From positions 558,001-622,000 of the forward strand of contig NZ_CP051204.2 in NCBI RefSeq assembly GCF_012516375.2: 64,000 bases of DNA. Direction: 5' to 3'. Under the pieces are notes generated by a model. It made no database searches. It saw only the letters and a list, made by a program, of their open reading frames with translations, and was not told the DNA's origin. The DNA comes from Chitinophaga oryzae (GTDB taxonomy: Bacteria > Bacteroidota > Bacteroidia > Chitinophagales > Chitinophagaceae). Positions 1-64,000 of this stretch are shown piece by piece; position 1 is the first letter of the stretch, and each line of letters opens with the position of its first letter. Made by a program: the position numbers and the translations under genes.

Positions 1-2
1 CG

Positions 3-101
3 GCAAAAAAGTTAATGTGGACAGAAAATAACGCAAAAACGGCCATCCGCTTGTTTGGACCTCATGAAATAAAACTGCTGAAACAGCGTTCACAGCTGTA
101 A
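3..101 (+). CDS. possible 3' end of an upstream gene (partial)
   Basis: An open frame enters from the left edge and ends in TAA at 99-101, 24 bases before the next start. It would encode about 32 residues ending in KLLKQRSQL. Nothing in it identifies a family, and codon use is not clearly that of the neighbours, so this may be chance. It is listed only because a gene tail is plausible at this position; sequence to the left would decide. Confidence 0.22.
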   Translation, partial: AKKLMWTENNAKTAIRLFGPHEIKLLKQRSQL

Positions 102-125
102 GCCAGCGTAAAGTACACCCGGTGC

Positions 126-1096
126 ATGAAGAAGGTTAAATATTTTTACAACACCCAAACATTAAAATATGAGAAGCTCGTAGTATCCCTGCGGGTGAAG
201 ATCCTGAGGATACTCGGGTTTGTGTCTGCTGCCATTGTTACCGGGGCGATCTTTCTGTCTGTGGCTTACCGGGTGGTGGATTCCCCAAGGAAAAGTCGCT
301 GCGCCGCGACCTGGAGGGGATGAAGGAAAAATATGAAGCCATGCAGGGGCGTATGAAGGAAATGAGGGGAAAGCTGGCGGAACTGGAAGAACGTGACAAT
401 GAAATTTACCGGGTGATATTTGAGGCCTCTCCCATCCCCGACAGCGCACGGGAGGGCAAAATCAACCGTGATGAGGAGGCTGCCCAGCTGCAATCCTTTG
501 CCAGCAGTGAAATCATCGCTTCTACCGGCATCCTGCTGAAAGAACTGACCAACCGTATCAAAACACAGGAAAAATCCTACGAGGAAATCGATAACCTGGT
601 AAAAAACAAACAACAGATGCTGGCATCCATCCCGGCCATACAGCCGGTGGCCAACAAAGACCTGAAGCACATCGCCTCCGGTTTCGGATACCGCATCGAC
701 CCAATCTATAAAACCATGAAGTATCACGCGGGGCTTGACTTTGCAGCGCCCAGCGGCACTCCTATCTACGCAACCGGCGACGGCACGGTGGAAGAGGCCA
801 GCCTGAGCGACGTGGGCTACGGCAACCACGTGATCGTAAGGCATGGATATGGGTATAAAACATTATATGGCCACATGCTCCGCATGAAGGTGAAGACCGG
901 CCAGGCCGTTAAACGCGGCGACGTACTGGGCTGGGTAGGCAGCACCGGTAAATCCACCGGCCCCCACTGCCACTATGAAGTCATTAAAAACGGAGAAAAA
1001 GTTGACCCGGTGTACTTCTTCTTTAATGACCTCACCCCCGAACAATTTGACCGCATGCTGAAGATGGCCCGGTCCGGCAACCAGTCGTTCGACTAA
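126..1096 (+). pseudogene. M23 family metallopeptidase, frameshifted (possible sequence error)
   Basis: A LytM/M23 peptidase that would cut peptidoglycan cross-bridges from the periplasmic face. Frame 126-323 gives the N-terminus MKKVKYFYNTQTL and a membrane anchor around residues 27-48. Frame 320-1096 gives a coiled-coil stretch and the M23 domain, with zinc ligands in HAGLD and PHCH and the usual GDGTV and YGHM segments. Restoring one C in the run at 283-286 joins the frames as VVDSP-KEKSLRRDLEGMK and yields 323 aa, the normal size for this anchored Bacteroidota group. In the restored numbering the ligands are about H201, D205 and H283. Family and anchor are clear. Whether the gene is broken in the organism or only in this sequence is not. 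Confidence 0.85.
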
Positions 1097-1236
1097 TGCC
1101 CGGTGCCGTTAGTGCTTAGGTTTTAATGCGTTGTAACAGGTAAATGATATTTTTCCGGAGGATAAAAGCGGTAAGCTTGCTATGAAAAGCTTAACTTCAT
1201 TCCCGTAAAGAATATTTTTCACCGTTTTTTACCGTT

Positions 1237-1743
1237 ATGCAACAGTTAGACCTCTTTTCCACACCTGGAACTCCCCACCCGGTACCGGAGACTGCGGGAG
1301 GTGCTGTAAAAGCAAAAGTGAAGAAGGCCATAGCTGTACCCAGACAGCCTGGTAAAAAGCGGGGACGTAAATCATTGAAAGAGGTATCGGAAGACCCAGA
1401 CTTGATTATGGAGTTGGACAAATTAGTGCTGGATAAGCAATATTATTCAATCAGTGAGGTAGCTGCCATGTTTCGGGTAAATACGTCGCTGATACGCTAT
1501 TGGGAAAATGAATTCGATATTCTTCAACCCAAAAAGAACAGGAAGGGGGACCGGCTGTTCCGTCAGGAAGACATCCAGCACCTCAAACTGATCTACCATC
1601 TGCTGCGGGAAAGAAAATATACCATCGAAGGGGCTAAGCAAAAACTAAAGGAAGATCTCAAGCTGGCAGCCCGAAATTTCGAAATGGTACAGGCTTTGCT
1701 AAAAGTACGTGGCTTTTTAACCGAACTGAAAGATCAATTATAA
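1237..1743 (+). CDS. MerR family transcriptional regulator
   Basis: A 168-aa DNA-binding protein. The MerR-type winged helix lies at about residues 70-140 (YYSISEVAAMFRVN, then LIRYWENEF, then RLFRQEDI). It is preceded by a 60-residue basic, low-complexity tail containing KKRGRKSL. No cysteine-based metal site or ligand domain follows the HTH, so the effector cannot be read from sequence. It ends 4 bases before the next gene, so the two are probably co-transcribed. Short MerR proteins of this form are common as single genes in Bacteroidota. The regulator call is firm; its target is unknown. Confidence 0.88.
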   Translation: MQQLDLFSTPGTPHPVPETAGGAVKAKVKKAIAVPRQPGKKRGRKSLKEVSEDPDLIMELDKLVLDKQYYSISEVAAMFRVNTSLIRYWENEFDILQPKKNRKGDRLFRQEDIQHLKLIYHLLRERKYTIEGAKQKLKEDLKLAARNFEMVQALLKVRGFLTELKDQL

Positions 1744-1747
1744 AAAC

Positions 1748-2254
1748 ATGTTTATGCGCTTGAAAACATTACTACTGGGAGGCGGCCTGCTTTTTTCTAC
1801 AATGGCCTGGGCACAGAATGGAAACGATAAAGTGATCAAAGGCAAAATTGAAATGAAAACCCTGATGCAGGACCAGTCTACCGATTGGTTTTATAAAGGG
1901 GTGAACAGCTATCAGCCCAACGATAATATGCTCAATTACATTAAATCCAACCGTACCAATTATAACCTGGTGGTGGTAATGGGCACCTGGGACGAAACCA
2001 GCCGCAAGGTAGTTCCTGAACTGTATAAGGTGATGATCACCGCCGGCAGCCCGGAAGACCAGGTGCTGATGTTTGGCGCCGATCAGAAAATGCAGACAGA
2101 CGCTCCTACCGACTATAAAGTAAAAAAACTGCCTACTGTGATCGTTTACCGCGATGGCAGCGAAGTAGGCCGTATCGTAGGCGCGCCGAAAGAATCCGTG
2201 GAAGCAGACCTGTCCCGCATCCTGCTGAACAGCTCCAAGAAAGAAAAAGAATAA
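1748..2254 (+). CDS. secreted thioredoxin-fold protein lacking the CXXC motif
   Basis: A 168-aa protein with a signal peptide ending near WAQ (residues 1-22) and a thioredoxin-like fold. VVVMGTW leads into the active-site helix, and KKLPTVIVYRDG carries the cis-proline segment. Where thioredoxins have WCxxC this protein reads WDETS (residues 81-85), so both redox cysteines are absent. It cannot be a dithiol oxidoreductase. A binding or structural role in the periplasm is an inference. It starts 4 bases after the MerR gene and is followed by a strong hairpin. A start at the second Met (1754) is also possible. Confidence 0.75.
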   Translation: MFMRLKTLLLGGGLLFSTMAWAQNGNDKVIKGKIEMKTLMQDQSTDWFYKGVNSYQPNDNMLNYIKSNRTNYNLVVVMGTWDETSRKVVPELYKVMITAGSPEDQVLMFGADQKMQTDAPTDYKVKKLPTVIVYRDGSEVGRIVGAPKESVEADLSRILLNSSKKEKE

Positions 2255-2281
2255 CCCGTTTAAAGAACTTCCAAGTAAATA

Positions 2282-2318
2282 AAGGCCTGTTGATGTTTGT
2301 CAACAGGCCTTCTTCATT
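2282..2318 (+). terminator. rho-independent terminator
   Basis: Perfect 12-bp stem AAGGCCTGTTGA (2282-2293) and its complement (2300-2311) around a 6-base loop, followed by a T-rich stretch. It closes the MerR / thioredoxin-fold unit. Confidence 0.85.
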
Positions 2319-2327
2319 TAGGAATTT

Positions 2328-2439
2328 AGGAATTTTGATATTTGGTTATTTTGATATTTTTGATGGTGCAAGTTTTTTAAGCCTGAAAACAGTCCGCGCA
2401 AACTTCCAAATATCAAAATAACCAAATATCAAAATTTCT
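2328..2439. repeat. family A intergenic inverted repeat (copy A1)
   Basis: Two 32-base arms, 2328-2359 and 2408-2439, pair with one mismatch. They are built from TTTTGATATTTGGTTA-type words. The right arm runs to the TAG stop of the mechanosensitive channel. It lies between convergent genes, where it could also terminate transcription. Related words recur at four other intergenic places in the window. Confidence 0.75.
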
Positions 2440-3540
2440 AACTTCCCAAATTCCCAAATGTCACATTGGTGGACGTGGTGGGCAGTTTTACCTCGTTTTC
2501 TGCCAGCAGCCTTATAATGGCAAGGTTCACTTTTTCCCGCAGGGCCGCATACTGGTTACCGTCGATAATATAAGTATTGAAGATAACCTGCACGATATAG
2601 GTGTCCTTGGTGAAATCGTTCAGGTTCACTGTAAAGCCGGGCAATACGTTGGAATTATTTTGCAGGAGGCTCCGGATGTCGTCCAGCACCTTCAGTACTT
2701 TGTCGGCAGGCGCTTCCGAGCCTATCTCAAGGCGCATGGCCACCCGCTGCTGCGTACGGAGGGACAGGTTGTCCAGGATGCTGTCCACCATTTTTTTGTT
2801 GGGTACGGTCACAAAAGTCTTTTCCAGCGTACGGATACGGGTGCTGCGCAGCCCTATCTTCTCCACGGTGCCCTGGTAGCTGTCTACCTTTACGCTGTCG
2901 CCTACACGGAAAGGCTTGTCAAAGAAAATGATGAAGGAGCCGATCAGGTTCTCGATGCTTTCTTTGGCGGCGAGGGCGAGGGCTGCCGCACCGATACCAA
3001 GGCCTGCGATGATCTTCTCTACCAGCGACGGGCCGAAAAGGATCCTGATAAAGGCGATGGCGCCCATGATGAAGACGATCGCTTTAAAGAAATCGCGGAA
3101 GAAGATAATAAACTGGTTGTCTGTTTTGTCTTCCGTGAGATCGGCCTTCTTTTCCAGCACCAGCGCGATGAAGTCGATCAGGCGCAGCATGATCCAGATG
3201 ATGCTCATGCTGAAAGCCAGCGCCAGCAGCGTATCGGTAAGGTCCTTCAGGGTGGCTTTGTTGTACAGGTGTACGTTAAGCACCTGGGGAAAAGTAAACC
3301 GGTCGATGGTCAGCATAAAAGTGACCAGCAACAGGAAGTACTCCAGTGGCCGCAGCAGCAGGCTGACGAAGTCTTTTTCCTCTATCTGGGGGACCAGCGG
3401 CGTACGAGGCGGAACAGGATGGCGGCCATCCCTTTGGATACATAGCGTTTGACAAAAGATACGAAGAGCAGTACCCCGATCAGTACGAGGTAGTCCCTTA
3501 CGGGGTTGTCCAGGATGACCTGGTTCAGGAAATCATTCAT
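2438..3540 (-). pseudogene. mechanosensitive ion channel (MscS family), frameshifted (possible sequence error)
   Basis: A small-conductance mechanosensitive channel that would release solutes on hypo-osmotic shock. The N-terminal frame begins MNDFLNQVILDNPVRDY at 3540 and stops at 3382. The remainder (to 2438) holds several membrane helices, the pore helix GLGIGAAALALAAKESIE and the MscS beta domain with FRVGDSVKVDSYQGTVEKIG. Adding one base to the five-base G run at 3388-3392 (C run on the coding strand) joins the frames as RRWSP-QIEEKDFVSLLL and gives about 367 aa. It begins 10 bases after the amidohydrolase stop, suggesting one transcript. Family is certain; real inactivation versus base-calling error is undecided. 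Confidence 0.85.
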
Positions 3541-3550
3541 ATGGTTAATT

Positions 3551-4690
3551 CTAGATAATACGTTTGGTGTCGTCAGCAATCAGCACTACGCCTGGCTGCA
3601 TACCGGTCCCGAAGCTGCCGTAGCGGCTGTCGATGCCGAGGGCTTTGGCGCCGTTGCTGGTTGCCCAGCGCAGGAGTTCTTCCATCGGTATGCCAGGGTA
3701 ATGGGCCTGTATGGTCTTTATCTCCTCCCAGACAGACAGCTGGTGGTTGGACGCCAGGCTGTCGGTGCCCAGGGTAATATTACATCCTGCTTCGCGAAAC
3801 AGCGGGATGTCGGGCAACCGGTCTTCAATATACAAATTGGCCTGCGGGCAGAGGCACCACCAGGTTTCCACGGGCTGTTGCAGGGCAAACCGGATATCGG
3901 CGGCGGAAGTATAGGTATTATGTACCAGCAGGATTTTGTTGCGGGCAAAGCGGGGCAGATAGGCTTCGAGGCTGTTGGTGCCTGTGGGCCGGAAGCTGCC
4001 GGCGTCCATGCCGAAATGGGCGTAAAACCGGAGAAAGTCGCCGGTGTTGGTGTTATACAGCTCATTTTCCGCGGCGCATTCCTGGTTGTGGATGCTCACG
4101 GGCGTGTTGTGCGGCGTTTGCGCCAGCAGCCCGAAAAGCGCGCTGCTCACCGAATAGGGTGCATGTGGCACGATGGAGGCGCTGTGGCCGGGGATATCCC
4201 GGAAAGCCTGGAGTACTTCCAGGCTGTATTGATAGCGGGCGGCCGCGCTGCCTTCGGCTACGCCCATGCATTCTACAAAAGTATGGTAGTAGAGGCGCTG
4301 GTGGCGCTTTTGGGGCACCGTAGCGGGACCGTTACAGATATCCCCTACTGCGGCGGTCCCGGCCTCCCACATGGCCTGCTCCGCCGCGGCGATGGCCGCA
4401 GCCTGGTCATGGCCGCTGTTGCGGTTTTCCATCACCCGGGTGAGGAAGGCGGGCAGCCCGGTTTTTTCAGGGATCACCCCTTTCATATGCGAAAGTTCGA
4501 GGTGACAGTGGGTATTAACAAATCCCGGGCAGAGGATGCCGTCCAGTTCCCGGACACCGGCGCCGGCGGTATTTTCCGCTACAATGCCCGTCACTACGCC
4601 GTTTTCATCCAATACCAGGACATGGCCGGGCCCCAGGAACCGCTCGCCGTCGAATATATCTTTCCCTTTTAATTTGATCTGTTTCAACAA
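3551..4690 (-). CDS. amidohydrolase family protein (cytosine/guanine deaminase-like)
   Basis: A 379-aa metal-dependent hydrolase of the amidohydrolase superfamily with a TIM barrel. Visible metal motifs are NTHCHLE (H61, H63), VPHAPYSVS, SIHNQE, LLVHNTYTS and the LGTDSLASN segment with the catalytic Asp. The N-terminal small beta sandwich includes GILCPGF. The overall pattern fits the ATZ/TRZ-type deaminases (guanine, cytosine, SAH or aminodeoxyfutalosine deaminase), but the substrate cannot be read from sequence. It is followed after 10 bases by the mechanosensitive channel gene. The family call is strong; a specific enzyme name is not justified. Confidence 0.87.
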   Translation of the reverse strand: MLKQIKLKGKDIFDGERFLGPGHVLVLDENGVVTGIVAENTAGAGVRELDGILCPGFVNTHCHLELSHMKGVIPEKTGLPAFLTRVMENRNSGHDQAAAIAAAEQAMWEAGTAAVGDICNGPATVPQKRHQRLYYHTFVECMGVAEGSAAARYQYSLEVLQAFRDIPGHSASIVPHAPYSVSSALFGLLAQTPHNTPVSIHNQECAAENELYNTNTGDFLRFYAHFGMDAGSFRPTGTNSLEAYLPRFARNKILLVHNTYTSAADIRFALQQPVETWWCLCPQANLYIEDRLPDIPLFREAGCNITLGTDSLASNHQLSVWEEIKTIQAHYPGIPMEELLRWATSNGAKALGIDSRYGSFGTGMQPGVVLIADDTKRII

Positions 4691-4717
4691 CCTGATATTT
4701 AATTAAATGAATGGTGT

Positions 4718-4725
4718 TAATTTTG
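4718..4725 (+). promoter_or_regulatory. -7 promoter element, candidate for prfA
   Basis: TAATTTTG matches the Bacteroidota TAnnTTTG element, 64 bases before the prfA start. No convincing -33 TTG was seen at the usual spacing. Confidence 0.4.
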
Positions 4726-4789
4726 CAACCCGATTAGTAGCATCACCTGCCGTCTTTCCGGAAGGGATACTCAAAAGTCAAAGATAATT

Positions 4790-5854
4790 ATGATAGACAA
4801 ACTCGAAGCGATAAAAGGCCGTTTTGAACAGGTGGCGCTGGCACTGACCAACCCGGAAGTGGTAAGCGACAACAAAAAATTTGGCCAGCTTAGCAAGGAA
4901 TACCGGCAGCTGGAGAAGATCGTGAAGGCATATGATGCCTACCGGAAGCTGTTGGACAATATTGCCTTCAACAAGGAAGTGCTGGACAGTGGCGACGAAG
5001 AGATGCGCGAACTGGCCAAAGCCGAAACGGAAGCGCTGCAGGAGCAGAAGCAGGAGCAGGAAGAACTGATCCGTAACCTGCTGATCCCCAAAGACCCCCA
5101 GGATGAGAAAAACGCCATCCTTGAAATACGCGCCGGTACCGGTGGTGATGAGGCCAGCCTCTTTGCCGGCGACCTGATGCGCATGTACCTGCGTTTCTGC
5201 GAAACCAAAGGCTGGAGCACCAACCTGCTGAACGAAACCCCCGGTTCCGCCGGCGGCTTTAAAGAGGTGGTGATAGAAGTCAGCGGAGACGACGTATATG
5301 GTACCCTGAAATTTGAATCCGGCGTACACCGCGTACAGCGTGTGCCTGCCACGGAAGCAGCCGGCCGTGTGCACACTTCCGCCGCTACCGTGGCCGTGCT
5401 GCCCGAAGCTGAGGAGGTGGATGTGGATGTGCGCGAAGCGGATATTAAAATGGACACTTTCCGTTCCTCCGGCGCTGGCGGTCAGCACGTAAACAAAACC
5501 GAGTCTGCGGTGAGGCTTACCCACATCCCTACCGGCGTGGTAGTGGAATGCCAGGAAGGCCGCAGCCAGCACTCCAACCGTGAGATAGCCATGAAGATGC
5601 TGCGTACCCGCATCTATGAAGCCGCAGTCCGCAAACATGAAGATGCCATAGCCTCCCAGCGTAAGAGCCTCGTGTCTACCGGCGACCGTTCCGCAAAAAT
5701 CCGTACCTATAACTATCCGCAAGGCCGTGTTACAGACCATCGTATAGGCATGACCGTGTATAACCTCGACGCTTTCATGAACGGGGAAATCAAGGATATG
5801 GTAGATGCACTGCAGTTTGCAGAGAATGCGGAGAAGCTGAAACAAGGCAGCTAG
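4790..5854 (+). CDS. prfA: peptide chain release factor 1
   Basis: Releases the finished peptide from the ribosome at UAA and UAG codons. The 354-aa length is normal. The GGQ motif that triggers hydrolysis is at residues 230-232 (GAGGQHVNKTESAVRLTH). The stop-codon recognition segment RVPATEA, with PAT at 186-188, distinguishes RF1 from RF2. The ATG at 4790 gives the expected MIDKLEAI start. It stands alone: divergent from the amidohydrolase and followed by a large intergenic repeat. Confidence 0.98.
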   Translation: MIDKLEAIKGRFEQVALALTNPEVVSDNKKFGQLSKEYRQLEKIVKAYDAYRKLLDNIAFNKEVLDSGDEEMRELAKAETEALQEQKQEQEELIRNLLIPKDPQDEKNAILEIRAGTGGDEASLFAGDLMRMYLRFCETKGWSTNLLNETPGSAGGFKEVVIEVSGDDVYGTLKFESGVHRVQRVPATEAAGRVHTSAATVAVLPEAEEVDVDVREADIKMDTFRSSGAGGQHVNKTESAVRLTHIPTGVVVECQEGRSQHSNREIAMKMLRTRIYEAAVRKHEDAIASQRKSLVSTGDRSAKIRTYNYPQGRVTDHRIGMTVYNLDAFMNGEIKDMVDALQFAENAEKLKQGS

Positions 5855-5855
5855 T

Positions 5856-6239
5856 CACGCAAAGGAGGGAAGTGAGCAAAGAAGCGCAAAGGTGCGAAGA
5901 TCGGCGCGGAGTTGCCCGCAAAGGCGCTAAGCAGCAAAGACGCTAAGCTTATTGAGATTAATTAAGATTGAATAAGATCTGATAAGATTGAATAAGATCT
6001 GATGAGATTGAATAAGATCTGATGAGATTGAAGAGACTCTAATAAGATATAATAAGATCAAATAAGATTTAAGAAAGAATTAATAGAGCGAAGAGAACAC
6101 AAAATGATGTGATTTTCTTCGCTCTCTTTTATATCCTTTGCGCCTTTGCTGCTTGGCGCCTTTGCGGGCAACTCCGCTTAGGTCTCTGTTTGGGGTTCCG
6201 CTCCTTCGCGCTCTTTGCTCCCTTCCCTCGCTTTGCGAG
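5856..6239. repeat. family B intergenic inverted repeat (copy B1) enclosing a tandem array
   Basis: Fills most of the 494-base gap between prfA and the next gene. The left arm (5856-5947) and right arm (6135-6239) are imperfect complements over about 90 bases. The best core, 5906-5939 against 6144-6177, matches at 33 of 34 bases and contains GCAGCAAAG and CGCAAAGGCGC words. The loop holds a 20-bp tandem array. An open frame running through the right arm into the next gene is only translated repeat. Confidence 0.85.
5964..6076. repeat. 20-bp tandem repeat, about 5.6 copies
   Basis: Units start at 5964, 5984, 6004, 6024 and 6044, with a partial unit at 6064. The consensus is AAGATTGAATAAGATCTGAT. 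The first three copies are nearly identical and the later ones diverge. Each unit is itself two similar 10-mers. It lies in the loop of inverted repeat B1. Confidence 0.85.
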
Positions 6240-6270
6240 TTGGTGGGCTACCGGAATAATCTTACATTTA

Positions 6271-6318
6271 TTTAAGTCACTGTTTAAACCGCTGTTTAAA
6301 CTACTATTTAAACCACGA
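6271..6318. repeat. four 12-bp direct repeats upstream of the DUF937-like gene
   Basis: Four contiguous 12-mers begin at 6271, 6283, 6295 and 6307 with the pattern TTTAAACCNCTG. The inner TTTAAA is palindromic. The block ends 30 bases before the start codon at 6349, a position fit for a regulatory site. Confidence 0.6.
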
Positions 6319-6348
6319 CATTTTTTCTTCCATAAAATCCATATTAAG

Positions 6349-6942
6349 ATGTTAGAGCAATTAATGCAACTTGTTCGGGAAAATGCACAGAGCACTGTTG
6401 TTGATAACCCTGCTGTGCCCAATGAACAGAATGAAGCAGTGATCGGCGCTGCCACAGAATCTATTGCCAGCGGCCTGCAACAGGAGCTGGCCAACGGGAA
6501 CACCGAAGGCGTTTTGTCCCTGCTGGGCGGCCAGTCGGCTACCGGCACCACCCAGGACAACCCGGTGGTAGGTAATATCTCCAATAATTTTGTTGGAACG
6601 CTGCTCGAGAAATTCAACCTGGACAAAGGGGCGGCCACCCAGCTGGCAGCTTCCCTGATACCGGCGGTATTAGGATCGCTGGTAAATAAGACCAACGACC
6701 CGTCCAACAGTAATTTCAGCCTCAACAGCATCTTCAGTTCACTGACCGGCGGCGCAGCCAATGGTATCGATCTGCAGGGCGTGCTGGGCCAGCTGTCCGG
6801 CGGCCTGGATAAAAACGGCGATGGTAAAGTGGACCTGAGCGATCTTTCCGGCCTGTTCTCCAATGGCGCCAGCCAGCAACAGCAGGGCGGCAACGATGCC
6901 GGCGGCGGTATCGGCGGTATGCTCAAGAACCTTTTGGGTTAA
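6349..6942 (+). CDS. DUF937-like hypothetical protein
   Basis: A 197-aa protein beginning MLEQLMQLVREN. It resembles DUF937/YidB-like proteins: helical repeats with AATESIASGLQQELANG and LIPAVLGSLVNKTND, and a Gly/Gln-rich C-terminus ending GGIGGMLKNLLG. A single EF-hand-like loop, DKNGDGKVDLSDL, occurs near residue 160. No signal peptide is seen. The ATG at 6349 was chosen because everything upstream in frame is translated intergenic repeat. The function of this family is not established. Confidence 0.7.
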   Translation: MLEQLMQLVRENAQSTVVDNPAVPNEQNEAVIGAATESIASGLQQELANGNTEGVLSLLGGQSATGTTQDNPVVGNISNNFVGTLLEKFNLDKGAATQLAASLIPAVLGSLVNKTNDPSNSNFSLNSIFSSLTGGAANGIDLQGVLGQLSGGLDKNGDGKVDLSDLSGLFSNGASQQQQGGNDAGGGIGGMLKNLLG

Positions 6943-6980
6943 TTTGTTGTTTACTTTTCCGGATGTATTCATAACGTCAG

Positions 6981-7038
6981 AAACACAAGCATGTCACATA
7001 TAATTATTTGATTATAAAAGGATTGCTTGTGTTTTTTT
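6981..7038 (+). terminator. probable terminator
   Basis: AAACACAAGCA at 6981-6991 pairs with TGCTTGTGTTT at 7024-7034, followed by a T run. The loop is long (32 bases, AT-rich), so it is weaker than others here. Confidence 0.5.
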
Positions 7039-7099
7039 AATGTTTGTTTATATTTATATTTCAATTAGTTATGGATACCTTATAGAAACTGGCAAAGTA

Positions 7100-7128
7100 T
7101 TTGTTTCCCAATTTTCGACTTACATTTG
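7100..7128 (+). promoter_or_regulatory. Bacteroidota promoter for the OmpA-like gene
   Basis: TTTG at 7100-7103 and TACATTTG at 7121-7128 are separated by 17 bases. Both elements match the Bacteroidota consensus (-33 TTTG, -7 TAnnTTTG). The start codon is 43 bases downstream. Confidence 0.7.
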
Positions 7129-7171
7129 TCATCCTGAATTATATATAATAACCTTCATGTTTAAAATTACT

Positions 7172-7855
7172 ATGATGAAAAGACTCAATGTTCTGGTAGC
7201 CCTGGTTTTATCAGTAACCATGTTGTTTAGCTGTAGCACCTGGCAGAGCATGGATAATACTAAAAAAGGCGCTGCTATCGGTGTAGGCGGTGGTGCTGCT
7301 GCCGGTGCGATCATCGGTAAAGCAGCCGGTAACACTGCCCTGGGCGCTATTATTGGTGCTGCTATCGGTGGCGCTGGTGGTGCACTGATTGGTAAAAAAA
7401 TGGATAAGCAGGCACAGGAAATCAAAAATGAAGTGCCGAACGCAACCGTTGAACGTGTAGGGGAAGGTATTAACGTGACTTTTGATGCAGGCGTATTGTT
7501 CGGTTTTGATAAGTCCGACCTGTCTCCTGCTGCCCAGGAAAGCATCCAGCAGCTGGCACAGATCCTGAACAAATATCCGGACACTTACGTACGTGTGGAA
7601 GGTCACACTGATGACAAAGGCACTGACGCTTACAACATGGGCCTGTCTGAAAGAAGGACCAACAGCGTAATGGCTTATCTGAAAACACAAGGCGTTGCTG
7701 CCAACCGTATCCAGGGTTTCTGGTATGGTGAAAGCCAGCCTAAAGTTCCGAACGACTCAGAAGCTAACCGCGCTAAAAACCGTCGTGTTGAATTCTCTAT
7801 CTTCGCTAACGACAAGATGAAAGTGGACGCGAAGAAAGAAGCCGGTCAGCAATAA
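7172..7855 (+). CDS. OmpA family lipoprotein with glycine-zipper region
   Basis: A 227-aa outer-membrane lipoprotein. The lipobox is LFSC after a short hydrophobic signal. A glycine-zipper segment rich in GAAIG and GAIIG repeats follows at residues 30-70. The C-terminal OmpA domain (about 100-215) contains FDKSDLSP, VEGHTDDKGTD and the peptidoglycan-contact stretch NRAKNRRVEF. It should anchor the outer membrane to peptidoglycan. The ATG at 7172 (or 7175) follows a good promoter at 7100-7128 and gives a proper lipoprotein signal. A long in-frame upstream extension lacks signal-peptide character and was rejected. Confidence 0.9.
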   Translation: MMKRLNVLVALVLSVTMLFSCSTWQSMDNTKKGAAIGVGGGAAAGAIIGKAAGNTALGAIIGAAIGGAGGALIGKKMDKQAQEIKNEVPNATVERVGEGINVTFDAGVLFGFDKSDLSPAAQESIQQLAQILNKYPDTYVRVEGHTDDKGTDAYNMGLSERRTNSVMAYLKTQGVAANRIQGFWYGESQPKVPNDSEANRAKNRRVEFSIFANDKMKVDAKKEAGQQ

Positions 7856-7895
7856 AGATATTAAATACACATATTTCTCATAAGCAGATATACAT

Positions 7896-7922
7896 TCCCC
7901 CTGGTTCCAGGGGGATTTTTTA
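7896..7922. terminator. bidirectional terminator
   Basis: CCCCCTGG (7897-7904) and CCAGGGGG (7907-7914) form a tight GC hairpin followed by a T run on the plus strand. It lies between the convergent OmpA-like and VanZ genes. Confidence 0.8.
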
Positions 7923-8309
7923 TTTAGGCTGTCTGAAAAACAGGTAGCGTACGAGTTGGAACACAAACACGCCGGCGATGGCGCCCAGCGTATCCGCTAT
8001 GATGTCATACCCGTCGAAGCTGCGGCCGATGGCCCAGTATTTCTGGATAAGTTCTATAATGAAGCCGTAAATAGCTGCCAGTGCCACAAACAGCCATAGT
8101 GTGCGGGAAGATATCTGTTTGTAATGCCAGTACACGCCCAGGCTGAGGAACAATACAATACCGCCGAACAGACCGAAATGAACGATCTTATCGAAATGAA
8201 TTTTTGTTAAAAAAGAGTTGGAGGGGATATCGTTGCCGGGCAGGGTACACAATATGAGGATCAATATAATCCATACGGTGGCAGGAAGGTAGTATTTCCA
8301 GATGTTCAT
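7920..8309 (-). CDS. VanZ family protein
   Basis: A 129-aa membrane protein with about four transmembrane helices. VanZ-like features are the N-terminal LILCTLPGNDIP, the FDKIVHFGLFGGI segment, and FIIELIQKYWAIGRSFDGYDIIADTLGAIAG at the end of the family domain. VanZ of enterococci raises teicoplanin resistance; the role of stand-alone VanZ proteins like this is unknown. It lies downstream of gcvH on the same strand, but a hairpin at 8342-8383 separates them. Confidence 0.88.
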   Translation of the reverse strand: MNIWKYYLPATVWIILILILCTLPGNDIPSNSFLTKIHFDKIVHFGLFGGIVLFLSLGVYWHYKQISSRTLWLFVALAAIYGFIIELIQKYWAIGRSFDGYDIIADTLGAIAGVFVFQLVRYLFFRQPK

Positions 8310-8341
8310 GATCCAGTAAATCGATTAACGTTGTCCGAAAA

Positions 8342-8383
8342 AAAAGACAACAGGCGTGCGGAACGCGCTTCCTGTTGTCTTTT
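8342..8383 (-). terminator. terminator between gcvH and the VanZ gene
   Basis: AAAAGACAACAGG (8342-8354) pairs perfectly with CCTGTTGTCTTTT (8371-8383). The A-run on the plus strand becomes a T-run after the stem on the minus strand, as expected for a gcvH terminator. Confidence 0.8.
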
Positions 8384-8408
8384 CTATATGAAATATCAGT
8401 TGGCGTAA

Positions 8409-8789
8409 TTATTCACCCAGCAATGCCTGGTATGCGGCAGCATCCAGCAGGGAGGCAACATCGGCAGGGTTGGAAACGGTCATTTTAATCATCCAGCCTT
8501 CGCCGTAAGGGTCGCTGTTTACCAATTCGGGTTCGCCTTCCAGGTCGGAGTTGACAGTGTCGATTTTACCAGCTACGGGCAGAAACAGGTCAGAAACAGT
8601 TTTTACTGCTTCTACGGTACCGAATACCTCTTCGGCGCCTAAAGTCTTACCTACAGTAGGAATATCAACAAATACGATGTCACCTAATTCGCGTTGTGCA
8701 AACTCGGTAATGCCGATTGTAGCAACGTTACCTTCTAATAAAACCCATTCGTGATCCTTGGTGTAACGCAGGTTTGACGGAAAATTCAT
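8409..8789 (-). CDS. gcvH: glycine cleavage system protein H
   Basis: The lipoyl carrier of the glycine cleavage complex, shuttling the aminomethyl group between the P, T and L proteins. At 126 aa it is full length. The lipoylated lysine is K63 in [15 protein letters not shown], within the usual H-protein context ([16 protein letters not shown] before it, [15 protein letters not shown] after it). The other gcv genes are not in the window, which is common because gcvH is often separate in Bacteroidota. Confidence 0.97.
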
Positions 8790-8825
8790 AATAAGTTTGG
8801 TTTTGAGCCGTAAAAATACAAATCA

Positions 8826-8861
8826 TTTAGGGATTTGCGGATTTTTTGATTTCGATATTTA
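8826..8861. repeat. family A repeat, single arm (copy A2)
   Basis: A single stretch with the family A words TTTAGGGATTT, GCGGATTTTTTGATTT. No matching second arm was found nearby, so this looks like a half copy. It lies between the PPIase stop and the gcvH start. Confidence 0.5.
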
Positions 8862-8873
8862 AAGTGATCTTCT

Positions 8874-9536
8874 TTAAAAAAAGAGCCATTTTTTGATCAC
8901 CCTTATTTTCATGGGAACATTCTCCAGTGGCCTGTTATGGCTGTCTGTCTTCACCGCGGCTATTTTATCGATCACCTCCATGCCTTTGATCACCTGGCCA
9001 AATACCGTATAGTTTTGGTCAAGATGTGGTGACCCGCCTTCTGTCTTGTAGATCTCCCGCTGGTCTACCGGGATCTTACGGCCGCCCAGCCTTGTTTTCT
9101 CCAGCTTGTCCAGCTCCTCGTCCGTAAAGACTTTCCCCTGTACGATATAAAACTGGCACCCGGAGGAAGCCTTGGCGGGGTTGTCGTCGCGGGCGGCGGC
9201 CAGCGCGCCCTTACGATGGAACAAGTCCAGCTGGAATTCAGGCGGCACGGTGTATCCTACATCACCTTCTCCCAGCACGGCGCCGGCTTTGGCCCTTTTG
9301 GAATCGGGGTCGCCACCCTGGACCATAAACTGTTTGATCACCCGGTGGAACAACGTGCTGTCGTAGAAATGCCGCCTGCTCAGCTTCAGGAAATTATCCC
9401 GGTGTTTGGGCGTTTGGTCGTACAGGCGGATGACCATGGTGCCATAGGGCGTGATGACCTTTACTTTCCTGTTTTTGGCCATGGCCATGGCGCTGATGGC
9501 GAGCAATAAGGTGCAAAGGAGTACGATTTTTTTCAT
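8874..9536 (-). CDS. peptidylprolyl isomerase, cyclophilin type, secreted
   Basis: A 220-aa periplasmic protein-folding enzyme that isomerises X-Pro bonds. The signal peptide is MKKIVLLCTLLLAISAMAMA. The cyclophilin core is seen in FHRVIKQFMVQGGD (catalytic Arg and Gln/Met-Gln-Gly region), SSGCQFYIVQG and NYTVFGQVIKGMEVID. A family-typical insertion with a KTRLGG segment is present. The ATG at 9536 is chosen over in-frame upstream codons because it directly precedes the signal peptide. It follows the 112-aa gene by 8 bases, so the two are probably one operon. Confidence 0.93.
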   Translation of the reverse strand: MKKIVLLCTLLLAISAMAMAKNRKVKVITPYGTMVIRLYDQTPKHRDNFLKLSRRHFYDSTLFHRVIKQFMVQGGDPDSKRAKAGAVLGEGDVGYTVPPEFQLDLFHRKGALAAARDDNPAKASSGCQFYIVQGKVFTDEELDKLEKTRLGGRKIPVDQREIYKTEGGSPHLDQNYTVFGQVIKGMEVIDKIAAVKTDSHNRPLENVPMKIRVIKKWLFF

Positions 9537-9544
9537 ACGGTGGA

Positions 9545-9883
9545 TTATGCTTCTTCTTCGTCTGCGAAATACTCGATGATATGTTCCTTCAGGAAAGCTT
9601 CCTGTTCTTCGAGGTTGAATTTGGGGACGGGCTGCAGCTCTTTGAAATGGGGCCATCCGTCTTTGTCGTAGCCATCCACTTCATAATACCCGCTTTTGCT
9701 GAGGAGGGTACAGACAGCCACATGCATCAGGTCCTGTTTCTGTTCTTTCGTGTATTTCTTCTTCAGATGATTGATTTCATTAACGCCGATGAGGAACAGG
9801 ATCGCTTCCATATTGGGCTTTTTCCCGAACCTGGCCGTTAGCATATCTTCTACGGGTTTCCACCGCTTCTCAAGATCTTCCAT
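9545..9883 (-). CDS. conserved hypothetical protein
   Basis: A 112-aa acidic, soluble protein with no signal peptide or membrane segment. Features seen are an N-terminal helix LEKRWKPVEDMLTARFGK, a central ILFLIGVNEINHLKKKYTKEQKQDLMHVAV and a C-terminal acidic tail. I recognise it only as a conserved Bacteroidota protein of unknown function. It is upstream of the cyclophilin gene by 8 bases. A TACATTTG -7 element on the minus strand (9945-9938) precedes it. Confidence 0.75.
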   Translation of the reverse strand: MEDLEKRWKPVEDMLTARFGKKPNMEAILFLIGVNEINHLKKKYTKEQKQDLMHVAVCTLLSKSGYYEVDGYDKDGWPHFKELQPVPKFNLEEQEAFLKEHIIEYFADEEEA

Positions 9884-9937
9884 GATATTGCCTGTTTTTT
9901 GGGTCAGTGTTTGTGTTTAAGTGGCTCATAGCCACGG

Positions 9938-9945
9938 CAAATGTA
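9938..9945 (-). promoter_or_regulatory. -7 promoter element for the hypothetical / PPIase unit
   Basis: TACATTTG on the minus strand, 55 bases upstream of the start at 9883, matches TAnnTTTG. No clear -33 box was found. Confidence 0.45.
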
Positions 9946-10132
9946 CGTTATACGGAAAAATATTATATAAATATGCGGGAGCTTTCTTAATTTGGGCATC
10001 CCCGTTATGCTGATTTTTATGGGAATGGGCCACAGGAGCAAGTTTAACAGCATTTTAACGGCCATTTCACATAGTGATAAGTTTTATTTGACAAGAGAAT
10101 GTTTATTTTAGCACACTTGAAAAACTAACAGC

Positions 10133-11134
10133 ATGGAAAATACATCGTCCGATATCCGGCAACTGAATGAAAAAATTCACCAGGCCAGCGCGTTTGTGGA
10201 CCTCCTGAACATGGAGCTGGGCAAGGTAATTGTGGGGCAGCGCTATATGGTGGAAAGATTGCTCATCGGCTTGCTGGCACAGGGGCACGTATTGCTCGAA
10301 GGTGTTCCCGGTCTGGCAAAAACCTTGTCTATCAAATCACTGTCATCCGCCATCAATGCGAAGTTCAGCCGTATCCAGTTTACGCCCGACCTGTTGCCGG
10401 CAGACGTGGTAGGTACCATGATCTACAACCAGCAGAAGAATGAGTTTGTGGTACGGAAAGGGCCTATCTTCGCCAACTTTATCCTGGCGGACGAGATCAA
10501 CCGCGCCCCGGCCAAAGTACAGAGCGCCCTGCTGGAAGCCATGCAGGAAAGACAGATCACCATCGGCGACAGCACCTTCAAACTGGACGACCCCTTCCTG
10601 GTACTGGCCACCCAGAACCCGATAGAACAGGAAGGTACTTATACCCTGCCGGAAGCCCAGGTAGACCGTTTCATGCTGAAAGTAGTGATCGGTTACCCTA
10701 CCAAGGAAGAAGAAAGACACATTATCCGTCAGAACCTGAACCCGGAAGCCTCCACTCCTATCCGCGCGGTAATACAGCCGGCCGATATCCTGGAAGCGCG
10801 TAAGCTGGTGCGGGAAGTGTACATGGACGAGAAAATCGAAAAATATATCATCGATATCGTATTCGCTACCCGTAACCCGGAAGAATACAAACTGCAGAAG
10901 CTGAAGCCACTGATCTCCTATGGCGGTTCTCCAAGGGCCAGCATCAACCTGGCGCTGGCGGCCAAAGCTTATGCCTTTATGAAACGCAGAGGATACGTGA
11001 TCCCGGAAGACGTACGCAGCATCTGCTTTGACGTGATGCGCCACCGTGTAGGCCTTACCTATGAAGCAGAAGCGGAGAACGTGACCAGCGAAAACATCCT
11101 CAGCGAAATTCTCAACGCCGTAGAAGTGCCATAA
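10133..11134 (+). CDS. MoxR family AAA+ ATPase
   Basis: A 333-aa AAA+ ATPase thought to act as a chaperone or metal-insertion factor with VWA-domain partners. Walker A is GVPGLAKT (57-64), Walker B ILADEINRAP (about 117-126), and the sensor segment LATQNPIEQEGTYTLPEAQ with the arginine-finger region VDRF follows. It is the first gene of a four-gene operon with DUF58, BatD-like and VWA proteins. This is the classic MoxR/Bat arrangement, which supports the role. Confidence 0.95.
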   Translation: MENTSSDIRQLNEKIHQASAFVDLLNMELGKVIVGQRYMVERLLIGLLAQGHVLLEGVPGLAKTLSIKSLSSAINAKFSRIQFTPDLLPADVVGTMIYNQQKNEFVVRKGPIFANFILADEINRAPAKVQSALLEAMQERQITIGDSTFKLDDPFLVLATQNPIEQEGTYTLPEAQVDRFMLKVVIGYPTKEEERHIIRQNLNPEASTPIRAVIQPADILEARKLVREVYMDEKIEKYIIDIVFATRNPEEYKLQKLKPLISYGGSPRASINLALAAKAYAFMKRRGYVIPEDVRSICFDVMRHRVGLTYEAEAENVTSENILSEILNAVEVP

Positions 11135-11143
11135 TCGTTTATC

Positions 11144-12013
11144 ATGTTGGACACTGCCGAAATACTCAAAAAGGTAAGACAGATAGAAATCAAGACCAAA
11201 GGGCTTACCAACCACATCTTTGCAGGCGAATACCATAGCGCTTTCAAAGGCCGTGGCATGTCGTTCAGCGAGGTGAGGGATTATCACTTCGGGGACGACG
11301 TACGGTCTATCGACTGGAACGTGACCGCACGTTTCAATCACCCTTTTGTGAAGGTTTTTGAAGAAGAAAGAGAGCTGACGGTGATGCTGCTGGTGGATAT
11401 GAGCGAAAGCTCCTCCTTCGGCACACAGAAGCGCGACAAAAGGGAACTGATCACCGAACTGTGCGCCGTATTGGCATTTTCGGCCATCAAAAACAATGAT
11501 AAGGTAGGTGTTATCTTCTTCAGCGACGGGATGGAAAAATATATCCCGCCCAAAAAAGGTAAATCACATATCCTGTTCATTATCCGTGAACTGTTATCGT
11601 TCACGCCTAAACGAAAAGGTACCAATATCAAGGAAACGCTCCGCTTCTTTAACAATGCCGCCAAAAAGCGCAGCATTGTATTTTTGCTGAGCGACTTCCT
11701 GTCCGGCGAATACCAGGACGCGCTTAACATAGCGGCCAAAAGGCACGACATGGTAGGCATCCAGGTATATGACCAGCGCGACCGGGAGCTGCCTCCTGTG
11801 GGGCTTATCCAGGTGGCGGACGCCGAAACCGGCGCCACACAATGGGTAGACACCGCTGACCGCCGGGTAAGGCAGTATTACGAACACCAGTTTGCCCAAC
11901 ATGCGCAATATTGCAAAAATGCCTTTATGAAAAGCGGTGCAGAGCTGATGACTATCCGTACCGATGAAGACTATGTAAAAGCTTTGCAGACATTTTTCCT
12001 GAACAGGGCGTAA
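11144..12013 (+). CDS. DUF58 domain-containing protein
   Basis: A 289-aa soluble protein starting 9 bases after moxR. The DUF58 signature is FSEVRDYHFGDDVRSIDWNVTARF, followed by a VWA-like segment VMLLVDMSESSSFG (MIDAS-like DxSxS) and VFLLSDFLSGEYQDAL. DUF58 proteins accompany MoxR ATPases in nearly all bacteria that have them and are presumed to be their VWA-type clients. The family is certain, the biochemical role is not. Confidence 0.93.
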   Translation: MLDTAEILKKVRQIEIKTKGLTNHIFAGEYHSAFKGRGMSFSEVRDYHFGDDVRSIDWNVTARFNHPFVKVFEEERELTVMLLVDMSESSSFGTQKRDKRELITELCAVLAFSAIKNNDKVGVIFFSDGMEKYIPPKKGKSHILFIIRELLSFTPKRKGTNIKETLRFFNNAAKKRSIVFLLSDFLSGEYQDALNIAAKRHDMVGIQVYDQRDRELPPVGLIQVADAETGATQWVDTADRRVRQYYEHQFAQHAQYCKNAFMKSGAELMTIRTDEDYVKALQTFFLNRA

Positions 12014-12038
12014 GTTATTAAGGAGAGCAAATTCAGAC

Positions 12039-13046
12039 ATGTATAAACAGCAAGTGATAAGACGTATACTTTTATCTTTCTTTATTGGGTTGTTGTTCCC
12101 GTTAGGCCTGCTGGCGCAGAATACCCTCGAAGTGACCGCCAAAGCGGACAGCAGCAGCATCCGGATCGGGGAACAGGTGAAACTGCATCTGAAGGCCACC
12201 GTGCCGGCAGCGGTGTTCAACAAGCCCGAATTCAGGCTGCTGTTACCCATCGTGCCGGACTCCCTGGACCATTTTGAGGTGGTGACCCGCTCCAAGGTGG
12301 ACACCGTCACACAACAGGACATGAAGGTGCTGCAGCAAACGCTCACCGTTACCAGCTTCGACTCCGGCCACTGGGAGTTTCCCCCGCAGAAATTTGAAGT
12401 ATACGGCGCTACCGGCGCCAACAGCGTAGATACCCTGTTCAGCCAGCCGCTGGGCATCGATGTTAATACCGTATCGGTAGATACCACCAAAGCCTTTAAA
12501 CCGATCAAAACGGTACGGGCAGTTCCCTGGAATATCTGGGATTACTGGCTGTATATCGCCATCGGTGCAGCCGTAGTGCTGATAGCGCTGGGCCTCTGGC
12601 TGTATTTCCGCAAACGGCCGGAAAAGAAACCGGTGGTGAAACTGCCGCTGGTAAGCCCTTACGACCTGGCGCGGCAGCAGCTGAAATCCCTCAGAGAAGA
12701 ACAACTGTGGCAGCAGGGGGACATCAAACAGTATTATACCCGGTTGACAGATATTTTGCGTACCTATTTTGAACACCAGTTTGGTATTGCGGCGCTGGAA
12801 CAGACCTCTGAGGAGTTGTTGATCAATATCAAGCCGGTAACCAAATTAAACCAGCAACGGGATAAATTACGCGCCCTGCTGGCTATTGCGGACCTTGCCA
12901 AGTTTGCCAAATTACAGCCTACTGCCGATGAGCATGAGGACTGTATGAACAAGGCCGAAGAGATCCTCGAATGGACAAGGCCCAAAGAAGAGCCGGCAGC
13001 GCAAGCGCCTGCTGCGCCTGAACAGAAGCCGCAGACAGGTGCGTAA
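12039..13046 (+). CDS. BatD-like / DUF4381-type membrane protein of the Bat operon
   Basis: A 335-aa protein with a signal peptide ending near LLAQN (about 1-27), an extracytoplasmic beta-rich domain (to about 165), one transmembrane helix around IWDYWLYIAIGAAVVLIALGLWLYF written here only in part (IAIGAAVVLIALG), and a cytoplasmic helical tail with KQYYTRLTDILRTYFEHQFG. The tail ends in an Ala/Pro-rich stretch. The position between DUF58 and VWA genes and the architecture match the BatD-like component. I assign the role by context. Confidence 0.75.
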   Translation: MYKQQVIRRILLSFFIGLLFPLGLLAQNTLEVTAKADSSSIRIGEQVKLHLKATVPAAVFNKPEFRLLLPIVPDSLDHFEVVTRSKVDTVTQQDMKVLQQTLTVTSFDSGHWEFPPQKFEVYGATGANSVDTLFSQPLGIDVNTVSVDTTKAFKPIKTVRAVPWNIWDYWLYIAIGAAVVLIALGLWLYFRKRPEKKPVVKLPLVSPYDLARQQLKSLREEQLWQQGDIKQYYTRLTDILRTYFEHQFGIAALEQTSEELLINIKPVTKLNQQRDKLRALLAIADLAKFAKLQPTADEHEDCMNKAEEILEWTRPKEEPAAQAPAAPEQKPQTGA

Positions 13047-13071
13047 TTAGTCATTTAACTGAATTTAAGCG

Positions 13072-14082
13072 ATGGATTTTTCAGCGTGGAAAAATATTGA
13101 ATTTGCCTACCCGGTTTTCTTCTGGCTGTTATTGCTGATACCGGTGATGATATACTGGCGCATTGCCCGGCGGAAGAAAGCGCAGGGTGTGATGAAGGTA
13201 TCGTCCGTTGCTGGTCTCAAAGGGCTGCCGGTATCCTGGAAGGTGCGTTTCCGGCCGTTATTGCTGGCCCTGCGCATCCTGGCATATGCTGCCCTCGTAA
13301 CAGCGCTGGCGCGGCCACAGACCTCCAATACCTCTGAAAACATCGACAGCGAAGGCATCGATATAGTAATGGCCATCGATATCTCCGGCAGTATGCTGGC
13401 GGAAGACCTGCAGCCCAACAGGATGGAGGCCGCCAAAAAAGTGGCGATGGACTTCGTCGACAAACGTATCAGCGACCGTATCGGGCTGGTAGTATTTTCC
13501 GGCGAAAGTTTCACGCAATGCCCTATCACCACGGACCATGCCGTGCTGAAAAACCAGATCATGCAGGTCAAAAGCGGTATGCTGCAGGACGGTACCGCCA
13601 TCGGTATGGGCCTCGCCACTTCGGTAGACCGTCTGCGTAACAGTCACGCTAAAAGCAAGGTGATCATCCTCCTGACAGATGGTGTGAACAATACCGGCCT
13701 GGTAGATCCGCTCACCGCGCTGGAGATAGCCAAAGCTTTTAAAATAAGAGTGTATACCATTGGCGTGGGCACCCAGGGCAAAGCACCTTTCCCGATGCCG
13801 ATGGCTGACGGCAGCGTGCAAATGGTGATGCAGGATGTACAGATCGACGAACCGCTGATGAAAAAGATCTCTAAAGAGACCGGTGGTAAGTATTTCCGCG
13901 CCACCAATACCACCGATCTGAAGAACATCTACGCAGAGATCGACCAGCTGGAAAAAACAAAAGTGGAAATCACCTCTTATAAACGATATGCAGAACATTT
14001 CTTCCCGCTGGCGATGCTGGCGCTGGCCTGTATCCTGCTGGAAGTAGTGCTGCGTTATTCCCTGTTCAGAAGTTTACCATAA
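13072..14082 (+). CDS. batA: VWA domain-containing protein, BatA type
   Basis: A 336-aa inner-membrane protein with two N-terminal helices, a VWA domain (about 97-290) and a C-terminal helix near residues 313-330. The MIDAS metal site is complete: DISGS at 103-107, the threonine in DGTAIG and the aspartate in LLTDGVNN. In Bacteroides fragilis the bat genes support aerotolerance; the molecular role is not settled. Here the operon ends with this gene. The usual downstream batB (second VWA) and batC (TPR) are absent from the window. Confidence 0.88.
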   Translation: MDFSAWKNIEFAYPVFFWLLLLIPVMIYWRIARRKKAQGVMKVSSVAGLKGLPVSWKVRFRPLLLALRILAYAALVTALARPQTSNTSENIDSEGIDIVMAIDISGSMLAEDLQPNRMEAAKKVAMDFVDKRISDRIGLVVFSGESFTQCPITTDHAVLKNQIMQVKSGMLQDGTAIGMGLATSVDRLRNSHAKSKVIILLTDGVNNTGLVDPLTALEIAKAFKIRVYTIGVGTQGKAPFPMPMADGSVQMVMQDVQIDEPLMKKISKETGGKYFRATNTTDLKNIYAEIDQLEKTKVEITSYKRYAEHFFPLAMLALACILLEVVLRYSLFRSLP

Positions 14083-14083
14083 G

Positions 14084-14164
14084 TCACACAGAGATAAAAA
14101 AAGAGAGCAAAGACAGCAAAAGGTGATCCCTTTGCGGCCTTTGCTCTCTTTTTGTCTTTGCGTG
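14084..14164. repeat. family B intergenic inverted repeat (copy B2)
   Basis: Arms 14084-14122 and 14129-14164 pair imperfectly with the words GAGAGCAAAGACA and CAAAGGCC. It starts 2 bases after the batA stop and its right arm contains TTTG at 14151-14154, the -33 box of the rsgA promoter. Confidence 0.75.
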
Positions 14165-14182
14165 ATGAAACATTTACCTTTG
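14151..14182 (+). promoter_or_regulatory. promoter of rsgA
   Basis: TTTG (14151-14154), 20 bases, then TACCTTTG (14175-14182). This fits the Bacteroidota consensus. The TTG start of rsgA is 22 bases downstream. The -33 element lies inside inverted repeat B2. Confidence 0.6.
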
Positions 14183-14203
14183 GGGGTATAAATTTCCGGA
14201 CTA

Positions 14204-15139
14204 TTGCAAGCAACAGTATATAAATCAACAGGCAGCTGGTATGTGGTGAAAACCACCACAGGCGAAACATTCCAGGCGAGGATGAAAGGTATCTTCAAAA
14301 AAAATGAGGATATCACTTCCACCAATCCCATTGCCGTAGGCGATGTAGTGGAGATTGTGCCCGATGACAGTGACGCCAGTGCCAAAAATGCCATGATCAC
14401 GGAAATCGGCGAACGCCGGAATTACATTGTGCGCAGTTCCCCGCACGGGCGTAACAAAAAGCACATCATCGCCGCCAACCTGGACCAGGCTATGCTGATA
14501 GGCACTATCCGCGAGCCGCGTACCTCTCAGGGGTTTATAGACCGCTTCCTGGTCACCGCAGCGGCGTATCATATCCCTGCCGTGCTGGTGTTCAACAAGA
14601 AAGATATTTACCGGCCGAAGGAAATGGAGTTGTTTGAGGCCATGGAAGCGCTGTATACCGATATAGGCTACCCGGTGAAACTTATTTCCGCCACGGAGAA
14701 AGAGGGGATAGACGAGATCAGGGCGATCCTGAAAGGTAAGACCACCCTGATGTCCGGCCATTCCGGCGTGGGGAAATCCTCTCTGATCAACGATCTGATA
14801 CCTGGGCTGGACCTGCGTACCACCGCCGTGAGCGGCTGGAGCGGTAAAGGGTTGCACACCACCACTTTCGCGGAGATGTATGACCTGCCCGATGGTGGTT
14901 GTCTGATAGACACCCCCGGTGTGCGTGAATTCGGTATCGTGGATATCGACAAAGCGGAGCTATCCCACTATTTCCTGGAAATGCAGCCTTATCTTTCCCA
15001 ATGTCAATTCAATAACTGTTTGCATATCAACGAGCCCGGCTGTGCGGTAAAAGAGGCTGTTGAGGCCGGGGAAATTGATCCCGACCGTTATGTGAGTTAT
15101 GCCACGATCCTCGAAACGATAGAGGAGGAACAGTACTAG
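14204..15139 (+). CDS. rsgA: ribosome small subunit-dependent GTPase A
   Basis: A 311-aa circularly permuted GTPase that checks late 30S subunit assembly. It has an N-terminal OB fold, then G4 NKKD (131-134), the P-loop GHSGVGKS (185-192), G3 DTPG (236-239), and a C-terminal zinc site CQFNNCLH...GC (C267, C272, H274, C280). The permuted order G4-G1-G3 is diagnostic. The start is TTG: MQATVYKSTGSWY is the conserved N-terminus and there is no ATG between the promoter and it. Confidence 0.95.
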   Translation: MQATVYKSTGSWYVVKTTTGETFQARMKGIFKKNEDITSTNPIAVGDVVEIVPDDSDASAKNAMITEIGERRNYIVRSSPHGRNKKHIIAANLDQAMLIGTIREPRTSQGFIDRFLVTAAAYHIPAVLVFNKKDIYRPKEMELFEAMEALYTDIGYPVKLISATEKEGIDEIRAILKGKTTLMSGHSGVGKSSLINDLIPGLDLRTTAVSGWSGKGLHTTTFAEMYDLPDGGCLIDTPGVREFGIVDIDKAELSHYFLEMQPYLSQCQFNNCLHINEPGCAVKEAVEAGEIDPDRYVSYATILETIEEEQY

Positions 15140-15280
15140 TTATTTTTTCGGTTTCCCTAATTCATCGAGTACTTTCTCTGCACCCCAGTTGCGTTTGGGC
15201 TGGGGGCATCCTTTCTTTTGTGTGCGGCAGGCCGTGAGGGCAACGGCTGCGAGCAGGGCAAGGGCGATTATTTTGCGCAT
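15140..15280 (-). CDS. very small lipoprotein (46 aa), paralogue of its neighbour
   Basis: A 46-aa lipoprotein: a short signal MRKIIALALLAAVALTAC with a good lipobox (LTAC), then RTQKKGCPQPKRNWGAEK and a charged tail ending in KPKK. The motif QKKGCP just after the lipidated cysteine is shared with the 49-aa gene 13 bases upstream, so the two look like duplicates. The mature peptide is under 30 residues and function is unknown. The stop lies one base after the rsgA stop on the opposite strand. The signal peptide, lipobox and tandem paralogue support that it is real. Confidence 0.65.
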   Translation of the reverse strand: MRKIIALALLAAVALTACRTQKKGCPQPKRNWGAEKVLDELGKPKK

Positions 15281-15293
15281 AGTACGGGTTTTA

Positions 15294-15443
15294 CTAGAAT
15301 AAACGCATTTGTTTGCCTGCTTTGCGGTTGGTGCGCTGTAAATCTTTTTTATTGTAGCTGGTGGCGGGGCAGCCGTATTTCTGTGAAGAGCAGCCTGGCA
15401 GCACGATGGCAGCCAAAAGGAGCAGGCAAATAAACGTTTTCAT
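15294..15443 (-). CDS. very small lipoprotein (49 aa), paralogue of its neighbour
   Basis: A 49-aa lipoprotein: signal MKTFICLLLLAAIVLPGC with lipobox LPGC, then SSQKYGCPATSYNKKDLQ and a basic C-terminus. It shares the pattern C-x-x-Q-K-x-G-C-P with the following 46-aa gene. It lies 42 bases downstream of the gamma-carbonic anhydrase gene on the same strand, so the three genes are probably co-transcribed. Function is unknown; it is too short for a folded enzymatic domain. Confidence 0.65.
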   Translation of the reverse strand: MKTFICLLLLAAIVLPGCSSQKYGCPATSYNKKDLQRTNRKAGKQMRLF

Positions 15444-15485
15444 AGTGGGATATTTGCCTGCAATATAATAAATTTTCCTAAAGCG

Positions 15486-16016
15486 TTATGGTTGTTGCTC
15501 TCCTTCCGTATACCAGGAGGCGTACATATTGTAGTTTTTGGAGATGCGGTTGATTTCCCCTTTGATGAGGGCCATATCGATGTCTTTCACTTTTTTGGCG
15601 GGAACGCCGGCCCAGATGGTGCCCGGTTCCACATGGGTGTCTGCCAGTACCACTGCGCCTGCAGCGATGATGCTGTTGCTGCTGATATGTGCATTATCCA
15701 TGACGATGGCGCCCATACCGATCAGCACGTCGTTGTCCACCGTACAGCCGTGCAGGATGGCATTGTGGCCGATAGACACATTATTGCCCACGATGGTTTT
15801 GGATTTCTCATAGGTGCAGTGGATCACGGCGCCGTCCTGCACGTTTACGTTTTCGCCCAGGCGGATGCTGTTCACATCGCCGCGTACCACGGCATTGAAC
15901 CACACGGTACAACCTTTGCCCATTTCAACATCGCCGACAATAGTGGCATTCGGCGCAATGAAGCAGCCTTCTGCAATCTTCGGAGTAAATCCTCTTAAGG
16001 GTATAATGTGAGACAT
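15486..16016 (-). CDS. gamma-carbonic anhydrase family protein
   Basis: A 176-aa left-handed beta-helix protein. Hexapeptide-type repeats run through most of the chain (for example CTVWFNAVVRGDVNSI, VSIGHNAILHGC, VLIGMGAIVMDNA). Zinc-binding histidines expected for the family are at IHCTY, SIGHNA and ILHGC. GTIWAGVPAKKVKDI near the C-terminus is typical of the YrdA/PaaY branch. It may hydrate CO2 or be a structural homologue; many YrdA-type proteins show weak or no activity. Two tiny lipoprotein genes follow. Confidence 0.9.
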   Translation of the reverse strand: MSHIIPLRGFTPKIAEGCFIAPNATIVGDVEMGKGCTVWFNAVVRGDVNSIRLGENVNVQDGAVIHCTYEKSKTIVGNNVSIGHNAILHGCTVDNDVLIGMGAIVMDNAHISSNSIIAAGAVVLADTHVEPGTIWAGVPAKKVKDIDMALIKGEINRISKNYNMYASWYTEGEQQP

Positions 16017-16101
16017 AACTGATAGTTTTAATCTGAATATTACAAATATAACAATTACTAATTAGCCGTTGTTTTCTACCTTCGCAGGGAATGTAAGAGA
16101 T

Positions 16102-17283
16102 ATGAACAACAGGCAACTTTTTTTGCAGCACGTGGCGCAAACATCAGATGCGCCGCTGGCACTGGAGATCGTTAAAGCAGAAGGCATGTACATGTGGGAT
16201 GCCAACGGCAGGAAGTACCTGGACCTGATTGCCGGCATCAGCGTATGTAACATGGGGCATTGTCACCCTGCCGTGGTGAAAGCCATCCAGGAACAGGCGC
16301 AGCAGTATATGCACCTGCTCGTATACGGAGAATTCGTACAGTCGCCACAGGTAGCTTATGCCAAAGCGCTGACGCAACATCTTCCCGAAAACCTCGACTG
16401 CGTATATTTTACCAACTCCGGCGCAGAAGCCGTAGAAGGCGCCATGAAACTGGCCAAACGTTTCACCGGCAGAACAGAAATAGCCGCTTTTAACCGCAGC
16501 TACCACGGTTCCACACAAGGCGCGCTCAGCATCCTCGGCGATGAATACTGGCGCAACGCCTACCGTCCGCTGCTCCCGGGCATACAACACCTCGAGTATA
16601 ACAACTACGCTTCCCTGGAACTGATCACCCGTAACACCGCTGCGGTTTTCGCAGAAAGCGTACAGGGAGAAGGCGGTGTCATCGTTCCCCAACCGGAATG
16701 GATACACGCTTTACGCGCCAAATGTAATGAAACCGGCGCCCTGCTGGTACTCGACGAAGTACAGTGTGGCCTAGGCCGCAACGGTACCCTCTGGGCGTTT
16801 GAACAACTGGGCATCATCCCCGATATCCTGTTGCTCGGCAAAGCCCTCGGTGGCGGCATGCCGCTGGGCGCCTTCATCTCCTCCCGCACCATCATGTGGA
16901 GCCTCACCAACAACCCGGTACTGGGCCATATCACCACGTTTGGCGGCCATCCCGTGAACTGCGCCGCCGGTCTCGCCGGTTTCAATGCACTGCTGGAATC
17001 ACAGGTGATCAAAGATGTAAAAGCCAAAGGAGAACTGTTCCGCAAACACCTGCAGCACCCGGCCATTAAAGCGGTACGCTCCCTCGGCCTGATGATGGCG
17101 GTAGAACTCGAAAGCTTCGAAGTCAATAAAAAAACGATTGACTACTGTATAGCCAATGGTGTGCTCACGGATTGGTTCCTTTTCGCGGCAGAGTGTATGC
17201 GCATAGCGCCGCCGCTGATTATTACAGAAGAGGAGATCGTGCAGGCGTGTAAGGTGATTTGTGAGGGGTTGGATAGGATCTGA
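16102..17283 (+). CDS. class III aminotransferase (acetylornithine/ornithine-type)
   Basis: A 393-aa PLP enzyme. The PLP lysine is K247 in LLLGKALGGGMPLG. LLVLDEVQCGLGRNG holds the pyridine-binding Asp, and YFTNSGAEAVEGAMKLA the phosphate-binding region. The class III pattern covers acetylornithine, ornithine and 4-aminobutyrate aminotransferases; the substrate cannot be fixed from sequence. The ATG at 16102 gives the natural N-terminus MNNRQLFLQHV; a TTG further upstream would add 11 residues. It is divergent from the carbonic anhydrase gene and followed by a terminator. Confidence 0.88.
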   Translation: MNNRQLFLQHVAQTSDAPLALEIVKAEGMYMWDANGRKYLDLIAGISVCNMGHCHPAVVKAIQEQAQQYMHLLVYGEFVQSPQVAYAKALTQHLPENLDCVYFTNSGAEAVEGAMKLAKRFTGRTEIAAFNRSYHGSTQGALSILGDEYWRNAYRPLLPGIQHLEYNNYASLELITRNTAAVFAESVQGEGGVIVPQPEWIHALRAKCNETGALLVLDEVQCGLGRNGTLWAFEQLGIIPDILLLGKALGGGMPLGAFISSRTIMWSLTNNPVLGHITTFGGHPVNCAAGLAGFNALLESQVIKDVKAKGELFRKHLQHPAIKAVRSLGLMMAVELESFEVNKKTIDYCIANGVLTDWFLFAAECMRIAPPLIITEEEIVQACKVICEGLDRI

Positions 17284-17315
17284 TCAGGTGACCACGGAGA
17301 ATTGAGGATATTATA

Positions 17316-17352
17316 AAGGCCCATCCAATATGTTTGTTGGTGGGCCTTCCTG
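17316..17352 (+). terminator. terminator after the aminotransferase gene
   Basis: AAGGCCCATCCAA (17316-17328) pairs with TTGGTGGGCCTT (17337-17348) with one bulged base, followed by a short T-rich stretch. It lies between convergent genes. Confidence 0.7.
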
Positions 17353-17358
17353 TTTATG

Positions 17359-17862
17359 TCAACGGTAATAGTCTGCCAGCCGTTTTAAATCTTTTTTCAA
17401 AACCGGATAAACTGATAGAACACCCTCGTTGTTACTGTTGTAATAGCGAAGTTGTTTAGGTGTCTCGTTATGATTGACAGTTAATGTGTATAATTCTTTT
17501 TTCCCTTTATGATGATAAGGAAGAGACCTGATTTCCATGGGGATTATTCCTATGGAGTCTTTTCTGGTGAGTATTTCCGATCCATATCTGTAAGTATATC
17601 CGATGTAGTATTTGTTGGCAATGCTCTTGTATACTTCAGCGTCTTGTTCGAAATGTATTTCATATCCGGTAAGATGTTCAATTTGTGAAAATTGATCTTC
17701 TTCTTTTATTTTTTTTACCGGAAAGAAAATTTGTTGATCTCTGTAGTAGACGAGGTACCCAACTCTGGTGTTAACTATTCTTTCTTTGTTGACAAATAAA
17801 GAATAGTTACAGCCATATAATACTGAGATGAGTAGGAAAAGAAAAATTCGAACCTGTTTCAT
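17359..17862 (-). CDS. hypothetical lipoprotein
   Basis: A 167-aa predicted lipoprotein: signal MKQVRIFLFLLISVLYGC with lipobox LYGC, then a beta-rich, Tyr-rich and charged chain (GYLVYYRDQQIFFPVKK, YIGYTYRYGSE). No family was recognised. The gene is visibly richer in A and T than its neighbours, which could mark later acquisition. It sits between two hairpins (17316-17348 and 17921-17960), so it is likely monocistronic. Confidence 0.65.
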   Translation of the reverse strand: MKQVRIFLFLLISVLYGCNYSLFVNKERIVNTRVGYLVYYRDQQIFFPVKKIKEEDQFSQIEHLTGYEIHFEQDAEVYKSIANKYYIGYTYRYGSEILTRKDSIGIIPMEIRSLPYHHKGKKELYTLTVNHNETPKQLRYYNSNNEGVLSVYPVLKKDLKRLADYYR

Positions 17863-17920
17863 TTAAGCTGTTTTTCCCTTTATAACGGTCACTCAAGCCA
17901 TATTTTAATCAGGTTTAAAT

Positions 17921-17965
17921 TTAAAGCGGCAGTACAAATGAATTTGTACTACCGCTTTAATTATA
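17921..17965. terminator. strong bidirectional terminator
   Basis: TTAAAGCGGCAGTACAAAT (17921-17939) pairs with the complementary arm at 17942-17960 with a single mismatch around a 2-base loop. It separates the lipoprotein gene from the 129-aa gene. Confidence 0.75.
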
Positions 17966-17975
17966 TGCAGCTGGT

Positions 17976-18365
17976 CTAACTATTCAACTTCTTCATCTCC
18001 ATCACCACCTGCCTCGCAAATACTTCCAGCTTATCATCTTCCGAAAATGACAAACAGTAATAATATTCCCCTTTGGAAGTCATTTCGTGATGATTGTTAT
18101 TCATTTCAAAATGGCCGCGGTGAAAGAGATTTATAATGCTGCGAGGCTGCACGGGGTGAAGGTTACAGCCGGCCATCCGTGCATCGAGGAAAGTAATCAC
18201 TATCCTGTCATCGTCGTTGGTGAACCGTAGCTCCAGTTTCTTCTCCATCAGGCTGTAGGTGATACGGATGCATTCGAAGTCATTCTGCAGGTCGTAATAG
18301 CTGTCGCCGATTTCGCCTGATAACAGCGTATCGAACAGGGCGGCGTGTGTGACGTCTTTCTTCAT
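17976..18365 (-). CDS. hypothetical protein coupled to the DUF5686 gene
   Basis: A 129-aa soluble protein of unknown family beginning MKKDVTHAALFDTLLSGE. It contains DSYYDLQNDFECIRITYSL and a histidine-rich stretch HRGHFEMNNNHHEM. Its ATG overlaps the stop of the upstream 835-aa outer-membrane protein gene in the sequence TGATG. That points to translational coupling and a shared function. No catalytic motif was seen. Confidence 0.7.
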   Translation of the reverse strand: MKKDVTHAALFDTLLSGEIGDSYYDLQNDFECIRITYSLMEKKLELRFTNDDDRIVITFLDARMAGCNLHPVQPRSIINLFHRGHFEMNNNHHEMTSKGEYYYCLSFSEDDKLEVFARQVVMEMKKLNS

Positions 18366-20872
18366 CAGAACTGTAATTTAAAGCTGCCGAATACACCGAA
18401 TTTTTTGTTGGCCGGTTCGTCCGGGAGTACGTCGGGAGCCACGCGCCAGATAAAATCCACCCGCAGGAATTTGAAAATGTTTTCGATACCCGTGCCGACT
18501 TCGAGGTAGGGATTTCCCTGTAGGGTACGGAAAGGGTAACCGTTATAAAGGTTCAGTTGTTTATTGGATTGGGAGAGCGAGCCCACTACGCCTTTGGCGG
18601 TCCAGAACTGGCGCCATTTCAGCTTTTTGATCAGGGGGATATATCCGAAGATACCGTTGCCGATGGTGTGTTCCACGTTAAAACCTACATATTGATCGCT
18701 GAGGAACTCGAAGCGGTTCATCATGTTGAAGGCGTATTTGTTGTAGTAGTAGATCTCGTTGCCGGGATGTACTTCGAGCGAAGTATAAGGCACGGTGCCG
18801 AATATCTTACCGCCAAAAACGTTATAGTACAGGGAGCCGAAAGGAGGCAGTTTCACATAGTCGGATACGCTGAGGGATACACGCTGATACTGCTGCCCGC
18901 TGTTGAGGATACCCGGGATGCCTGCGGCGAGCTTCAGTTCGGTGATAGGATATTTACTGCCAAGGCTGATGCGGTAGTAGTTGCCTTCCAGGAATTGTTC
19001 GTGGAAAGCCCAGCGCAGTTTTACTTCCACTTCTGTGGTGGTGAGCGGATCGCGGCTGCTAACGGTTTTGGGATAGAAATTGGCGGTGGGCAACGGCTCG
19101 TAGGGCCTGGCCTGTTTGTGCAACAGGGTGATCTGGTGCGAGAAACCGCTGTAATATTCTTTGAAGAATTCCAGCCGTTGTTCCTGTATCATCAGGAACT
19201 TCTGCGGAATGCCGCCTTTGCGGATGGCGAGGGTAAAGATGTTATCTGTACCAACTTCGTCATAGTAATGGGAGCCATTGTCCAGGTCTTTGGTATAGGC
19301 GCCGTAGAGGTACATCCGCGGATGTCTTTTCAGCAGCCAGAGAGCGGACATTTTACCTTTATACACATTGTCTTTAAAGCCGTAGGCCAGGTACCCGTAC
19401 AGGTACAGGTCTTTGTTGAACTTAGGCGTGGTGCCGAGGTCCAGCCGCAGGCGGAACCCTTCCAGCCGGTTCTGGGAAAAGAGGTAGTAGTAAGGACCCC
19501 ATTCGATGGGCCCGAACGGTTTGTAGCCGGTGGCCAGGAAGCGGATGGTATTGGAATATTTCTGAAAGAGGGGCATCCGCTGCAGGGTATCGATCATTTT
19601 GTAGATACCCATCTCATTTTTACTGAGGGTGTCAGGGCGGTTGTCGACCCAGAAAGACTCTTTGCGGACGCGGGCGCTGTCGAGCACTACGACGGCCTCC
19701 GGGTATTTTTTGTCACCGAAGATGTTGGTGGCGGCGGTGTCATTGGTAATGACATTGTCGTAGGTAGTGCTTTTGCGGCCGATGAAGTCGAAGGTCTTGC
19801 CCGGTTTGGGGCTGGGCGCCCAGAAATCGGCCACGAACTTGTCTTTGTAGAGGAACCAGGTGCTGTCCTGCAGCTGCCGGAATTCCTGTACCATGCTCAC
19901 GCGGCGGACGAAGTTGATGTTGGCGTCTTTCGGAACGGACATCGTGGCTTTCATCACGGCGTAGGTGGTGTCATGCACCCAGATATCACCGATGAAAGTG
20001 TTCTCTCCTTTTCGTTTAGGCGTAAAATTAAGTTTGATGAACCGCTGGCTGCTGATATATTGTGTGTCAGCTATTTTATAGTCGTAATAAAAGGCGCCGT
20101 TGTGGTGGATGGGGCTCACGAACTGCTTGTCAAATACCGGGATGAAGTTATTGTAAACGTTGATGTTCTGGTACATGCCGCCGAGGAACTTCGTGACGCT
20201 TTCGTTGTCGATGCCCGACGTTCGGGCGGCTTTGATGATTTCTTTGGTTTTGCGGGGGCTGGACTGGAAATAATAGTCCGACAGCGATTCTGTCAGGAAG
20301 ATGGGTAAAAACGGTTTGTCTTCCGACGTGCTGTCTATATTATTAAGAATGAAAGCAAAGGGTTTGGTGAACCGGTTTTTGGACAGTTTTTCCTTGTTCA
20401 GGTTTTTCATGTCCAGCTCCAGTTTGTTGTATACTTCGTATTTATAGTTGTCGAGCCGGTTATAGTTGTTTTCCGGTTTATGTTTGACGATCTGTTTGAG
20501 GAGGATCAGGGCGAAGTTAACGTTGGCTTTTATTTCGTATGTTTTCAGGGATACATCGGAGCGGGTGACTTCAAAATTGATGGTCTGTTCTTTCAGCGTG
20601 CGGTCGACCGGCATTTTGAGAATAGTATACCCCATTACCCTGACCAGTAGTGAATCTGACGGGATAACATTTAACTCGAATAAAAATTTTCCTTCAGCGT
20701 TGCTCACCATACCGGTTTGCGTACCATCAAACTGAAGGGTAGCGAAGGGGATGATTTCCTGTGAGTGCGCATCTCTCACTGTTCCACTGACCTTATATTG
20801 CTGCGCCTTCAATTCCGTACACCAAACGCTTATGCCTATTAGGACTGCTATAATTCTTTTCCAACCAAACAT
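18365..20872 (-). CDS. DUF5686 / carboxypeptidase-regulatory-like domain outer-membrane protein
   Basis: An 835-aa outer-membrane protein. The signal peptide ends near ELKAQQ (about 1-22). A carboxypeptidase-regulatory-like beta domain (about 23-115: VSGTVRDAHSQEIIPFATL, GKFLFELN) follows, then a DUF5686 region with a C-terminal beta barrel ending in FGSFKLQF. It resembles TonB-receptor accessory proteins, but there is no TonB plug. The ATG at 20872 gives a clean signal peptide, whereas upstream in-frame codons do not. It is divergent from the 21009 membrane protein and coupled to the 129-aa gene. Confidence 0.85.
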   Translation of the reverse strand: MFGWKRIIAVLIGISVWCTELKAQQYKVSGTVRDAHSQEIIPFATLQFDGTQTGMVSNAEGKFLFELNVIPSDSLLVRVMGYTILKMPVDRTLKEQTINFEVTRSDVSLKTYEIKANVNFALILLKQIVKHKPENNYNRLDNYKYEVYNKLELDMKNLNKEKLSKNRFTKPFAFILNNIDSTSEDKPFLPIFLTESLSDYYFQSSPRKTKEIIKAARTSGIDNESVTKFLGGMYQNINVYNNFIPVFDKQFVSPIHHNGAFYYDYKIADTQYISSQRFIKLNFTPKRKGENTFIGDIWVHDTTYAVMKATMSVPKDANINFVRRVSMVQEFRQLQDSTWFLYKDKFVADFWAPSPKPGKTFDFIGRKSTTYDNVITNDTAATNIFGDKKYPEAVVVLDSARVRKESFWVDNRPDTLSKNEMGIYKMIDTLQRMPLFQKYSNTIRFLATGYKPFGPIEWGPYYYLFSQNRLEGFRLRLDLGTTPKFNKDLYLYGYLAYGFKDNVYKGKMSALWLLKRHPRMYLYGAYTKDLDNGSHYYDEVGTDNIFTLAIRKGGIPQKFLMIQEQRLEFFKEYYSGFSHQITLLHKQARPYEPLPTANFYPKTVSSRDPLTTTEVEVKLRWAFHEQFLEGNYYRISLGSKYPITELKLAAGIPGILNSGQQYQRVSLSVSDYVKLPPFGSLYYNVFGGKIFGTVPYTSLEVHPGNEIYYYNKYAFNMMNRFEFLSDQYVGFNVEHTIGNGIFGYIPLIKKLKWRQFWTAKGVVGSLSQSNKQLNLYNGYPFRTLQGNPYLEVGTGIENIFKFLRVDFIWRVAPDVLPDEPANKKFGVFGSFKLQF

Positions 20873-20957
20873 ATCTGACAACAATATTAGAGTATTTAAC
20901 GCTAATCTGTATAGTTGCTTACCTGAAGGTAACGCAGTTATGACGAAAAAAATATAT

Positions 20958-20987
20958 TTTGAATTAACAGAAATTATTTTAGCTTTG
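20958..20987 (+). promoter_or_regulatory. promoter of the 21009 membrane-protein / winged-helix / creD cluster
   Basis: TTTG (20958-20961), 18 bases, then TAGCTTTG (20980-20987) fits the Bacteroidota consensus. The -7 element overlaps the left half of the inverted repeat at 20983-20997. Confidence 0.65.
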
Positions 20988-21004
20988 TATTGCAAAGTGC
21001 TTTT
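20983..21004. promoter_or_regulatory. candidate operator, site 1
   Basis: CTTTG-TATTG-CAAAG-TGCTTTT. The inverted repeat CTTTG-N5-CAAAG overlaps the -7 element. The same pattern recurs at 21973-21994 before creD. A winged-helix regulator is encoded between the two sites and is the natural candidate ligand; that is inference. Confidence 0.5.
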
Positions 21005-21008
21005 CACT

Positions 21009-21653
21009 ATGACGGAAGATCAACAACATCTGCAGACGTTAACGGACATCAAGCGTATCATGGAGCGCAGCAGCCGGTTTATTTCGCTGAGCGGGCTGAG
21101 TGGCGTGTCTGCGGGACTGTGTGCCCTGGTGGGCGCCTGGCTGGCGCGTGTGTGGCTGGTGGCTTATTATGAGCGCTGGGACAGCACCGGCGTGTACAAT
21201 GATGCAGACTATGCCGATCTGAAAGTTAAGTTGATCGTAACGGCACTGGTAGTGATGGCGGCTGCGATAACCGGAGGTCTTTTCTTCACCTGGCGCAGGG
21301 CGCGGCGAAACAATCTGCCTATATGGGACGTGACCACCCGCAAGGTGCTGATCAACCTTTGTATCCCGTTGGCGGCAGGCGGCGCTTTTGCAGCCGGACT
21401 GCTATACAATCACATGGAAGCGGTGGTAGCCCCTACCTGCCTGGTGTTTTACGGGTTGGCGCTGGTGAATGCCAGTAAGTACACATTGCCGGAATTACGT
21501 TACCTGGGCGTCCTGGAAGTCCTGCTGGGTATCGGCAACCTTTTCCTTTTGCGTAAAGGGCTTTATTTTTGGGCAGTGGGGTTTGGTGTGCTGCACATCA
21601 TTTATGGTATTGCAATGTGGCTGAAATATGAGAGAAAGGGAAGCATTCAATAA
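21009..21653 (+). CDS. hypothetical four-helix membrane protein
   Basis: A 214-aa inner-membrane protein. A cytoplasmic N-terminus (MTEDQQHLQTLTDIKRIMERSSRF) is followed by about six hydrophobic segments, in two groups, with a charged linker FTWRRARRNNLPIWD in the middle. No family name is certain; proteins like this often sit next to winged-helix regulators in Bacteroidota. The ATG at 21009 was chosen because it follows the promoter by 21 bases. It ends 5 bases before the regulator gene, so they are one operon. Confidence 0.75.
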   Translation: MTEDQQHLQTLTDIKRIMERSSRFISLSGLSGVSAGLCALVGAWLARVWLVAYYERWDSTGVYNDADYADLKVKLIVTALVVMAAAITGGLFFTWRRARRNNLPIWDVTTRKVLINLCIPLAAGGAFAAGLLYNHMEAVVAPTCLVFYGLALVNASKYTLPELRYLGVLEVLLGIGNLFLLRKGLYFWAVGFGVLHIIYGIAMWLKYERKGSIQ

Positions 21654-21658
21654 TTAGC

Positions 21659-21955
21659 ATGAATCCGATCGGTAATTTAAACAAGATATTTGAGAGCCGC
21701 ATCCGACTGGGTGTAATGAGTGTCTTAATGGTAAATAACGAGGTCAATTTTAATGACCTTAAACAGATGCTGGAGGTAACCGACGGCAATCTGGCTTCCC
21801 ACCTCAATACGCTGGAAGAAAACGGCTATATCAAAGTATACAAGGGGTTTATTGGCCGTAAAACCAATACCACCTACGCTATTACCGCTGCCGGCGAAAA
21901 AGCGTTTAAAGGCCACCTGGTGGCCCTCGAACATATGATCAAATTCACGAAATAA
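21659..21955 (+). CDS. winged-helix transcriptional regulator (HTH_34 / MarR-like)
   Basis: A 98-aa protein that is almost entirely a winged helix: FESRIRLGVMSVLMVN, then the recognition region LKQMLEVTDGNLASHLNTLEENGYI, and the wing GFIGRKTNTTYAIT. There is no ligand domain. It lies between a membrane-protein gene and creD, an arrangement I associate with Bacteroidota creD loci. Matching inverted repeats before both flanking genes (20983-21004 and 21973-21994) are likely binding sites. Confidence 0.85.
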   Translation: MNPIGNLNKIFESRIRLGVMSVLMVNNEVNFNDLKQMLEVTDGNLASHLNTLEENGYIKVYKGFIGRKTNTTYAITAAGEKAFKGHLVALEHMIKFTK

Positions 21956-21972
21956 TTTTTTTTGCCTTTTTA

Positions 21973-21994
21973 CTTTGAATCACAAAGTACTTTT
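21973..21994. promoter_or_regulatory. candidate operator, site 2 (upstream of creD)
   Basis: CTTTG-AATCA-CAAAG-TACTTTT. It is the same layout as site 1 with 6-bp arms ACTTTG/CAAAGT, ending 15 bases before the creD start. It could repress a separate creD promoter. Confidence 0.5.
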
Positions 21995-22009
21995 AAAAAA
22001 GTAAACACC

Positions 22010-23335
22010 ATGGAAGTTCCTGAAAACAAACTCAACCCTTCTTTCTTTAGCCGTTATGCCTACGCCTTTAAGGCGATAGTGATCTTCATTATGGTCATGG
22101 TACTGCTGATTCCTACCGCCATGATCATGGACGTTATCCGCGAACGCCAGGACCGCCAGGCTTCTGCCGTGGAAGAAGTCAGCAGCCGCTGGGGATACGA
22201 GCAGCACATTACCGGGCCTATATTGGCCATTCCCTATACCGTTGCCGGTTCAGCCAACAGTACCTATGTGTACCTGTTGCCTGAACAATTAAAAATCAAT
22301 GGCGAATTGTTGCCCCAAAAACTTAAAAGAGGCATCTTCAGCGTGGCGGTCTACGACGCCAAAATGCAGCTGAGCGGCACCTTCAGCCCCACCGCCCTCT
22401 ACAAATCAGGCGTACCGCCATCCGCACTGAAATGGGACCAGGCATCCATTATCATGGGCATCACCGACCTGCGTGGCATAGACAACCAGGTTAAAATGGT
22501 CTGGAACGGGAAAACATTTCCTTTCAGCCCCGGCGTGGTCAATACTGACCTCTTCAAAAGCGGGATACAGTCCCCGGTATCGCTGGCCTCCGGCGATACC
22601 GCGGCCCTCGGGGGCAGCTTCACCGTGGAGGTAGGCGTGAAAGGCTCCGGCAGGATCAGCTTCTCCCCTGTCGGTAAAACCACCACTGTACATACCAGCT
22701 CCAGCTGGCCCGACCCCAGCTTCGACGGCGCCTTCCCGCCGAAAGACCGCCGCGTGGACGCAAAAGGCTTCAGCGCCTCCTGGGAAATACAGGACCTGAA
22801 CCGTGAATACCCGCAGAGCTGGGCCGGCAACAAATACGATATCCACAGCGCGGACTTCGGCATTAAATTTTTTATGCCCGCTGAAAGCTACCAGCAGTCC
22901 ATCAGAGCGGTGAAATACGCCATCCTCGTGATAGGGCTCACCTTTATCATCTTCTATTTTATTGAACTCTCCCAACGCCGCGCCATTCATCCATTGCAAT
23001 ATGCCCTCGTAGGCCTCGCCCTCTGTATTTTTTATACCCTGCTGATATCCATATCAGAACAGCTTAACTTTGCACTGGCCTACCTGATCGCCAGCGGATT
23101 GACCATTGCCCTGATAACCCTTTATGTGGCCAGCGCCTATAAAAACAGCCGTATCGCTGCAGGCATCGGTGGTACCTTGCTGCTGTTGTACGGTTTTATC
23201 TATGTGATTATCAGCGCGGAAGACCAGGCCCTCCTGATGGGAAGCATCGGACTCTTCCTTACACTGGCCGCTATCATGTACTTCAGCAGAACGATCAAAT
23301 GGGACAAATTATCTGAGAAATCAACAGTACAATAA
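22010..23335 (+). CDS. creD: cell envelope integrity protein CreD
   Basis: A 441-aa inner-membrane protein. One N-terminal helix (AIVIFIMVMVLLIPTAMIM) is followed by a large periplasmic domain with SSRWGYEQHITGPILAIPYTV and ADFGIKFFMPAESYQQSIRAVKYAIL, then about six helices at the C-terminus. This layout and the motifs match CreD. In E. coli, creD is induced by the CreBC system and affects envelope integrity; here a winged-helix regulator replaces that context. ATG 22010 is chosen because upstream in-frame residues are operator sequence. Confidence 0.92.
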   Translation: MEVPENKLNPSFFSRYAYAFKAIVIFIMVMVLLIPTAMIMDVIRERQDRQASAVEEVSSRWGYEQHITGPILAIPYTVAGSANSTYVYLLPEQLKINGELLPQKLKRGIFSVAVYDAKMQLSGTFSPTALYKSGVPPSALKWDQASIIMGITDLRGIDNQVKMVWNGKTFPFSPGVVNTDLFKSGIQSPVSLASGDTAALGGSFTVEVGVKGSGRISFSPVGKTTTVHTSSSWPDPSFDGAFPPKDRRVDAKGFSASWEIQDLNREYPQSWAGNKYDIHSADFGIKFFMPAESYQQSIRAVKYAILVIGLTFIIFYFIELSQRRAIHPLQYALVGLALCIFYTLLISISEQLNFALAYLIASGLTIALITLYVASAYKNSRIAAGIGGTLLLLYGFIYVIISAEDQALLMGSIGLFLTLAAIMYFSRTIKWDKLSEKSTVQ

Positions 23336-23338
23336 AAT

Positions 23339-23704
23339 ATGAGGAAAGATTCTTATTTCAGCAGACGGTTGGCCAGTTTCGGATATGCTTTCAGCGGTAT
23401 TGCGGCTTTTCTTCGCAGTGAACCCCACGCCCGCATCCATCTGGTGGCTACAATCGCGGTAACGGCAGCCGGCTGCTGGTATAAGCTCTCCAGGATGGAA
23501 TGGATCTTGCTGATCATTACCATCGCGATGGTCTGGATCACGGAAATGCTGAACACCGTCGTAGAAAAAATCATGGACCACCTGTCGCCCGACTACCATC
23601 CGCGTGTAAAGTGGATCAAAGACGTGGCGGCAGGAGCCGTGCTGATAACCGCCATCGCCGCCGTCGGCATCGGCGCACTGATATTTATCCCCCATATCCT
23701 GTAA
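23339..23704 (+). CDS. dgkA: diacylglycerol kinase family protein
   Basis: A 121-aa small membrane kinase with three helices. The DgkA/undecaprenol kinase signature is ITEMLNTVVEKIMDHLSP followed by KWIKDVAAGAVL, carrying the catalytic glutamate. Also typical are FGYAFSGIAAFLRSEPHARIH and the third helix. It phosphorylates diacylglycerol or undecaprenol. Which of the two is not resolved; undecaprenol is likely in this branch. It begins 3 bases after creD. Confidence 0.9.
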   Translation: MRKDSYFSRRLASFGYAFSGIAAFLRSEPHARIHLVATIAVTAAGCWYKLSRMEWILLIITIAMVWITEMLNTVVEKIMDHLSPDYHPRVKWIKDVAAGAVLITAIAAVGIGALIFIPHIL

Positions 23705-23735
23705 ACGGTTATTCATCATTAAAACATCAGAAACC

Positions 23736-24407
23736 ATGCGTCTGAAAGGCATCTTCCGTTTGATCCGGCAGCGAATCACGAAAAACCAACAAACATATAC
23801 GCTGTACTTTTCTATCTTATTCAGCCTGGCACTCCTGTGCTATCGCGTATACCATTCCGGTACCTACCTGCGCGTATCGCTGGTATGGAACCTCTTCCTG
23901 GCATACGTGCCCTTTGCCATCACCCGCTGGATGGAAAAACATCCCGCTGAAACCGGCAACCGGCTTACCTGGTACAGCTGCTTCGTGGCCTGGCTGCTGT
24001 TCATTCCGAACGCGCCCTATATCCTCACAGACCTGTTCCACCTTTTTGATGGCGGCGTTCCCCTCTGGTTCGACCTGTTCCTCATCTTCTCCTTTGCCTG
24101 GAACGGCATGATACTCGGCTACATGTCTATCCGCAGCATGGAACACCTCTGGCGCGCCCGCCACACCCGCTGGCCGGCATGGCTGTTCACCTTCCCGGTA
24201 ATGTTCCTCTGCGGCATGGGCGTTTACATCGGCCGCTACCTCCGCTACAACAGCTGGGACGTGGTAAAAGATCCGCTGACGCTCCTCGGTGATATGAGAG
24301 ACATCGTACTGCACCCGGTAGAAAACCGCAGCGCATGGGCCTTCACCGTTTGCATGGGCATTTTCCTCAGCCTCATGTATCCGCTGTTCCGAAAACAATC
24401 CACCTGA
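23736..24407 (+). CDS. DUF1361 domain-containing membrane protein
   Basis: A 223-aa membrane protein with about six helices. DUF1361 features are LVWNLFLAYVPFAI, WLLFIPNAPYILTDLFHL and FAWNGMILGYMSIR, with GMGVYIGRYLRYNSWDVVKDP near the C-terminus. The function of this family is unknown. It follows the kinase by 31 bases on the same strand and ends just before a long family A repeat. Confidence 0.85.
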   Translation: MRLKGIFRLIRQRITKNQQTYTLYFSILFSLALLCYRVYHSGTYLRVSLVWNLFLAYVPFAITRWMEKHPAETGNRLTWYSCFVAWLLFIPNAPYILTDLFHLFDGGVPLWFDLFLIFSFAWNGMILGYMSIRSMEHLWRARHTRWPAWLFTFPVMFLCGMGVYIGRYLRYNSWDVVKDPLTLLGDMRDIVLHPVENRSAWAFTVCMGIFLSLMYPLFRKQST

Positions 24408-24418
24408 TCATTTTGGGA

Positions 24419-24632
24419 TTTTTTGATTTACGATTTTTTGATTTCGGGATTTCGGGGACCATAACATTTTTTGATTTACGATTTTTTGATTTTTTGATTT
24501 CGGGGACCATAACAACGAATTATAATAAAAGAAACGACCGAAGCGACATTTAATCGCTTCGGTCGTTTCTTATTCGCTTTTATGATACCCGAAATCCAGA
24601 AATCAAAAAATCGTAAATCGTAAATCAAAAAT
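24419..24632. repeat. family A intergenic inverted repeat (copy A3) with a 48-bp tandem duplication
   Basis: The left side consists of two adjacent 48-bp units, 24419-24466 and 24467-24514, both beginning TTTTTTGATTTACGATTTTT and ending GGGGACCATAACA. The right side (about 24590-24632) carries the complementary words AATCAAAAAATCGTAAATC. Between them is a separate perfect 17-bp hairpin. It lies between convergent genes and its right arm reaches into the stop codon of the TolB/Omp85 gene. Confidence 0.8.
24530..24574. terminator. bidirectional terminator inside repeat A3
   Basis: AGAAACGACCGAAGCGA (24530-24546) pairs perfectly with 24554-24570 around a 7-base loop, flanked by A and T stretches. 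Confidence 0.8.
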
Positions 24633-27600
24633 CCACTCCCATGCCGAAATACCAGATCGGGCTGCCGCGGAAGAACGCTACCATCGGCCAACCGGCGTCT
24701 ACACGGAGGAAGTAACCGGCGATGGTCGTACGGGCGCCGAAGCCATAACCACCGATAAACGGACCGAGGAAACCTTCTTTGATGCGGGTGGTCACCACGC
24801 CGTTATCGTCATTGTAGTTGGTGTAATTGGCGTCTTTAAAGCTCAGCTTCTCATTCCATGCAGTGCCGATATCCATGAAGGTGGTCACCTGGAAGTTGCG
24901 CAGGAAAGCGGAGTTGATAGGTTTCTCGATAAAAGTGGCGAACACCGGCAGGCGTAATTCTGTGTTCAGCAGCATCACGTTGTTACCGTTCTTCGCATTC
25001 TGTTTGTAACCACGCAGGTTCTCCGCCAGCGTCTGGAATGCGTAATTGGCGCTCATATTCACCGGTGTATTGGTGTTGATCTGCGGGTTCAGCCAGTTGT
25101 CGATGCCACCGAGGTAGTACAGCAGCTTACGCGTGCCCCAGGACATGTCCAGGGAGAAGCGGGTAGCCCAGATGAAGTTGCGGTAGATCTTCTCGTAGTG
25201 CCTGATGTCAACGCCCATATTATAGGTGAACCGTCCGCCGGTAGCGGGCGCGTTCGGGTTGAATATCTCATTCAGGCCACCGTTGGTCAGCTGGGAGTTG
25301 ATTTCTCCGTAAACTTTGTAACGGGTACCGTTCCAGATGTTGATCGCCGGATTGATGGTATTGTCATACACATATTCCAGGCGTCCCAGTGCATAGCTCT
25401 CACTGTAGTTTTTGCTCAGCAGGGATGGTTTTTCCACGGCCTGGGTCACCAGCTTGTCGGTACGGTAGCCAACAGACAGACGGATGCTTCGTACCTGGTC
25501 AAACGGATAACGGGCTTCCACCTGGTACAGGTTGGTGATGAATTTGGCCGGCGCCCTGAACTGCCCCAGCTGCGGATCGCTGACGATCACGTCGCTGTTC
25601 TTGTCTACCTTACGGTAGTAGGTGAACTTGTAATCGAAACGTTTCTTCAGGTAGTTGGCCGTGAAGAAATATTCAGATCCCTGCAGGGAGGACGGGATAC
25701 GGAAACCACCGTTGAACTTCAGGTCTTCAAACAGATCGCTGACGCCTATACGGATTAAACCATTCACCGGGTCGGTCAAACGGATAGGGCCGGACGGAGG
25801 ACCGGTAAACGGCTGGTATTTGTTGATCAGGATAGAGTTGTCCAGTTGCAGCACCAGGTAGTCGGAGGCAAACTTGAACTTATACGGGAACATTTTCGCC
25901 TTTTTGAGTACCGGTTCTTCTCTTTTCTTTTCAAACAGGCCCGGTATGGAAGACGACGGCGTACTGCCGATGTTATTACGGCTGGTAGTGGTGTCTGCCG
26001 GTTCGTTGCTGAATTCGTTCTGGAAGAAGTTGGTATGGGTAGACGTGTCTTTAGGCGCCTGCTCGTTATAAGTGGGCAAACCCAGGCGGAGGCTGTCGGC
26101 ATGCATTTCCGCCCTGCGATAGTTCGTCGGTCTGGCGGTGATGTTCCTTTTCTTGAGCACGTTGGTGTCTACTTTCAGCTTCATTAACCGTTTGATACCG
26201 GCGTAACCTACCACTTCAGATACTTCTCCCTGCTCGCCGGTGATGCGGGATTCCTGGATACCGTACGGGTAGTTGGATATCGGGAAGGTGTAGGTAGAGT
26301 CCATGGTAATGGCTACCGCCTGCACGGAATCGGGGGCGGTAGTGCCGTAGGCGGCGAGGGCAGAATCCAGTTCTTCTTTCTCCGGGTTGTGGAGGATCTC
26401 TGAGCCCACAAAGAAAAGCGAGTCCACTCCGGCGTTTTTGGATTTAAAGAAACCGGCATAACGGTTACGGATACCGTTAGCGTCTGACACGAAGGTGAAG
26501 TGGGTGGTGTTATACTGCATCGGCAGCCTGGCATCGCCGTACTTCAGGTCGGTTAGCTGGGTGATCTGTTTTTCGCTGCTTTTGTTCCAGTTGTCCACCA
26601 TGAAGATGTTGAACGGCCGGTTAGGCAGGGTGGTATCGCTGCCTCTTCCTTTAGGCACGGGCCTGTTGGAGGAGTAGATGATACCGCTTTTACCCGGGAA
26701 AGCCGCGAAAGACGGGTCCAGGTCGTCGTATACGTCGTTGGTGATATGATCTGTCTTGGAATTGCTGATGCTGTAGGTGAAAATGTCGGTATGTCCGTTT
26801 TTGATGGCAGACAGCAGGAGGGTGTTTTCCTGTACCGGCATGTATTTGAAGTCCACCACGCGGTCAAACTGCGGGAGGTCCTGTCGTAGGGTCGTTTTAG
26901 TGATGAGGTCGTAGACCATCAGTTTGGTCTTGCCTTCATGTTCATATACAACGGCAAGGCGGTTGCCTTTGGTGTTCCAGGCCATCAGCGGATAGTTCGG
27001 GTCCACCTGGTTGGCCAGCTGCATCACACCGCTGCGCAGGAGTACTTTGGGTTTGTTCCAGCCCAGTTGTATCTGTACGCGGTAGACGCCTTTTTTGAAT
27101 TCCACCACGGCATAGGAGTTGTTTTTAGGATTGGGGTTGAAGCGATAGTAGTCGGATTTGCCGATTTCCTGGGCCACAATGGTGCGGCCTTTGGCAGATG
27201 TTTTCCGTCTGCGGTTATCTTCGGCAAAGCGTTTCTGGTAAAAAACAAAGAAGTCCTGCGTGGCTTTTTTGGGTGTCTGGTTGAGCACCTGCTCAAAGCC
27301 TTTTTTCAGGCCCCTGTTGATACGGGTGATATACATCAGGTAAGGAACGGCGTCTTTACCATATTTGCTTTCCACATAATACCAGAAGCCCTGGCCGGCC
27401 AGCAGCGGCTTATCGTAGGCCAGCTGGTTGAAATTGTTGTATTTGCCGGACAGCAGCACGGATTTCAGTTCCTCGTCCAGCTTGGCGTTCCAGTTTTCGG
27501 CGGCGTAGGCGATAAAGCCGTCGGTAAACCATTTGGGGAAATCTATCAGGGCGGCGTTACCGGCAAATTCACCTATATCTTCCCCGAAGAGGAGGGTTTC

Positions 27601-28041
27601 CAGCAAAATGCGGGCTATCCCCTGCCGGATCTGCCGGTGCAGGTTTTCATGGTTACCATCAAAATAAACGATCATTTTATTACCTACCAGCTTCGTCACG
27701 CCCCCGGTGTTCTGCCAGTCCACGCCAATACCGATATTGGACTGTTTCATCTCCCCGAAGCTGTTATAGACCACAATATTGATGCGCTGTCGGGGATTGG
27801 ATTCCATGAACTGCTCTATTCCGGGCAATTCCTTTTCGGCTACCTGGGTCACATACTTGCCCAGTTCCAGCCCGTTCTGGCTGAAATAGGTGTTGAAATG
27901 CCGGCTTTGATAGTATCTCCACTTAAAATTCTTGAACTGAACGCGATTTTGGCCGAATTCAACTGTATTGGTCTGGGCTTGAGTAACAAATGTTCCAAGT
28001 AATAGGGCACCGAATAATAACCTGGTAATAAATCTGTTCAT
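24625..28041 (-). CDS. outer-membrane protein: degenerate peptidase, TolB-like propeller and Omp85-like barrel
   Basis: A 1138-aa protein with a signal peptide (to about TQAQ, residue 23). The N-terminal part (about 24-290) resembles a gluzincin peptidase: FPKWFTDGFIAYA (168-180) is the WFxEG-type motif. But the HExxH helix is replaced by HRQIRQGIARILLE, so it should be inactive. A TolB-like beta propeller follows (about 300-600, with repeats such as DLDPSFAAFPGKSGIIYSSNR), then a linker. The C-terminal 350 residues are an Omp85-like barrel ending in IWYFGMGVDF. It is probably an outer-membrane assembly or surface-anchoring protein. The family split is read by eye; the function is unknown. 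Confidence 0.8.
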   Translation of the reverse strand: MNRFITRLLFGALLLGTFVTQAQTNTVEFGQNRVQFKNFKWRYYQSRHFNTYFSQNGLELGKYVTQVAEKELPGIEQFMESNPRQRINIVVYNSFGEMKQSNIGIGVDWQNTGGVTKLVGNKMIVYFDGNHENLHRQIRQGIARILLETLLFGEDIGEFAGNAALIDFPKWFTDGFIAYAAENWNAKLDEELKSVLLSGKYNNFNQLAYDKPLLAGQGFWYYVESKYGKDAVPYLMYITRINRGLKKGFEQVLNQTPKKATQDFFVFYQKRFAEDNRRRKTSAKGRTIVAQEIGKSDYYRFNPNPKNNSYAVVEFKKGVYRVQIQLGWNKPKVLLRSGVMQLANQVDPNYPLMAWNTKGNRLAVVYEHEGKTKLMVYDLITKTTLRQDLPQFDRVVDFKYMPVQENTLLLSAIKNGHTDIFTYSISNSKTDHITNDVYDDLDPSFAAFPGKSGIIYSSNRPVPKGRGSDTTLPNRPFNIFMVDNWNKSSEKQITQLTDLKYGDARLPMQYNTTHFTFVSDANGIRNRYAGFFKSKNAGVDSLFFVGSEILHNPEKEELDSALAAYGTTAPDSVQAVAITMDSTYTFPISNYPYGIQESRITGEQGEVSEVVGYAGIKRLMKLKVDTNVLKKRNITARPTNYRRAEMHADSLRLGLPTYNEQAPKDTSTHTNFFQNEFSNEPADTTTSRNNIGSTPSSSIPGLFEKKREEPVLKKAKMFPYKFKFASDYLVLQLDNSILINKYQPFTGPPSGPIRLTDPVNGLIRIGVSDLFEDLKFNGGFRIPSSLQGSEYFFTANYLKKRFDYKFTYYRKVDKNSDVIVSDPQLGQFRAPAKFITNLYQVEARYPFDQVRSIRLSVGYRTDKLVTQAVEKPSLLSKNYSESYALGRLEYVYDNTINPAINIWNGTRYKVYGEINSQLTNGGLNEIFNPNAPATGGRFTYNMGVDIRHYEKIYRNFIWATRFSLDMSWGTRKLLYYLGGIDNWLNPQINTNTPVNMSANYAFQTLAENLRGYKQNAKNGNNVMLLNTELRLPVFATFIEKPINSAFLRNFQVTTFMDIGTAWNEKLSFKDANYTNYNDDNGVVTTRIKEGFLGPFIGGYGFGARTTIAGYFLRVDAGWPMVAFFRGSPIWYFGMGVDF

Positions 28042-28099
28042 ACAGAAAGTATTGATAATATTGTGATCTGTTTTAAAATTAGCTAAAAATCAGGTAACA

Positions 28100-28738
28100 A
28101 TGATCGAAATCCAACAATTCACTTTTGGTCCTCTTCAGGAAAACACCTACCTGCTTATTAACGGAAAAAGGGAATGTATAATTATAGACCCGGGTTGTTA
28201 TTTTCAGGACGAAAGAAAAGAATTATTGCAATATATACAAACGGAACAGTTAAATGTTACGAGATTGCTCAACACCCACTGCCACTTTGATCACATCTTT
28301 GGAAACAAACTGGTGTCGGAGACCTATGGGGTAAAACCCGAGTTCCATGAAAAGGAACAGGTGGTGATGGACAACTCCCAGGCGGTGGGCTCGATGTATA
28401 ACCTGCCTTTTGACCCCTCTCCTATGCCGGGCCGTTACATCGTGGAGGGTGAAAAGATCGCCTTTGGCGATCATGAGCTGGACGTGCTCTTCACCCCCGG
28501 CCATTCCCCCGGCAGCATCTCCTTCTACTGCGCTGACCAGCACTTCGTGATCGGAGGAGACGTCCTGTTTTATCAGAGCATTGGCCGTACAGACCTGCCC
28601 GGCGGTAACCATGCCACCCTGTTGAACAGTATCCGGGAAAAGCTGTTTGTATTGCCGGACGATACCCGGGTATTCCCCGGCCACGGTCCCGCCACAACGG
28701 TAGGATTTGAGAAGAAGTACAACCCGTTCCTCATTTAG
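28100..28738 (+). CDS. MBL fold metallo-hydrolase (glyoxalase II-like)
   Basis: A 212-aa cytoplasmic metallo-beta-lactamase-fold hydrolase. The metal motif THCHFDH (H60, H62, D64, H65) is complete, with FTPGHSPGS and FPGHGPATTV carrying the further histidines and GGDVLFYQSIGRTDLPGG the bridging aspartate. This is the small hydroxyacylglutathione-hydrolase-like group; the true substrate is not known from sequence. Its stop codon lies within inverted repeat A4. Confidence 0.92.
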   Translation: MIEIQQFTFGPLQENTYLLINGKRECIIIDPGCYFQDERKELLQYIQTEQLNVTRLLNTHCHFDHIFGNKLVSETYGVKPEFHEKEQVVMDNSQAVGSMYNLPFDPSPMPGRYIVEGEKIAFGDHELDVLFTPGHSPGSISFYCADQHFVIGGDVLFYQSIGRTDLPGGNHATLLNSIREKLFVLPDDTRVFPGHGPATTVGFEKKYNPFLI

Positions 28739-28828
28739 GGATTTTTTGATTTACGGATTTTTTGATTTTAGGGAAACCTGGCAAAGCCCTTCCCCCAATC
28801 AAAAAATCCGTAAATCAAAAAATCCCTA
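28736..28828. repeat. family A intergenic inverted repeat (copy A4), perfect 32-bp arms
   Basis: Arms 28736-28767 and 28797-28828 are perfect complements over 32 bases, with a 29-base loop. The arm words are TAGGGATTTTTTGATTTACG and GGATTTTTTGATT. The first three bases of the left arm are the TAG stop of the MBL gene. It lies between convergent genes and could terminate both. Confidence 0.88.
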
Positions 28829-28831
28829 CAT

Positions 28832-30364
28832 CTATTTGATGTACTTTCCGATAAACGGCATTTTGGCGAACTCTTTTTTCTCCATGCGGAAGATGAACCA
28901 CGCATAGGCGGCAAAGAACATTGTGGCTACCGCCAGCGGCAGCGGCTTCAGGGCGTAAATGTCGCCGGGAGAAAGTACTTTGGCGTTCAGCCAGTTGAAT
29001 ACATAATAGGTGATCACAGCCAGCCCGATGTAGGTGATCAGCTTAGGGAGATGGTAGGGTATCGGGTAATAACGCTGGCCCCAGACGTAACAAACCACCA
29101 TCTGTACAAAATAACATACCATGGTGGCCAGCGCCGCGCCATAGTAGCCCATGACCGGTATCCACCAGTAATTGAGCAGGAAAGCCAGTACAGCCGTGAT
29201 CAGGGTGATCACCGCGCCGGTTTTGGTGCGGTCGGTCAGTTTAAACCAGATGGTCAGGTTATAATAAATGCCGAGGAACATGTTGGCCAGCAGCAGTACC
29301 GGGACGATCTTCATGCCCTGGTAGTAGAAGGGCACCCGCAGGAATACCTTCCATACATTGAGGTACAGGCTGACGAAAAGGAACATGAAACACAGCATCA
29401 CCACAAACAGCTTCATAATACGGGCATATACCTTTTGGGGGTTCGCACCTTCCGCCTGTTTGAAGAAGAATGGCTCGGCCCCTAACCGGAACGCCTGTAT
29501 GAACATGGTGATGAGAATGGCGAGCTTGTAGTTGGCGCTATACAGGGCTATCACCTCTTTTTTGGCCTCCATATTGTCGCCCGGCAGGAATTGCGGCAGG
29601 AACCAGGCCCTGTCGAACGTTTCGTTGACCATGCCGGCCATACCCACAACAATCAGGGGCAGGGCATAATGGATCATTTTTTTCCAGAGCGCGGGGTCAA
29701 ACTTCCATTCTATCTTTCGTATCTGCGGGAGGAACAGCAGCAGGGTAAGTCCGCTCCCAAGCATATTGCTCAAATAAATATATCCTGTCTGGTCGGCGCC
29801 GCTGTGCAGGCTGGGCACCCACTGATGCCCGGCAGCAGCCAGCTTTGGGCAAATGACCAGGAAGAAGATATTGAAAAAGATAGTGGTCAGGATACCGGCT
29901 ACCCGGATGGCGGCATAGCGCACCGGGCGGCCTTCCAGCCGCAGTTGCGCAAAAGGGATGGCGGTCAGCGCATCGAAGGCCATCAGCAGCACAATATAAG
30001 TGTAAAAAGAGGGGTGTCCTGTGAGCCCCGCCAGTTCCCCCGCATACGAGTTGATCACCGGCTCCCGCAGGAACAGCAGCAGGATGGTGATGGAAATGGT
30101 GGATAGCAGCAGGGAAATGGTAGACGTACCCAGCACGTGGGCTTTGTTTTCCTGTTTGGCAAACCGGAAAAAGGCCGTCTCCATGCCGTAGGTGAGCACA
30201 ATATTGGCAAAGGGGATATAGGCATACACGTTAGACATCTCCCCGAAGGAGGCCCTGGTTAATATGCCGAGGTAAAAAGGCGTCAGGAAATAATTGAGCA
30301 GCTTGCTCACAATATTACTCAACCCGTAATAAACCGTCTGTCCTGCCAGTTTTTTAATGCTCAA
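28832..30364 (-). CDS. oligosaccharide flippase family protein (Wzx / MOP superfamily)
   Basis: A 510-aa inner-membrane protein with about 12-14 helices that would flip lipid-linked saccharides across the membrane. The N-terminus (LAGQTVYYGLSNIVSKLLNYFLTPFYLGILT region) and the order of helices are those of polysaccharide biosynthesis proteins. There are no glycosyltransferase genes nearby, so this may act in a general envelope pathway rather than a capsule cluster. A lipid II flippase role cannot be excluded. Confidence 0.87.
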   Translation of the reverse strand: MSIKKLAGQTVYYGLSNIVSKLLNYFLTPFYLGILTRASFGEMSNVYAYIPFANIVLTYGMETAFFRFAKQENKAHVLGTSTISLLLSTISITILLLFLREPVINSYAGELAGLTGHPSFYTYIVLLMAFDALTAIPFAQLRLEGRPVRYAAIRVAGILTTIFFNIFFLVICPKLAAAGHQWVPSLHSGADQTGYIYLSNMLGSGLTLLLFLPQIRKIEWKFDPALWKKMIHYALPLIVVGMAGMVNETFDRAWFLPQFLPGDNMEAKKEVIALYSANYKLAILITMFIQAFRLGAEPFFFKQAEGANPQKVYARIMKLFVVMLCFMFLFVSLYLNVWKVFLRVPFYYQGMKIVPVLLLANMFLGIYYNLTIWFKLTDRTKTGAVITLITAVLAFLLNYWWIPVMGYYGAALATMVCYFVQMVVCYVWGQRYYPIPYHLPKLITYIGLAVITYYVFNWLNAKVLSPGDIYALKPLPLAVATMFFAAYAWFIFRMEKKEFAKMPFIGKYIK

Positions 30365-30396
30365 ACCCTATATTTTTATACAAATTACAAATGCCG

Positions 30397-30795
30397 TTAC
30401 TCAAAATTGCCTCTCCGCAGCTGTTTTTTCTCAGATAACCGTTTTTTGAACTGTATCCGTTTTTCTACCACCGCTTTGGGTATTTTGGTCGCTATTCTTT
30501 TCTTGCGGGGGATCAGCGCCTTGCTGATCAGGTCATTGATCTTGAAGATAACCTCCTGCTTGTTGCCCAACTGGGTGCGGGCGGTCTGTGACCTTACCTG
30601 CAGGATGCCTTCCGAATTAATGCGGTTGGCCAGCTTTTCGTGCAGCAGCTGTTTCTGTTCGGGGGTTAACAGGGTGGAAGCATCTATGTTAAACGCTCCC
30701 TCCACCATGGTTTCCACCTTGTTCACATGCTGTCCGCCGGCGCCACCGCTGCGGGCCGTACGAAAGGTGAGCTCAGGTGTAACATTGATATTCAT
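30397..30795 (-). CDS. arfB: alternative ribosome-rescue factor ArfB (peptidyl-tRNA hydrolase)
   Basis: A 132-aa release-factor homologue that frees peptides from stalled ribosomes. The GGQ motif is at residues 20-22 (SGGAGGQHVNKVET), and the C-terminal basic tail (RKKRIATKIPK, EKRIQFKKRL, KKQLRRG) enters the mRNA channel in this family. There is no codon-recognition domain. The ATG at 30795 starts at MNINVTPELTF; upstream in-frame residues lack conservation. Confidence 0.93.
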   Translation of the reverse strand: MNINVTPELTFRTARSGGAGGQHVNKVETMVEGAFNIDASTLLTPEQKQLLHEKLANRINSEGILQVRSQTARTQLGNKQEVIFKINDLISKALIPRKKRIATKIPKAVVEKRIQFKKRLSEKKQLRRGNFE

Positions 30796-30816
30796 GTATA
30801 GTTCTTTTTTGTAATG

Positions 30817-30847
30817 CAAATTTACGTTAATTGGCCCGCAATATCAA
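30817..30847 (-). promoter_or_regulatory. promoter of arfB
   Basis: On the minus strand TTG (30847-30845), 20 bases, then TAAATTTG (30824-30817). It fits the Bacteroidota consensus and lies 22 bases upstream of the ATG. Confidence 0.5.
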
Positions 30848-30968
30848 GATTGCCAGCGGGTTGCCTGATTGGGGCAGGAGGAGGGAAATGTTTACCGTTA
30901 AGCATACAAAAGCAGGAGATGTTACGACGGTTTGTGTTAATTTCCCGCTCGATTAAAACAGGTTAGCT

Positions 30969-31421
30969 ATGAGAGCAGTTATACAGCGTGTATCAGAAGC
31001 CTCCGTAACGGTCGACGGTGTTGTTACCGGCCGGATCGGACAAGGCCTGATGGTGTTGCTGGGCATAGAGGACGCAGATAGTCAGGAAGACATCCAATGG
31101 CTGAGCAGCAAGATCGTCAACCTCCGTATTTTCAATGACGATGCCGGCGTGATGAACGTTTCGGTGAAAGACATGCATGCAGACATACTGCTGGTAAGCC
31201 AGTTCACCCTGCACGCCTCTACGAAAAAAGGCAACAGGCCTTCGTATATCCGTGCCAGTAAACCGGACGTGGCCATCCCGTTGTATGAGAAAATGATCGC
31301 GCAGCTAGAGCAGGACCTGGGCACCACTATCCAGCGCGGCATATTTGGCGCCGATATGAAAGTGGCGCTGGTAAACGACGGGCCGGTCACCATCATCATC
31401 GACACCCACCAGCGGGAATAA
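30969..31421 (+). CDS. dtd: D-aminoacyl-tRNA deacylase
   Basis: A 150-aa proofreading enzyme that removes D-amino acids (and glycine) from mischarged tRNA. The two diagnostic motifs are SQFTLHA (77-83, canonical SQFTLYA) and NDGPVT (136-141). The N-terminus MRAVIQRVSEASVTV is the standard start. It is followed by the MazG-like gene 54 bases downstream; the repeat AATTCATTATCC occurs twice in that gap. Confidence 0.96.
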   Translation: MRAVIQRVSEASVTVDGVVTGRIGQGLMVLLGIEDADSQEDIQWLSSKIVNLRIFNDDAGVMNVSVKDMHADILLVSQFTLHASTKKGNRPSYIRASKPDVAIPLYEKMIAQLEQDLGTTIQRGIFGADMKVALVNDGPVTIIIDTHQRE

Positions 31422-31475
31422 GATAAATTCATTATCCTGCAATCCATTATCTTTAAACACTACAATTCATTATCC

Positions 31476-31802
31476 ATGACTATACAGGAAGCACAGGAAA
31501 AGATCGACAACTGGATCAATACTACCGGTGTACGTTATTTCAGTGAACTGACCAACATGGCCATCCTCACGGAAGAAGTAGGTGAAGTGGCCCGTGTGAT
31601 GGCCCGGCAGTTCGGTGATCAGTCTGCTAAAGAGAGTGATAAAAAACGGGAACTGGCCGATGAACTGGCCGACGTCATGTGGGTGGTGCTGTGTATCGCC
31701 AATCAAACGGGCATCGATATGACCGTAGCGCTGGAAAAGAACTTCGAAAAGAAAAACATCCGGGACGCTACCCGCCATACCAACAATCCTAAACTGAAAT
31801 AG
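31476..31802 (+). CDS. MazG-like nucleotide pyrophosphohydrolase
   Basis: A 108-aa all-alpha NTP pyrophosphohydrolase. The metal site is spread over EEVGEVARVMARQFGD and ELADELADVMWVVLCIA, i.e. the E-x-x-E and E-x-x-D motifs of the MazG family. It should hydrolyse non-canonical NTPs. It sits between dtd and a YihY gene on the same strand, consistent with a housekeeping quality-control cluster. Confidence 0.9.
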   Translation: MTIQEAQEKIDNWINTTGVRYFSELTNMAILTEEVGEVARVMARQFGDQSAKESDKKRELADELADVMWVVLCIANQTGIDMTVALEKNFEKKNIRDATRHTNNPKLK

Positions 31803-31880
31803 TCACCTTCTCTACGCCTATGTCACAGGAAGCGGATGCCTACGCATGTTTTTTGCTTCCTGTGGGTAAAAACCTGCAGC

Positions 31881-32837
31881 ATGAACACAAAACCGGGAAA
31901 ATTACGATTGCTCTGGACGGTGCTGAAAGAGTCCGGCAGTGCTTTTATAGATGATAAAGTGATGAAGCTCAGCGCTGCGCTGGCCTACTACACTATCTTC
32001 TCTGTAGCTCCCATGCTCATTATTATCATCTTCTTCTGTGACCTGTTCCTGGGCAAGGATGCCGTGGAAGGCAGTATCTACGGACAGATACAGGGGCTGG
32101 TTGGCAGCGAGGCCGCCATCCAGATACAGTCCATGATCCGCAACGCCACTCTGTCCAACGATATGAGCTGGGCCACCATGGTGGGTTTCGTTACGCTGAT
32201 TATCGGCGCCACGGGGGTGTTTGCGGAGATACAGGACTCCATCAATTTTATATGGGGCCTGAAATCAAAACCCAAGAAAAACGGCCTGCTGCGCATGCTG
32301 ATCAACCGTCTGCTCTCTTTTTCGCTGGTAGTCAGCATGGGCTTTATTTTGCTGGTATCGCTGGCGGTGAACGGCCTGGTAGAGGTGTTCCGGAACGTAC
32401 TGGCCCAGCTGATCCCCACCAAGCTCACCACTACGCTGATCGTATATGTGGCCGACCTTGTAGTACCTTTCCTGGTGATCACCACCCTGTTTACCATTAT
32501 CTTTAAAGTGCTGCCGGATGCCCGGATCAAATGGAAGGATGTGAGGGTGGGCGCCATCGCCACCGCCGTGTTGTTCATGATCGGTAAATTCGCCATCGGC
32601 TACTACCTCGGCGCCAGCAAGGTAAGCTCTACCTACGGGGCCGCCGGCTCAGTGGTCATTATACTGCTGTGGGTATACTATTCCGCAGCCATCCTTTATT
32701 TCGGGGCGGTCTTTACCCGGGTATATATACGCCACTCCGGAAGGGAGATCTATCCCAATGACTACGCTGTCTGGATAAAACAGGTAGAGGTGCCCCATGA
32801 GCCGCCCGCCCCGTCTGACACCGTAGAAGAAGGGTAA
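31881..32837 (+). CDS. YihY/virulence factor BrkB family membrane protein
   Basis: A 318-aa inner-membrane protein with about six helices. Diagnostic stretches are KLSAALAYYTIFSVAPMLIII, ATGVFAEIQDSINFIW and the C-terminal STYGAAGSVVIILLWVYYSAAILYFGAVF (quoted in part: YGAAGSVVIILLWVYYSA). The family was once called ribonuclease BN in error. The ATG at 31881 gives MNTKPGKLRLLW; 15 further upstream residues in frame were judged unlikely. Confidence 0.92.
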   Translation: MNTKPGKLRLLWTVLKESGSAFIDDKVMKLSAALAYYTIFSVAPMLIIIIFFCDLFLGKDAVEGSIYGQIQGLVGSEAAIQIQSMIRNATLSNDMSWATMVGFVTLIIGATGVFAEIQDSINFIWGLKSKPKKNGLLRMLINRLLSFSLVVSMGFILLVSLAVNGLVEVFRNVLAQLIPTKLTTTLIVYVADLVVPFLVITTLFTIIFKVLPDARIKWKDVRVGAIATAVLFMIGKFAIGYYLGASKVSSTYGAAGSVVIILLWVYYSAAILYFGAVFTRVYIRHSGREIYPNDYAVWIKQVEVPHEPPAPSDTVEEG

Positions 32838-32902
32838 ATGTATACCTTTTATTAAGATATATATTATAAAATAATTACAATCAAATTTTCAAAATAGGCA
32901 TT

Positions 32903-32910
32903 TATCTTTG
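32903..32910 (+). promoter_or_regulatory. -7 promoter element 7 bases before the glyS start
   Basis: TATCTTTG matches TAnnTTTG and is only 7 bases from the ATG at 32918. Transcripts would have almost no leader. Confidence 0.55.
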
Positions 32911-32917
32911 CGCCACT

Positions 32918-34345
32918 ATGTCTACAGATCAGAATAAATTCCAGGCGATCATATCGCATTGTAAAGAATACGGTTTTGTTTTTCCGTCCAGCGAGATATA
33001 CGATGGACTTAGCGCGGTATACGACTACGGTCAGTACGGTTCCGAGCTGAAAAAAAATATTAAGGACTACTGGTGGAAAAGCATGACCCAGCTGCACGAA
33101 AACATCGTGGGGATCGATGCTGCCATCTTCATGCACCCTACTACCTGGAAAGCGTCCGGTCACGTGGATAACTTTAGCGATCCGATGATCGATAACAAGG
33201 ACAGCAAAAAACGCTACCGGGTAGACCACCTGATCGAAGCATACGCGGAAACCCTGCCGGAAGCAGAAGGTAACGCGGTGCTGGCGCAGATGGACGAACT
33301 CCTGAAAGAAAACGACTTCGCAGGGCTGAAAACCCTCATCGAAGAGAAAAAAATAACCTGCAGCGTCAGCGGCACCTCCAACTGGACGGACGTCCGTCAG
33401 TTTAACCTGATGTTCTCCACCCAGCTGGGCAGCGTGACCGATGAAGCCAACGAAATATACCTGCGCCCGGAAACAGCACAGGGCATCTTCGTGAATTTCC
33501 TGAACGTGCAGAAAACCGGCAGGATGAAAGTGCCTTTCGGTATCGCACAGATAGGTAAAGCCTTCCGTAACGAAATCGTGGCCCGCCAGTTCATCTTCCG
33601 TATGCGCGAATTTGAACAGATGGAAATGCAGTTCTTCGTACGCCCTGGCACTCAGAAAGAATGGTACGAGAAATGGAAAGAAGAAAGAATGCAGTGGCAC
33701 CTGAGCCTCGGCACTGATCCTTCCAAATACCGCTTCAAAGACCACGTGAAACTGGCGCACTATGCCGATGCTGCCGTGGACATTGAGTTCGAATTCCCCA
33801 TCGGCTTTAAGGAAGTGGAAGGTATCCACTCCCGTACGGATTTCGACCTGAAACAACACCAGGAATACAGCAAGAAGAAACTCCAGTACTTCGATACGGA
33901 AATCAACCAGAACTACGTGCCCTACGTGATAGAAACCTCTATCGGTCTGGATCGTATGTTCCTGCTGACTGTCTGCAACGCTTACGAAGAGCAGGATCTC
34001 AGCACCCCGGAAAAAGCAGACAGCCGCGTGGTGATGAAGTTCCCGGCTAAATTGGCGCCTATCAAGCTGGCCGTTTTCCCGCTGACTAAAAAAGATGGCC
34101 TGCCGGAGGTAGCTCGCCTGCTGATGGACAGCTGCAAGTCTGCCTTCCACTGTTTCTATGAAGAAAAAGACGCTATTGGTAAACGTTACCGCCGTCAGGA
34201 TGCCATCGGTACGCCTTTCTGCGTAACCGTTGACCACCAGACCAAAGAAGACGGTACCGTTACCATCCGCTACCGCGACTCCATGGAACAGGAACGCGTT
34301 CCGCTCACAGAAGTGAAAAACATCGTTCTGAGCAAGATCATGTAA
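32918..34345 (+). CDS. glyS: glycine--tRNA ligase
   Basis: A 475-aa class II aminoacyl-tRNA synthetase of the single-chain alpha2 type. Motif 1/2 region: YLRPETAQGIFVNFLNV and FRNEIVARQFIFRMREFEQMEM; motif 3: ETSIGLDRMFL. The C-terminal anticodon-binding domain starts near IKLAVFPL and holds KRYRRQDAIGTPFCVTVD. The short 475-aa form is usual for Bacteroidota. The -7 element lies 7 bases before the ATG. Confidence 0.97.
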   Translation: MSTDQNKFQAIISHCKEYGFVFPSSEIYDGLSAVYDYGQYGSELKKNIKDYWWKSMTQLHENIVGIDAAIFMHPTTWKASGHVDNFSDPMIDNKDSKKRYRVDHLIEAYAETLPEAEGNAVLAQMDELLKENDFAGLKTLIEEKKITCSVSGTSNWTDVRQFNLMFSTQLGSVTDEANEIYLRPETAQGIFVNFLNVQKTGRMKVPFGIAQIGKAFRNEIVARQFIFRMREFEQMEMQFFVRPGTQKEWYEKWKEERMQWHLSLGTDPSKYRFKDHVKLAHYADAAVDIEFEFPIGFKEVEGIHSRTDFDLKQHQEYSKKKLQYFDTEINQNYVPYVIETSIGLDRMFLLTVCNAYEEQDLSTPEKADSRVVMKFPAKLAPIKLAVFPLTKKDGLPEVARLLMDSCKSAFHCFYEEKDAIGKRYRRQDAIGTPFCVTVDHQTKEDGTVTIRYRDSMEQERVPLTEVKNIVLSKIM

Positions 34346-34352
34346 CATATTC

Positions 34353-34430
34353 GGGGCCACAGCCGTTTGATTTCGTAGATATTCCTACCCCTATGTATCT
34401 ACGAATGATAACAACTGTGGCCCTTTTGTT
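34353..34430 (+). terminator. two-part hairpin terminator of glyS overlapping the next gene's start
   Basis: Outer stem GGGCCACAG (34354-34362) with CTGTGGCCC (34415-34423), and inner stem TTCGTAGATA (about 34372-34381) with TATCTACGAA (about 34396-34405), followed by TTTTGTTTT. The right half encodes the first residues of the 34393 gene. Confidence 0.65.
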
Positions 34431-34845
34431 TTGTTGTGTTTCCCTGTACGCCCAAAAGGTCCCCCACGATTCTACCAAGCATTCCCGCATACCACGCCCC
34501 GCATATTCCCGGAACCAATGGCCGCATGTCGTATATGGTACGCTGTTCGGGCCTTGCGGTATTGGTGCTAATTATGACACCCGGTTCAACGGTAAACGCA
34601 CGGGTATAGGAATGCGTGCAGGTGCCGGTTTTGCGCCCGGCTATGACGAAAGCCGGACGAGCCATAAACGTATTTATCAGGTTGAAGAGGGCGTGTCAGG
34701 CGGTACCACGCTGGGCTGGCTGTCGGTCGCCGGCCGGCGGCACTTTATCAGTAAACATTTTATGTTCAGGATAGGAGCCATGCTGATGTTTTCGTCCAAC
34801 CAGGTAACCCCTAACCTGGACACTGGTTTTGGCTACTGTTTTTAA
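34393..34845 (+). CDS. hypothetical secreted protein, outer-membrane-barrel-like
   Basis: A 150-aa protein with a signal peptide (cleavage near SLYAQK, about residue 20) and a glycine- and aromatic-rich mature chain (YGTLFGPCGIGANYDTRF, GIGMRAGAGFAPGYDE) ending FGYCF, which looks like a small outer-membrane beta barrel. The start codon and signal-peptide codons overlap a terminator-like structure. A start at 34405 is an alternative. The protein looks real by its signal peptide, but the family is not identified. Confidence 0.6.
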   Translation: MYLRMITTVALLFCCVSLYAQKVPHDSTKHSRIPRPAYSRNQWPHVVYGTLFGPCGIGANYDTRFNGKRTGIGMRAGAGFAPGYDESRTSHKRIYQVEEGVSGGTTLGWLSVAGRRHFISKHFMFRIGAMLMFSSNQVTPNLDTGFGYCF

Positions 34846-34850
34846 GGCTA

Positions 34851-35573
34851 TTAACCGTACAGCTCCAGGTGGATGTCGTGGCGGTCGTATCCCATGGCGG
34901 TGATGCGCTGCCGTGCCTCGTCTATCATGGCTTTCCAGCCGCAGAGATAGAAATTGGCCGGGCGCTTGTTGTCTGCCAGCATTTCTTCGTAAATACTGTG
35001 TACGTAGCCCTTTTTGCCGGTCCAGTCTTCCTGGCGGCTCAGGGTGGGGATATAATGAAAGCGGGGCATGTCTTTGTCCAGCTGCCGCATTTCGTCGGCG
35101 TACAGCAGGTCCTGTTCATAACGGCAGCCAAATATCAGGTGGATATCGGGGTGGGGCAACTGATGCAGCTGTATGTACTGTACCATGGACCGGAACGGCG
35201 CTATGCCGGTACCGGTGCAGATCAGGAACAGGTCTTTTTCCATGTCCGCCGGCAGGGTAAACATTCCCAGCGGTCCCCTTACCTGCAGGGTACTCCCCTC
35301 TTTGATTTCATTGAAAAGGTAGGTGCTGCCTGCGCCACCTTCCAGTAATACGATTACCAGCTCAAAGATATTGGTGCTGTCCGGGTGGGAGGCGATGGAG
35401 TAACTGCGCCAGCGCTTGTTTTTCTTTTCATGAATGGGAAGGTCCAGGGTGACAAACTGCCCTGGTTTAAAATCAAACCGTTCCAGCTCGGGGATACGGA
35501 TCCAGAAACGCCGAGTATTAGGGGTTGCATCTACCAGCCGGGTAACGATACCTGTATACCAGATCTCCTGCAT
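34851..35573 (-). CDS. FAD-dependent oxidoreductase, ferredoxin-NADP reductase-like
   Basis: A 240-aa flavoprotein of the FNR family. RSYS (56-59) binds FAD, LLEGGAGSTYL and RGPLGMF follow, and CTGTGIAPFRS is the NAD(P) pyrophosphate motif. The C-terminal YLCGWKAMIDEARQ is typical. No [2Fe-2S] domain is fused. The electron acceptor is unknown: ferredoxin, flavodoxin or a hydroxylase partner are possible. It is divergent from mfd across repeat A5. Confidence 0.9.
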   Translation of the reverse strand: MQEIWYTGIVTRLVDATPNTRRFWIRIPELERFDFKPGQFVTLDLPIHEKKNKRWRSYSIASHPDSTNIFELVIVLLEGGAGSTYLFNEIKEGSTLQVRGPLGMFTLPADMEKDLFLICTGTGIAPFRSMVQYIQLHQLPHPDIHLIFGCRYEQDLLYADEMRQLDKDMPRFHYIPTLSRQEDWTGKKGYVHSIYEEMLADNKRPANFYLCGWKAMIDEARQRITAMGYDRHDIHLELYG

Positions 35574-35615
35574 GGAAAAAGGATTTTGATGTCACTGAAT
35601 ATAACAAAACATTTT

Positions 35616-35722
35616 CGGATTTCTTGATTTTGGGATTTGGGAATTTTGGGTTTTCGCGGAGAGGAGCGGCATCCCCCAAATCTCCCAATCAAAAAATCCG
35701 TAAATCCGTAAATCCGTAAATC
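35616..35722. repeat. family A intergenic inverted repeat (copy A5) between divergent genes
   Basis: Left arm 35616-35643 and right arm 35673-35700 pair with a few mismatches (CGGATTTCTTGATTTTGGGA versus the complement of CCCAATCAAAAAATCCG). The right arm extends into TAAATCCG repeated at 35701 and 35709. Since the flanking genes diverge, this copy cannot be a terminator for either. Confidence 0.75.
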
Positions 35723-35763
35723 AAATAATTAAATGTCCTACTAACCAAATCGCTAAATGTTCG

Positions 35764-35771
35764 TATCTTTG
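35764..35771 (+). promoter_or_regulatory. -7 promoter element 8 bases before the mfd start
   Basis: TATCTTTG matches TAnnTTTG, 8 bases before the ATG at 35780, so the mRNA would be leaderless or nearly so. Confidence 0.55.
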
Positions 35772-35779
35772 CAACCTTC

Positions 35780-38700
35780 ATGAATTTACAGGCTGTATTA
35801 CAATTATTTCAACGTGATGCTCGCCTGCAGACGCTGGTGAAGGGGATTCAATCACCCACCCCACAATACTTTCAGCTGTCTTCCCTCAGCGGGAGTGCAA
35901 TAAATTTTGTGGCGGTTTCAGCCTGGGCAAATGCAGACGCGAACCATCTCTTTATTCTGAATGATAAAGAGGAGGCAGCCTATTTCCAGAACGATCTGGA
36001 AGAACTCAGCCAGGCCCTTGATATTTTCTACTTCCCCGACTCTTTCAAAAAAACCGGACAGTTCCAGGAGCTCAACAGCAGCCATAGTATGCTGCGCACA
36101 GAAGCCCTGATGAAATTTTCCGGCGACAGCGTGCGGAAGAAGGTACTGGTCACCTACCCCGAAGCACTCTGGGAAAAAGTGGCCGGCAGCAAGGCTTTCA
36201 GCGCCAACATGGTGCAGCTGAAAGTGGGCGACGTGCTGAAAGTGGACCCCCTGCTGGAAAAGCTGATCAGCTGGGGATTTGAACATACCGATTTCGTATA
36301 TGAGCCCGGTCAGTACGCACTGAGAGGCGGTATCCTCGATATTTATTCCTTCGGTAACGAAAAACCTTACCGTATAGAATTGTTCGGGGAAGATATTGAC
36401 TCCATCCGCTTGTTCGATCCGGAAACCCAACTTAGCGAGCGCAAGCTTACTCAGGTGACGCTCATCGCTAATATGGACACCCATACGGTGGACCATCAGA
36501 AGACTTCACTGCTGGAGTTCCTTCCCGCCAATACCGTTGTGTGGATGAAAGACCCTGCCTACATCCGGGGCGTGGTGGAACAGCTGGAACAACGGCTGGA
36601 CGACTGGCTGCTGACCGGCCAGAAAGTGAAGGTCAACGACGACGAGGACATGGTGCTCAACAGCGACGATTTCGTGAAAGCCGCTCCGCTGCTGGAACAG
36701 CTGTTGAAAAGGACCACCGTCGTCTTCGGCAACAAAGAATATCTCACAGAAAACGGCATACAACCGGAAACCATCGTCTTCGATACACAGGAGCAACCGG
36801 TGTTTAACAGGCAGTTCGATCTCCTCATCAAAGACCTGGCACAACATAACAACAACAAATACTCCCTTTTTATATTCGCAGATAACCCGCGCCAGCTCGA
36901 ACGCCTGCGCAGTATCTTCGAAGACCTGAAAGCAGCATTTGTCTTCTTTCCCATACCGGTGGCCATCAGCCACGGGTTCATCGATCACTCGCTGAAACTG
37001 GCCTGCTACACCGATCACCAGATCTTCCAGCGTTTCCACAAGTCAAGGGTAAAACAAGCCTACAACAAAAACAAGGCGATTACCATGAAGACGCTGCGGG
37101 AGCTGCAGCCCGGCGATTATGTAACGCATATCGACCACGGCGTGGGCGTGTACAGCGGTTTGCAGAAGATCGAATCCGGCGGTAAAATGCAGGAAGCTAT
37201 CCGCATCATTTACAAAAACAACGACCTGTTGTATGTAAATATCAACTCCCTGCACAAGATCAGCAAGTACACCGGTAAGGAAGGCGTGGAACCGCGGGTG
37301 AATAAGCTCGGCAGCGACGCGTGGGACAAGCTGAAAGAGAAAGCCAAAACACAGGTTAAAGATATCGCCAAAGACCTGATCAGGTTATACGCCGTAAGAA
37401 AAGCCCAGCAGGGCTTTGCACACGCTCCGGACACCTATCTGCAGACAGAGCTGGAAGCCTCCTTCCTGTATGAAGATACGCCCGACCAGAGCAAAGCCAC
37501 TGCCGACGTGAAACGCGACATGGAAAGCCCTGCCCCCATGGACCGCCTCGTGTGCGGCGATGTGGGCTTCGGTAAAACGGAAGTAGCCATCCGTGCTGCG
37601 TTTAAATCCATCGTGGACGGTAAACAGGCCGCCGTACTGGTGCCGACCACTATCCTTGCATTCCAGCACTACAAAACCTTCTCCGATCGTTTGAAAGATT
37701 TCCCCTGTACGGTGGATTATCTTAACCGCTTCAAGTCTTCCAAAGAGAAAAAAGAAACGCTCAAACGCCTCGAGGAAGGCAAGATAGATATCATCATCGG
37801 TACCCACGCCCTGCTGAGCAAAGACGTGAAGTTTAAGGACCTCGGCGTGCTGGTGGTAGACGAGGAACAGAAGTTCGGTGTGTCTGCCAAAGAAAAGCTG
37901 AAACAGCTGAAACATAACGTAGATACGCTCACGCTAACGGCAACGCCTATACCGAGAACGCTGCAGTTTTCGTTGATGGGCGCCCGTGACCTTTCCATCA
38001 TCAATACGCCGCCGCCTAACCGGCAGCCTATTGAAACGGAAGTACAGGTCTTCAACCAGGACGCCATCCGGGACGCCATCTACTACGAAACGGAAAGAGG
38101 CGGACAGGTATACTTCGTACACAACCGCGTGAAAGGCCTGGCGGAAATGTCGTCCCTGATACAGGGTCTCTGCCCCGACCTGTCTATCGCTACGGCGCAC
38201 GGCCAGCTGGAAGGACATCAGCTGGAAGAAGTGATCCTCGATTTCATCGACCGGAAATATGACGTACTGGTATGTACCAACATCGTGGAAAGCGGTGTGG
38301 ACATCCCCAACGCCAATACTATTATCATCAATAATGCGCATCACTTCGGCTTGAGTGATCTGCATCAGCTGCGTGGCCGCGTGGGCCGCAGTAACAAAAA
38401 AGCTTTCTGCTACCTGCTGGCCCCGCCTATGAGCACCCTCACCGCAGACAGCCGCAAACGCCTGCAAACGCTCGAACAGCATAGTGAGCTGGGTAGCGGC
38501 TTCCAGATCGCCATGCGCGACCTCGATATCCGCGGCGCCGGTAACCTGCTCGGCGGTGAACAAAGCGGGTTCATGGCGGAAATAGGCTTCGATATGTACC
38601 AGAAGATCCTCGATGAAGCTATCCGTGAACTGAAACAAAACGAATTCCGCGACCTCTTCAAGGAACAGCTGGAAGAGAAAAAAGACTTCGTCAACGACTG

Positions 38701-39151
38701 TACAATCGATACCGACCTCGAAATACTGATCCCGGATACCTATATAGAAAGCATCCAGGAACGTCTCAACCTGTACCAGGAACTGGACAATATCACGGAA
38801 GACGGCAGGTTACAACAGTTTGAGAAAGAACTGACAGACCGCTTCGGCCCGCTGCCTGAACCGGTAAGAGACCTGCTCACCATGATACGCTGCCGCTGGA
38901 TGGCCATACAGCTGGGCTTCGAAAAAATGATGCTCAAAGAAGAAAACCTCCGCTGCTACTTTATCAATAACCCCGATTCCCCGTATTTTGAATCGCCTAC
39001 GTTTAACCATATATTAACGTATATACAAACCCGTACCAACAACGCCAAACTGAAACAGGTAGGCAAAAACTTCATGCTGGTGGTGAACCGTATCCGTCAT
39101 ATGGACGATCTGCATGCTTTCCTCAAAGGCATTACGGATAGCCGCAAATAA
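35780..39151 (+). CDS. mfd: transcription-repair coupling factor Mfd
   Basis: An 1123-aa DNA translocase that removes stalled RNA polymerase and recruits UvrA. The order is UvrB-like N-terminal region, RNA polymerase interaction domain (LQPGDYVTHIDHGVGVYSGL near residue 440), helicase motor with P-loop GDVGFGKTE (about 593-600) and DEEQKFGV (about 693), the RecG-like TRG motif region, then the TRCF C-terminal domain (ERLNLYQELDNI). The length is normal. Confidence 0.97.
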   Translation: MNLQAVLQLFQRDARLQTLVKGIQSPTPQYFQLSSLSGSAINFVAVSAWANADANHLFILNDKEEAAYFQNDLEELSQALDIFYFPDSFKKTGQFQELNSSHSMLRTEALMKFSGDSVRKKVLVTYPEALWEKVAGSKAFSANMVQLKVGDVLKVDPLLEKLISWGFEHTDFVYEPGQYALRGGILDIYSFGNEKPYRIELFGEDIDSIRLFDPETQLSERKLTQVTLIANMDTHTVDHQKTSLLEFLPANTVVWMKDPAYIRGVVEQLEQRLDDWLLTGQKVKVNDDEDMVLNSDDFVKAAPLLEQLLKRTTVVFGNKEYLTENGIQPETIVFDTQEQPVFNRQFDLLIKDLAQHNNNKYSLFIFADNPRQLERLRSIFEDLKAAFVFFPIPVAISHGFIDHSLKLACYTDHQIFQRFHKSRVKQAYNKNKAITMKTLRELQPGDYVTHIDHGVGVYSGLQKIESGGKMQEAIRIIYKNNDLLYVNINSLHKISKYTGKEGVEPRVNKLGSDAWDKLKEKAKTQVKDIAKDLIRLYAVRKAQQGFAHAPDTYLQTELEASFLYEDTPDQSKATADVKRDMESPAPMDRLVCGDVGFGKTEVAIRAAFKSIVDGKQAAVLVPTTILAFQHYKTFSDRLKDFPCTVDYLNRFKSSKEKKETLKRLEEGKIDIIIGTHALLSKDVKFKDLGVLVVDEEQKFGVSAKEKLKQLKHNVDTLTLTATPIPRTLQFSLMGARDLSIINTPPPNRQPIETEVQVFNQDAIRDAIYYETERGGQVYFVHNRVKGLAEMSSLIQGLCPDLSIATAHGQLEGHQLEEVILDFIDRKYDVLVCTNIVESGVDIPNANTIIINNAHHFGLSDLHQLRGRVGRSNKKAFCYLLAPPMSTLTADSRKRLQTLEQHSELGSGFQIAMRDLDIRGAGNLLGGEQSGFMAEIGFDMYQKILDEAIRELKQNEFRDLFKEQLEEKKDFVNDCTIDTDLEILIPDTYIESIQERLNLYQELDNITEDGRLQQFEKELTDRFGPLPEPVRDLLTMIRCRWMAIQLGFEKMMLKEENLRCYFINNPDSPYFESPTFNHILTYIQTRTNNAKLKQVGKNFMLVVNRIRHMDDLHAFLKGITDSRK

Positions 39152-39338
39152 TTTTTTTGTAACATTTTCATTGTGTAATCGTTTCATTCATAATTAGAAA
39201 CGAATGTTTTTACATGTGTATATGATATCGGGTGAAAAATTTTTTCCCGGCTTTTGTGGAAACAGGGTTTTACGCTGCATCATGAGGGTGTAATAAACAT
39301 CGAAAACAATTTTTTTTAAATAAGAAAAACAAAGACAC

Positions 39339-40049
39339 ATGAAAAAGGTAATGTTATTAGCCGCCGGATTATTCTTCGCTCTGAGCACCTTCGCCCAACA
39401 GGCTGACAATAAACAGGTAAAGAAAATTGAAGTGAACGGCTCTGCTGAAATTGAAATCACACCGGATGAACTCAACCTGGACATCTCCCTGAAAGAATAT
39501 TTAAAAGGTAAAACCAAAGTGGACATCACCACACTGGAAAAACAGCTGGTGAAAGCCATCGTGGATGCAGGCCTGCCGAAAGAAGTGCTGACAATCGAAA
39601 ACGTGAACGGTTTCAACAATGAATATTTCCTCCGTAAGAAAAAAGATCCGGTAGAATTCATGGCCCGCAAGCAGTACCGCCTGAAACTGACCAAACTGGA
39701 TAAAATCAACGATATCCTGGGCGCGGTAGATGCGGAAGGTATTGAAAGCACCCGCATCTCTTCCTATACTTCCAGCAAAATGGACCAGTACCGCAAAGAA
39801 GCGAAAATCAAAGCGATCAAAGCTGCTAAAGAGAAAGCTGAATACATGCTGGCTGCTATCGGTAACAGCATCGATAACGTGATCGAAGTACAGGAAATCA
39901 ACACCGATAACTACGCTGACTACCGTCCGCAGATCATGGCCAATGCAATGTACAAATCTGCTGATGCCGTTGGCGGTGGCGCTCCTGAGATTGATTTCAA
40001 AACCATCAAAGTTCGTGCTGAAGTAAGGACCGTGTTTAGCATCAAATAG
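39339..40049 (+). CDS. SIMPL (DUF541) domain-containing protein
   Basis: A 236-aa periplasmic protein with a signal peptide ending near STFAQQ. SIMPL domain features are IEVNGSAEIEITPDELNLDISL at the start and KAAKEKAEYMLAAIGNSIDNVIEV, with DFKTIKVRAEVRTVFSI at the end. Such proteins are periplasmic or outer-membrane factors of uncertain role. A long, nested palindrome follows before the convergent Oar-type gene. Confidence 0.87.
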   Translation: MKKVMLLAAGLFFALSTFAQQADNKQVKKIEVNGSAEIEITPDELNLDISLKEYLKGKTKVDITTLEKQLVKAIVDAGLPKEVLTIENVNGFNNEYFLRKKKDPVEFMARKQYRLKLTKLDKINDILGAVDAEGIESTRISSYTSSKMDQYRKEAKIKAIKAAKEKAEYMLAAIGNSIDNVIEVQEINTDNYADYRPQIMANAMYKSADAVGGGAPEIDFKTIKVRAEVRTVFSIK

Positions 40050-40070
40050 TGCTCGCCGGCTCGCGGAGTT

Positions 40071-40223
40071 CACGCAAAGACGCAAAGCAGCAAAGAGCGC
40101 AAAGATTATATAAGCGAGCAAAGAAAGCAAAGGGGCGAAGATCAAATTTGATCTTCGCCCCTTTGCTTTCTTATTTAACCTTAAAAATTCTTTGCGCTCT
40201 TTGCTGCTTTGCGCCTTTGCGTG
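40071..40223. repeat. family B intergenic inverted repeat (copy B3) with a nested 52-bp perfect palindrome
   Basis: Outer arms 40071-40105 and 40189-40223 match at 34 of 35 bases (CACGCAAAGACGCAAAGCAG start). Inside, 40121-40146 and 40147-40172 form a perfect palindrome of 52 bases without a loop, with GGGGCGAAGATCAAA on the left half. It lies between convergent genes. Confidence 0.9.
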
Positions 40224-40231
40224 AGCGAGGA

Positions 40232-43200
40232 CTAGAAGCTGTATCTCAGGCCCAGTTGCATCTGATGACGGGAACCGAAGAAGTCTTTGGAATAAGGTGA
40301 TCCCGGATTTTCCAGTTTGAGGATCGGGTAGTTGTTCACCACTTTTCCGGTCGGTGTTGCACCTACGCTGGCAGAAGAGTTGAAGGTGTTCGGTGAGAAG
40401 TACTGAATACCCCAGTCTTTGTTGATCAGGTTGGTCACGTTCACGATGTCATAAGTGAGTGTCAGTGTGTGCATGGATTTACCGGCTTTGAAGTTGAAAT
40501 CCTGGCTAAAGCGGAAGTCAGCCTGTGTGTTCCATGGTGTACGGCCACCGTTACGTTCGGTGAACTGGCCTTTGCGGCCGCTCAGGTATTTATCATTATT
40601 GATGTAGGTCATGAATTCTGTTGCTTGTTGAGCGGCAGTTTTGCCATTAACGTCAGCAAAGAAGTTGGTCGCTTCTGCTACATCTTTCGGGATGTAAGCG
40701 AGGCTCACCTGCTGCGGCGTACCCTGTACGGTAGCGTTTACGAAACCATAGGTATACGGTAAACCGGAAGAGGTGTTAAAGAACACGGAGAAGTTGGAAA
40801 CCCATTTGTTTTTGGCATCCCAGGCGTGTTTGTAGTTAACGGTGGCAACGATGCGGTTGCGGATGTCGAAGTTGGAGTAAGCCAGCGCCGGGTTATTCGG
40901 GTTCAGCGCCTGGTTCAGCTGCCAGTTAGACTCCATGGAGTTACGGATACCGTTGGTGATGTCTTTAGCTTGTCCGTAAGTGTAAGCTGCCATTACGTTC
41001 AGGCCAAAGGGGAAGGATTTGGACACCTGCGCAGTGATGCTGTAACGGTAACCTTTATCCGTGTTGGACAACAGGTAAGCATTCGTATATAACGGATTGA
41101 TTTTAGTACCGGACCAGATAGGCTGTTGTTTGTTCACGTCGTAGGCATAATAAGTAGGATTGTCTGCCAGGTTGATCTGCTGGAACATCAGGTCTTTGAT
41201 CACTTTGGTATAGATACCTTCAACGCTGAATTTCCACTGGTCGCGGGTGTTGTACTCGAGGGCGAGGCTGCTTCTCCATACCTGCGGCATTTTGAAGTTG
41301 TTGTCGATCAGGTCTACCTGTGTAGCGCCGGAAGCGTCATTAACTTTAGCACCGTTCTGGGCGGCGAAATCTGCGATACCGTTTTGGGAAGGTTGCGCTG
41401 CTGCGATCGGGCCGTTTACAAAAGGTTTGCTGGAACGCTGGTCGTAAGCACCGTAAGTTACACCGTTGTTGTAGTAAGCATAACCTAACCATGCGAAAGG
41501 AATACGGCCGGTGAAGAGACCGGTACCACCGCGCAGTACGAGGCTGTTGTCGCCTTTGATATCATAGTTGAAACCTAAACGCGGAGAAATCTGGATGTTG
41601 TTCAGGAAGTTGTTTTTGATATCCTGTGGCTTGGTGTACGTATAGGTGGTACCATAGTTCGGGTCAACAGGCGCTTTGGTGGTTTTGTCGCTCAGCGGCT
41701 GTTTGTTCGGAATACCGGCATAGTCTAAACGGATACCTGGTGTAATTCTGAAGCGGTCGGTCAGCTGGATTTCATCCTGGCCGTACAGGCTCAGCAGGTT
41801 TACTTTAAACTGTGCCGGCGGGTTGGCCATGATATAATCACGGGAGTTGTTGGCGTAGTTGTAGTTACCACGTACGCGGCTGGGATTGTTGGCGAGGAAA
41901 TCCTCAACGCTGTTGTAGTCGATACGGCCGTTCCAGGAGTTTACAAAACCATAGGTGATGTTGTAAAACTCGTTGTGCGTACCTACTGTGATGGTATGGT
42001 TGCCTTTGAAGATGGTGACGTTATCGGTGATCTCAAAGGTTTTTTGTTTCATGTTGAAGATGCTGGCTTCGCGGTCGGTACCGAGGAAGATGGTAGAACC
42101 GGCGGTACGGCCTTTGATCTGGATCTGCGGGGTTGCAGGATCAGACAGCGGCGTTCTGTAGTCATGAACGTTGGAGTAACCCAGGATCAGGCTGTTGGAG
42201 ATGCTGCTGTTGAAGTTGCTTTTCAGTTCTGCAACGGTAGAAGACTGGTTGTTCACCTGTTTGAAGTCGATACCTTTGAAACGGAAGTTCTGTTGGTCGC
42301 GTTCCAGGTTGGTTGCTTCGGAGGTGATGGTATTGTTACGGAGAGACAGGTGATGTTTGTCGTTGATGTGCCAGTCCAGTCTGTTGAAGAATTTATTGGA
42401 GTTGGAATAGATGCTGGTGTTACCGGCGGTTCCGATATCCACGCCATAGGATTTCATTACGGCGGTGATGTCTGCGGCGTCTTTTTCGGTGAGGATGCCG
42501 CCACCGTCAGCTGAACCAGCGGCGAGGATCACCGGGTCTACACGGCGGGTGATTTCTTCGTTGGTGAAGAAGAACAGTTTGTTTTTGATGATAGGGAAAC
42601 CAACACGGGCGCCTGCCTGGTATTCATGGAAGTCGCTGGGCAGTTTGGAGCCGTCGCCGGCGTTGTTTTTACCGATCATAGCGGCATTACGGCCGTAACC
42701 GTAGATGGAGCCGTGTACTTCGTTGGTACCGCTGCGGGTTACTGCGTTTACGCTACCGCCGAGGAAGTTACCTACTTTTACGTCGAAGGGGGCCAACAAT
42801 ACCTGTACGTCCTGGATCGCGTCGAGAGACACGGGATTGGTACGGGTGCTGCTGCCGGGCTGACCGCTGGTAGAGCTCTGGCCACCGAGAGAGGGGCTGA
42901 AGCCGATCGCATCGTTGTTGATGGCGCCGTCCACAGTCACGTTATTATAACGATAGTTGGTACCGAGGAAAGAGTTGTTGTTGCTCTGCGGAGTTACCTT
43001 GGTGAGGTCCTGCAGGCTGCGGCTCAGGGTAGGCATGCTTTTGATCTGCTCCTGTCCTATTTTGGTGCCGCCGGTTTTGCTGCCGGTATTGCCTGTCACC
43101 ACTATTTCGCTCAGCGCAGTGGATTCTTCCTGTAATTTAAAGTTGAAGTTGGTAGTACCCAGTGCCAGGTTCACATTTTCCTTTACTTCTTTTTTATAGC

Positions 43201-43456
43201 CGATGAATGAAACGGTAACGGTGTAGGGACCGCCCGGGTTCAGGTTCGGTACAATATAACGACCGTCGCTGTTGGTCTGTGTACCATTTTTAGTGCCAGT
43301 GGCGGTGTTCAACACAACAACCGTTACACCGGGAATAGCCTGACCGGAAGGATCTGCTACTTTACCTGAGATAATAGAGGTGGTAATCTGCGCTTGTGTG
43401 TTGTTAAAACATAAAACGACCAGAATGCTCGCTAATAGCGTGACAAATGATTTCAT
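40232..43456 (-). CDS. Oar-type TonB-dependent receptor
   Basis: A 1074-aa outer-membrane protein. The signal peptide ends near NTQAQI. A carboxypeptidase-regulatory-like domain (about 27-115: SGKVADPSGQAIPGVTVVVLN) is followed by the plug (ALSEIVVTGNTGSKTGG, then QDLTKVTPQSNN) and a barrel ending in QMQLGLRYSF. This is the Oar/OmpA-related class, which usually lacks a SusD partner; none is present here. The ligand is unknown. A short inverted repeat lies 4 bases upstream of the start. Confidence 0.9.
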   Translation of the reverse strand: MKSFVTLLASILVVLCFNNTQAQITTSIISGKVADPSGQAIPGVTVVVLNTATGTKNGTQTNSDGRYIVPNLNPGGPYTVTVSFIGYKKEVKENVNLALGTTNFNFKLQEESTALSEIVVTGNTGSKTGGTKIGQEQIKSMPTLSRSLQDLTKVTPQSNNNSFLGTNYRYNNVTVDGAINNDAIGFSPSLGGQSSTSGQPGSSTRTNPVSLDAIQDVQVLLAPFDVKVGNFLGGSVNAVTRSGTNEVHGSIYGYGRNAAMIGKNNAGDGSKLPSDFHEYQAGARVGFPIIKNKLFFFTNEEITRRVDPVILAAGSADGGGILTEKDAADITAVMKSYGVDIGTAGNTSIYSNSNKFFNRLDWHINDKHHLSLRNNTITSEATNLERDQQNFRFKGIDFKQVNNQSSTVAELKSNFNSSISNSLILGYSNVHDYRTPLSDPATPQIQIKGRTAGSTIFLGTDREASIFNMKQKTFEITDNVTIFKGNHTITVGTHNEFYNITYGFVNSWNGRIDYNSVEDFLANNPSRVRGNYNYANNSRDYIMANPPAQFKVNLLSLYGQDEIQLTDRFRITPGIRLDYAGIPNKQPLSDKTTKAPVDPNYGTTYTYTKPQDIKNNFLNNIQISPRLGFNYDIKGDNSLVLRGGTGLFTGRIPFAWLGYAYYNNGVTYGAYDQRSSKPFVNGPIAAAQPSQNGIADFAAQNGAKVNDASGATQVDLIDNNFKMPQVWRSSLALEYNTRDQWKFSVEGIYTKVIKDLMFQQINLADNPTYYAYDVNKQQPIWSGTKINPLYTNAYLLSNTDKGYRYSITAQVSKSFPFGLNVMAAYTYGQAKDITNGIRNSMESNWQLNQALNPNNPALAYSNFDIRNRIVATVNYKHAWDAKNKWVSNFSVFFNTSSGLPYTYGFVNATVQGTPQQVSLAYIPKDVAEATNFFADVNGKTAAQQATEFMTYINNDKYLSGRKGQFTERNGGRTPWNTQADFRFSQDFNFKAGKSMHTLTLTYDIVNVTNLINKDWGIQYFSPNTFNSSASVGATPTGKVVNNYPILKLENPGSPYSKDFFGSRHQMQLGLRYSF

Positions 43457-43460
43457 AAAG

Positions 43461-43478
43461 CCTGTAAGTATTTACAGG
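43461..43478. promoter_or_regulatory. small inverted repeat directly upstream of the Oar-type receptor
   Basis: CCTGTAA-GTAT-TTACAGG, ending 4 bases before the minus-strand ATG. In the mRNA it could fold next to the start codon and affect translation. The rest of the 333-base gap 43457-43789 shows only this and the terminator at 43735-43764. Confidence 0.35.
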
Positions 43479-43734
43479 TGCAAAACAACTACTCCAAAGC
43501 AACCAGAATGTTAACTCATTATTACGAAATTGTTAAGGAGTGCTTAAAATGATCTTAAAATAACCTAATTAACCTACGATTAAGTGAATTTAATATCATG
43601 TTCGCGCAGATATATGAAACCTGTGTTAACAATCGATGAAGGAATTGTAACGCCCGGATTGTTTAACAGTTCCTAAACAATAATTTTAGTAAGACAACCA
43701 GTATGACTATACGAAAAATGTTCCCGCGTGAACA

Positions 43735-43768
43735 AAAAACCCCGTCTTAAAAGACAGGGTTTTTCTTG
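43735..43768. terminator. terminator of the 153-aa lipoprotein gene
   Basis: AAAAACCCCGTCTT (43735-43748) pairs with AAGACAGGGTTTTT (43751-43764) with one G-U pair, with T-rich sequence on both sides. Confidence 0.78.
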
Positions 43769-43789
43769 TTTTTTTAAAACGGTGATTAC

Positions 43790-44251
43790 TTAAAAATAGA
43801 CTTTGAAAGTCCCGTCCGTTAAAGGTTTTTCTATTTCACCACTAATTAAGGTGCCGGAGAAGGTTCCCTCCGCTTGTTTACTATTAATGCTTTCAAGTTT
43901 GATGGAGATGGCTTTGGTAATGTAACCATCTTCTTTTTGCTGAATATCCATCAGCGTCATTTCACCGGCGCCCTGGTCGTACTGCCCGGCCTGCAGGCCA
44001 TTGGGGAAAGTGATCATGAGTTCCATGTGTTTGGTGAAATTGTTGGTGACACCGTCTATTACCAGCGTCTTCTTACCGGCAACAACAGTATCTGAAATAT
44101 AGCCCTGTGTAGAGTTGGAATGATAGGTAACGCCTCCCAGGCGGAAAGTGAAAGAGCCCTCCGGTGTTACCTCTTTCTTTTTGGAACAACCGGCAAGTCC
44201 TGCTCCCGCTATGATCGCAACAACGGCCCATACGAAGATTTTCAAACGCAT
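43790..44251 (-). CDS. hypothetical lipoprotein
   Basis: A 153-aa lipoprotein with lipobox LAGC (signal MRLKIFVWAVVAIIAGAGLAGC), then a linker KKKEVTPEG and a beta-rich domain of about 120 residues (FTFRLGGVTYHSNSTQGY, AEGTFSGTLISGEIEKPLTDGTFKVYF in part). It resembles DUF6252-like or calycin-type small lipoproteins, but I would not name it. It may share a transcript with a 45-codon frame just upstream. Confidence 0.7.
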   Translation of the reverse strand: MRLKIFVWAVVAIIAGAGLAGCSKKKEVTPEGSFTFRLGGVTYHSNSTQGYISDTVVAGKKTLVIDGVTNNFTKHMELMITFPNGLQAGQYDQGAGEMTLMDIQQKEDGYITKAISIKLESINSKQAEGTFSGTLISGEIEKPLTDGTFKVYF

Positions 44252-44259
44252 ATGTTTTG

Positions 44260-44397
44260 TTATTTAATGCTGTCCAGTATTTGTGCCGCTGCATAGGGAA
44301 CCCGGCGTTGGCCGGCAGATAGTGCCGCCGCCAGCCAATCTTCATTGGAATAGGTGTACCGGTTAATATACGGGCATAGGGATAAATTCGTCTGCAA
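44260..44397 (-). CDS. possible small protein (45 aa) upstream of the lipoprotein gene
   Basis: A 45-aa open frame that would start at TTG 44397 and end in TAA 44260-44262, 8 bases before the lipoprotein ATG. The sequence contains YINRYTYSNEDWLAA and RRVPYAAAQILDSIK, an amphipathic and compositionally protein-like string. No family was recognised. It may be a small gene or the remnant of a longer one, and a chance frame cannot be excluded. Confidence 0.3.
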   Translation of the reverse strand: MQTNLSLCPYINRYTYSNEDWLAAALSAGQRRVPYAAAQILDSIK

Positions 44398-44488
44398 TAT
44401 ATGTAATAAAATTTAAATTAAATAAAATGTTAATAAATAAATGCGGAGCAGGCAGTGAAAACAGAAGTGGCAACGTCAATATTAACAA

Positions 44489-44496
44489 TATTTTTG
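44489..44496 (+). promoter_or_regulatory. -7 promoter element for the TPR-AAA gene
   Basis: TATTTTTG matches TAnnTTTG and lies 53 bases before the ATG at 44550. There is no clear -33 box. Confidence 0.4.
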
Positions 44497-44549
44497 TAGG
44501 GTAATTCCGTATTATTACTGCTCGAGTACTCAATTAATAAAAGCACATT

Positions 44550-45884
44550 ATGTCATCGGAAGTAGTCAAACAATTACAGGAAGCAGTGCAGTTTTCACCG
44601 GAAAATGTGCCGTTGCGCCTGCACCTGGCCCAGGTGCTGTTGCAGGATTATGATTATGTGCAGGCGGAAGAACAGTACCGTAAGGTACTGGAGCTGTCGC
44701 CGGACCATACCGCCGCCCAGCTGGGGCTGGCCCGTACCTTCTACCATCAGCAAAAATATTCCGCTGCCATCGTTGTACTGGAACAACTGGAACATCATGA
44801 GCCGGACCATTTTGATGCCCTCCTGCTGCATTGCCGTATCCTGGTAAGGGAAAACTCCCTGCAGGCGGCCAGAGATATTTACCAGCACCTGTTGCAGCTC
44901 AATCCAGGCTTCCGCGACGAAGCCCTCGACGCGCAGTTCCGTCTGCCACAACAACAAGCCTCCGTCTCTTTTGAAGAAGAAGACGATGAACTGGCGGAAG
45001 ACCCGGATAAAGTCTTCACGCTGGAAAAACCGGATATGAATTTCTCCGACGTGGGGGGTATGGAAAGGGAAAAACAGGAGATAGACCTGAAAATCATCAA
45101 GCCGCTGCAGTTCCCCGATTTATATAAAGCCTACGGTAAGAAAGCCGGTGGCGGCATCCTGCTTTATGGCCCTCCGGGCTGCGGAAAAACCTACCTGGCC
45201 AAAGCCACAGCCGGACAAATACAGGCGGAATTTATCAATGTCGGCATCCACGATGTGCTGGACATGTGGATCGGCAATAGTGAAAAGAACCTGCATGCGC
45301 TCTTTGAACTGGCCCGCCAGCGTAAGCCCTGCGTGCTCTTCTTCGATGAAGTAGATGCACTCGGCGCCAATCGTACCTCTATGCGCAACAGCGGCGCCAG
45401 CCACCTGATCAACCAGTTCCTGGCGGAAATGGATGGTATCGCCGCCAATAACGAGAACGTGCTGATCATCGGCGCCACCAACGCGCCCTGGAGCCTCGAT
45501 CCGGCTTTCCGCCGCCCCGGCCGTTTTGACCGCATTATCTTCGTGGCCCCTCCCGATACGGACGGCCGCGAGTCTATCCTGCAGCTGCAACTCCGCAATA
45601 AGCCCGTCTCCGACGTGGATTATAAAGCCCTGGCGAAAGCCACGGCCGGCTATTCCGGCGCCGACCTGAAAGCCATCGTGGACCTCGCCATAGAAGACAA
45701 GCTGCTGGAGGCGCTGCAGAAAGGAGTACCACAACCTATATCGCAAAAAGAACTGGTGAAAGCCATCAAATCTCATAAGCCCACTACGCGGGAATGGTTT
45801 AACACCGCCCGCAATTATGCCTTGTATTCCAATGAGGCCGGCCTGTACGACGATGTGCTGAAATACCTGGATATAAAGAAATAA
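44550..45884 (+). CDS. TPR-AAA+ ATPase fusion (Cdc48/VCP-like AAA domain)
   Basis: A 444-aa cytoplasmic protein. Residues 1-125 are TPR-like repeats (LAQVLLQDYDYVQAEEQYRK, then LARTFYHQQKYSAAIVVLEQ). An acidic linker (EEEDDELAEDPD) leads into one classical AAA domain: Walker A GPPGCGKT (207-214), Walker B LFFDEVDA (263-270), second region of homology GATNAPWSLDPAFRRPGRFDR, and a helical lid. The pore loop DMWIGNSEKNL has an aromatic residue, suggesting substrate threading. It is followed 3 bases later by a TPR membrane protein. Confidence 0.88.
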   Translation: MSSEVVKQLQEAVQFSPENVPLRLHLAQVLLQDYDYVQAEEQYRKVLELSPDHTAAQLGLARTFYHQQKYSAAIVVLEQLEHHEPDHFDALLLHCRILVRENSLQAARDIYQHLLQLNPGFRDEALDAQFRLPQQQASVSFEEEDDELAEDPDKVFTLEKPDMNFSDVGGMEREKQEIDLKIIKPLQFPDLYKAYGKKAGGGILLYGPPGCGKTYLAKATAGQIQAEFINVGIHDVLDMWIGNSEKNLHALFELARQRKPCVLFFDEVDALGANRTSMRNSGASHLINQFLAEMDGIAANNENVLIIGATNAPWSLDPAFRRPGRFDRIIFVAPPDTDGRESILQLQLRNKPVSDVDYKALAKATAGYSGADLKAIVDLAIEDKLLEALQKGVPQPISQKELVKAIKSHKPTTREWFNTARNYALYSNEAGLYDDVLKYLDIKK

Positions 45885-45887
45885 ATT

Positions 45888-47105
45888 ATGGCTGTACTCA
45901 TTCAGCGTGCCCAGTTGCTGCTGCAACAAGGGCGTTACCAGGATGCGCTGACTACCCTGAAACAACATCTCAGTACCAGCGCCAACGATATAGAAGCGCT
46001 CTTCCTGCTGGCCATCTGCTATCTCGAGATGGGTAAAACAGATGAAGGGGAACAGGTGGTTAACAACGCGCTGAGCTTCGCACCGGACGACGACCGCTTC
46101 CTGTATCTGAAAGCGAGGATAGCACTCAATAAAAACCAGTACAGCGAAGCGCTGCAGGCTATCAGTGAAGCGGTGGCCATCCACCCCTACCAGGCGGATT
46201 ACTTTGGGATGTGGAGCCAGATACTGTTGTTTAAGAAAGATTACCCCGGCGCCCTCCAAAAAGCGCAGGAAGGGCTGGCTATTGACCCGGAGAACCTGGT
46301 ATGCCTGAACCTCCGGTCCAATGCGCTGTTTAACCTTGGCAAAAAAGAAGAGGCGTTTTCTGATTTACATGAAGCGCTGGAACATAATCCTGAAAATGCC
46401 TATACCCACGCCAATTTGGGCTGGAAGTGGCTGGAGGCCGGCGATCACCGCAAGGCGCTGGAACATTTCCGGGAGTCGCTGAAACTGGACCCTAACCAGC
46501 AATGGGCCAAGAGTGGCATGGTGCAGGCAATGAAAGCGCGTTACTGGCTGTACCGCCAGTTCCTGAACTATGCCTTTTTTATGGGAAGGCAAAAAGCCGG
46601 GATGCAATGGCTGATCATCGTCGGCATCTTTATTTTCACGCAGATCGCCAGTAAAGTGTTCTTCCCGCTGTATGTGCTGCTGGCGCTGGTGGCGTTGTCT
46701 ACCTGGCTGATTGCACCGGTGAGCAACCTGTTCCTGCGGTTGAACCCTTACGGCCGTTATGCCCTCACACCGCAGCAAATGAAAGTCTCCACCATGGTAG
46801 GCTGCCTGCTGGCGGTGGCGCTGCTGGCTGCTGCTGCCTACTGGATAACCGCCATTCCCGGCCTGCTGTCTGTTGCTATCTGTTCCGGCGTACTGTTGCT
46901 GCCGGTGTCAAGTATGTATACACCGGAATCCAAAAAGAGCAGGAACATCTTTCGTATTTATACCCTGTCGCTGGCTGTTATCGGGCTTTTAGGGGTCATC
47001 TTCGCTTTCATCACCAACGACTACGCCAATATATTCGTGGCCGTTATGCTGATCGGGGTATTCCTGTACCAGCTGCTGGCGAATTATATTATCTCCCGCG
47101 AGTAA
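45888..47105 (+). CDS. TPR repeat membrane protein, partner of the TPR-AAA ATPase
   Basis: A 405-aa protein. Residues 1-210 consist of about six TPR repeats (for example LLQQGRYQDALTTLKQHL, ALNKNQYSEALQAISEAV, AGDHRKALEHFRESLKLD). The C-terminal half carries about five or six transmembrane helices. The TPR half should face the cytoplasm. It begins 3 bases after the AAA gene, so the two are co-translated and probably form a membrane-bound complex. No family with a known function was recognised. Confidence 0.8.
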   Translation: MAVLIQRAQLLLQQGRYQDALTTLKQHLSTSANDIEALFLLAICYLEMGKTDEGEQVVNNALSFAPDDDRFLYLKARIALNKNQYSEALQAISEAVAIHPYQADYFGMWSQILLFKKDYPGALQKAQEGLAIDPENLVCLNLRSNALFNLGKKEEAFSDLHEALEHNPENAYTHANLGWKWLEAGDHRKALEHFRESLKLDPNQQWAKSGMVQAMKARYWLYRQFLNYAFFMGRQKAGMQWLIIVGIFIFTQIASKVFFPLYVLLALVALSTWLIAPVSNLFLRLNPYGRYALTPQQMKVSTMVGCLLAVALLAAAAYWITAIPGLLSVAICSGVLLLPVSSMYTPESKKSRNIFRIYTLSLAVIGLLGVIFAFITNDYANIFVAVMLIGVFLYQLLANYIISRE

Positions 47106-47169
47106 CTGTGATGGCCATGATTATCCTGATTTACCTGATCCGGGAAAGCCGGCAGACAACGATAACAGA

Positions 47170-47228
47170 TTAATAATAAAGAGGATCGCCCATTGATTAT
47201 ATCAATGGGCGATCCTCTTTATTATTAA
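47170..47228. terminator. bidirectional terminator with a perfect 28-bp stem
   Basis: Arms 47170-47197 and 47201-47228 are perfect complements with a 3-base loop. The outer part is TTAATAATAAAGAGG-like and the inner part ATCGCCCATTGAT. It lies between the convergent TPR protein and gyrB genes. Confidence 0.88.
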
Positions 47229-47290
47229 TATTATATCCCGCTTTGATCTTCGCTAATCATGTAGATCGGCGATAATTATGACGATCAAAG

Positions 47291-49288
<1,998 letters not shown>

Positions 49289-49316
49289 TTAGAAACAAAA
49301 TCGGTAGACAATCATG

Positions 49317-49324
49317 CAAAAATA
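49317..49324 (-). promoter_or_regulatory. -7 promoter element for gyrB
   Basis: TATTTTTG on the minus strand (49324-49317), 47 bases before the gyrB ATG, matches TAnnTTTG. No -33 TTG was found at the usual distance. Confidence 0.4.
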
Positions 49325-49392
49325 CGAAAAATAAGCCTGATTTCCATAAAAGAATAGCTGTTTTTGGGTGGGATGGACACCACTTTTTTACC

Positions 49393-51075
49393 TTATAATT
49401 TTCCTGCACCGGCGGTCTCTTTCACCCCGGCAAATAATGTTTTCCACACCAGGTTAAAAAATGACTTCTGGATATCCCTGGTATGAGTGGGGTTAGACAC
49501 CCGCACTTTCTCTCCGGGAAGGGGGTTACTGTCTTTAATGACCATCACGTTGGCCACAAAGCTCATCAGCCCTTTGCGGCTGTAGCTTTTGTGGTCTTTG
49601 TCCTGCTTCAGGATAGCTATTTTCAGGTTGTCGTACAACAAGGTGACGCTGCCGGCGGCTTTCCGCTCGTCTCCGCGGATATTGAAGTTCAGGTCCCGGA
49701 TATTGCAGGAACGTATTTCGATCATGCCCAGCGGCTGGGTAACGGTGTTCAGGTCTTTCCCGTTCATGTTTTTCAGCTGGCCGGACACGGCAAAACGGCC
49801 GGTGGGACTGTTGAGGATAAAGTCAAAATGAGCCCTCAGTTTGCCGCTTTGCAGGAAGATAGCGTCAAAATCGGCCACACAATGGTTGTTGCGGGCCACC
49901 ATGGAATCTATATTGGTGATATTGGTCAGCCGGCCGTGGACATGCCCGAAGCTGACCTGCCCTGTCTGCCGGGACACGGGACTCAGCTCGGAATACTGCA
50001 ATTCCACATTGTTGCCGGTCAGGGTATCTATTTTCAGGGGTAAATGCACTTTTTGCAGCACCTGGTTGGGGAACTGTCCCAGTTTGTCGCCGGGCGGCAT
50101 GGGCAGCGTCCGGTCACGGTAAATATGCAGCTTGCCGTTGCCGATATTGATACGCCGGGCCCATACCTGCTGCTCCTGCAGCAACATCCTGGGGTCCAGC
50201 TCCCGTACCTGGATATCGCTGAACTGCAGCTCGTAGCGGTCTTGCTGCACACCTCCTGTCTGCCGCTGGAATTCCGCTTTGCCATAACGGGGCTTTATCT
50301 CAAACTGCCCGATGTTCAGCGTCCTTTCGGCGGCATCATAACGGATGCCGCGCACGTACATCCAGTACAGGCTGTCCCGGGTACGGTTCATATAGTCCCG
50401 CATACCGATTTCATAATTGCGGGCGTACAGGTAGCGGGTAGGGTCTTTCAATGCCACCGAATCGATCAGGAAGTCGTTGACCCCCACCTGCAGGTTGCGG
50501 AACTGGTGGATCACCCTGGAAGAGTCTTTCCGGGTAAACACATATTTAAAATTGGTATTGTCCAGCTGAAAACGCCCGATAAAGATGGATTTCATCTTGG
50601 AAGAGATGTTCTCGTAAGCGGTGCGGGGCCGGGTGGTGTCCCTGACGGTGCTGTTCTGGTCCATCACAATACTGGGACCGGTCACGATCAGCGCCCCGGC
50701 GTTGAGCTCCTTTTTGATGAAATACCGCCACGGTTTAAAATACTTCAGTTGGAGTTTTTCCACACTGATGAGATAGGTGTTTTCCGGCGCCCGGCGGGCG
50801 TCCAGCATCCGCCGGTATACAGCGGAATCCAGCGTCATCGTGGCTTTTTCCACGGTCAGACTGCCGGAAAGCACATTGAGGTGCAGGTCTTTGAATTGTA
50901 CTACATACAGACTGTCGGACAAATCTGTCACATAGCCGGATAGTTCCTTGCGTAACAGCTTGGTCCAGTGTTGGTTAATATACCAGGCCGTTCCTAAAAC
51001 CAGTACCAGCAGCACGCACAATACGGTCAGAATAATCCTGATGATGCGGGGTAATTTCCTTTTCCTGTGTTCCAT
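49393..51075 (-). CDS. AsmA-like / DUF748-like membrane-anchored protein
   Basis: A 560-aa protein with a basic N-terminus MEHRKRKLPRIIRI and one transmembrane helix (ILTVLCVLLVLVLGTAWYI), followed by a large beta-rich periplasmic region. VQFKDLHLNVLSGSLTVEKATM is an AsmA-type element. Such proteins are thought to form periplasmic bridges for lipid transport. No enzymatic motif is visible. It stands alone between gyrB and an AraC regulator, divergent from the latter. Confidence 0.7.
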   Translation of the reverse strand: MEHRKRKLPRIIRIILTVLCVLLVLVLGTAWYINQHWTKLLRKELSGYVTDLSDSLYVVQFKDLHLNVLSGSLTVEKATMTLDSAVYRRMLDARRAPENTYLISVEKLQLKYFKPWRYFIKKELNAGALIVTGPSIVMDQNSTVRDTTRPRTAYENISSKMKSIFIGRFQLDNTNFKYVFTRKDSSRVIHQFRNLQVGVNDFLIDSVALKDPTRYLYARNYEIGMRDYMNRTRDSLYWMYVRGIRYDAAERTLNIGQFEIKPRYGKAEFQRQTGGVQQDRYELQFSDIQVRELDPRMLLQEQQVWARRINIGNGKLHIYRDRTLPMPPGDKLGQFPNQVLQKVHLPLKIDTLTGNNVELQYSELSPVSRQTGQVSFGHVHGRLTNITNIDSMVARNNHCVADFDAIFLQSGKLRAHFDFILNSPTGRFAVSGQLKNMNGKDLNTVTQPLGMIEIRSCNIRDLNFNIRGDERKAAGSVTLLYDNLKIAILKQDKDHKSYSRKGLMSFVANVMVIKDSNPLPGEKVRVSNPTHTRDIQKSFFNLVWKTLFAGVKETAGAGKL

Positions 51076-51207
51076 CTGTTATGAATAAACGAAATTTATA
51101 CCAATTGATTGCTGTCTCCCTGCGCTTAACGGATGAATATTATGCTATATGTTAGGATTGCTTTGTAAGTGTATTGTCAAAATGTATAGGATTAAAATTG
51201 GAAGTGT

Positions 51208-51215
51208 TAAATTTG
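51208..51215 (+). promoter_or_regulatory. -7 promoter element for the AraC-family gene
   Basis: TAAATTTG matches TAnnTTTG, 25 bases before the GTG start at 51241. Confidence 0.45.
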
Positions 51216-51240
51216 TCCCGGTTTTAAAACATCAGGTAAA

Positions 51241-52164
51241 GTGAAAGAAATTCAGGAAATACTGGCATTAGCCATCCCGCAGCCCGCCATGAGCGACCAG
51301 CTACAGCTGGCGGAGCAGGACAGCGTGTCCGTCCCGGATTGCCTGGACTTTACATTGCAGCGCTTCATCTACGATAAGCCGTTGCCGGTGGAAGACATAG
51401 CCATGGTCGTGTACCAACCGGCTAAAAGAGGGCAGTCCGCCGCAATAGAACTGCGCTATTGCGTGGCCGGCAGCAAATACTGTAAAAATCCCGCCTGCAC
51501 AGACCAGTTATGTGCAGAGGGCAATAAGGAAGCCTGTAAGGACAAGGTCCCTTCTGTAGACCTTATCACCGTCAGGTTCCAGCCAGCGTTTATTCAGTCG
51601 CTTCAGAAAAATACCACCTCGTTCTCCCTTTTCGAGAACCAGACCCGCAAACCTTTCGTGAAAACCATCCAGCCCTGCACCAAATCCAAATCGGTGCTGG
51701 AAACCATGGTGCATCACAACTATGAAGGAATGCTGAAGAACATCTTCCTGCAAAGCCGCGCCCTGGACTTACTGCTGTACAGTTCAGACCAGTTCATGCA
51801 GAACGATCCCGACGAACGTTATGGCTGCCGCTTCCTTACACACCTGGAAGACCGGGAGAAAATTGAAAAAGCAAGAAGTATCTTACTGGAACAACTGGAT
51901 TCCCCTATCACCATCCGCGACCTGGCCCGTAAAGTAGCCATGAATGAATGTTACCTGAAAAAAGGCTTTAAAGCCATGTATGGTACCACCATCTACGACT
52001 ATTTCCAGAAAGAAAGGATGGAGAAGGCCAAAGGCCTGTTGTACGAAAAAGGCATGTCTGTGTCCGAAGTGGCTATGCTGATGGGTTATTCCTGCATTTC
52101 CCACTTCTCCACCGCCTTTAAAAAACATACAGGGTTAAAACCTTGCGAGTTATTACTTCGTTGA
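51241..52164 (+). CDS. AraC family transcriptional regulator with a five-cysteine cluster
   Basis: A 307-aa regulator. The C-terminal AraC domain (about 205-307) has two HTH motifs: TIRDLARKVAMNECYLKKGFK and SVSEVAMLMGYSCISHFSTAFKKHTG in part. The N-terminal domain has cysteines at 74, 81, 86, 91 and 99 (YCVAGSKYC, NPACTDQLC), a possible metal or redox site. The start is GTG at 51241, since no ATG fits and the -7 element is 25 bases before it. PchR-like Bacteroidota regulators share this form. Target genes are unknown. Confidence 0.87.
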   Translation: MKEIQEILALAIPQPAMSDQLQLAEQDSVSVPDCLDFTLQRFIYDKPLPVEDIAMVVYQPAKRGQSAAIELRYCVAGSKYCKNPACTDQLCAEGNKEACKDKVPSVDLITVRFQPAFIQSLQKNTTSFSLFENQTRKPFVKTIQPCTKSKSVLETMVHHNYEGMLKNIFLQSRALDLLLYSSDQFMQNDPDERYGCRFLTHLEDREKIEKARSILLEQLDSPITIRDLARKVAMNECYLKKGFKAMYGTTIYDYFQKERMEKAKGLLYEKGMSVSEVAMLMGYSCISHFSTAFKKHTGLKPCELLLR

Positions 52165-52189
52165 TTATCAATTAGAAAGAAATTAATTG

Positions 52190-52224
52190 AATGCTGATGG
52201 TCCATAACCATCAGCATTTTTTTT
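52190..52224 (+). terminator. terminator of the AraC-family gene
   Basis: AATGCTGATGGT (52190-52201) pairs perfectly with ACCATCAGCATT (52207-52218), followed by a run of T. This is a classic intrinsic terminator. Confidence 0.88.
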
Positions 52225-52519
52225 GCAATTTCCCGCTTTGATCATTTCTTTTCCCGAATTGAAAACCGCAGCCGGAATTATCGGCGTTACTTTGTATTGT
52301 TAAAACGACGGACAGATATCTATCTGTGATCCTTCAAAGCTTCCTTATTAGATTTGACCATGGGAAGAAACTTTTCTGGTGATGAAAATCAGTAAAGCCA
52401 TAAATTTTAAACTTGCGTTTTTTATCAAACACCAAGGGAACACAAGTTTCAATTGCCAGAGAAGTTTTTTACCAGATTTTATAAAGTCGCCTCACCTCTG
52501 TGAGGCGACTTTTAAATTT
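52225..52519. other. intergenic stretch with no gene; possible small RNA
   Basis: About 295 bases separate the AraC terminator from the stop of the next minus-strand gene. I see no convincing coding frame. It holds CTTTGTATTG (52290-52299), resembling operator site 1, a 16-bp inverted repeat ACAGATA-TC-TATCTGT (52312-52327) and a strong hairpin at 52483-52512 with T-rich flanks. A plus-strand transcript of about 200 bases is conceivable. Confidence 0.3.
52483..52518. terminator. bidirectional terminator after the SARP-like regulator gene
   Basis: AAAGTCGCCTCAC (52483-52495) pairs perfectly with 52500-52512 around the loop CTCT. It is flanked by AT-rich sequence on both sides and ends just before the minus-strand stop at 52520. 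Confidence 0.82.
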
Positions 52520-55051
52520 TTAGCAGTGGGCAATAGCTTCTGCATACTCCATCTCATAAGACAACCCATACGTGCTTTTATATTCTCTCAGGAATGACGC
52601 ATACAGATGGCGGGCCGCTGAATGCTGCCGCAATGCCACCAGCGCCCTGCACTTGTGCCGTACCGCTTCTTCGTGGAGGGAATCGGCATACAGTATACAG
52701 TCACATACGTCCAGCATAAAAGCCGGCGCGGCATCGGGGTTTTCATCTATAAAATGGCTCAACAGCTCAATATTATGCGAGGCAATGTCCGCCTTGAATT
52801 TATCCAGCCACGGGTATTCGGTTTCCTGCAGGAAAGGGCCCCGCTTCAGCAGTTCCACCAACGCAGCAGTATTGCGGGGACCATGCTGTAACAACTGGTA
52901 GTAACGGTCCAGGTCCGTTTGTTCCGACGGGCCTTCAAACCGGAACAACCAGCGTTCATTATCCTTCATCAGCGTATAGGCGCCGGTTTTATCGAGTATG
53001 CTCTTTAGTTTGACCAGGTTTACGGAACGGTTGTTTTTCGCATCTTTTACAGACCTCCCCGGCCACAGCACTTCATGGATCTTCTCCGACGAAATACCAT
53101 TTCTGCCCGGCACGGAATGCAGGTACAGCAGCAGGAACAGCTCCTTCAGCAAAGGACTGAAGGCGCGGGTAATATCATTCCCCTCCCTGTCGGTAACAGT
53201 AAAAAGACCAAACAGCTGAACCCCGGGACAAGCCGTGGTTACACCGGCCATAGGGGCGGCAGCGGGAACGATGACGGTTGCAGGCTCCGGGAGGTTAACC
53301 GGCGCCGGTGCCACTGACGGCTGTTTCCGGCGGTTCAGCGCCGCTATGCCCAGCGCCAGTAAAAACAGCGCGGTCACCAGGCCGATGGCGATGAGGATAC
53401 GAACAACATACAATGGCGCGGGCTTGTCTGCAGGCGCGGGCGCTCCCAGCCCATGAGGCGAAAACTGAAGGGTATGGATACGTACCTGCGTGGTGTTGTT
53501 TTTCAGTGAAAACAAGGTTACCACCGTCAGTTCATCGTTTTCGGGCGTATAAAAAAGCCGGGCTGCCGACCGGATGTCATAAAAGTCATAACGGATGGCA
53601 GTGGCCATGGCCGTATACACTGGTTCTTTTAAAGATCCTCTGATCAGCTGAAGCGAAGAGTTCATCCGGTCATTGGCGAAAGTCAGCGCATAATATTCCT
53701 GCCGTTTTGTATCCAGTACCATATTACCGGCGAAGGCAAATTGTTCTTCGGGTTCCTTCAGCCGGTATATCGTGCGGAAGGTACGGTGTTTCACATCCAG
53801 CAATACCAGGTCATAGAGGTTGTGCGGATTCAGCAGCTGGTCGCCGGTAGTGCTGCCATAACCGCCCAGTATATACGCTGTGTCTCCCGCCTGGTTGTTG
53901 CCCAGCGCCGCCAGGTACCGCGGCGTAAAAGCATCTCCGCTCATGGCGACCTGCTCCCACCGGCGGCGACCTGGCGCATAACAATGTACTTCATTCTTGT
54001 ACCTGAAATCACCATAACCACCTATCATATAAATGCTGCTGTCATAGCAGGAGAAGAAAAGGTTGGAATGCCAGTAGCCGGTCACGTTCTGAGGGTTTAA
54101 TGTTCCGTTCCAGGTGTGCTGCGCGGTATCATACACCGCCACCTGCTGACTGTCGGGCATCAACTGATATAATTGCCGGTCCGCCGGATTAAAAACGGCG
54201 TGTAGCCCTGCCGGTAATGGCTGCGGCGAAGCCTGCGCCTGCGCGGCTCTCTGATGTGTGTAACAATAATAACGGTAAAGGCTGTCGTTACTGTTAATGT
54301 AGATAGTGCCGGTAGCTGCATCCATACTTACGCTGGCGTTGCCTTTTACGATAAAGGAATCGGCCTGTCGCCAATGGGTGAAGGCGGGGCGCATCCATAC
54401 CGGGTTTTTGACTTGCGCGGTTTGTCCTGTTATGAGGTCTTTGTCGGTAGTGCCCTGGGCCTGGTCCAGCGGCCAGTGGTGTTGCAGCGTGCCGCCGGCA
54501 AACAGCCGCACGTCTTTCAGCCGCATCGGCGGAAGGTCGAACGTGCGGAACGTTTTGCGGTAATTGGCGCCGAAACAGATGCGGAGCGCGCTGCCGGAAA
54601 CAATGGGGCTGCGGACTGCGCCTATCCGCCGGCCGTTGACGGTAAGGGATAACGTATGTGCTTCATTGTTAGCATCCAGCCGGATGGTGTTCCACTGATG
54701 AAATAAACTGTCAGACGGAATAGAGAAAGTGATACCGGAAAACGCATTGCCGGTGACCACATAAAATGCTTTTGTGCGAACATTATATATCAGGTCGATA
54801 TTCTGGCGTTTTTCATCGGTGATCCTGAACACATAGCCAAAATACGACCGGAAAAACGGTTGGAACGATAGGTCGAAAGACAGGCTGTAGCTGCCTTTCA
54901 CCCGGATAGGTTTCTCCGGCGCAAGGTCAAGTGAGGTACGGTCTTCCTGCGCAATATTTTTACTGGCAAACAATAATCCATACCCCTCCTGTGCCCGGCA
55001 AACCATCACAAGTGATACGAATAGGAGCAAAAAGACTGTATATCTGTACAT
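52520..55051 (-). CDS. transmembrane SARP-type regulator with LamG/Kelch-like sensor
   Basis: An 843-aa protein. Residues 1-20 are a signal peptide (FLLLFVSLVMVCRAQ). A concanavalin/LamG-like domain lies at about 45-220 (SYSLSFDLSFQPFFRSYFGY, NTIRLDANNEAHTLSLTVNG). Kelch-like repeats follow at 325-480 (YMIGGYGDFRYKNEVHCYAP, AYILGGYG). One transmembrane helix is at 547-572. The C-terminal part is cytoplasmic: an OmpR/SARP-type winged helix at about 610-705 (LLKELFLLLYLHS, ISSEKIHEVLWPG, NNRSVNLVKLKSILDK) and a BTAD-like helical domain at 712-840 (ARHLYASFLREYKSTYGLS). It lacks kinase or receiver domains, so it looks like a one-component sensor-regulator. It is divergent from susC, its likely target. 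ATG 55051 gives the signal peptide. Confidence 0.82.
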   Translation of the reverse strand: MYRYTVFLLLFVSLVMVCRAQEGYGLLFASKNIAQEDRTSLDLAPEKPIRVKGSYSLSFDLSFQPFFRSYFGYVFRITDEKRQNIDLIYNVRTKAFYVVTGNAFSGITFSIPSDSLFHQWNTIRLDANNEAHTLSLTVNGRRIGAVRSPIVSGSALRICFGANYRKTFRTFDLPPMRLKDVRLFAGGTLQHHWPLDQAQGTTDKDLITGQTAQVKNPVWMRPAFTHWRQADSFIVKGNASVSMDAATGTIYINSNDSLYRYYCYTHQRAAQAQASPQPLPAGLHAVFNPADRQLYQLMPDSQQVAVYDTAQHTWNGTLNPQNVTGYWHSNLFFSCYDSSIYMIGGYGDFRYKNEVHCYAPGRRRWEQVAMSGDAFTPRYLAALGNNQAGDTAYILGGYGSTTGDQLLNPHNLYDLVLLDVKHRTFRTIYRLKEPEEQFAFAGNMVLDTKRQEYYALTFANDRMNSSLQLIRGSLKEPVYTAMATAIRYDFYDIRSAARLFYTPENDELTVVTLFSLKNNTTQVRIHTLQFSPHGLGAPAPADKPAPLYVVRILIAIGLVTALFLLALGIAALNRRKQPSVAPAPVNLPEPATVIVPAAAPMAGVTTACPGVQLFGLFTVTDREGNDITRAFSPLLKELFLLLYLHSVPGRNGISSEKIHEVLWPGRSVKDAKNNRSVNLVKLKSILDKTGAYTLMKDNERWLFRFEGPSEQTDLDRYYQLLQHGPRNTAALVELLKRGPFLQETEYPWLDKFKADIASHNIELLSHFIDENPDAAPAFMLDVCDCILYADSLHEEAVRHKCRALVALRQHSAARHLYASFLREYKSTYGLSYEMEYAEAIAHC

Positions 55052-55204
55052 AAGCTTCCTTACAAATCCTGTAAGTCTTTTTTTCAATAATTCAATTAAG
55101 ATGCGGGATGACAGACCGGCTTTCAATAACGTGGCAAATTAAAGTCTAAACGCTAAAGTTTTTTGATATGGAAGTTAACTTTGCTTTAAGAAACTTCTCT
55201 AGTG

Positions 55205-55336
55205 TTAATTTAATAGATAAAACATGCATTTCATAATTTAATCAGGGCTTTTTTTTGACTTAATCGCCGCTGTTAATCCCCAATTAATCCGCCTGTTAAC
55301 CTGCTGCTCCTTACTTGCAGGGTGATAATTAACTCC
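55205..55336 (+). promoter_or_regulatory. candidate SARP-type heptad direct repeats upstream of susC
   Basis: TTAATC or TTAAC heptads at 55238 (TTAATCA), 55260 (TTAATCG), 55273 and 55284 (both TTAATCC), 55296 (TTAACCT) and 55329 (TTAACTC), plus a weaker TTAATTT at 55205. Starts are 33, 22, 13, 11, 12 and 33 bases apart, close to whole helical turns. SARP regulators bind direct heptads spaced 11 or 22 bp. The region is AT-rich, so chance cannot be excluded. The rest of the 311-base gap holds a possible -7 element TAACTTTG at 55176-55183. Confidence 0.4.
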
Positions 55337-55362
55337 TGTTCATCAAACTACAGAATGTCACC

Positions 55363-58300
55363 ATGAAAAGATGGTTATACATGCTATTGCTGTTGTCTTA
55401 TGCCTACGGCAGTTCGGCACAATCCCTTCCGCTGAAGGGGCGGGTGCTGGATGAAGGTGGGCAACCGCTGCCGGGCGTAACGGTGAAAGTGCTGGGCACC
55501 TCGTCCGGTACCAGCACCGACCCCAAAGGCGATTTTTCACTGAACACCCCGGCCGGCGCCCGGCTGGTTTTCAGCTTCGTCGGCTATCGTCCGGACACCG
55601 TGCCGGTCGGTAATCAAACCTTTATCCAGGTGTCTCTGAAAACCAATGTGTCTTCCCTCAGTGATGTGGTGGTCGTAGGGTATGGCACCCAGAAAAAAGT
55701 AAACCTTACCGGCGCGGTGACCCAGGTGTCTGCCAAAGCGCTGGAGAACCGCCCGCTGCCCAACCTGAGCCAGGGGCTGCAGGGGGTGGTGCCCAACCTC
55801 AACCTCGTGCCCGGCGACGGTAAGCCTACACAGGCTCCTGCTTATAACGTGCGTGGTATTACTTCCATCGGACAGGGCGGCAACGCGCTCGTGCTCATCG
55901 ATGGCGTGGAGGGCGATCCCAGCATGCTCAATCCTGCGGACGTTACCAGCGTCACCGTATTGAAAGACGCGGCCTCCGCTGCCATTTACGGCGCCCGCGG
56001 CGCCTTCGGCGTGGTATTGTTCACTACCAAAACACCGGTGAAAGACAAACTGAGCGTTACCTACTCCACCAACTACTCCCTGAAAAAGCCCACGACCGTG
56101 CCGGACGTGGTCAGCGACGGCTATGAATACGCCAAAAACTTCAACGAAGCCTGGACCGCCTGGAACGACTATTCACAGGTGCCACAGAATATCAATAAAA
56201 CACAACCTTTCTCACAGGCCTACCTGGCTGCGCTGAAGGAACGTGCAGAAAACCCCGGCCTGCCGAAAACAATCGTCAACGGCGCAGGTAACTATGAATA
56301 TTACGGCAACACCGACTGGTACGACCTGTTATATAAGGACCATACCAGCGCTACGGAACATAACCTCTCCGTTTCCGGCAGCAGCGGTAAAGCCAGCTAT
56401 TACATCACCGGCAGGTATTATGGGCAGGAAGGCTTGTTCCGCTTTAATTCCGACGACTATAAGATGTACAACCTGCGGGCGAAGGGCGCCATCCAGCTGT
56501 TCCCTTTCCTGAATGTGTACAACAGCACCGAGTTCTCCAGCAGGGATTATCACAACCCGCTCAATGTGGGCGAAGGCGGCGGTATCTGGCGTAACCTTGC
56601 GGACGAAGGGCACCCCTCCTCCATGCTCTTTAACCCCGATGGCACCCTCACTTACTCCGCCGCCTATACGGTGGGTGATTTCTTCTATGGTAAAAATGGT
56701 ATTGACCTGAACAAACAGGTGTTCAGAAACACTACCGGGTTCTCAGCAGATATATATAAGGACAAACTACGACTGAAAGGTGACTTCACCGTACAAAACA
56801 CGGCCGATAATCAAAAACGTTTGCGCGTGCCCGTTCCCTACAGCAACGCGCCGGGGGCCATCGCTTACGTAGGTCTCGGTTATAATGATCTCATGATGAG
56901 TAATTATAATACCCTTTATCTGGCCTCCAATATCTATACAGAATATGAAACACGCTTTGGTGATGCCCATTACTTCAAAGCCATGGCTGGTTTCAACTAT
57001 GAGCAGTCTACCTACAAAGGATTCTCTACCACCCGTAACGGCCTTGTGTACAGCGACGCTAAAGACATGAACCTCGCACTGGGCACCAATATCAACACTG
57101 CCGGCGGATATGAACGCTGGGCTATCATGGGTGAATTCTTCCGTTTGAACTACGCTTATAAAGACCGTTACCTGCTGGAAGTTAACGGCCGTTACGACGG
57201 ATCGTCAAAGTTCCCTTCCAGCCAGCGCTACGCTTTCTTCCCTTCCGTATCTGCCGGCTGGCGTCTCTCCAAAGAAGCTTTCTGGCATCTTCCGGAAACA
57301 GCAATTTCCGATCTGAAGATCAGGGGCTCCTACGGTTCTCTCGGTAATGGTAATATCAAATCCTACGCCTTCCAGGAGAAGCTGGAGATCAAACAATCCG
57401 GCAGGGTGATCAACGGCGTGCGTCCGCAGCAGACTACCCAACCGGTAGTACTGCCCGACGGCCTCACCTGGGAAACGTCTACCACCCGCAACCTTGGCCT
57501 GGATGTGGCGGCGCTGAGCAATCGTCTCACTTTTACCGGTGACGTATACACGCGGGTAACAAAAAATATGTTCACCGTTGGCCAGACACTGCCGGCCGTT
57601 TTCGGGACAGAGGTGCCCAAAGGCAACTATGCTGATCTGAAAACCAACGGATGGGAAATTGCACTCGGCTGGCGCGATCAGTTCAACGTAGCCTCCAAAC
57701 CGCTGCATTACAGCGTTAACGCCACTTTGGCCAACTATAGCGCAGTGATCACCAAATACAATAATACCAACGATAAGCTGACCGACTGGTATACCGGTAA
57801 AAAAGTAGGTGAAATATGGGGGTATGTCAATGATGGTTACTGGACACAGGAAAACTATAAGGCTGCTGCCAAAGCGCAGGCGCTCTTCAAGGCTTCCAAC
57901 TCCGGCCAGTGGCTGCCCGGCGACATCCGGTTCAAAGACCTCAACGGCGACGGTATCATTAATAACGGCGCCAACACCCTGAGCAATCACGGCGATCTGA
58001 CCATCATCGGCGATTCTCTGCCGCACTACACCTACGGCATCAACCTCAGCGCCGACTGGAACAATATCTTCTTCAGCGTTTTCTTCCAGGGCGTCGGCAA
58101 ACAGGACTGGTGGCCCGGAGCAGAATCTGATGTTTTCTGGGGACAGTACAACAGGCCGTACAACTATATGCCTAAATCGCAGATCGGCAACATCTGGTCT
58201 GAAGACAACCAGGACGCTTACTTCCCGCGCTATCGTGGTTATGTGGCGCAGAACAGCGCCGGCGAGCTTAAAGCACAACAATCCAAATACCTCCAGAACG

Positions 58301-58563
58301 CAGCCTACATCCGCCTGAAAAATATACAGATCGGCTACAACCTGCCCAAGGCGCTGATTTCAAGAGCCAGGCTCAATGCTGCCAGGGTGTTCCTTTCTGC
58401 TGAAAACCTCTGGTCCTGGTCGCCGATGTACCGCATCACCCGTGATCTTGACGTGGAAAGCATCGGCCGCTCCGATACCGTTACAGATTCCGGTAACTCC
58501 GGCAACGGGAACAACTACCCCATCCTGAAAAGTTTCACGCTGGGCCTCAGTGTTACGCTTTGA
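55363..58563 (+). CDS. susC: SusC/RagA family TonB-linked outer-membrane receptor
   Basis: A 1066-aa outer-membrane importer for glycan fragments. The signal peptide ends near SSAQS. A carboxypeptidase-regulatory-like domain (about 24-100: LKGRVLDEGGQPLPGVTVKVL) precedes the TonB box/plug SDVVVVGYGTQKKVNLTGAV and VRGITSIGQGGNALVLIDG, then a 22-strand barrel. It is typical of SusC. With the SusD protein 31 bases downstream it forms the uptake complex. A phosphoesterase and a GH92 enzyme follow, suggesting a mannose-containing glycan. Confidence 0.95.
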   Translation: MKRWLYMLLLLSYAYGSSAQSLPLKGRVLDEGGQPLPGVTVKVLGTSSGTSTDPKGDFSLNTPAGARLVFSFVGYRPDTVPVGNQTFIQVSLKTNVSSLSDVVVVGYGTQKKVNLTGAVTQVSAKALENRPLPNLSQGLQGVVPNLNLVPGDGKPTQAPAYNVRGITSIGQGGNALVLIDGVEGDPSMLNPADVTSVTVLKDAASAAIYGARGAFGVVLFTTKTPVKDKLSVTYSTNYSLKKPTTVPDVVSDGYEYAKNFNEAWTAWNDYSQVPQNINKTQPFSQAYLAALKERAENPGLPKTIVNGAGNYEYYGNTDWYDLLYKDHTSATEHNLSVSGSSGKASYYITGRYYGQEGLFRFNSDDYKMYNLRAKGAIQLFPFLNVYNSTEFSSRDYHNPLNVGEGGGIWRNLADEGHPSSMLFNPDGTLTYSAAYTVGDFFYGKNGIDLNKQVFRNTTGFSADIYKDKLRLKGDFTVQNTADNQKRLRVPVPYSNAPGAIAYVGLGYNDLMMSNYNTLYLASNIYTEYETRFGDAHYFKAMAGFNYEQSTYKGFSTTRNGLVYSDAKDMNLALGTNINTAGGYERWAIMGEFFRLNYAYKDRYLLEVNGRYDGSSKFPSSQRYAFFPSVSAGWRLSKEAFWHLPETAISDLKIRGSYGSLGNGNIKSYAFQEKLEIKQSGRVINGVRPQQTTQPVVLPDGLTWETSTTRNLGLDVAALSNRLTFTGDVYTRVTKNMFTVGQTLPAVFGTEVPKGNYADLKTNGWEIALGWRDQFNVASKPLHYSVNATLANYSAVITKYNNTNDKLTDWYTGKKVGEIWGYVNDGYWTQENYKAAAKAQALFKASNSGQWLPGDIRFKDLNGDGIINNGANTLSNHGDLTIIGDSLPHYTYGINLSADWNNIFFSVFFQGVGKQDWWPGAESDVFWGQYNRPYNYMPKSQIGNIWSEDNQDAYFPRYRGYVAQNSAGELKAQQSKYLQNAAYIRLKNIQIGYNLPKALISRARLNAARVFLSAENLWSWSPMYRITRDLDVESIGRSDTVTDSGNSGNGNNYPILKSFTLGLSVTL

Positions 58564-58594
58564 TCATCATCGCTTACTATTAAAAGGATAAACT

Positions 58595-60406
58595 ATGCAA
58601 CAATATAAGAACGCACTTTCCAAAAGGGTAACCTGGCTGGGGCTGGTGCTGACGGCATGGGTGCTCACCGGAAGTTGCTCCAAAAACCTGGACCAGGTAC
58701 CGGTGGATACCGCCACCAAAGACGCCATCTTCGGTAGCGAAGACGGAATGAAACTCTATTCCAATTCTTTCTATGACGTACTGCCGGGTATCAACGATAT
58801 CTATAAGGCAGATAATATGGCAGACTACAGCGCTGTTAACGCCGTGCCCGACTTCCTGCGCCAGGGCGCTTATACCTCCCGGACCGCCACCGGCTGGGAC
58901 TGGAAGAACCTGCGTAACATCAACTATTTCATCGCCAACTGCAACAATCCCAAAATACCGCAGGCCGTCAGGAACAACTATCTCGGACTGGCCCGTTTCT
59001 TCCGCGCCTGGTTTTATTTCGATAAAGTGAAACGGTTTGGTAATGTGCCCTGGATCGGTAAACCATTTGAGGTAAACGACGAGAACCTGTATGCAGGCCG
59101 CGATCCGCGCACCCTCATCATGGACTCCGTAGTGGCCGACCTTGATTTTGCTGCTGCCAACATCGCGCTGGCCAACGACCCTACCTGTAGCCAGATCACT
59201 AAAAACGTAGTCCTCGGGTTTAAGTCAAGGGTATGCCTGTTTGAAGGAACTTTCCGGAGGTACCAGACATCCTACAACCTGATGGCGACCGCACCTGAAT
59301 GGCTGAAAGCTGCGGCCACCGCTGCAAAGGCCGTGATGGACAGCAAAGCTTTCTCGCTGAACCAGGGCGGCGGCACTACCCAGTCCTACCGCCAGCTGTT
59401 TATCAGCAACGCGCCGGTAGCGGCAGAAGTAATGCTCGCCAATATCGCCAGCGCCAGCCTGGGGGTATTCAACGATGCCAACTGGTGGTACACCAGCTCT
59501 ACCTATGGCGCACGCCTGAGCTTCACGCGTACGTTTATCAATACCTACCTGAATATCGACGGCACGCCCTTCACCAATATCAACCGCTATGACACGCTGC
59601 CTTTCCTTAAAGAAACACAGGGCCGCGATAAACGCCTGCAGCAGACGATCCGTATGAGCGGGTATACCCGCACCAGCAACGGCGCTACCATTGCGGCGCC
59701 TCCGGTATTTTCGTATGTCTATACAGGCTATATGCCGATCAAATGGAGCCTGGATGATACCTTCTTTGATAACGGCGCCAATAATACCAACGCGATCAGC
59801 CTGATGCGCTACGCTGAAATCCTGCTCAACTATGCCGAGGCGCAGGCCGAACTGGGCCTGCTGTCGGATGACGACTGGAGCAAAACAGTAGGCGCTTTGC
59901 GTGCACGCGCGGGTATTACCAGCGGAACAACAGCCAGACCGGTTACCGTAGACGCCTATATGAAAGCCAATTACTTCAATGACATCACAGACCCGTCGCT
60001 GATGGAAATCAGGAGAGAAAGAGGGATTGAGCTGGTGCTCGAAGGCTTCCGCTTCTATGATCTGGTAAGATGGAAAAAGGGTGATCTGCTGGCCAAATCA
60101 TGGAACGGTATGTACGTGCCGGCGCTGGATGTGCCCATGGACCTCAACGGTGACGGGGTGAATGACGTATACTTCTACAAAACGCCGCCGGCCAATCAGC
60201 AGAAGGGGATTACCTATATCAACGTGTCGGAGATAGCCAACAACGTAACGAACCCACAGCAGCTGAGTAATGGCAATTCCGGTGAAATCCACTGGCTGGA
60301 TAATGTACAGAAGGAATGGAAAGATTACAAGTATCTTTATCCTGTTCCTTATACAGACCTTCAGTTGAATCCCAGGCTGGGACAGAATCCTGGTTGGGAG
60401 GAATAG
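58595..60406 (+). CDS. susD: SusD/RagB family nutrient-binding lipoprotein
   Basis: A 603-aa surface lipoprotein that caps SusC. The lipobox is LTGSC (residue 28). SusD features are FRAWFYFDKVKRFGNVPWI, the TPR-like helices (YAEILLNYAEAQAELG) and the C-terminal IRRERGIELVLEGFRFYDLVRWKKG with the final LYPVPYTDLQLNPRLGQNPGW in part. It starts 31 bases after susC. The bound glycan cannot be read from sequence. Confidence 0.95.
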   Translation: MQQYKNALSKRVTWLGLVLTAWVLTGSCSKNLDQVPVDTATKDAIFGSEDGMKLYSNSFYDVLPGINDIYKADNMADYSAVNAVPDFLRQGAYTSRTATGWDWKNLRNINYFIANCNNPKIPQAVRNNYLGLARFFRAWFYFDKVKRFGNVPWIGKPFEVNDENLYAGRDPRTLIMDSVVADLDFAAANIALANDPTCSQITKNVVLGFKSRVCLFEGTFRRYQTSYNLMATAPEWLKAAATAAKAVMDSKAFSLNQGGGTTQSYRQLFISNAPVAAEVMLANIASASLGVFNDANWWYTSSTYGARLSFTRTFINTYLNIDGTPFTNINRYDTLPFLKETQGRDKRLQQTIRMSGYTRTSNGATIAAPPVFSYVYTGYMPIKWSLDDTFFDNGANNTNAISLMRYAEILLNYAEAQAELGLLSDDDWSKTVGALRARAGITSGTTARPVTVDAYMKANYFNDITDPSLMEIRRERGIELVLEGFRFYDLVRWKKGDLLAKSWNGMYVPALDVPMDLNGDGVNDVYFYKTPPANQQKGITYINVSEIANNVTNPQQLSNGNSGEIHWLDNVQKEWKDYKYLYPVPYTDLQLNPRLGQNPGWEE

Positions 60407-60429
60407 TTGATCATTTAAAAAAGTTTCTC

Positions 60430-61353
60430 ATGAAGAAAGTTGTTTTCTCATTTTTGGCGACGTTGTTGTGGCTGGCGGAAACGGTAACGGCTCAACGGAT
60501 AAACGTGGCCACCTACAATATGCGCAACGACAATAACAAAGAAGATTCATTGCGCGGAGACGGCTGGGGACAAAGGTTTCCAGTAATTGCCTCCCTGATC
60601 AGGTTTCATGACTTTGATATCTTCGGCACGCAGGAATGTTTGTACCATCAGTTGGTGAACGTCAAAGACAGCCTGCCTGGATACGATTTTATTGGCATTG
60701 GTCGTGATGATGGAAAACGTGCCGGTGAACATGCTGCGATCTTCTATAAAACAGGTCGTTTCCAGTTGCTGGGTCATGGCGATTTCTGGCTGTCTGCCGT
60801 TACCGACAGACCCAATAAAGGCTGGGATGCGGTACTGCCGCGGATTTGTTCCTGGGGGCAGTTTAAGGATAAAAAGACAGGCTTTGTGTTTTATTTCTTT
60901 AACCTGCATATGGACCATGTGGGCGTGGTAGCACGCGCCGAAAGCGCGAAGCTGGTGCTGGCCAAGGTGAAGGAAATTGCGGGCAATAAGCCAGCGTTGC
61001 TGACAGGCGATTTTAACGTGGACCAGCATAGCGAGTCTTATGGCGTTATCCACAACTCCGGTGTGATGAAGGATGCCTACGAGGTGACGGCAGTACGCTA
61101 CGCGCTGAACGGAACATTCAATTCATTTAAAAGCGACAGCAAGACAGACAGCCGTATCGATCATATCTTCCTGACAAAACAGTTTAAGGTCAGCCGGTAT
61201 GGCATACTCACGGACACTTATCGCAGTAAGCGTCCGGAAGAAGTTGCGGCAGATGCTGCTAATTTTCCCAAAGAGGTGAAGCTCTCGAAATACATTGCCA
61301 GAGAGCCATCAGACCATTTTCCGGTGATGGCCGTGCTGGAGTACGGAAAATAA
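60430..61353 (+). CDS. secreted endonuclease/exonuclease/phosphatase family protein
   Basis: A 307-aa secreted EEP-fold hydrolase with a signal peptide (to about TVTAQ). The active-site residues are present: the catalytic Glu in TQECLYHQ, NLHMDHVG, the TGDFNVDQ Asp/Asn pair, SRIDHIF and the final PSDHFPVMAV. EEP enzymes cleave phosphodiesters or phosphomonoesters. In a locus with GH92 mannosidase, removal of a phosphate from a mannan or glycan is plausible but unproven. The ATG at 60430 gives the signal peptide; upstream in-frame residues overlap susD. Confidence 0.9.
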   Translation: MKKVVFSFLATLLWLAETVTAQRINVATYNMRNDNNKEDSLRGDGWGQRFPVIASLIRFHDFDIFGTQECLYHQLVNVKDSLPGYDFIGIGRDDGKRAGEHAAIFYKTGRFQLLGHGDFWLSAVTDRPNKGWDAVLPRICSWGQFKDKKTGFVFYFFNLHMDHVGVVARAESAKLVLAKVKEIAGNKPALLTGDFNVDQHSESYGVIHNSGVMKDAYEVTAVRYALNGTFNSFKSDSKTDSRIDHIFLTKQFKVSRYGILTDTYRSKRPEEVAADAANFPKEVKLSKYIAREPSDHFPVMAVLEYGK

Positions 61354-61373
61354 CCCCCTTTAACTGTCATAAC

Positions 61374-61402
61374 GGGCCCGCCTACACGGCGGGCCCTGTT
61401 TG
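61374..61402 (+). terminator. hairpin between the phosphoesterase and GH92 genes
   Basis: GGGCCCGCC (61374-61382) pairs perfectly with GGCGGGCCC (61388-61396), followed by TGTTTGTGT. The T-tract is poor, so it may only attenuate transcription into the GH92 gene. Confidence 0.6.
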
Positions 61403-61417
61403 TGTAACCAGCCGCTT

Positions 61418-63592
61418 ATGCAAAAGCACTTGTTTTTTCAGTTGCTGGTAGCCCTGTTTTTTTTCGGTGGCTGCAGGCCGGCGCCGGAAGATTATATGGA
61501 CCCTGCTATCGGCAACATCGCCACGTTATTGAAACCTACCCGCCCGGTTATCCAGTTGCCCAACGAAATGGTCCGCGTATATCCGTTGAGGAGAGACGGC
61601 GCCGATGATCAGATAACCGGTTTCCCGCTACAGGTGGCAGCGCACAACGATGGAGCGCTGTTTATCATGAAGCCTTCTTCCAGGCCGCTTTCTCCTGCCG
61701 AATGGCAGCGTTGCTGTACTTATGACCCTGTACAGGAGGTGATACACCCCTGGTATTACAGCACGATGCTGATAGAAGACAGCATCCGCGTGGAGTTTGC
61801 GCCCGGAAGCAAAACAGGTGTGTATCGTTTTTCTTTTCCGGAAAATGCCGACCGTAAATTATTATTCACTGCCCCATTAAATTTTTCGGGAAATACGTTT
61901 ACTGCCAGGACATTTTTTCATGGTGATGTTCCGGTGTACGTATATGGCAGATTTAATACAGCCATAACGGCAGGGCTCGTGTCAGATACTTTATCCTGTG
62001 TGCGGTTCCCGCACCGGAAAGAACGGGTTGTTGTTTTACAGTATGCTATTTCCTATGTCAGTACAACACAGGCAAAGCAGCATTTTCAAAAGGAAATGGA
62101 AGGGCGTGACATGGAAACAGTCATTGCAGAAGGTCGGGGCCGCTGGCATGCGGTGGCTACCCAGGTGCAGGTGGAAGGCGGCACTGTGGCGCAACGCCGG
62201 TCATTTTATACTGCATTGTACCGTTGTCATGAACGAATGGTCAATATCACCGAAGATGGTGTTTATTACAGCGGCTACAATAAGAAAGTCAACCTGGCCC
62301 GCCGGTCTTTTTATGTAGATGACGCCACATGGGACACTTATCAGGCGTTGCATCCGCTGCGCATGATCCTGCATCCGGAGCAGGAAGAGGATATGCTCGA
62401 CGCTTATGTGACGATGTATGAACAAAGCGGATGGATGCCCACTTTTCCGCGGTTGTATGGAGACCATCCCTGCATGAATGGTTTTCACAGCACTGTTATT
62501 TTCCTGGATGCCTGGCGGAAGGGATTGAAAATACCGCGGATGGCGGCTGCTTACGAAGGCATGAGAAAAAATGCGCTCAGCGCAACGATGCTGCCCTGGC
62601 GGAACGGACCCGCCGGCGCGCTGGACAGCTTCTACCAGGCAAAGGGCTATTACCCGGCATTGCGGCCGGGCGATACCGAAACGGTGGCCGGAGTGCATCC
62701 GTTCGAAAAGCGGCAGGCGGTGGCAGTTACCCTGGGGCATAGTTATGACGACTGGGCGCTGTCGCAGCTGGCGGCGGACCTGCACCGGTATGACGATCAG
62801 CGGCTGTTCGCCGCACGCGCAGAAAATTTCCGGCGGCTGTGGCATGACAGCGTTCGTTTTTTTCTGCCGAAAGACAATGCCGGCAGGTGGATCATGATTG
62901 ACCCTGCATGGGATGGCGGCCCTGGCGGCCGTGATTATTACGATGAGAACAATGGCTGGACTTATCTCTGGGCGGTACAGCATAATATCCCGGCGCTGGT
63001 CCGGCTGATGGGAGGCGAAAAAGCTTTTGAACGGCGGCTGGATGAGCTTTTCCATACGGTGCCGGCTATGCCGCGCTACGATTTCTGGCATCGTTTCCCG
63101 GATGCTACCGGCCTGGTTGGACAGTTTTCGATGGGCAATGAGCCGGGGTTTCACATCCCCTATCTGTACAACTATGTAGGAGCTGCATGGAAAACGCAAC
63201 GGCAGGTGCGCATGCTGCTGGACCTGTGGTTTAAGGATAATGTGTTTGGTATTCCCGGAGATGAGGACGGCGGAGGGATGAGTGCGTTTGTGGTGTTTTC
63301 TTCATTGGGATTTTATCCTGTCACGCCGGGCGTGCCTGTTTATGCTATCGGGAGTCCGGTGTTCCGTAAGGCTACGATTCGGTTACCTCAAGGTAAGCGG
63401 TTTATATTGATTGCGCGGCATTGTTCGGAGGTGAATCAGTATATCCGGCGGGCGTGGCTGAACGGGGAGATATTGCATTCGCCTTTTTTCACGCATCAGC
63501 AGTTGATGGAAGGAGGCACGCTGGAGCTGGAGATGGGACCTTTCCCTGAGAGGCGCTGGGGTGCGAGTATTCATGCGCCGCTTTGCAGGTGA
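61418..63592 (+). CDS. GH92 family alpha-mannosidase, divergent subgroup, lipoprotein
   Basis: A 724-aa surface lipoprotein (lipobox FGGC, residue 19) of glycoside hydrolase family 92, exo-alpha-mannosidases acting on N-glycans or mannans with a calcium-assisted inverting mechanism. Family motifs are WDTYQALHPLRMI, MGNEPGFHIPYLYNYVGAAW (general acid in NEP) and GIPGDEDGGGMSAFVVFSSLG. The N-terminus reads AIGNIATLLKPTRP, not the common GTGGHGHTFPG-type form. The usual second His after NEP is also altered (GFH). The start at 61418 gives MQKHLFFQLLVALFFFGGC; six upstream residues are possible. Confidence 0.9.
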   Translation: MQKHLFFQLLVALFFFGGCRPAPEDYMDPAIGNIATLLKPTRPVIQLPNEMVRVYPLRRDGADDQITGFPLQVAAHNDGALFIMKPSSRPLSPAEWQRCCTYDPVQEVIHPWYYSTMLIEDSIRVEFAPGSKTGVYRFSFPENADRKLLFTAPLNFSGNTFTARTFFHGDVPVYVYGRFNTAITAGLVSDTLSCVRFPHRKERVVVLQYAISYVSTTQAKQHFQKEMEGRDMETVIAEGRGRWHAVATQVQVEGGTVAQRRSFYTALYRCHERMVNITEDGVYYSGYNKKVNLARRSFYVDDATWDTYQALHPLRMILHPEQEEDMLDAYVTMYEQSGWMPTFPRLYGDHPCMNGFHSTVIFLDAWRKGLKIPRMAAAYEGMRKNALSATMLPWRNGPAGALDSFYQAKGYYPALRPGDTETVAGVHPFEKRQAVAVTLGHSYDDWALSQLAADLHRYDDQRLFAARAENFRRLWHDSVRFFLPKDNAGRWIMIDPAWDGGPGGRDYYDENNGWTYLWAVQHNIPALVRLMGGEKAFERRLDELFHTVPAMPRYDFWHRFPDATGLVGQFSMGNEPGFHIPYLYNYVGAAWKTQRQVRMLLDLWFKDNVFGIPGDEDGGGMSAFVVFSSLGFYPVTPGVPVYAIGSPVFRKATIRLPQGKRFILIARHCSEVNQYIRRAWLNGEILHSPFFTHQQLMEGGTLELEMGPFPERRWGASIHAPLCR

Positions 63593-63666
63593 TAGAAATG
63601 AAAAACCCCGCCCAAAAGAGCAGGGTCTGTCCTATTTATCCCTATACCTATGAAATACGAATTTAA

Positions 63667-64000
63667 TTATTCAGTGACGGTGCCTGCATCATTCAACAGC
63701 ACTGCTTTGTCTGCACCATTGTCCTGAATGTTTACTTTGTAGTAAGCAGCTACATCTGCTCTCTCAATTTTCCAGCCATCTTTTATGGTGGCTGCCGGAT
63801 ATTTTGCTTTCAGCGTACCAGCCACTGATTCCGGCAGAGTTTGTGCGTCATATGCGCTCCTGGTGGCAATCCATTTGCCATCCGCGTCATACTCTGCTAT
63901 TGTTTGTATGTTGTCTTTATGGAAACTTACGCTCCAGTGGCCTGCACTTGTCTTCTTCCACTTGGCGTCTGTAGTTCCGGCAAAAGTTTGATCAAAAGAA
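63667..64000 (-). CDS. PepSY-like domain protein (partial, cut by the right edge)
   Basis: The last 110 residues of a gene reading leftward and continuing beyond the window. The visible part consists of tandem PepSY-like (BLIP-like) units: DAKWKKTSAGHWSVSFHKDN and YDADGKWIATRSAYDAQTLP, then LKAKYPAATIKDGWKIERAD and YYKVNIQDNG, ending AGTVTE. Such small secreted proteins in Bacteroidota have no established role. The missing N-terminus would show a signal peptide if this is right. Confidence 0.72.
   Translation of the reverse strand, partial: SFDQTFAGTTDAKWKKTSAGHWSVSFHKDNIQTIAEYDADGKWIATRSAYDAQTLPESVAGTLKAKYPAATIKDGWKIERADVAAYYKVNIQDNGADKAVLLNDAGTVTE

Follow-up and report, generated by a model that had tools for sequence, protein, structure and literature searches.

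In Bacteroidota, glycans are sensed by hybrid two-component systems, by SusR and by ECF systems. SusR and the other one-piece glycan regulators of this phylum are built from a sensor outside the membrane, a membrane helix and a cytoplasmic DNA-binding domain, and are found beside susC/susD. Membrane-bound regulators with a winged helix are also ToxR, CadC and TcpP, in which the DNA-binding domain comes first and neither a BTAD nor a glycan-type sensor is present. The SARP family includes EmbR of Mycobacterium tuberculosis, which is cytosolic and carries an FHA domain, and AfsR. According to one account (PMC10936776), SARP targets in Streptomyces contain repeats 11 or 22 bp apart, the last of them at a distance of 8 bp from the –10 box, and sigma region 4 rests on AfsR in place of its usual –35 contact.

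Here we analyse a window of 64,000 nucleotides from Chitinophaga oryzae in which an 843-aa protein, encoded on the minus strand (52520..55051), probably acts as a single-pass membrane one-component SARP activator of alpha-mannoside utilization, with putative ligand binding, DNA binding and activation. Like the AfsR/SARP family, it is predicted to combine a winged helix and a BTAD fold in ~230 residues, but the SARP domain is C-terminal, preceded by a glycan-type sensor and a membrane helix, and it belongs to sugar loci of Bacteroidota and not to antibiotic clusters. Unlike this protein, EmbR has no membrane part, and in ToxR, CadC and TcpP the domain order is reversed. SusR-type regulators, judged by their description, share its role but have another sensor and another DNA-binding family, whereas the resemblance to the Kelch propellers of NanM/YjhT and KLHDC proteins is one of fold, with no common function implied. 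Among the matches listed in a literature search, no account of a Kelch/LamG–SARP membrane regulator was found.

The architecture was predicted from the sequence, from structure models and from homologue alignments, of which A1 contains the query and 64 homologues (out of 120 among the matches listed, of 519 in total), A2 the query and 55 homologues, and A3, the SARP profile, the window protein and 37 of 80 loci. A hydrophobic N-terminal segment or signal peptide (residues 1–21; 54989..55051), with a model helix at 2–19, is followed by a LamG/ConA-like beta-sandwich (residues 22–222; 54386..54988), putatively glycan-binding, which is supported by model strands and by PF13385 in 5/56 scanned members, and by a Kelch beta-propeller (residues 223–533; 53453..54385). 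The N-terminus is hydrophobic in 53/65 rows of the alignment (22/65 under a stricter window), and an additional hydrophobic segment occurs in 10/65. Kelch matches predominate in Pfam, and the structure matches of the whole model are Kelch rows, by which the LamG part is barely probed. The transmembrane helix (residues 547–572; 53336..53413) is present in 58/65 rows, and the charge after it is more positive in 56 of these 58, as expected for a positive inside. Behind it are a disordered linker (residues 573–606; 53234..53335) with pLDDT < 50 and weak conservation, a winged-helix domain with predicted DNA contact (residues 607–706; 52934..53233), whose recognition helix (residues 668–686) has a mean conservation of 0.80, and a BTAD-like helical domain (residues 707–843; 52523..52933). 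An earlier sequence-only reading, which had claimed a one-piece sensor, helix and SARP/BTAD protein with a winged helix at 610–705, is borne out by these models.

AfsR-type SARPs are characterized by a winged helix of the OmpR type and, after it, a helical BTAD domain, and this arrangement appears in the predicted structure of the C-terminal part, the sole strong structure matches of which are AfsR and EmbR; the modelled domain does not occupy the usual N-terminal placement, which is not strictly defining. Sequence profiles gave a different picture. PF00486 (Trans_reg_C) is absent from the 25 families listed, of 29, for the 56 members scanned, although the failure of a profile at such a distance does not amount to non-membership, and PF03704 (BTAD) was weakly matched by 2/56 members (best E 0.074). 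Neither was matched by the window protein in the Pfam scan, and a search of its C-terminal half with Pfam and NCBIfam returned nothing useful. An HMM of the SARP part against the PDB found no SARP, its single match (E 1.8) being unrelated, and the Pfam BTAD profile identified eight weak places across the own genome, one of which exceeds the cut-off together with its neighbours, and none at the regulator gene. By its predicted fold and its promoter layout, the regulator would be a SARP placed C-terminal to a membrane sensor and outside the reach of Pfam.

The genes opposite the regulator, all on the plus strand, are susC (55363..58563; Pfam CarboxypepD_reg/Plug/barrel), the predicted target and first gene of the operon, susD (58595..60406; Pfam SusD_RagB), a gene for an endonuclease/exonuclease/phosphatase (EEP)-family protein (60427..61353; Pfam) and one for a GH92 alpha-mannosidase family protein (61400..63592; Pfam, 463 bits), which is one of four GH92 genes in the 8.36-Mb genome. 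An AraC-type regulator (51241–52164; Pfam), encoded beyond the SARP gene on its 3' side, may be a second input. The EEP-family gene accompanies susC/susD in 11/80 loci, the closest orthologous ones; as a guess, its product might strip phosphate or phosphodiester groups off the glycan.

Related loci were compared at 80 of 281 related places, with genes defined by a greedy script as ORFs of at least 100 aa, with no gene finder. In 42/80 loci susC immediately adjoins the regulator, always with its start facing it, and an immediately adjacent susC with its 3' end towards the regulator was found in none of the 80; among genes four or more positions away, susC accounts for 20/485. The linkage to transport loci proposed previously holds in these relatives, without being universal, and the divergent layout of susC, found as the immediate upstream gene in 25/77 loci, is one of several: the immediate downstream gene is a co-directional susC in 18/78 loci, one locus has both arrangements, and a single one (L029) has a converging susD–susC pair. 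The guess that mannans are involved gains support, since GH92 is found in 38/80 loci, a GH99-like gene in 39/80 and either of them in 59/80, and since operator-bearing genes of these families also occur far from the regulator. In nine loci (L016, L021, L023, L026, L027, L040, L048, L053 and L061) a related protein lies behind the regulator, after an array; it has GDSL-like and TPR domains in L016 and L023, the two longer ones scanned, and a weak GDSL match in L021, and a relative of it occurs in 18/80 loci.

In the gap between regulator and susC, 45 columns (55272–55316) are free of gaps in 12/12 close orthologues, unlike the DNA farther upstream. This stretch includes the probable operator (55272..55301, plus strand), formed by GTTAATC at 55272, ATTAATC at 55283 and GTTAACC at 55295, hence with spacings of 11 and 12 bp, and upstream of it a degenerate fourth repeat, TTAATCG (55260..55266, plus strand), lines up across the orthologues, a gap of one base following it in L007 and L031. 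As judged from the DNA, the regulator probably binds three or four RTTAR repeats 11–12 bp apart. Three RTTAR units at lags of 11 or 12 were found within 350 bp before susC in 25/41 regulator-adjacent susC genes, which include the 12 close orthologues and are not 41 independent cases; the same test gave 8/41 at lags 12/13 and 0 or 1/41 at all further lag pairs between 8/9 and 21/22, and for lags 11/12 200 rounds of dinucleotide shuffling yielded 0.02 on average and never more than 1. Some susC starts were guessed in the upstream tests, and susC is fragmented in L008 and L045. An exact lag of 11 was discarded as an operator test in favour of lags 11/12, being too strict and missing the array of the window. 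Since TTAA is self-complementary, arrays are legible also on the reverse strand in 15/41 upstreams.

Reversed patterns, shuffled sequences, shifted offsets and genomes without the regulator were used as controls. Other susC upstreams of the same loci had also been intended as controls, and arrays were found in 14/33 of them; however, 11 of these 14 susC genes are on the same strand as the regulator, 1.2–5.2 kb downstream of it (in two cases as the gene that follows it, past the 1-kb cut), and may be targets, so that this set is not an independent control. Over 81 loci, 122 arrays were counted on both strands, 119 of which are intergenic; after merging, the DNA within 1 kb of the regulator contains 68 and the more distant DNA 27, with densities of 0.434 vs 0.020 per kb. 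An array lies within 1 kb of the regulator in 60/81 loci, and in the remaining 21/81 no strict array was found within this distance, degenerate repeats being present in some. Elsewhere in the window (6272–6311), TTTAAAC-type repeats with 12-bp spacing represent a different type of unit.

The array is followed at a fixed offset by a promoter-like –7 box, TTACTTGC (55311..55318, plus strand). When 62 arrays, non-redundant out of 86 after removal of near-identical ones, were aligned on the last repeat, offsets 6–15 were nearly unconserved (<= 0.22 bit) and a conserved T[TA][AT]NTTGCA-like box appeared at offsets 16–24, strongest at the TT of positions 20–21 (1.26 and 1.45 bit). Requiring T-N3-TTG gave 41 matches where the box is expected, 16 at the next base and 19 at +12, a shift of roughly one repeat, against 0–4 at every other offset from –8 to +11. 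With a –7 box present, the last pair of repeats is spaced by 12 bp in 36 cases and by 11 bp in 7, all remaining spacings from 7 to 19 being represented by 0 or 1, whereas a TTG at the –33 spacing (spacer 17–21) was found in 2/26 non-redundant sites (26 of 41). The conserved box resembles the sigma-A –7 box TAnnTTTG reported for Flavobacterium psychrophilum (PMC9723704), and would be of the Bacteroidota type. The repeat rule of SARP targets in the Streptomyces account cited above (PMC10936776) is followed at this putative target, with repeats spaced by 11/12 bp and 9 bp from the last heptamer to the –7 box. As read from the DNA, the RTTAR array and –7 box are the promoter layout of SARPs: direct repeats ~11 bp apart, a last repeat 9 bp, instead of 8, from the –10/–7 box and a weak or absent –35/–33 box, the spacing of 11 or 12 bp being a difference.

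A combined site of three repeats and box was searched in 198 genomes that had also been searched for the regulator, leaving out 11 small-piece rows among the regulator places. Within the genus (79 genomes), it occurs in 40/58 regulator-positive genomes and in 1/21 regulator-negative ones (Fisher P 2e-7, a value that overstates independence because these genomes are related), while the exact site was not found in 18/58 regulator-positive genomes. The genus contains 76 such sites, vs 2 for the reversed pattern, and 55 of the 76 lie within 10 kb of the regulator, 43 within 1 kb. Outside the genus (119 genomes), 8 sites vs 8 reversed matches correspond to background, with one site in a regulator-positive genome. 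In the own genome, 126 SusD matches stand against one combined site, which lies upstream of the window's susC operon.

Among the distant sites, 15 of 21 were examined, 14 from regulator-positive genomes and one from a regulator-negative genome. Of the 14, 3 are followed by a GH92 gene and 9 by a GH99-like one (12/14), and the single site of the regulator-negative genome precedes unrelated genes; on our reading, the 14 correspond to about eight independent loci, seven of them with GH92 or GH99-like genes. The name GH99-like is based on Pfam GH99 matches below cut-off in L035 and L140 and on phmmer similarity alone for the rest, three more distant proteins scanned (L143, L147 and L152) having no Pfam GH99 match. 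The remaining 2/14 sites belong to one family of 411–412 aa (L149:268-1503 and L150:3512-4750), whose genes immediately follow a complete operator with –7 box; no Pfam match was found in the one member scanned, and the family is a candidate mannan-related protein by its position.

In the mechanism that we propose, the LamG-like/Kelch sensor outside the inner membrane would meet an oligosaccharide from alpha-mannan or from an alpha-mannose-rich glycan, this type of ligand being suggested by the enzymes encoded beside the regulator and behind its sites. In the cytoplasm, the SARP unit (winged helix and BTAD), on a flexible tether, would bind the three or four RTTAR repeats, which lie one helical turn apart in front of a –7 box without a –33 box, and the bound protomers would offer a docking surface for sigma region 4, by analogy with AfsR. 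The susC–susD–EEP–GH92 genes would thus be switched on, and relatives would control further genes in this way, among them GH92 and GH99-like ones. The linkage, repeats, promoter geometry, co-occurrence and putative regulon were computed, the architecture and fold were predicted, and from these we infer the ligand, DNA binding, direction of activation and sigma contact. More tentatively, and at somewhat less than even confidence, a membrane-fixed SARP may run a whole alpha-mannan regulon, including unlinked genes, with sigma region 4 docking on three or four protomers, which occupy repeats in helical phase and stand in for the missing –33 box; the Streptomyces SARP layout would then be shared by another phylum, whose housekeeping promoter differs, and would be coupled directly to a glycan sensor outside the cytoplasm, with no proteolytic release.

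The last point has a competitor in regulated proteolysis, in which the same regulator would act on the same operator, but the binding of sugar would cause the protein to be cut close to the membrane, leaving the SARP domain free to diffuse to its promoters. The long disordered linker behind the helix suits such a release, and chromosomal sites distant from the regulator gene would be reached more easily by a freed domain; nevertheless, the 34-residue linker and the distant targets fit a tethered or a released domain alike, and ToxR and TcpP, tethered winged-helix activators, are said to work from the membrane, which speaks against the need for release; we consider the model rather unlikely. 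The direction of control is illegible from sequence, and the protein could act as a repressor relieved by sugar; this is improbable, because the repeats lie upstream of the –7 box, covering the position at which a –33 box would be expected but is missing (TTG in 2/26 sites), and a promoter lacking this box is expected to be so weak as to need an activator.

More radical readings detach the protein from the sites or from regulation altogether. The assignment of the sites rests on sequence, and arrays precede 14/33 other susC genes of the same loci; the RTTAR arrays might thus serve another regulator, with the LamG–Kelch–SARP protein having a different role. Against this, the arrays are concentrated at less than 1 kb from the regulator gene, track its presence across the genus and show the layout reported for SARPs, which makes this reading very improbable. 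That the protein is a secreted enzyme like galactose oxidase, or a Kelch protein with a structural role, in line with the names in some records, would agree with the predominance of Kelch in Pfam and in several source names, yet it is barely conceivable in view of the conserved membrane helix and the conserved SARP fold predicted at the C-terminus. If the membrane-bound SARP activator is real, it would add a further type of DNA-binding module to glycan sensing in Bacteroidota, with a readable promoter code: repeats and –7 box at a fixed distance allow targets such as unlinked GH92/GH99-like genes to be found by pattern alone, and the regulon and likely class of sugar would follow from sequence. 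The system would also be a test of whether sigma adaptation, in which the –33/–35 contact is replaced, can be achieved by a membrane-bound activator.

A total of 519 homologues was found at E <= 1e-3, with 36–91% identity over 61–100% of the protein for the 120 among the matches listed. Their source names include 'galactose oxidase', 'kelch repeat-containing protein', 'AfsR/SARP family' and 'BTAD domain-containing'; the anticipated annotation trap, with the Kelch half masking the regulator, is real in that several of these names conceal it, although others indicate that the domain itself has not gone wholly unnoticed by annotators. The distribution is patchy: the SARP profile A3 matches 15/395 genomes across the phylum (E <= 1e-3), four only weakly, while the protein or pieces thereof occur in 58/79 genomes of the genus and in 3/119 searched genomes outside it, all of the same family; no homologues were found in viral contigs. 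The own genome has a single copy, and a named relative among the loci (L002) belongs to C. eiseniae (89%). Homologues broken into several frames (G465:C7, G469:C1, G426:C1 and L103) are decaying genes or assembly errors. When the SARP domain was searched behind other sensors, with restricted candidate lengths, Kelch was detected by Pfam in all 120 among the matches listed (of 147) except one 477-aa fragment. The genome search reveals other layouts, for example LamG without a Kelch match: at L104:1825-6319 and L105:1863-6357 an 853-aa relative stands in tandem with a 683-aa protein that has a LamG match and no Kelch match, which suggests that sensors are exchanged on the SARP unit. A 271-aa SARP-like protein without a membrane helix (L102:4258-5073) lies just behind a full-length relative, on the same strand.
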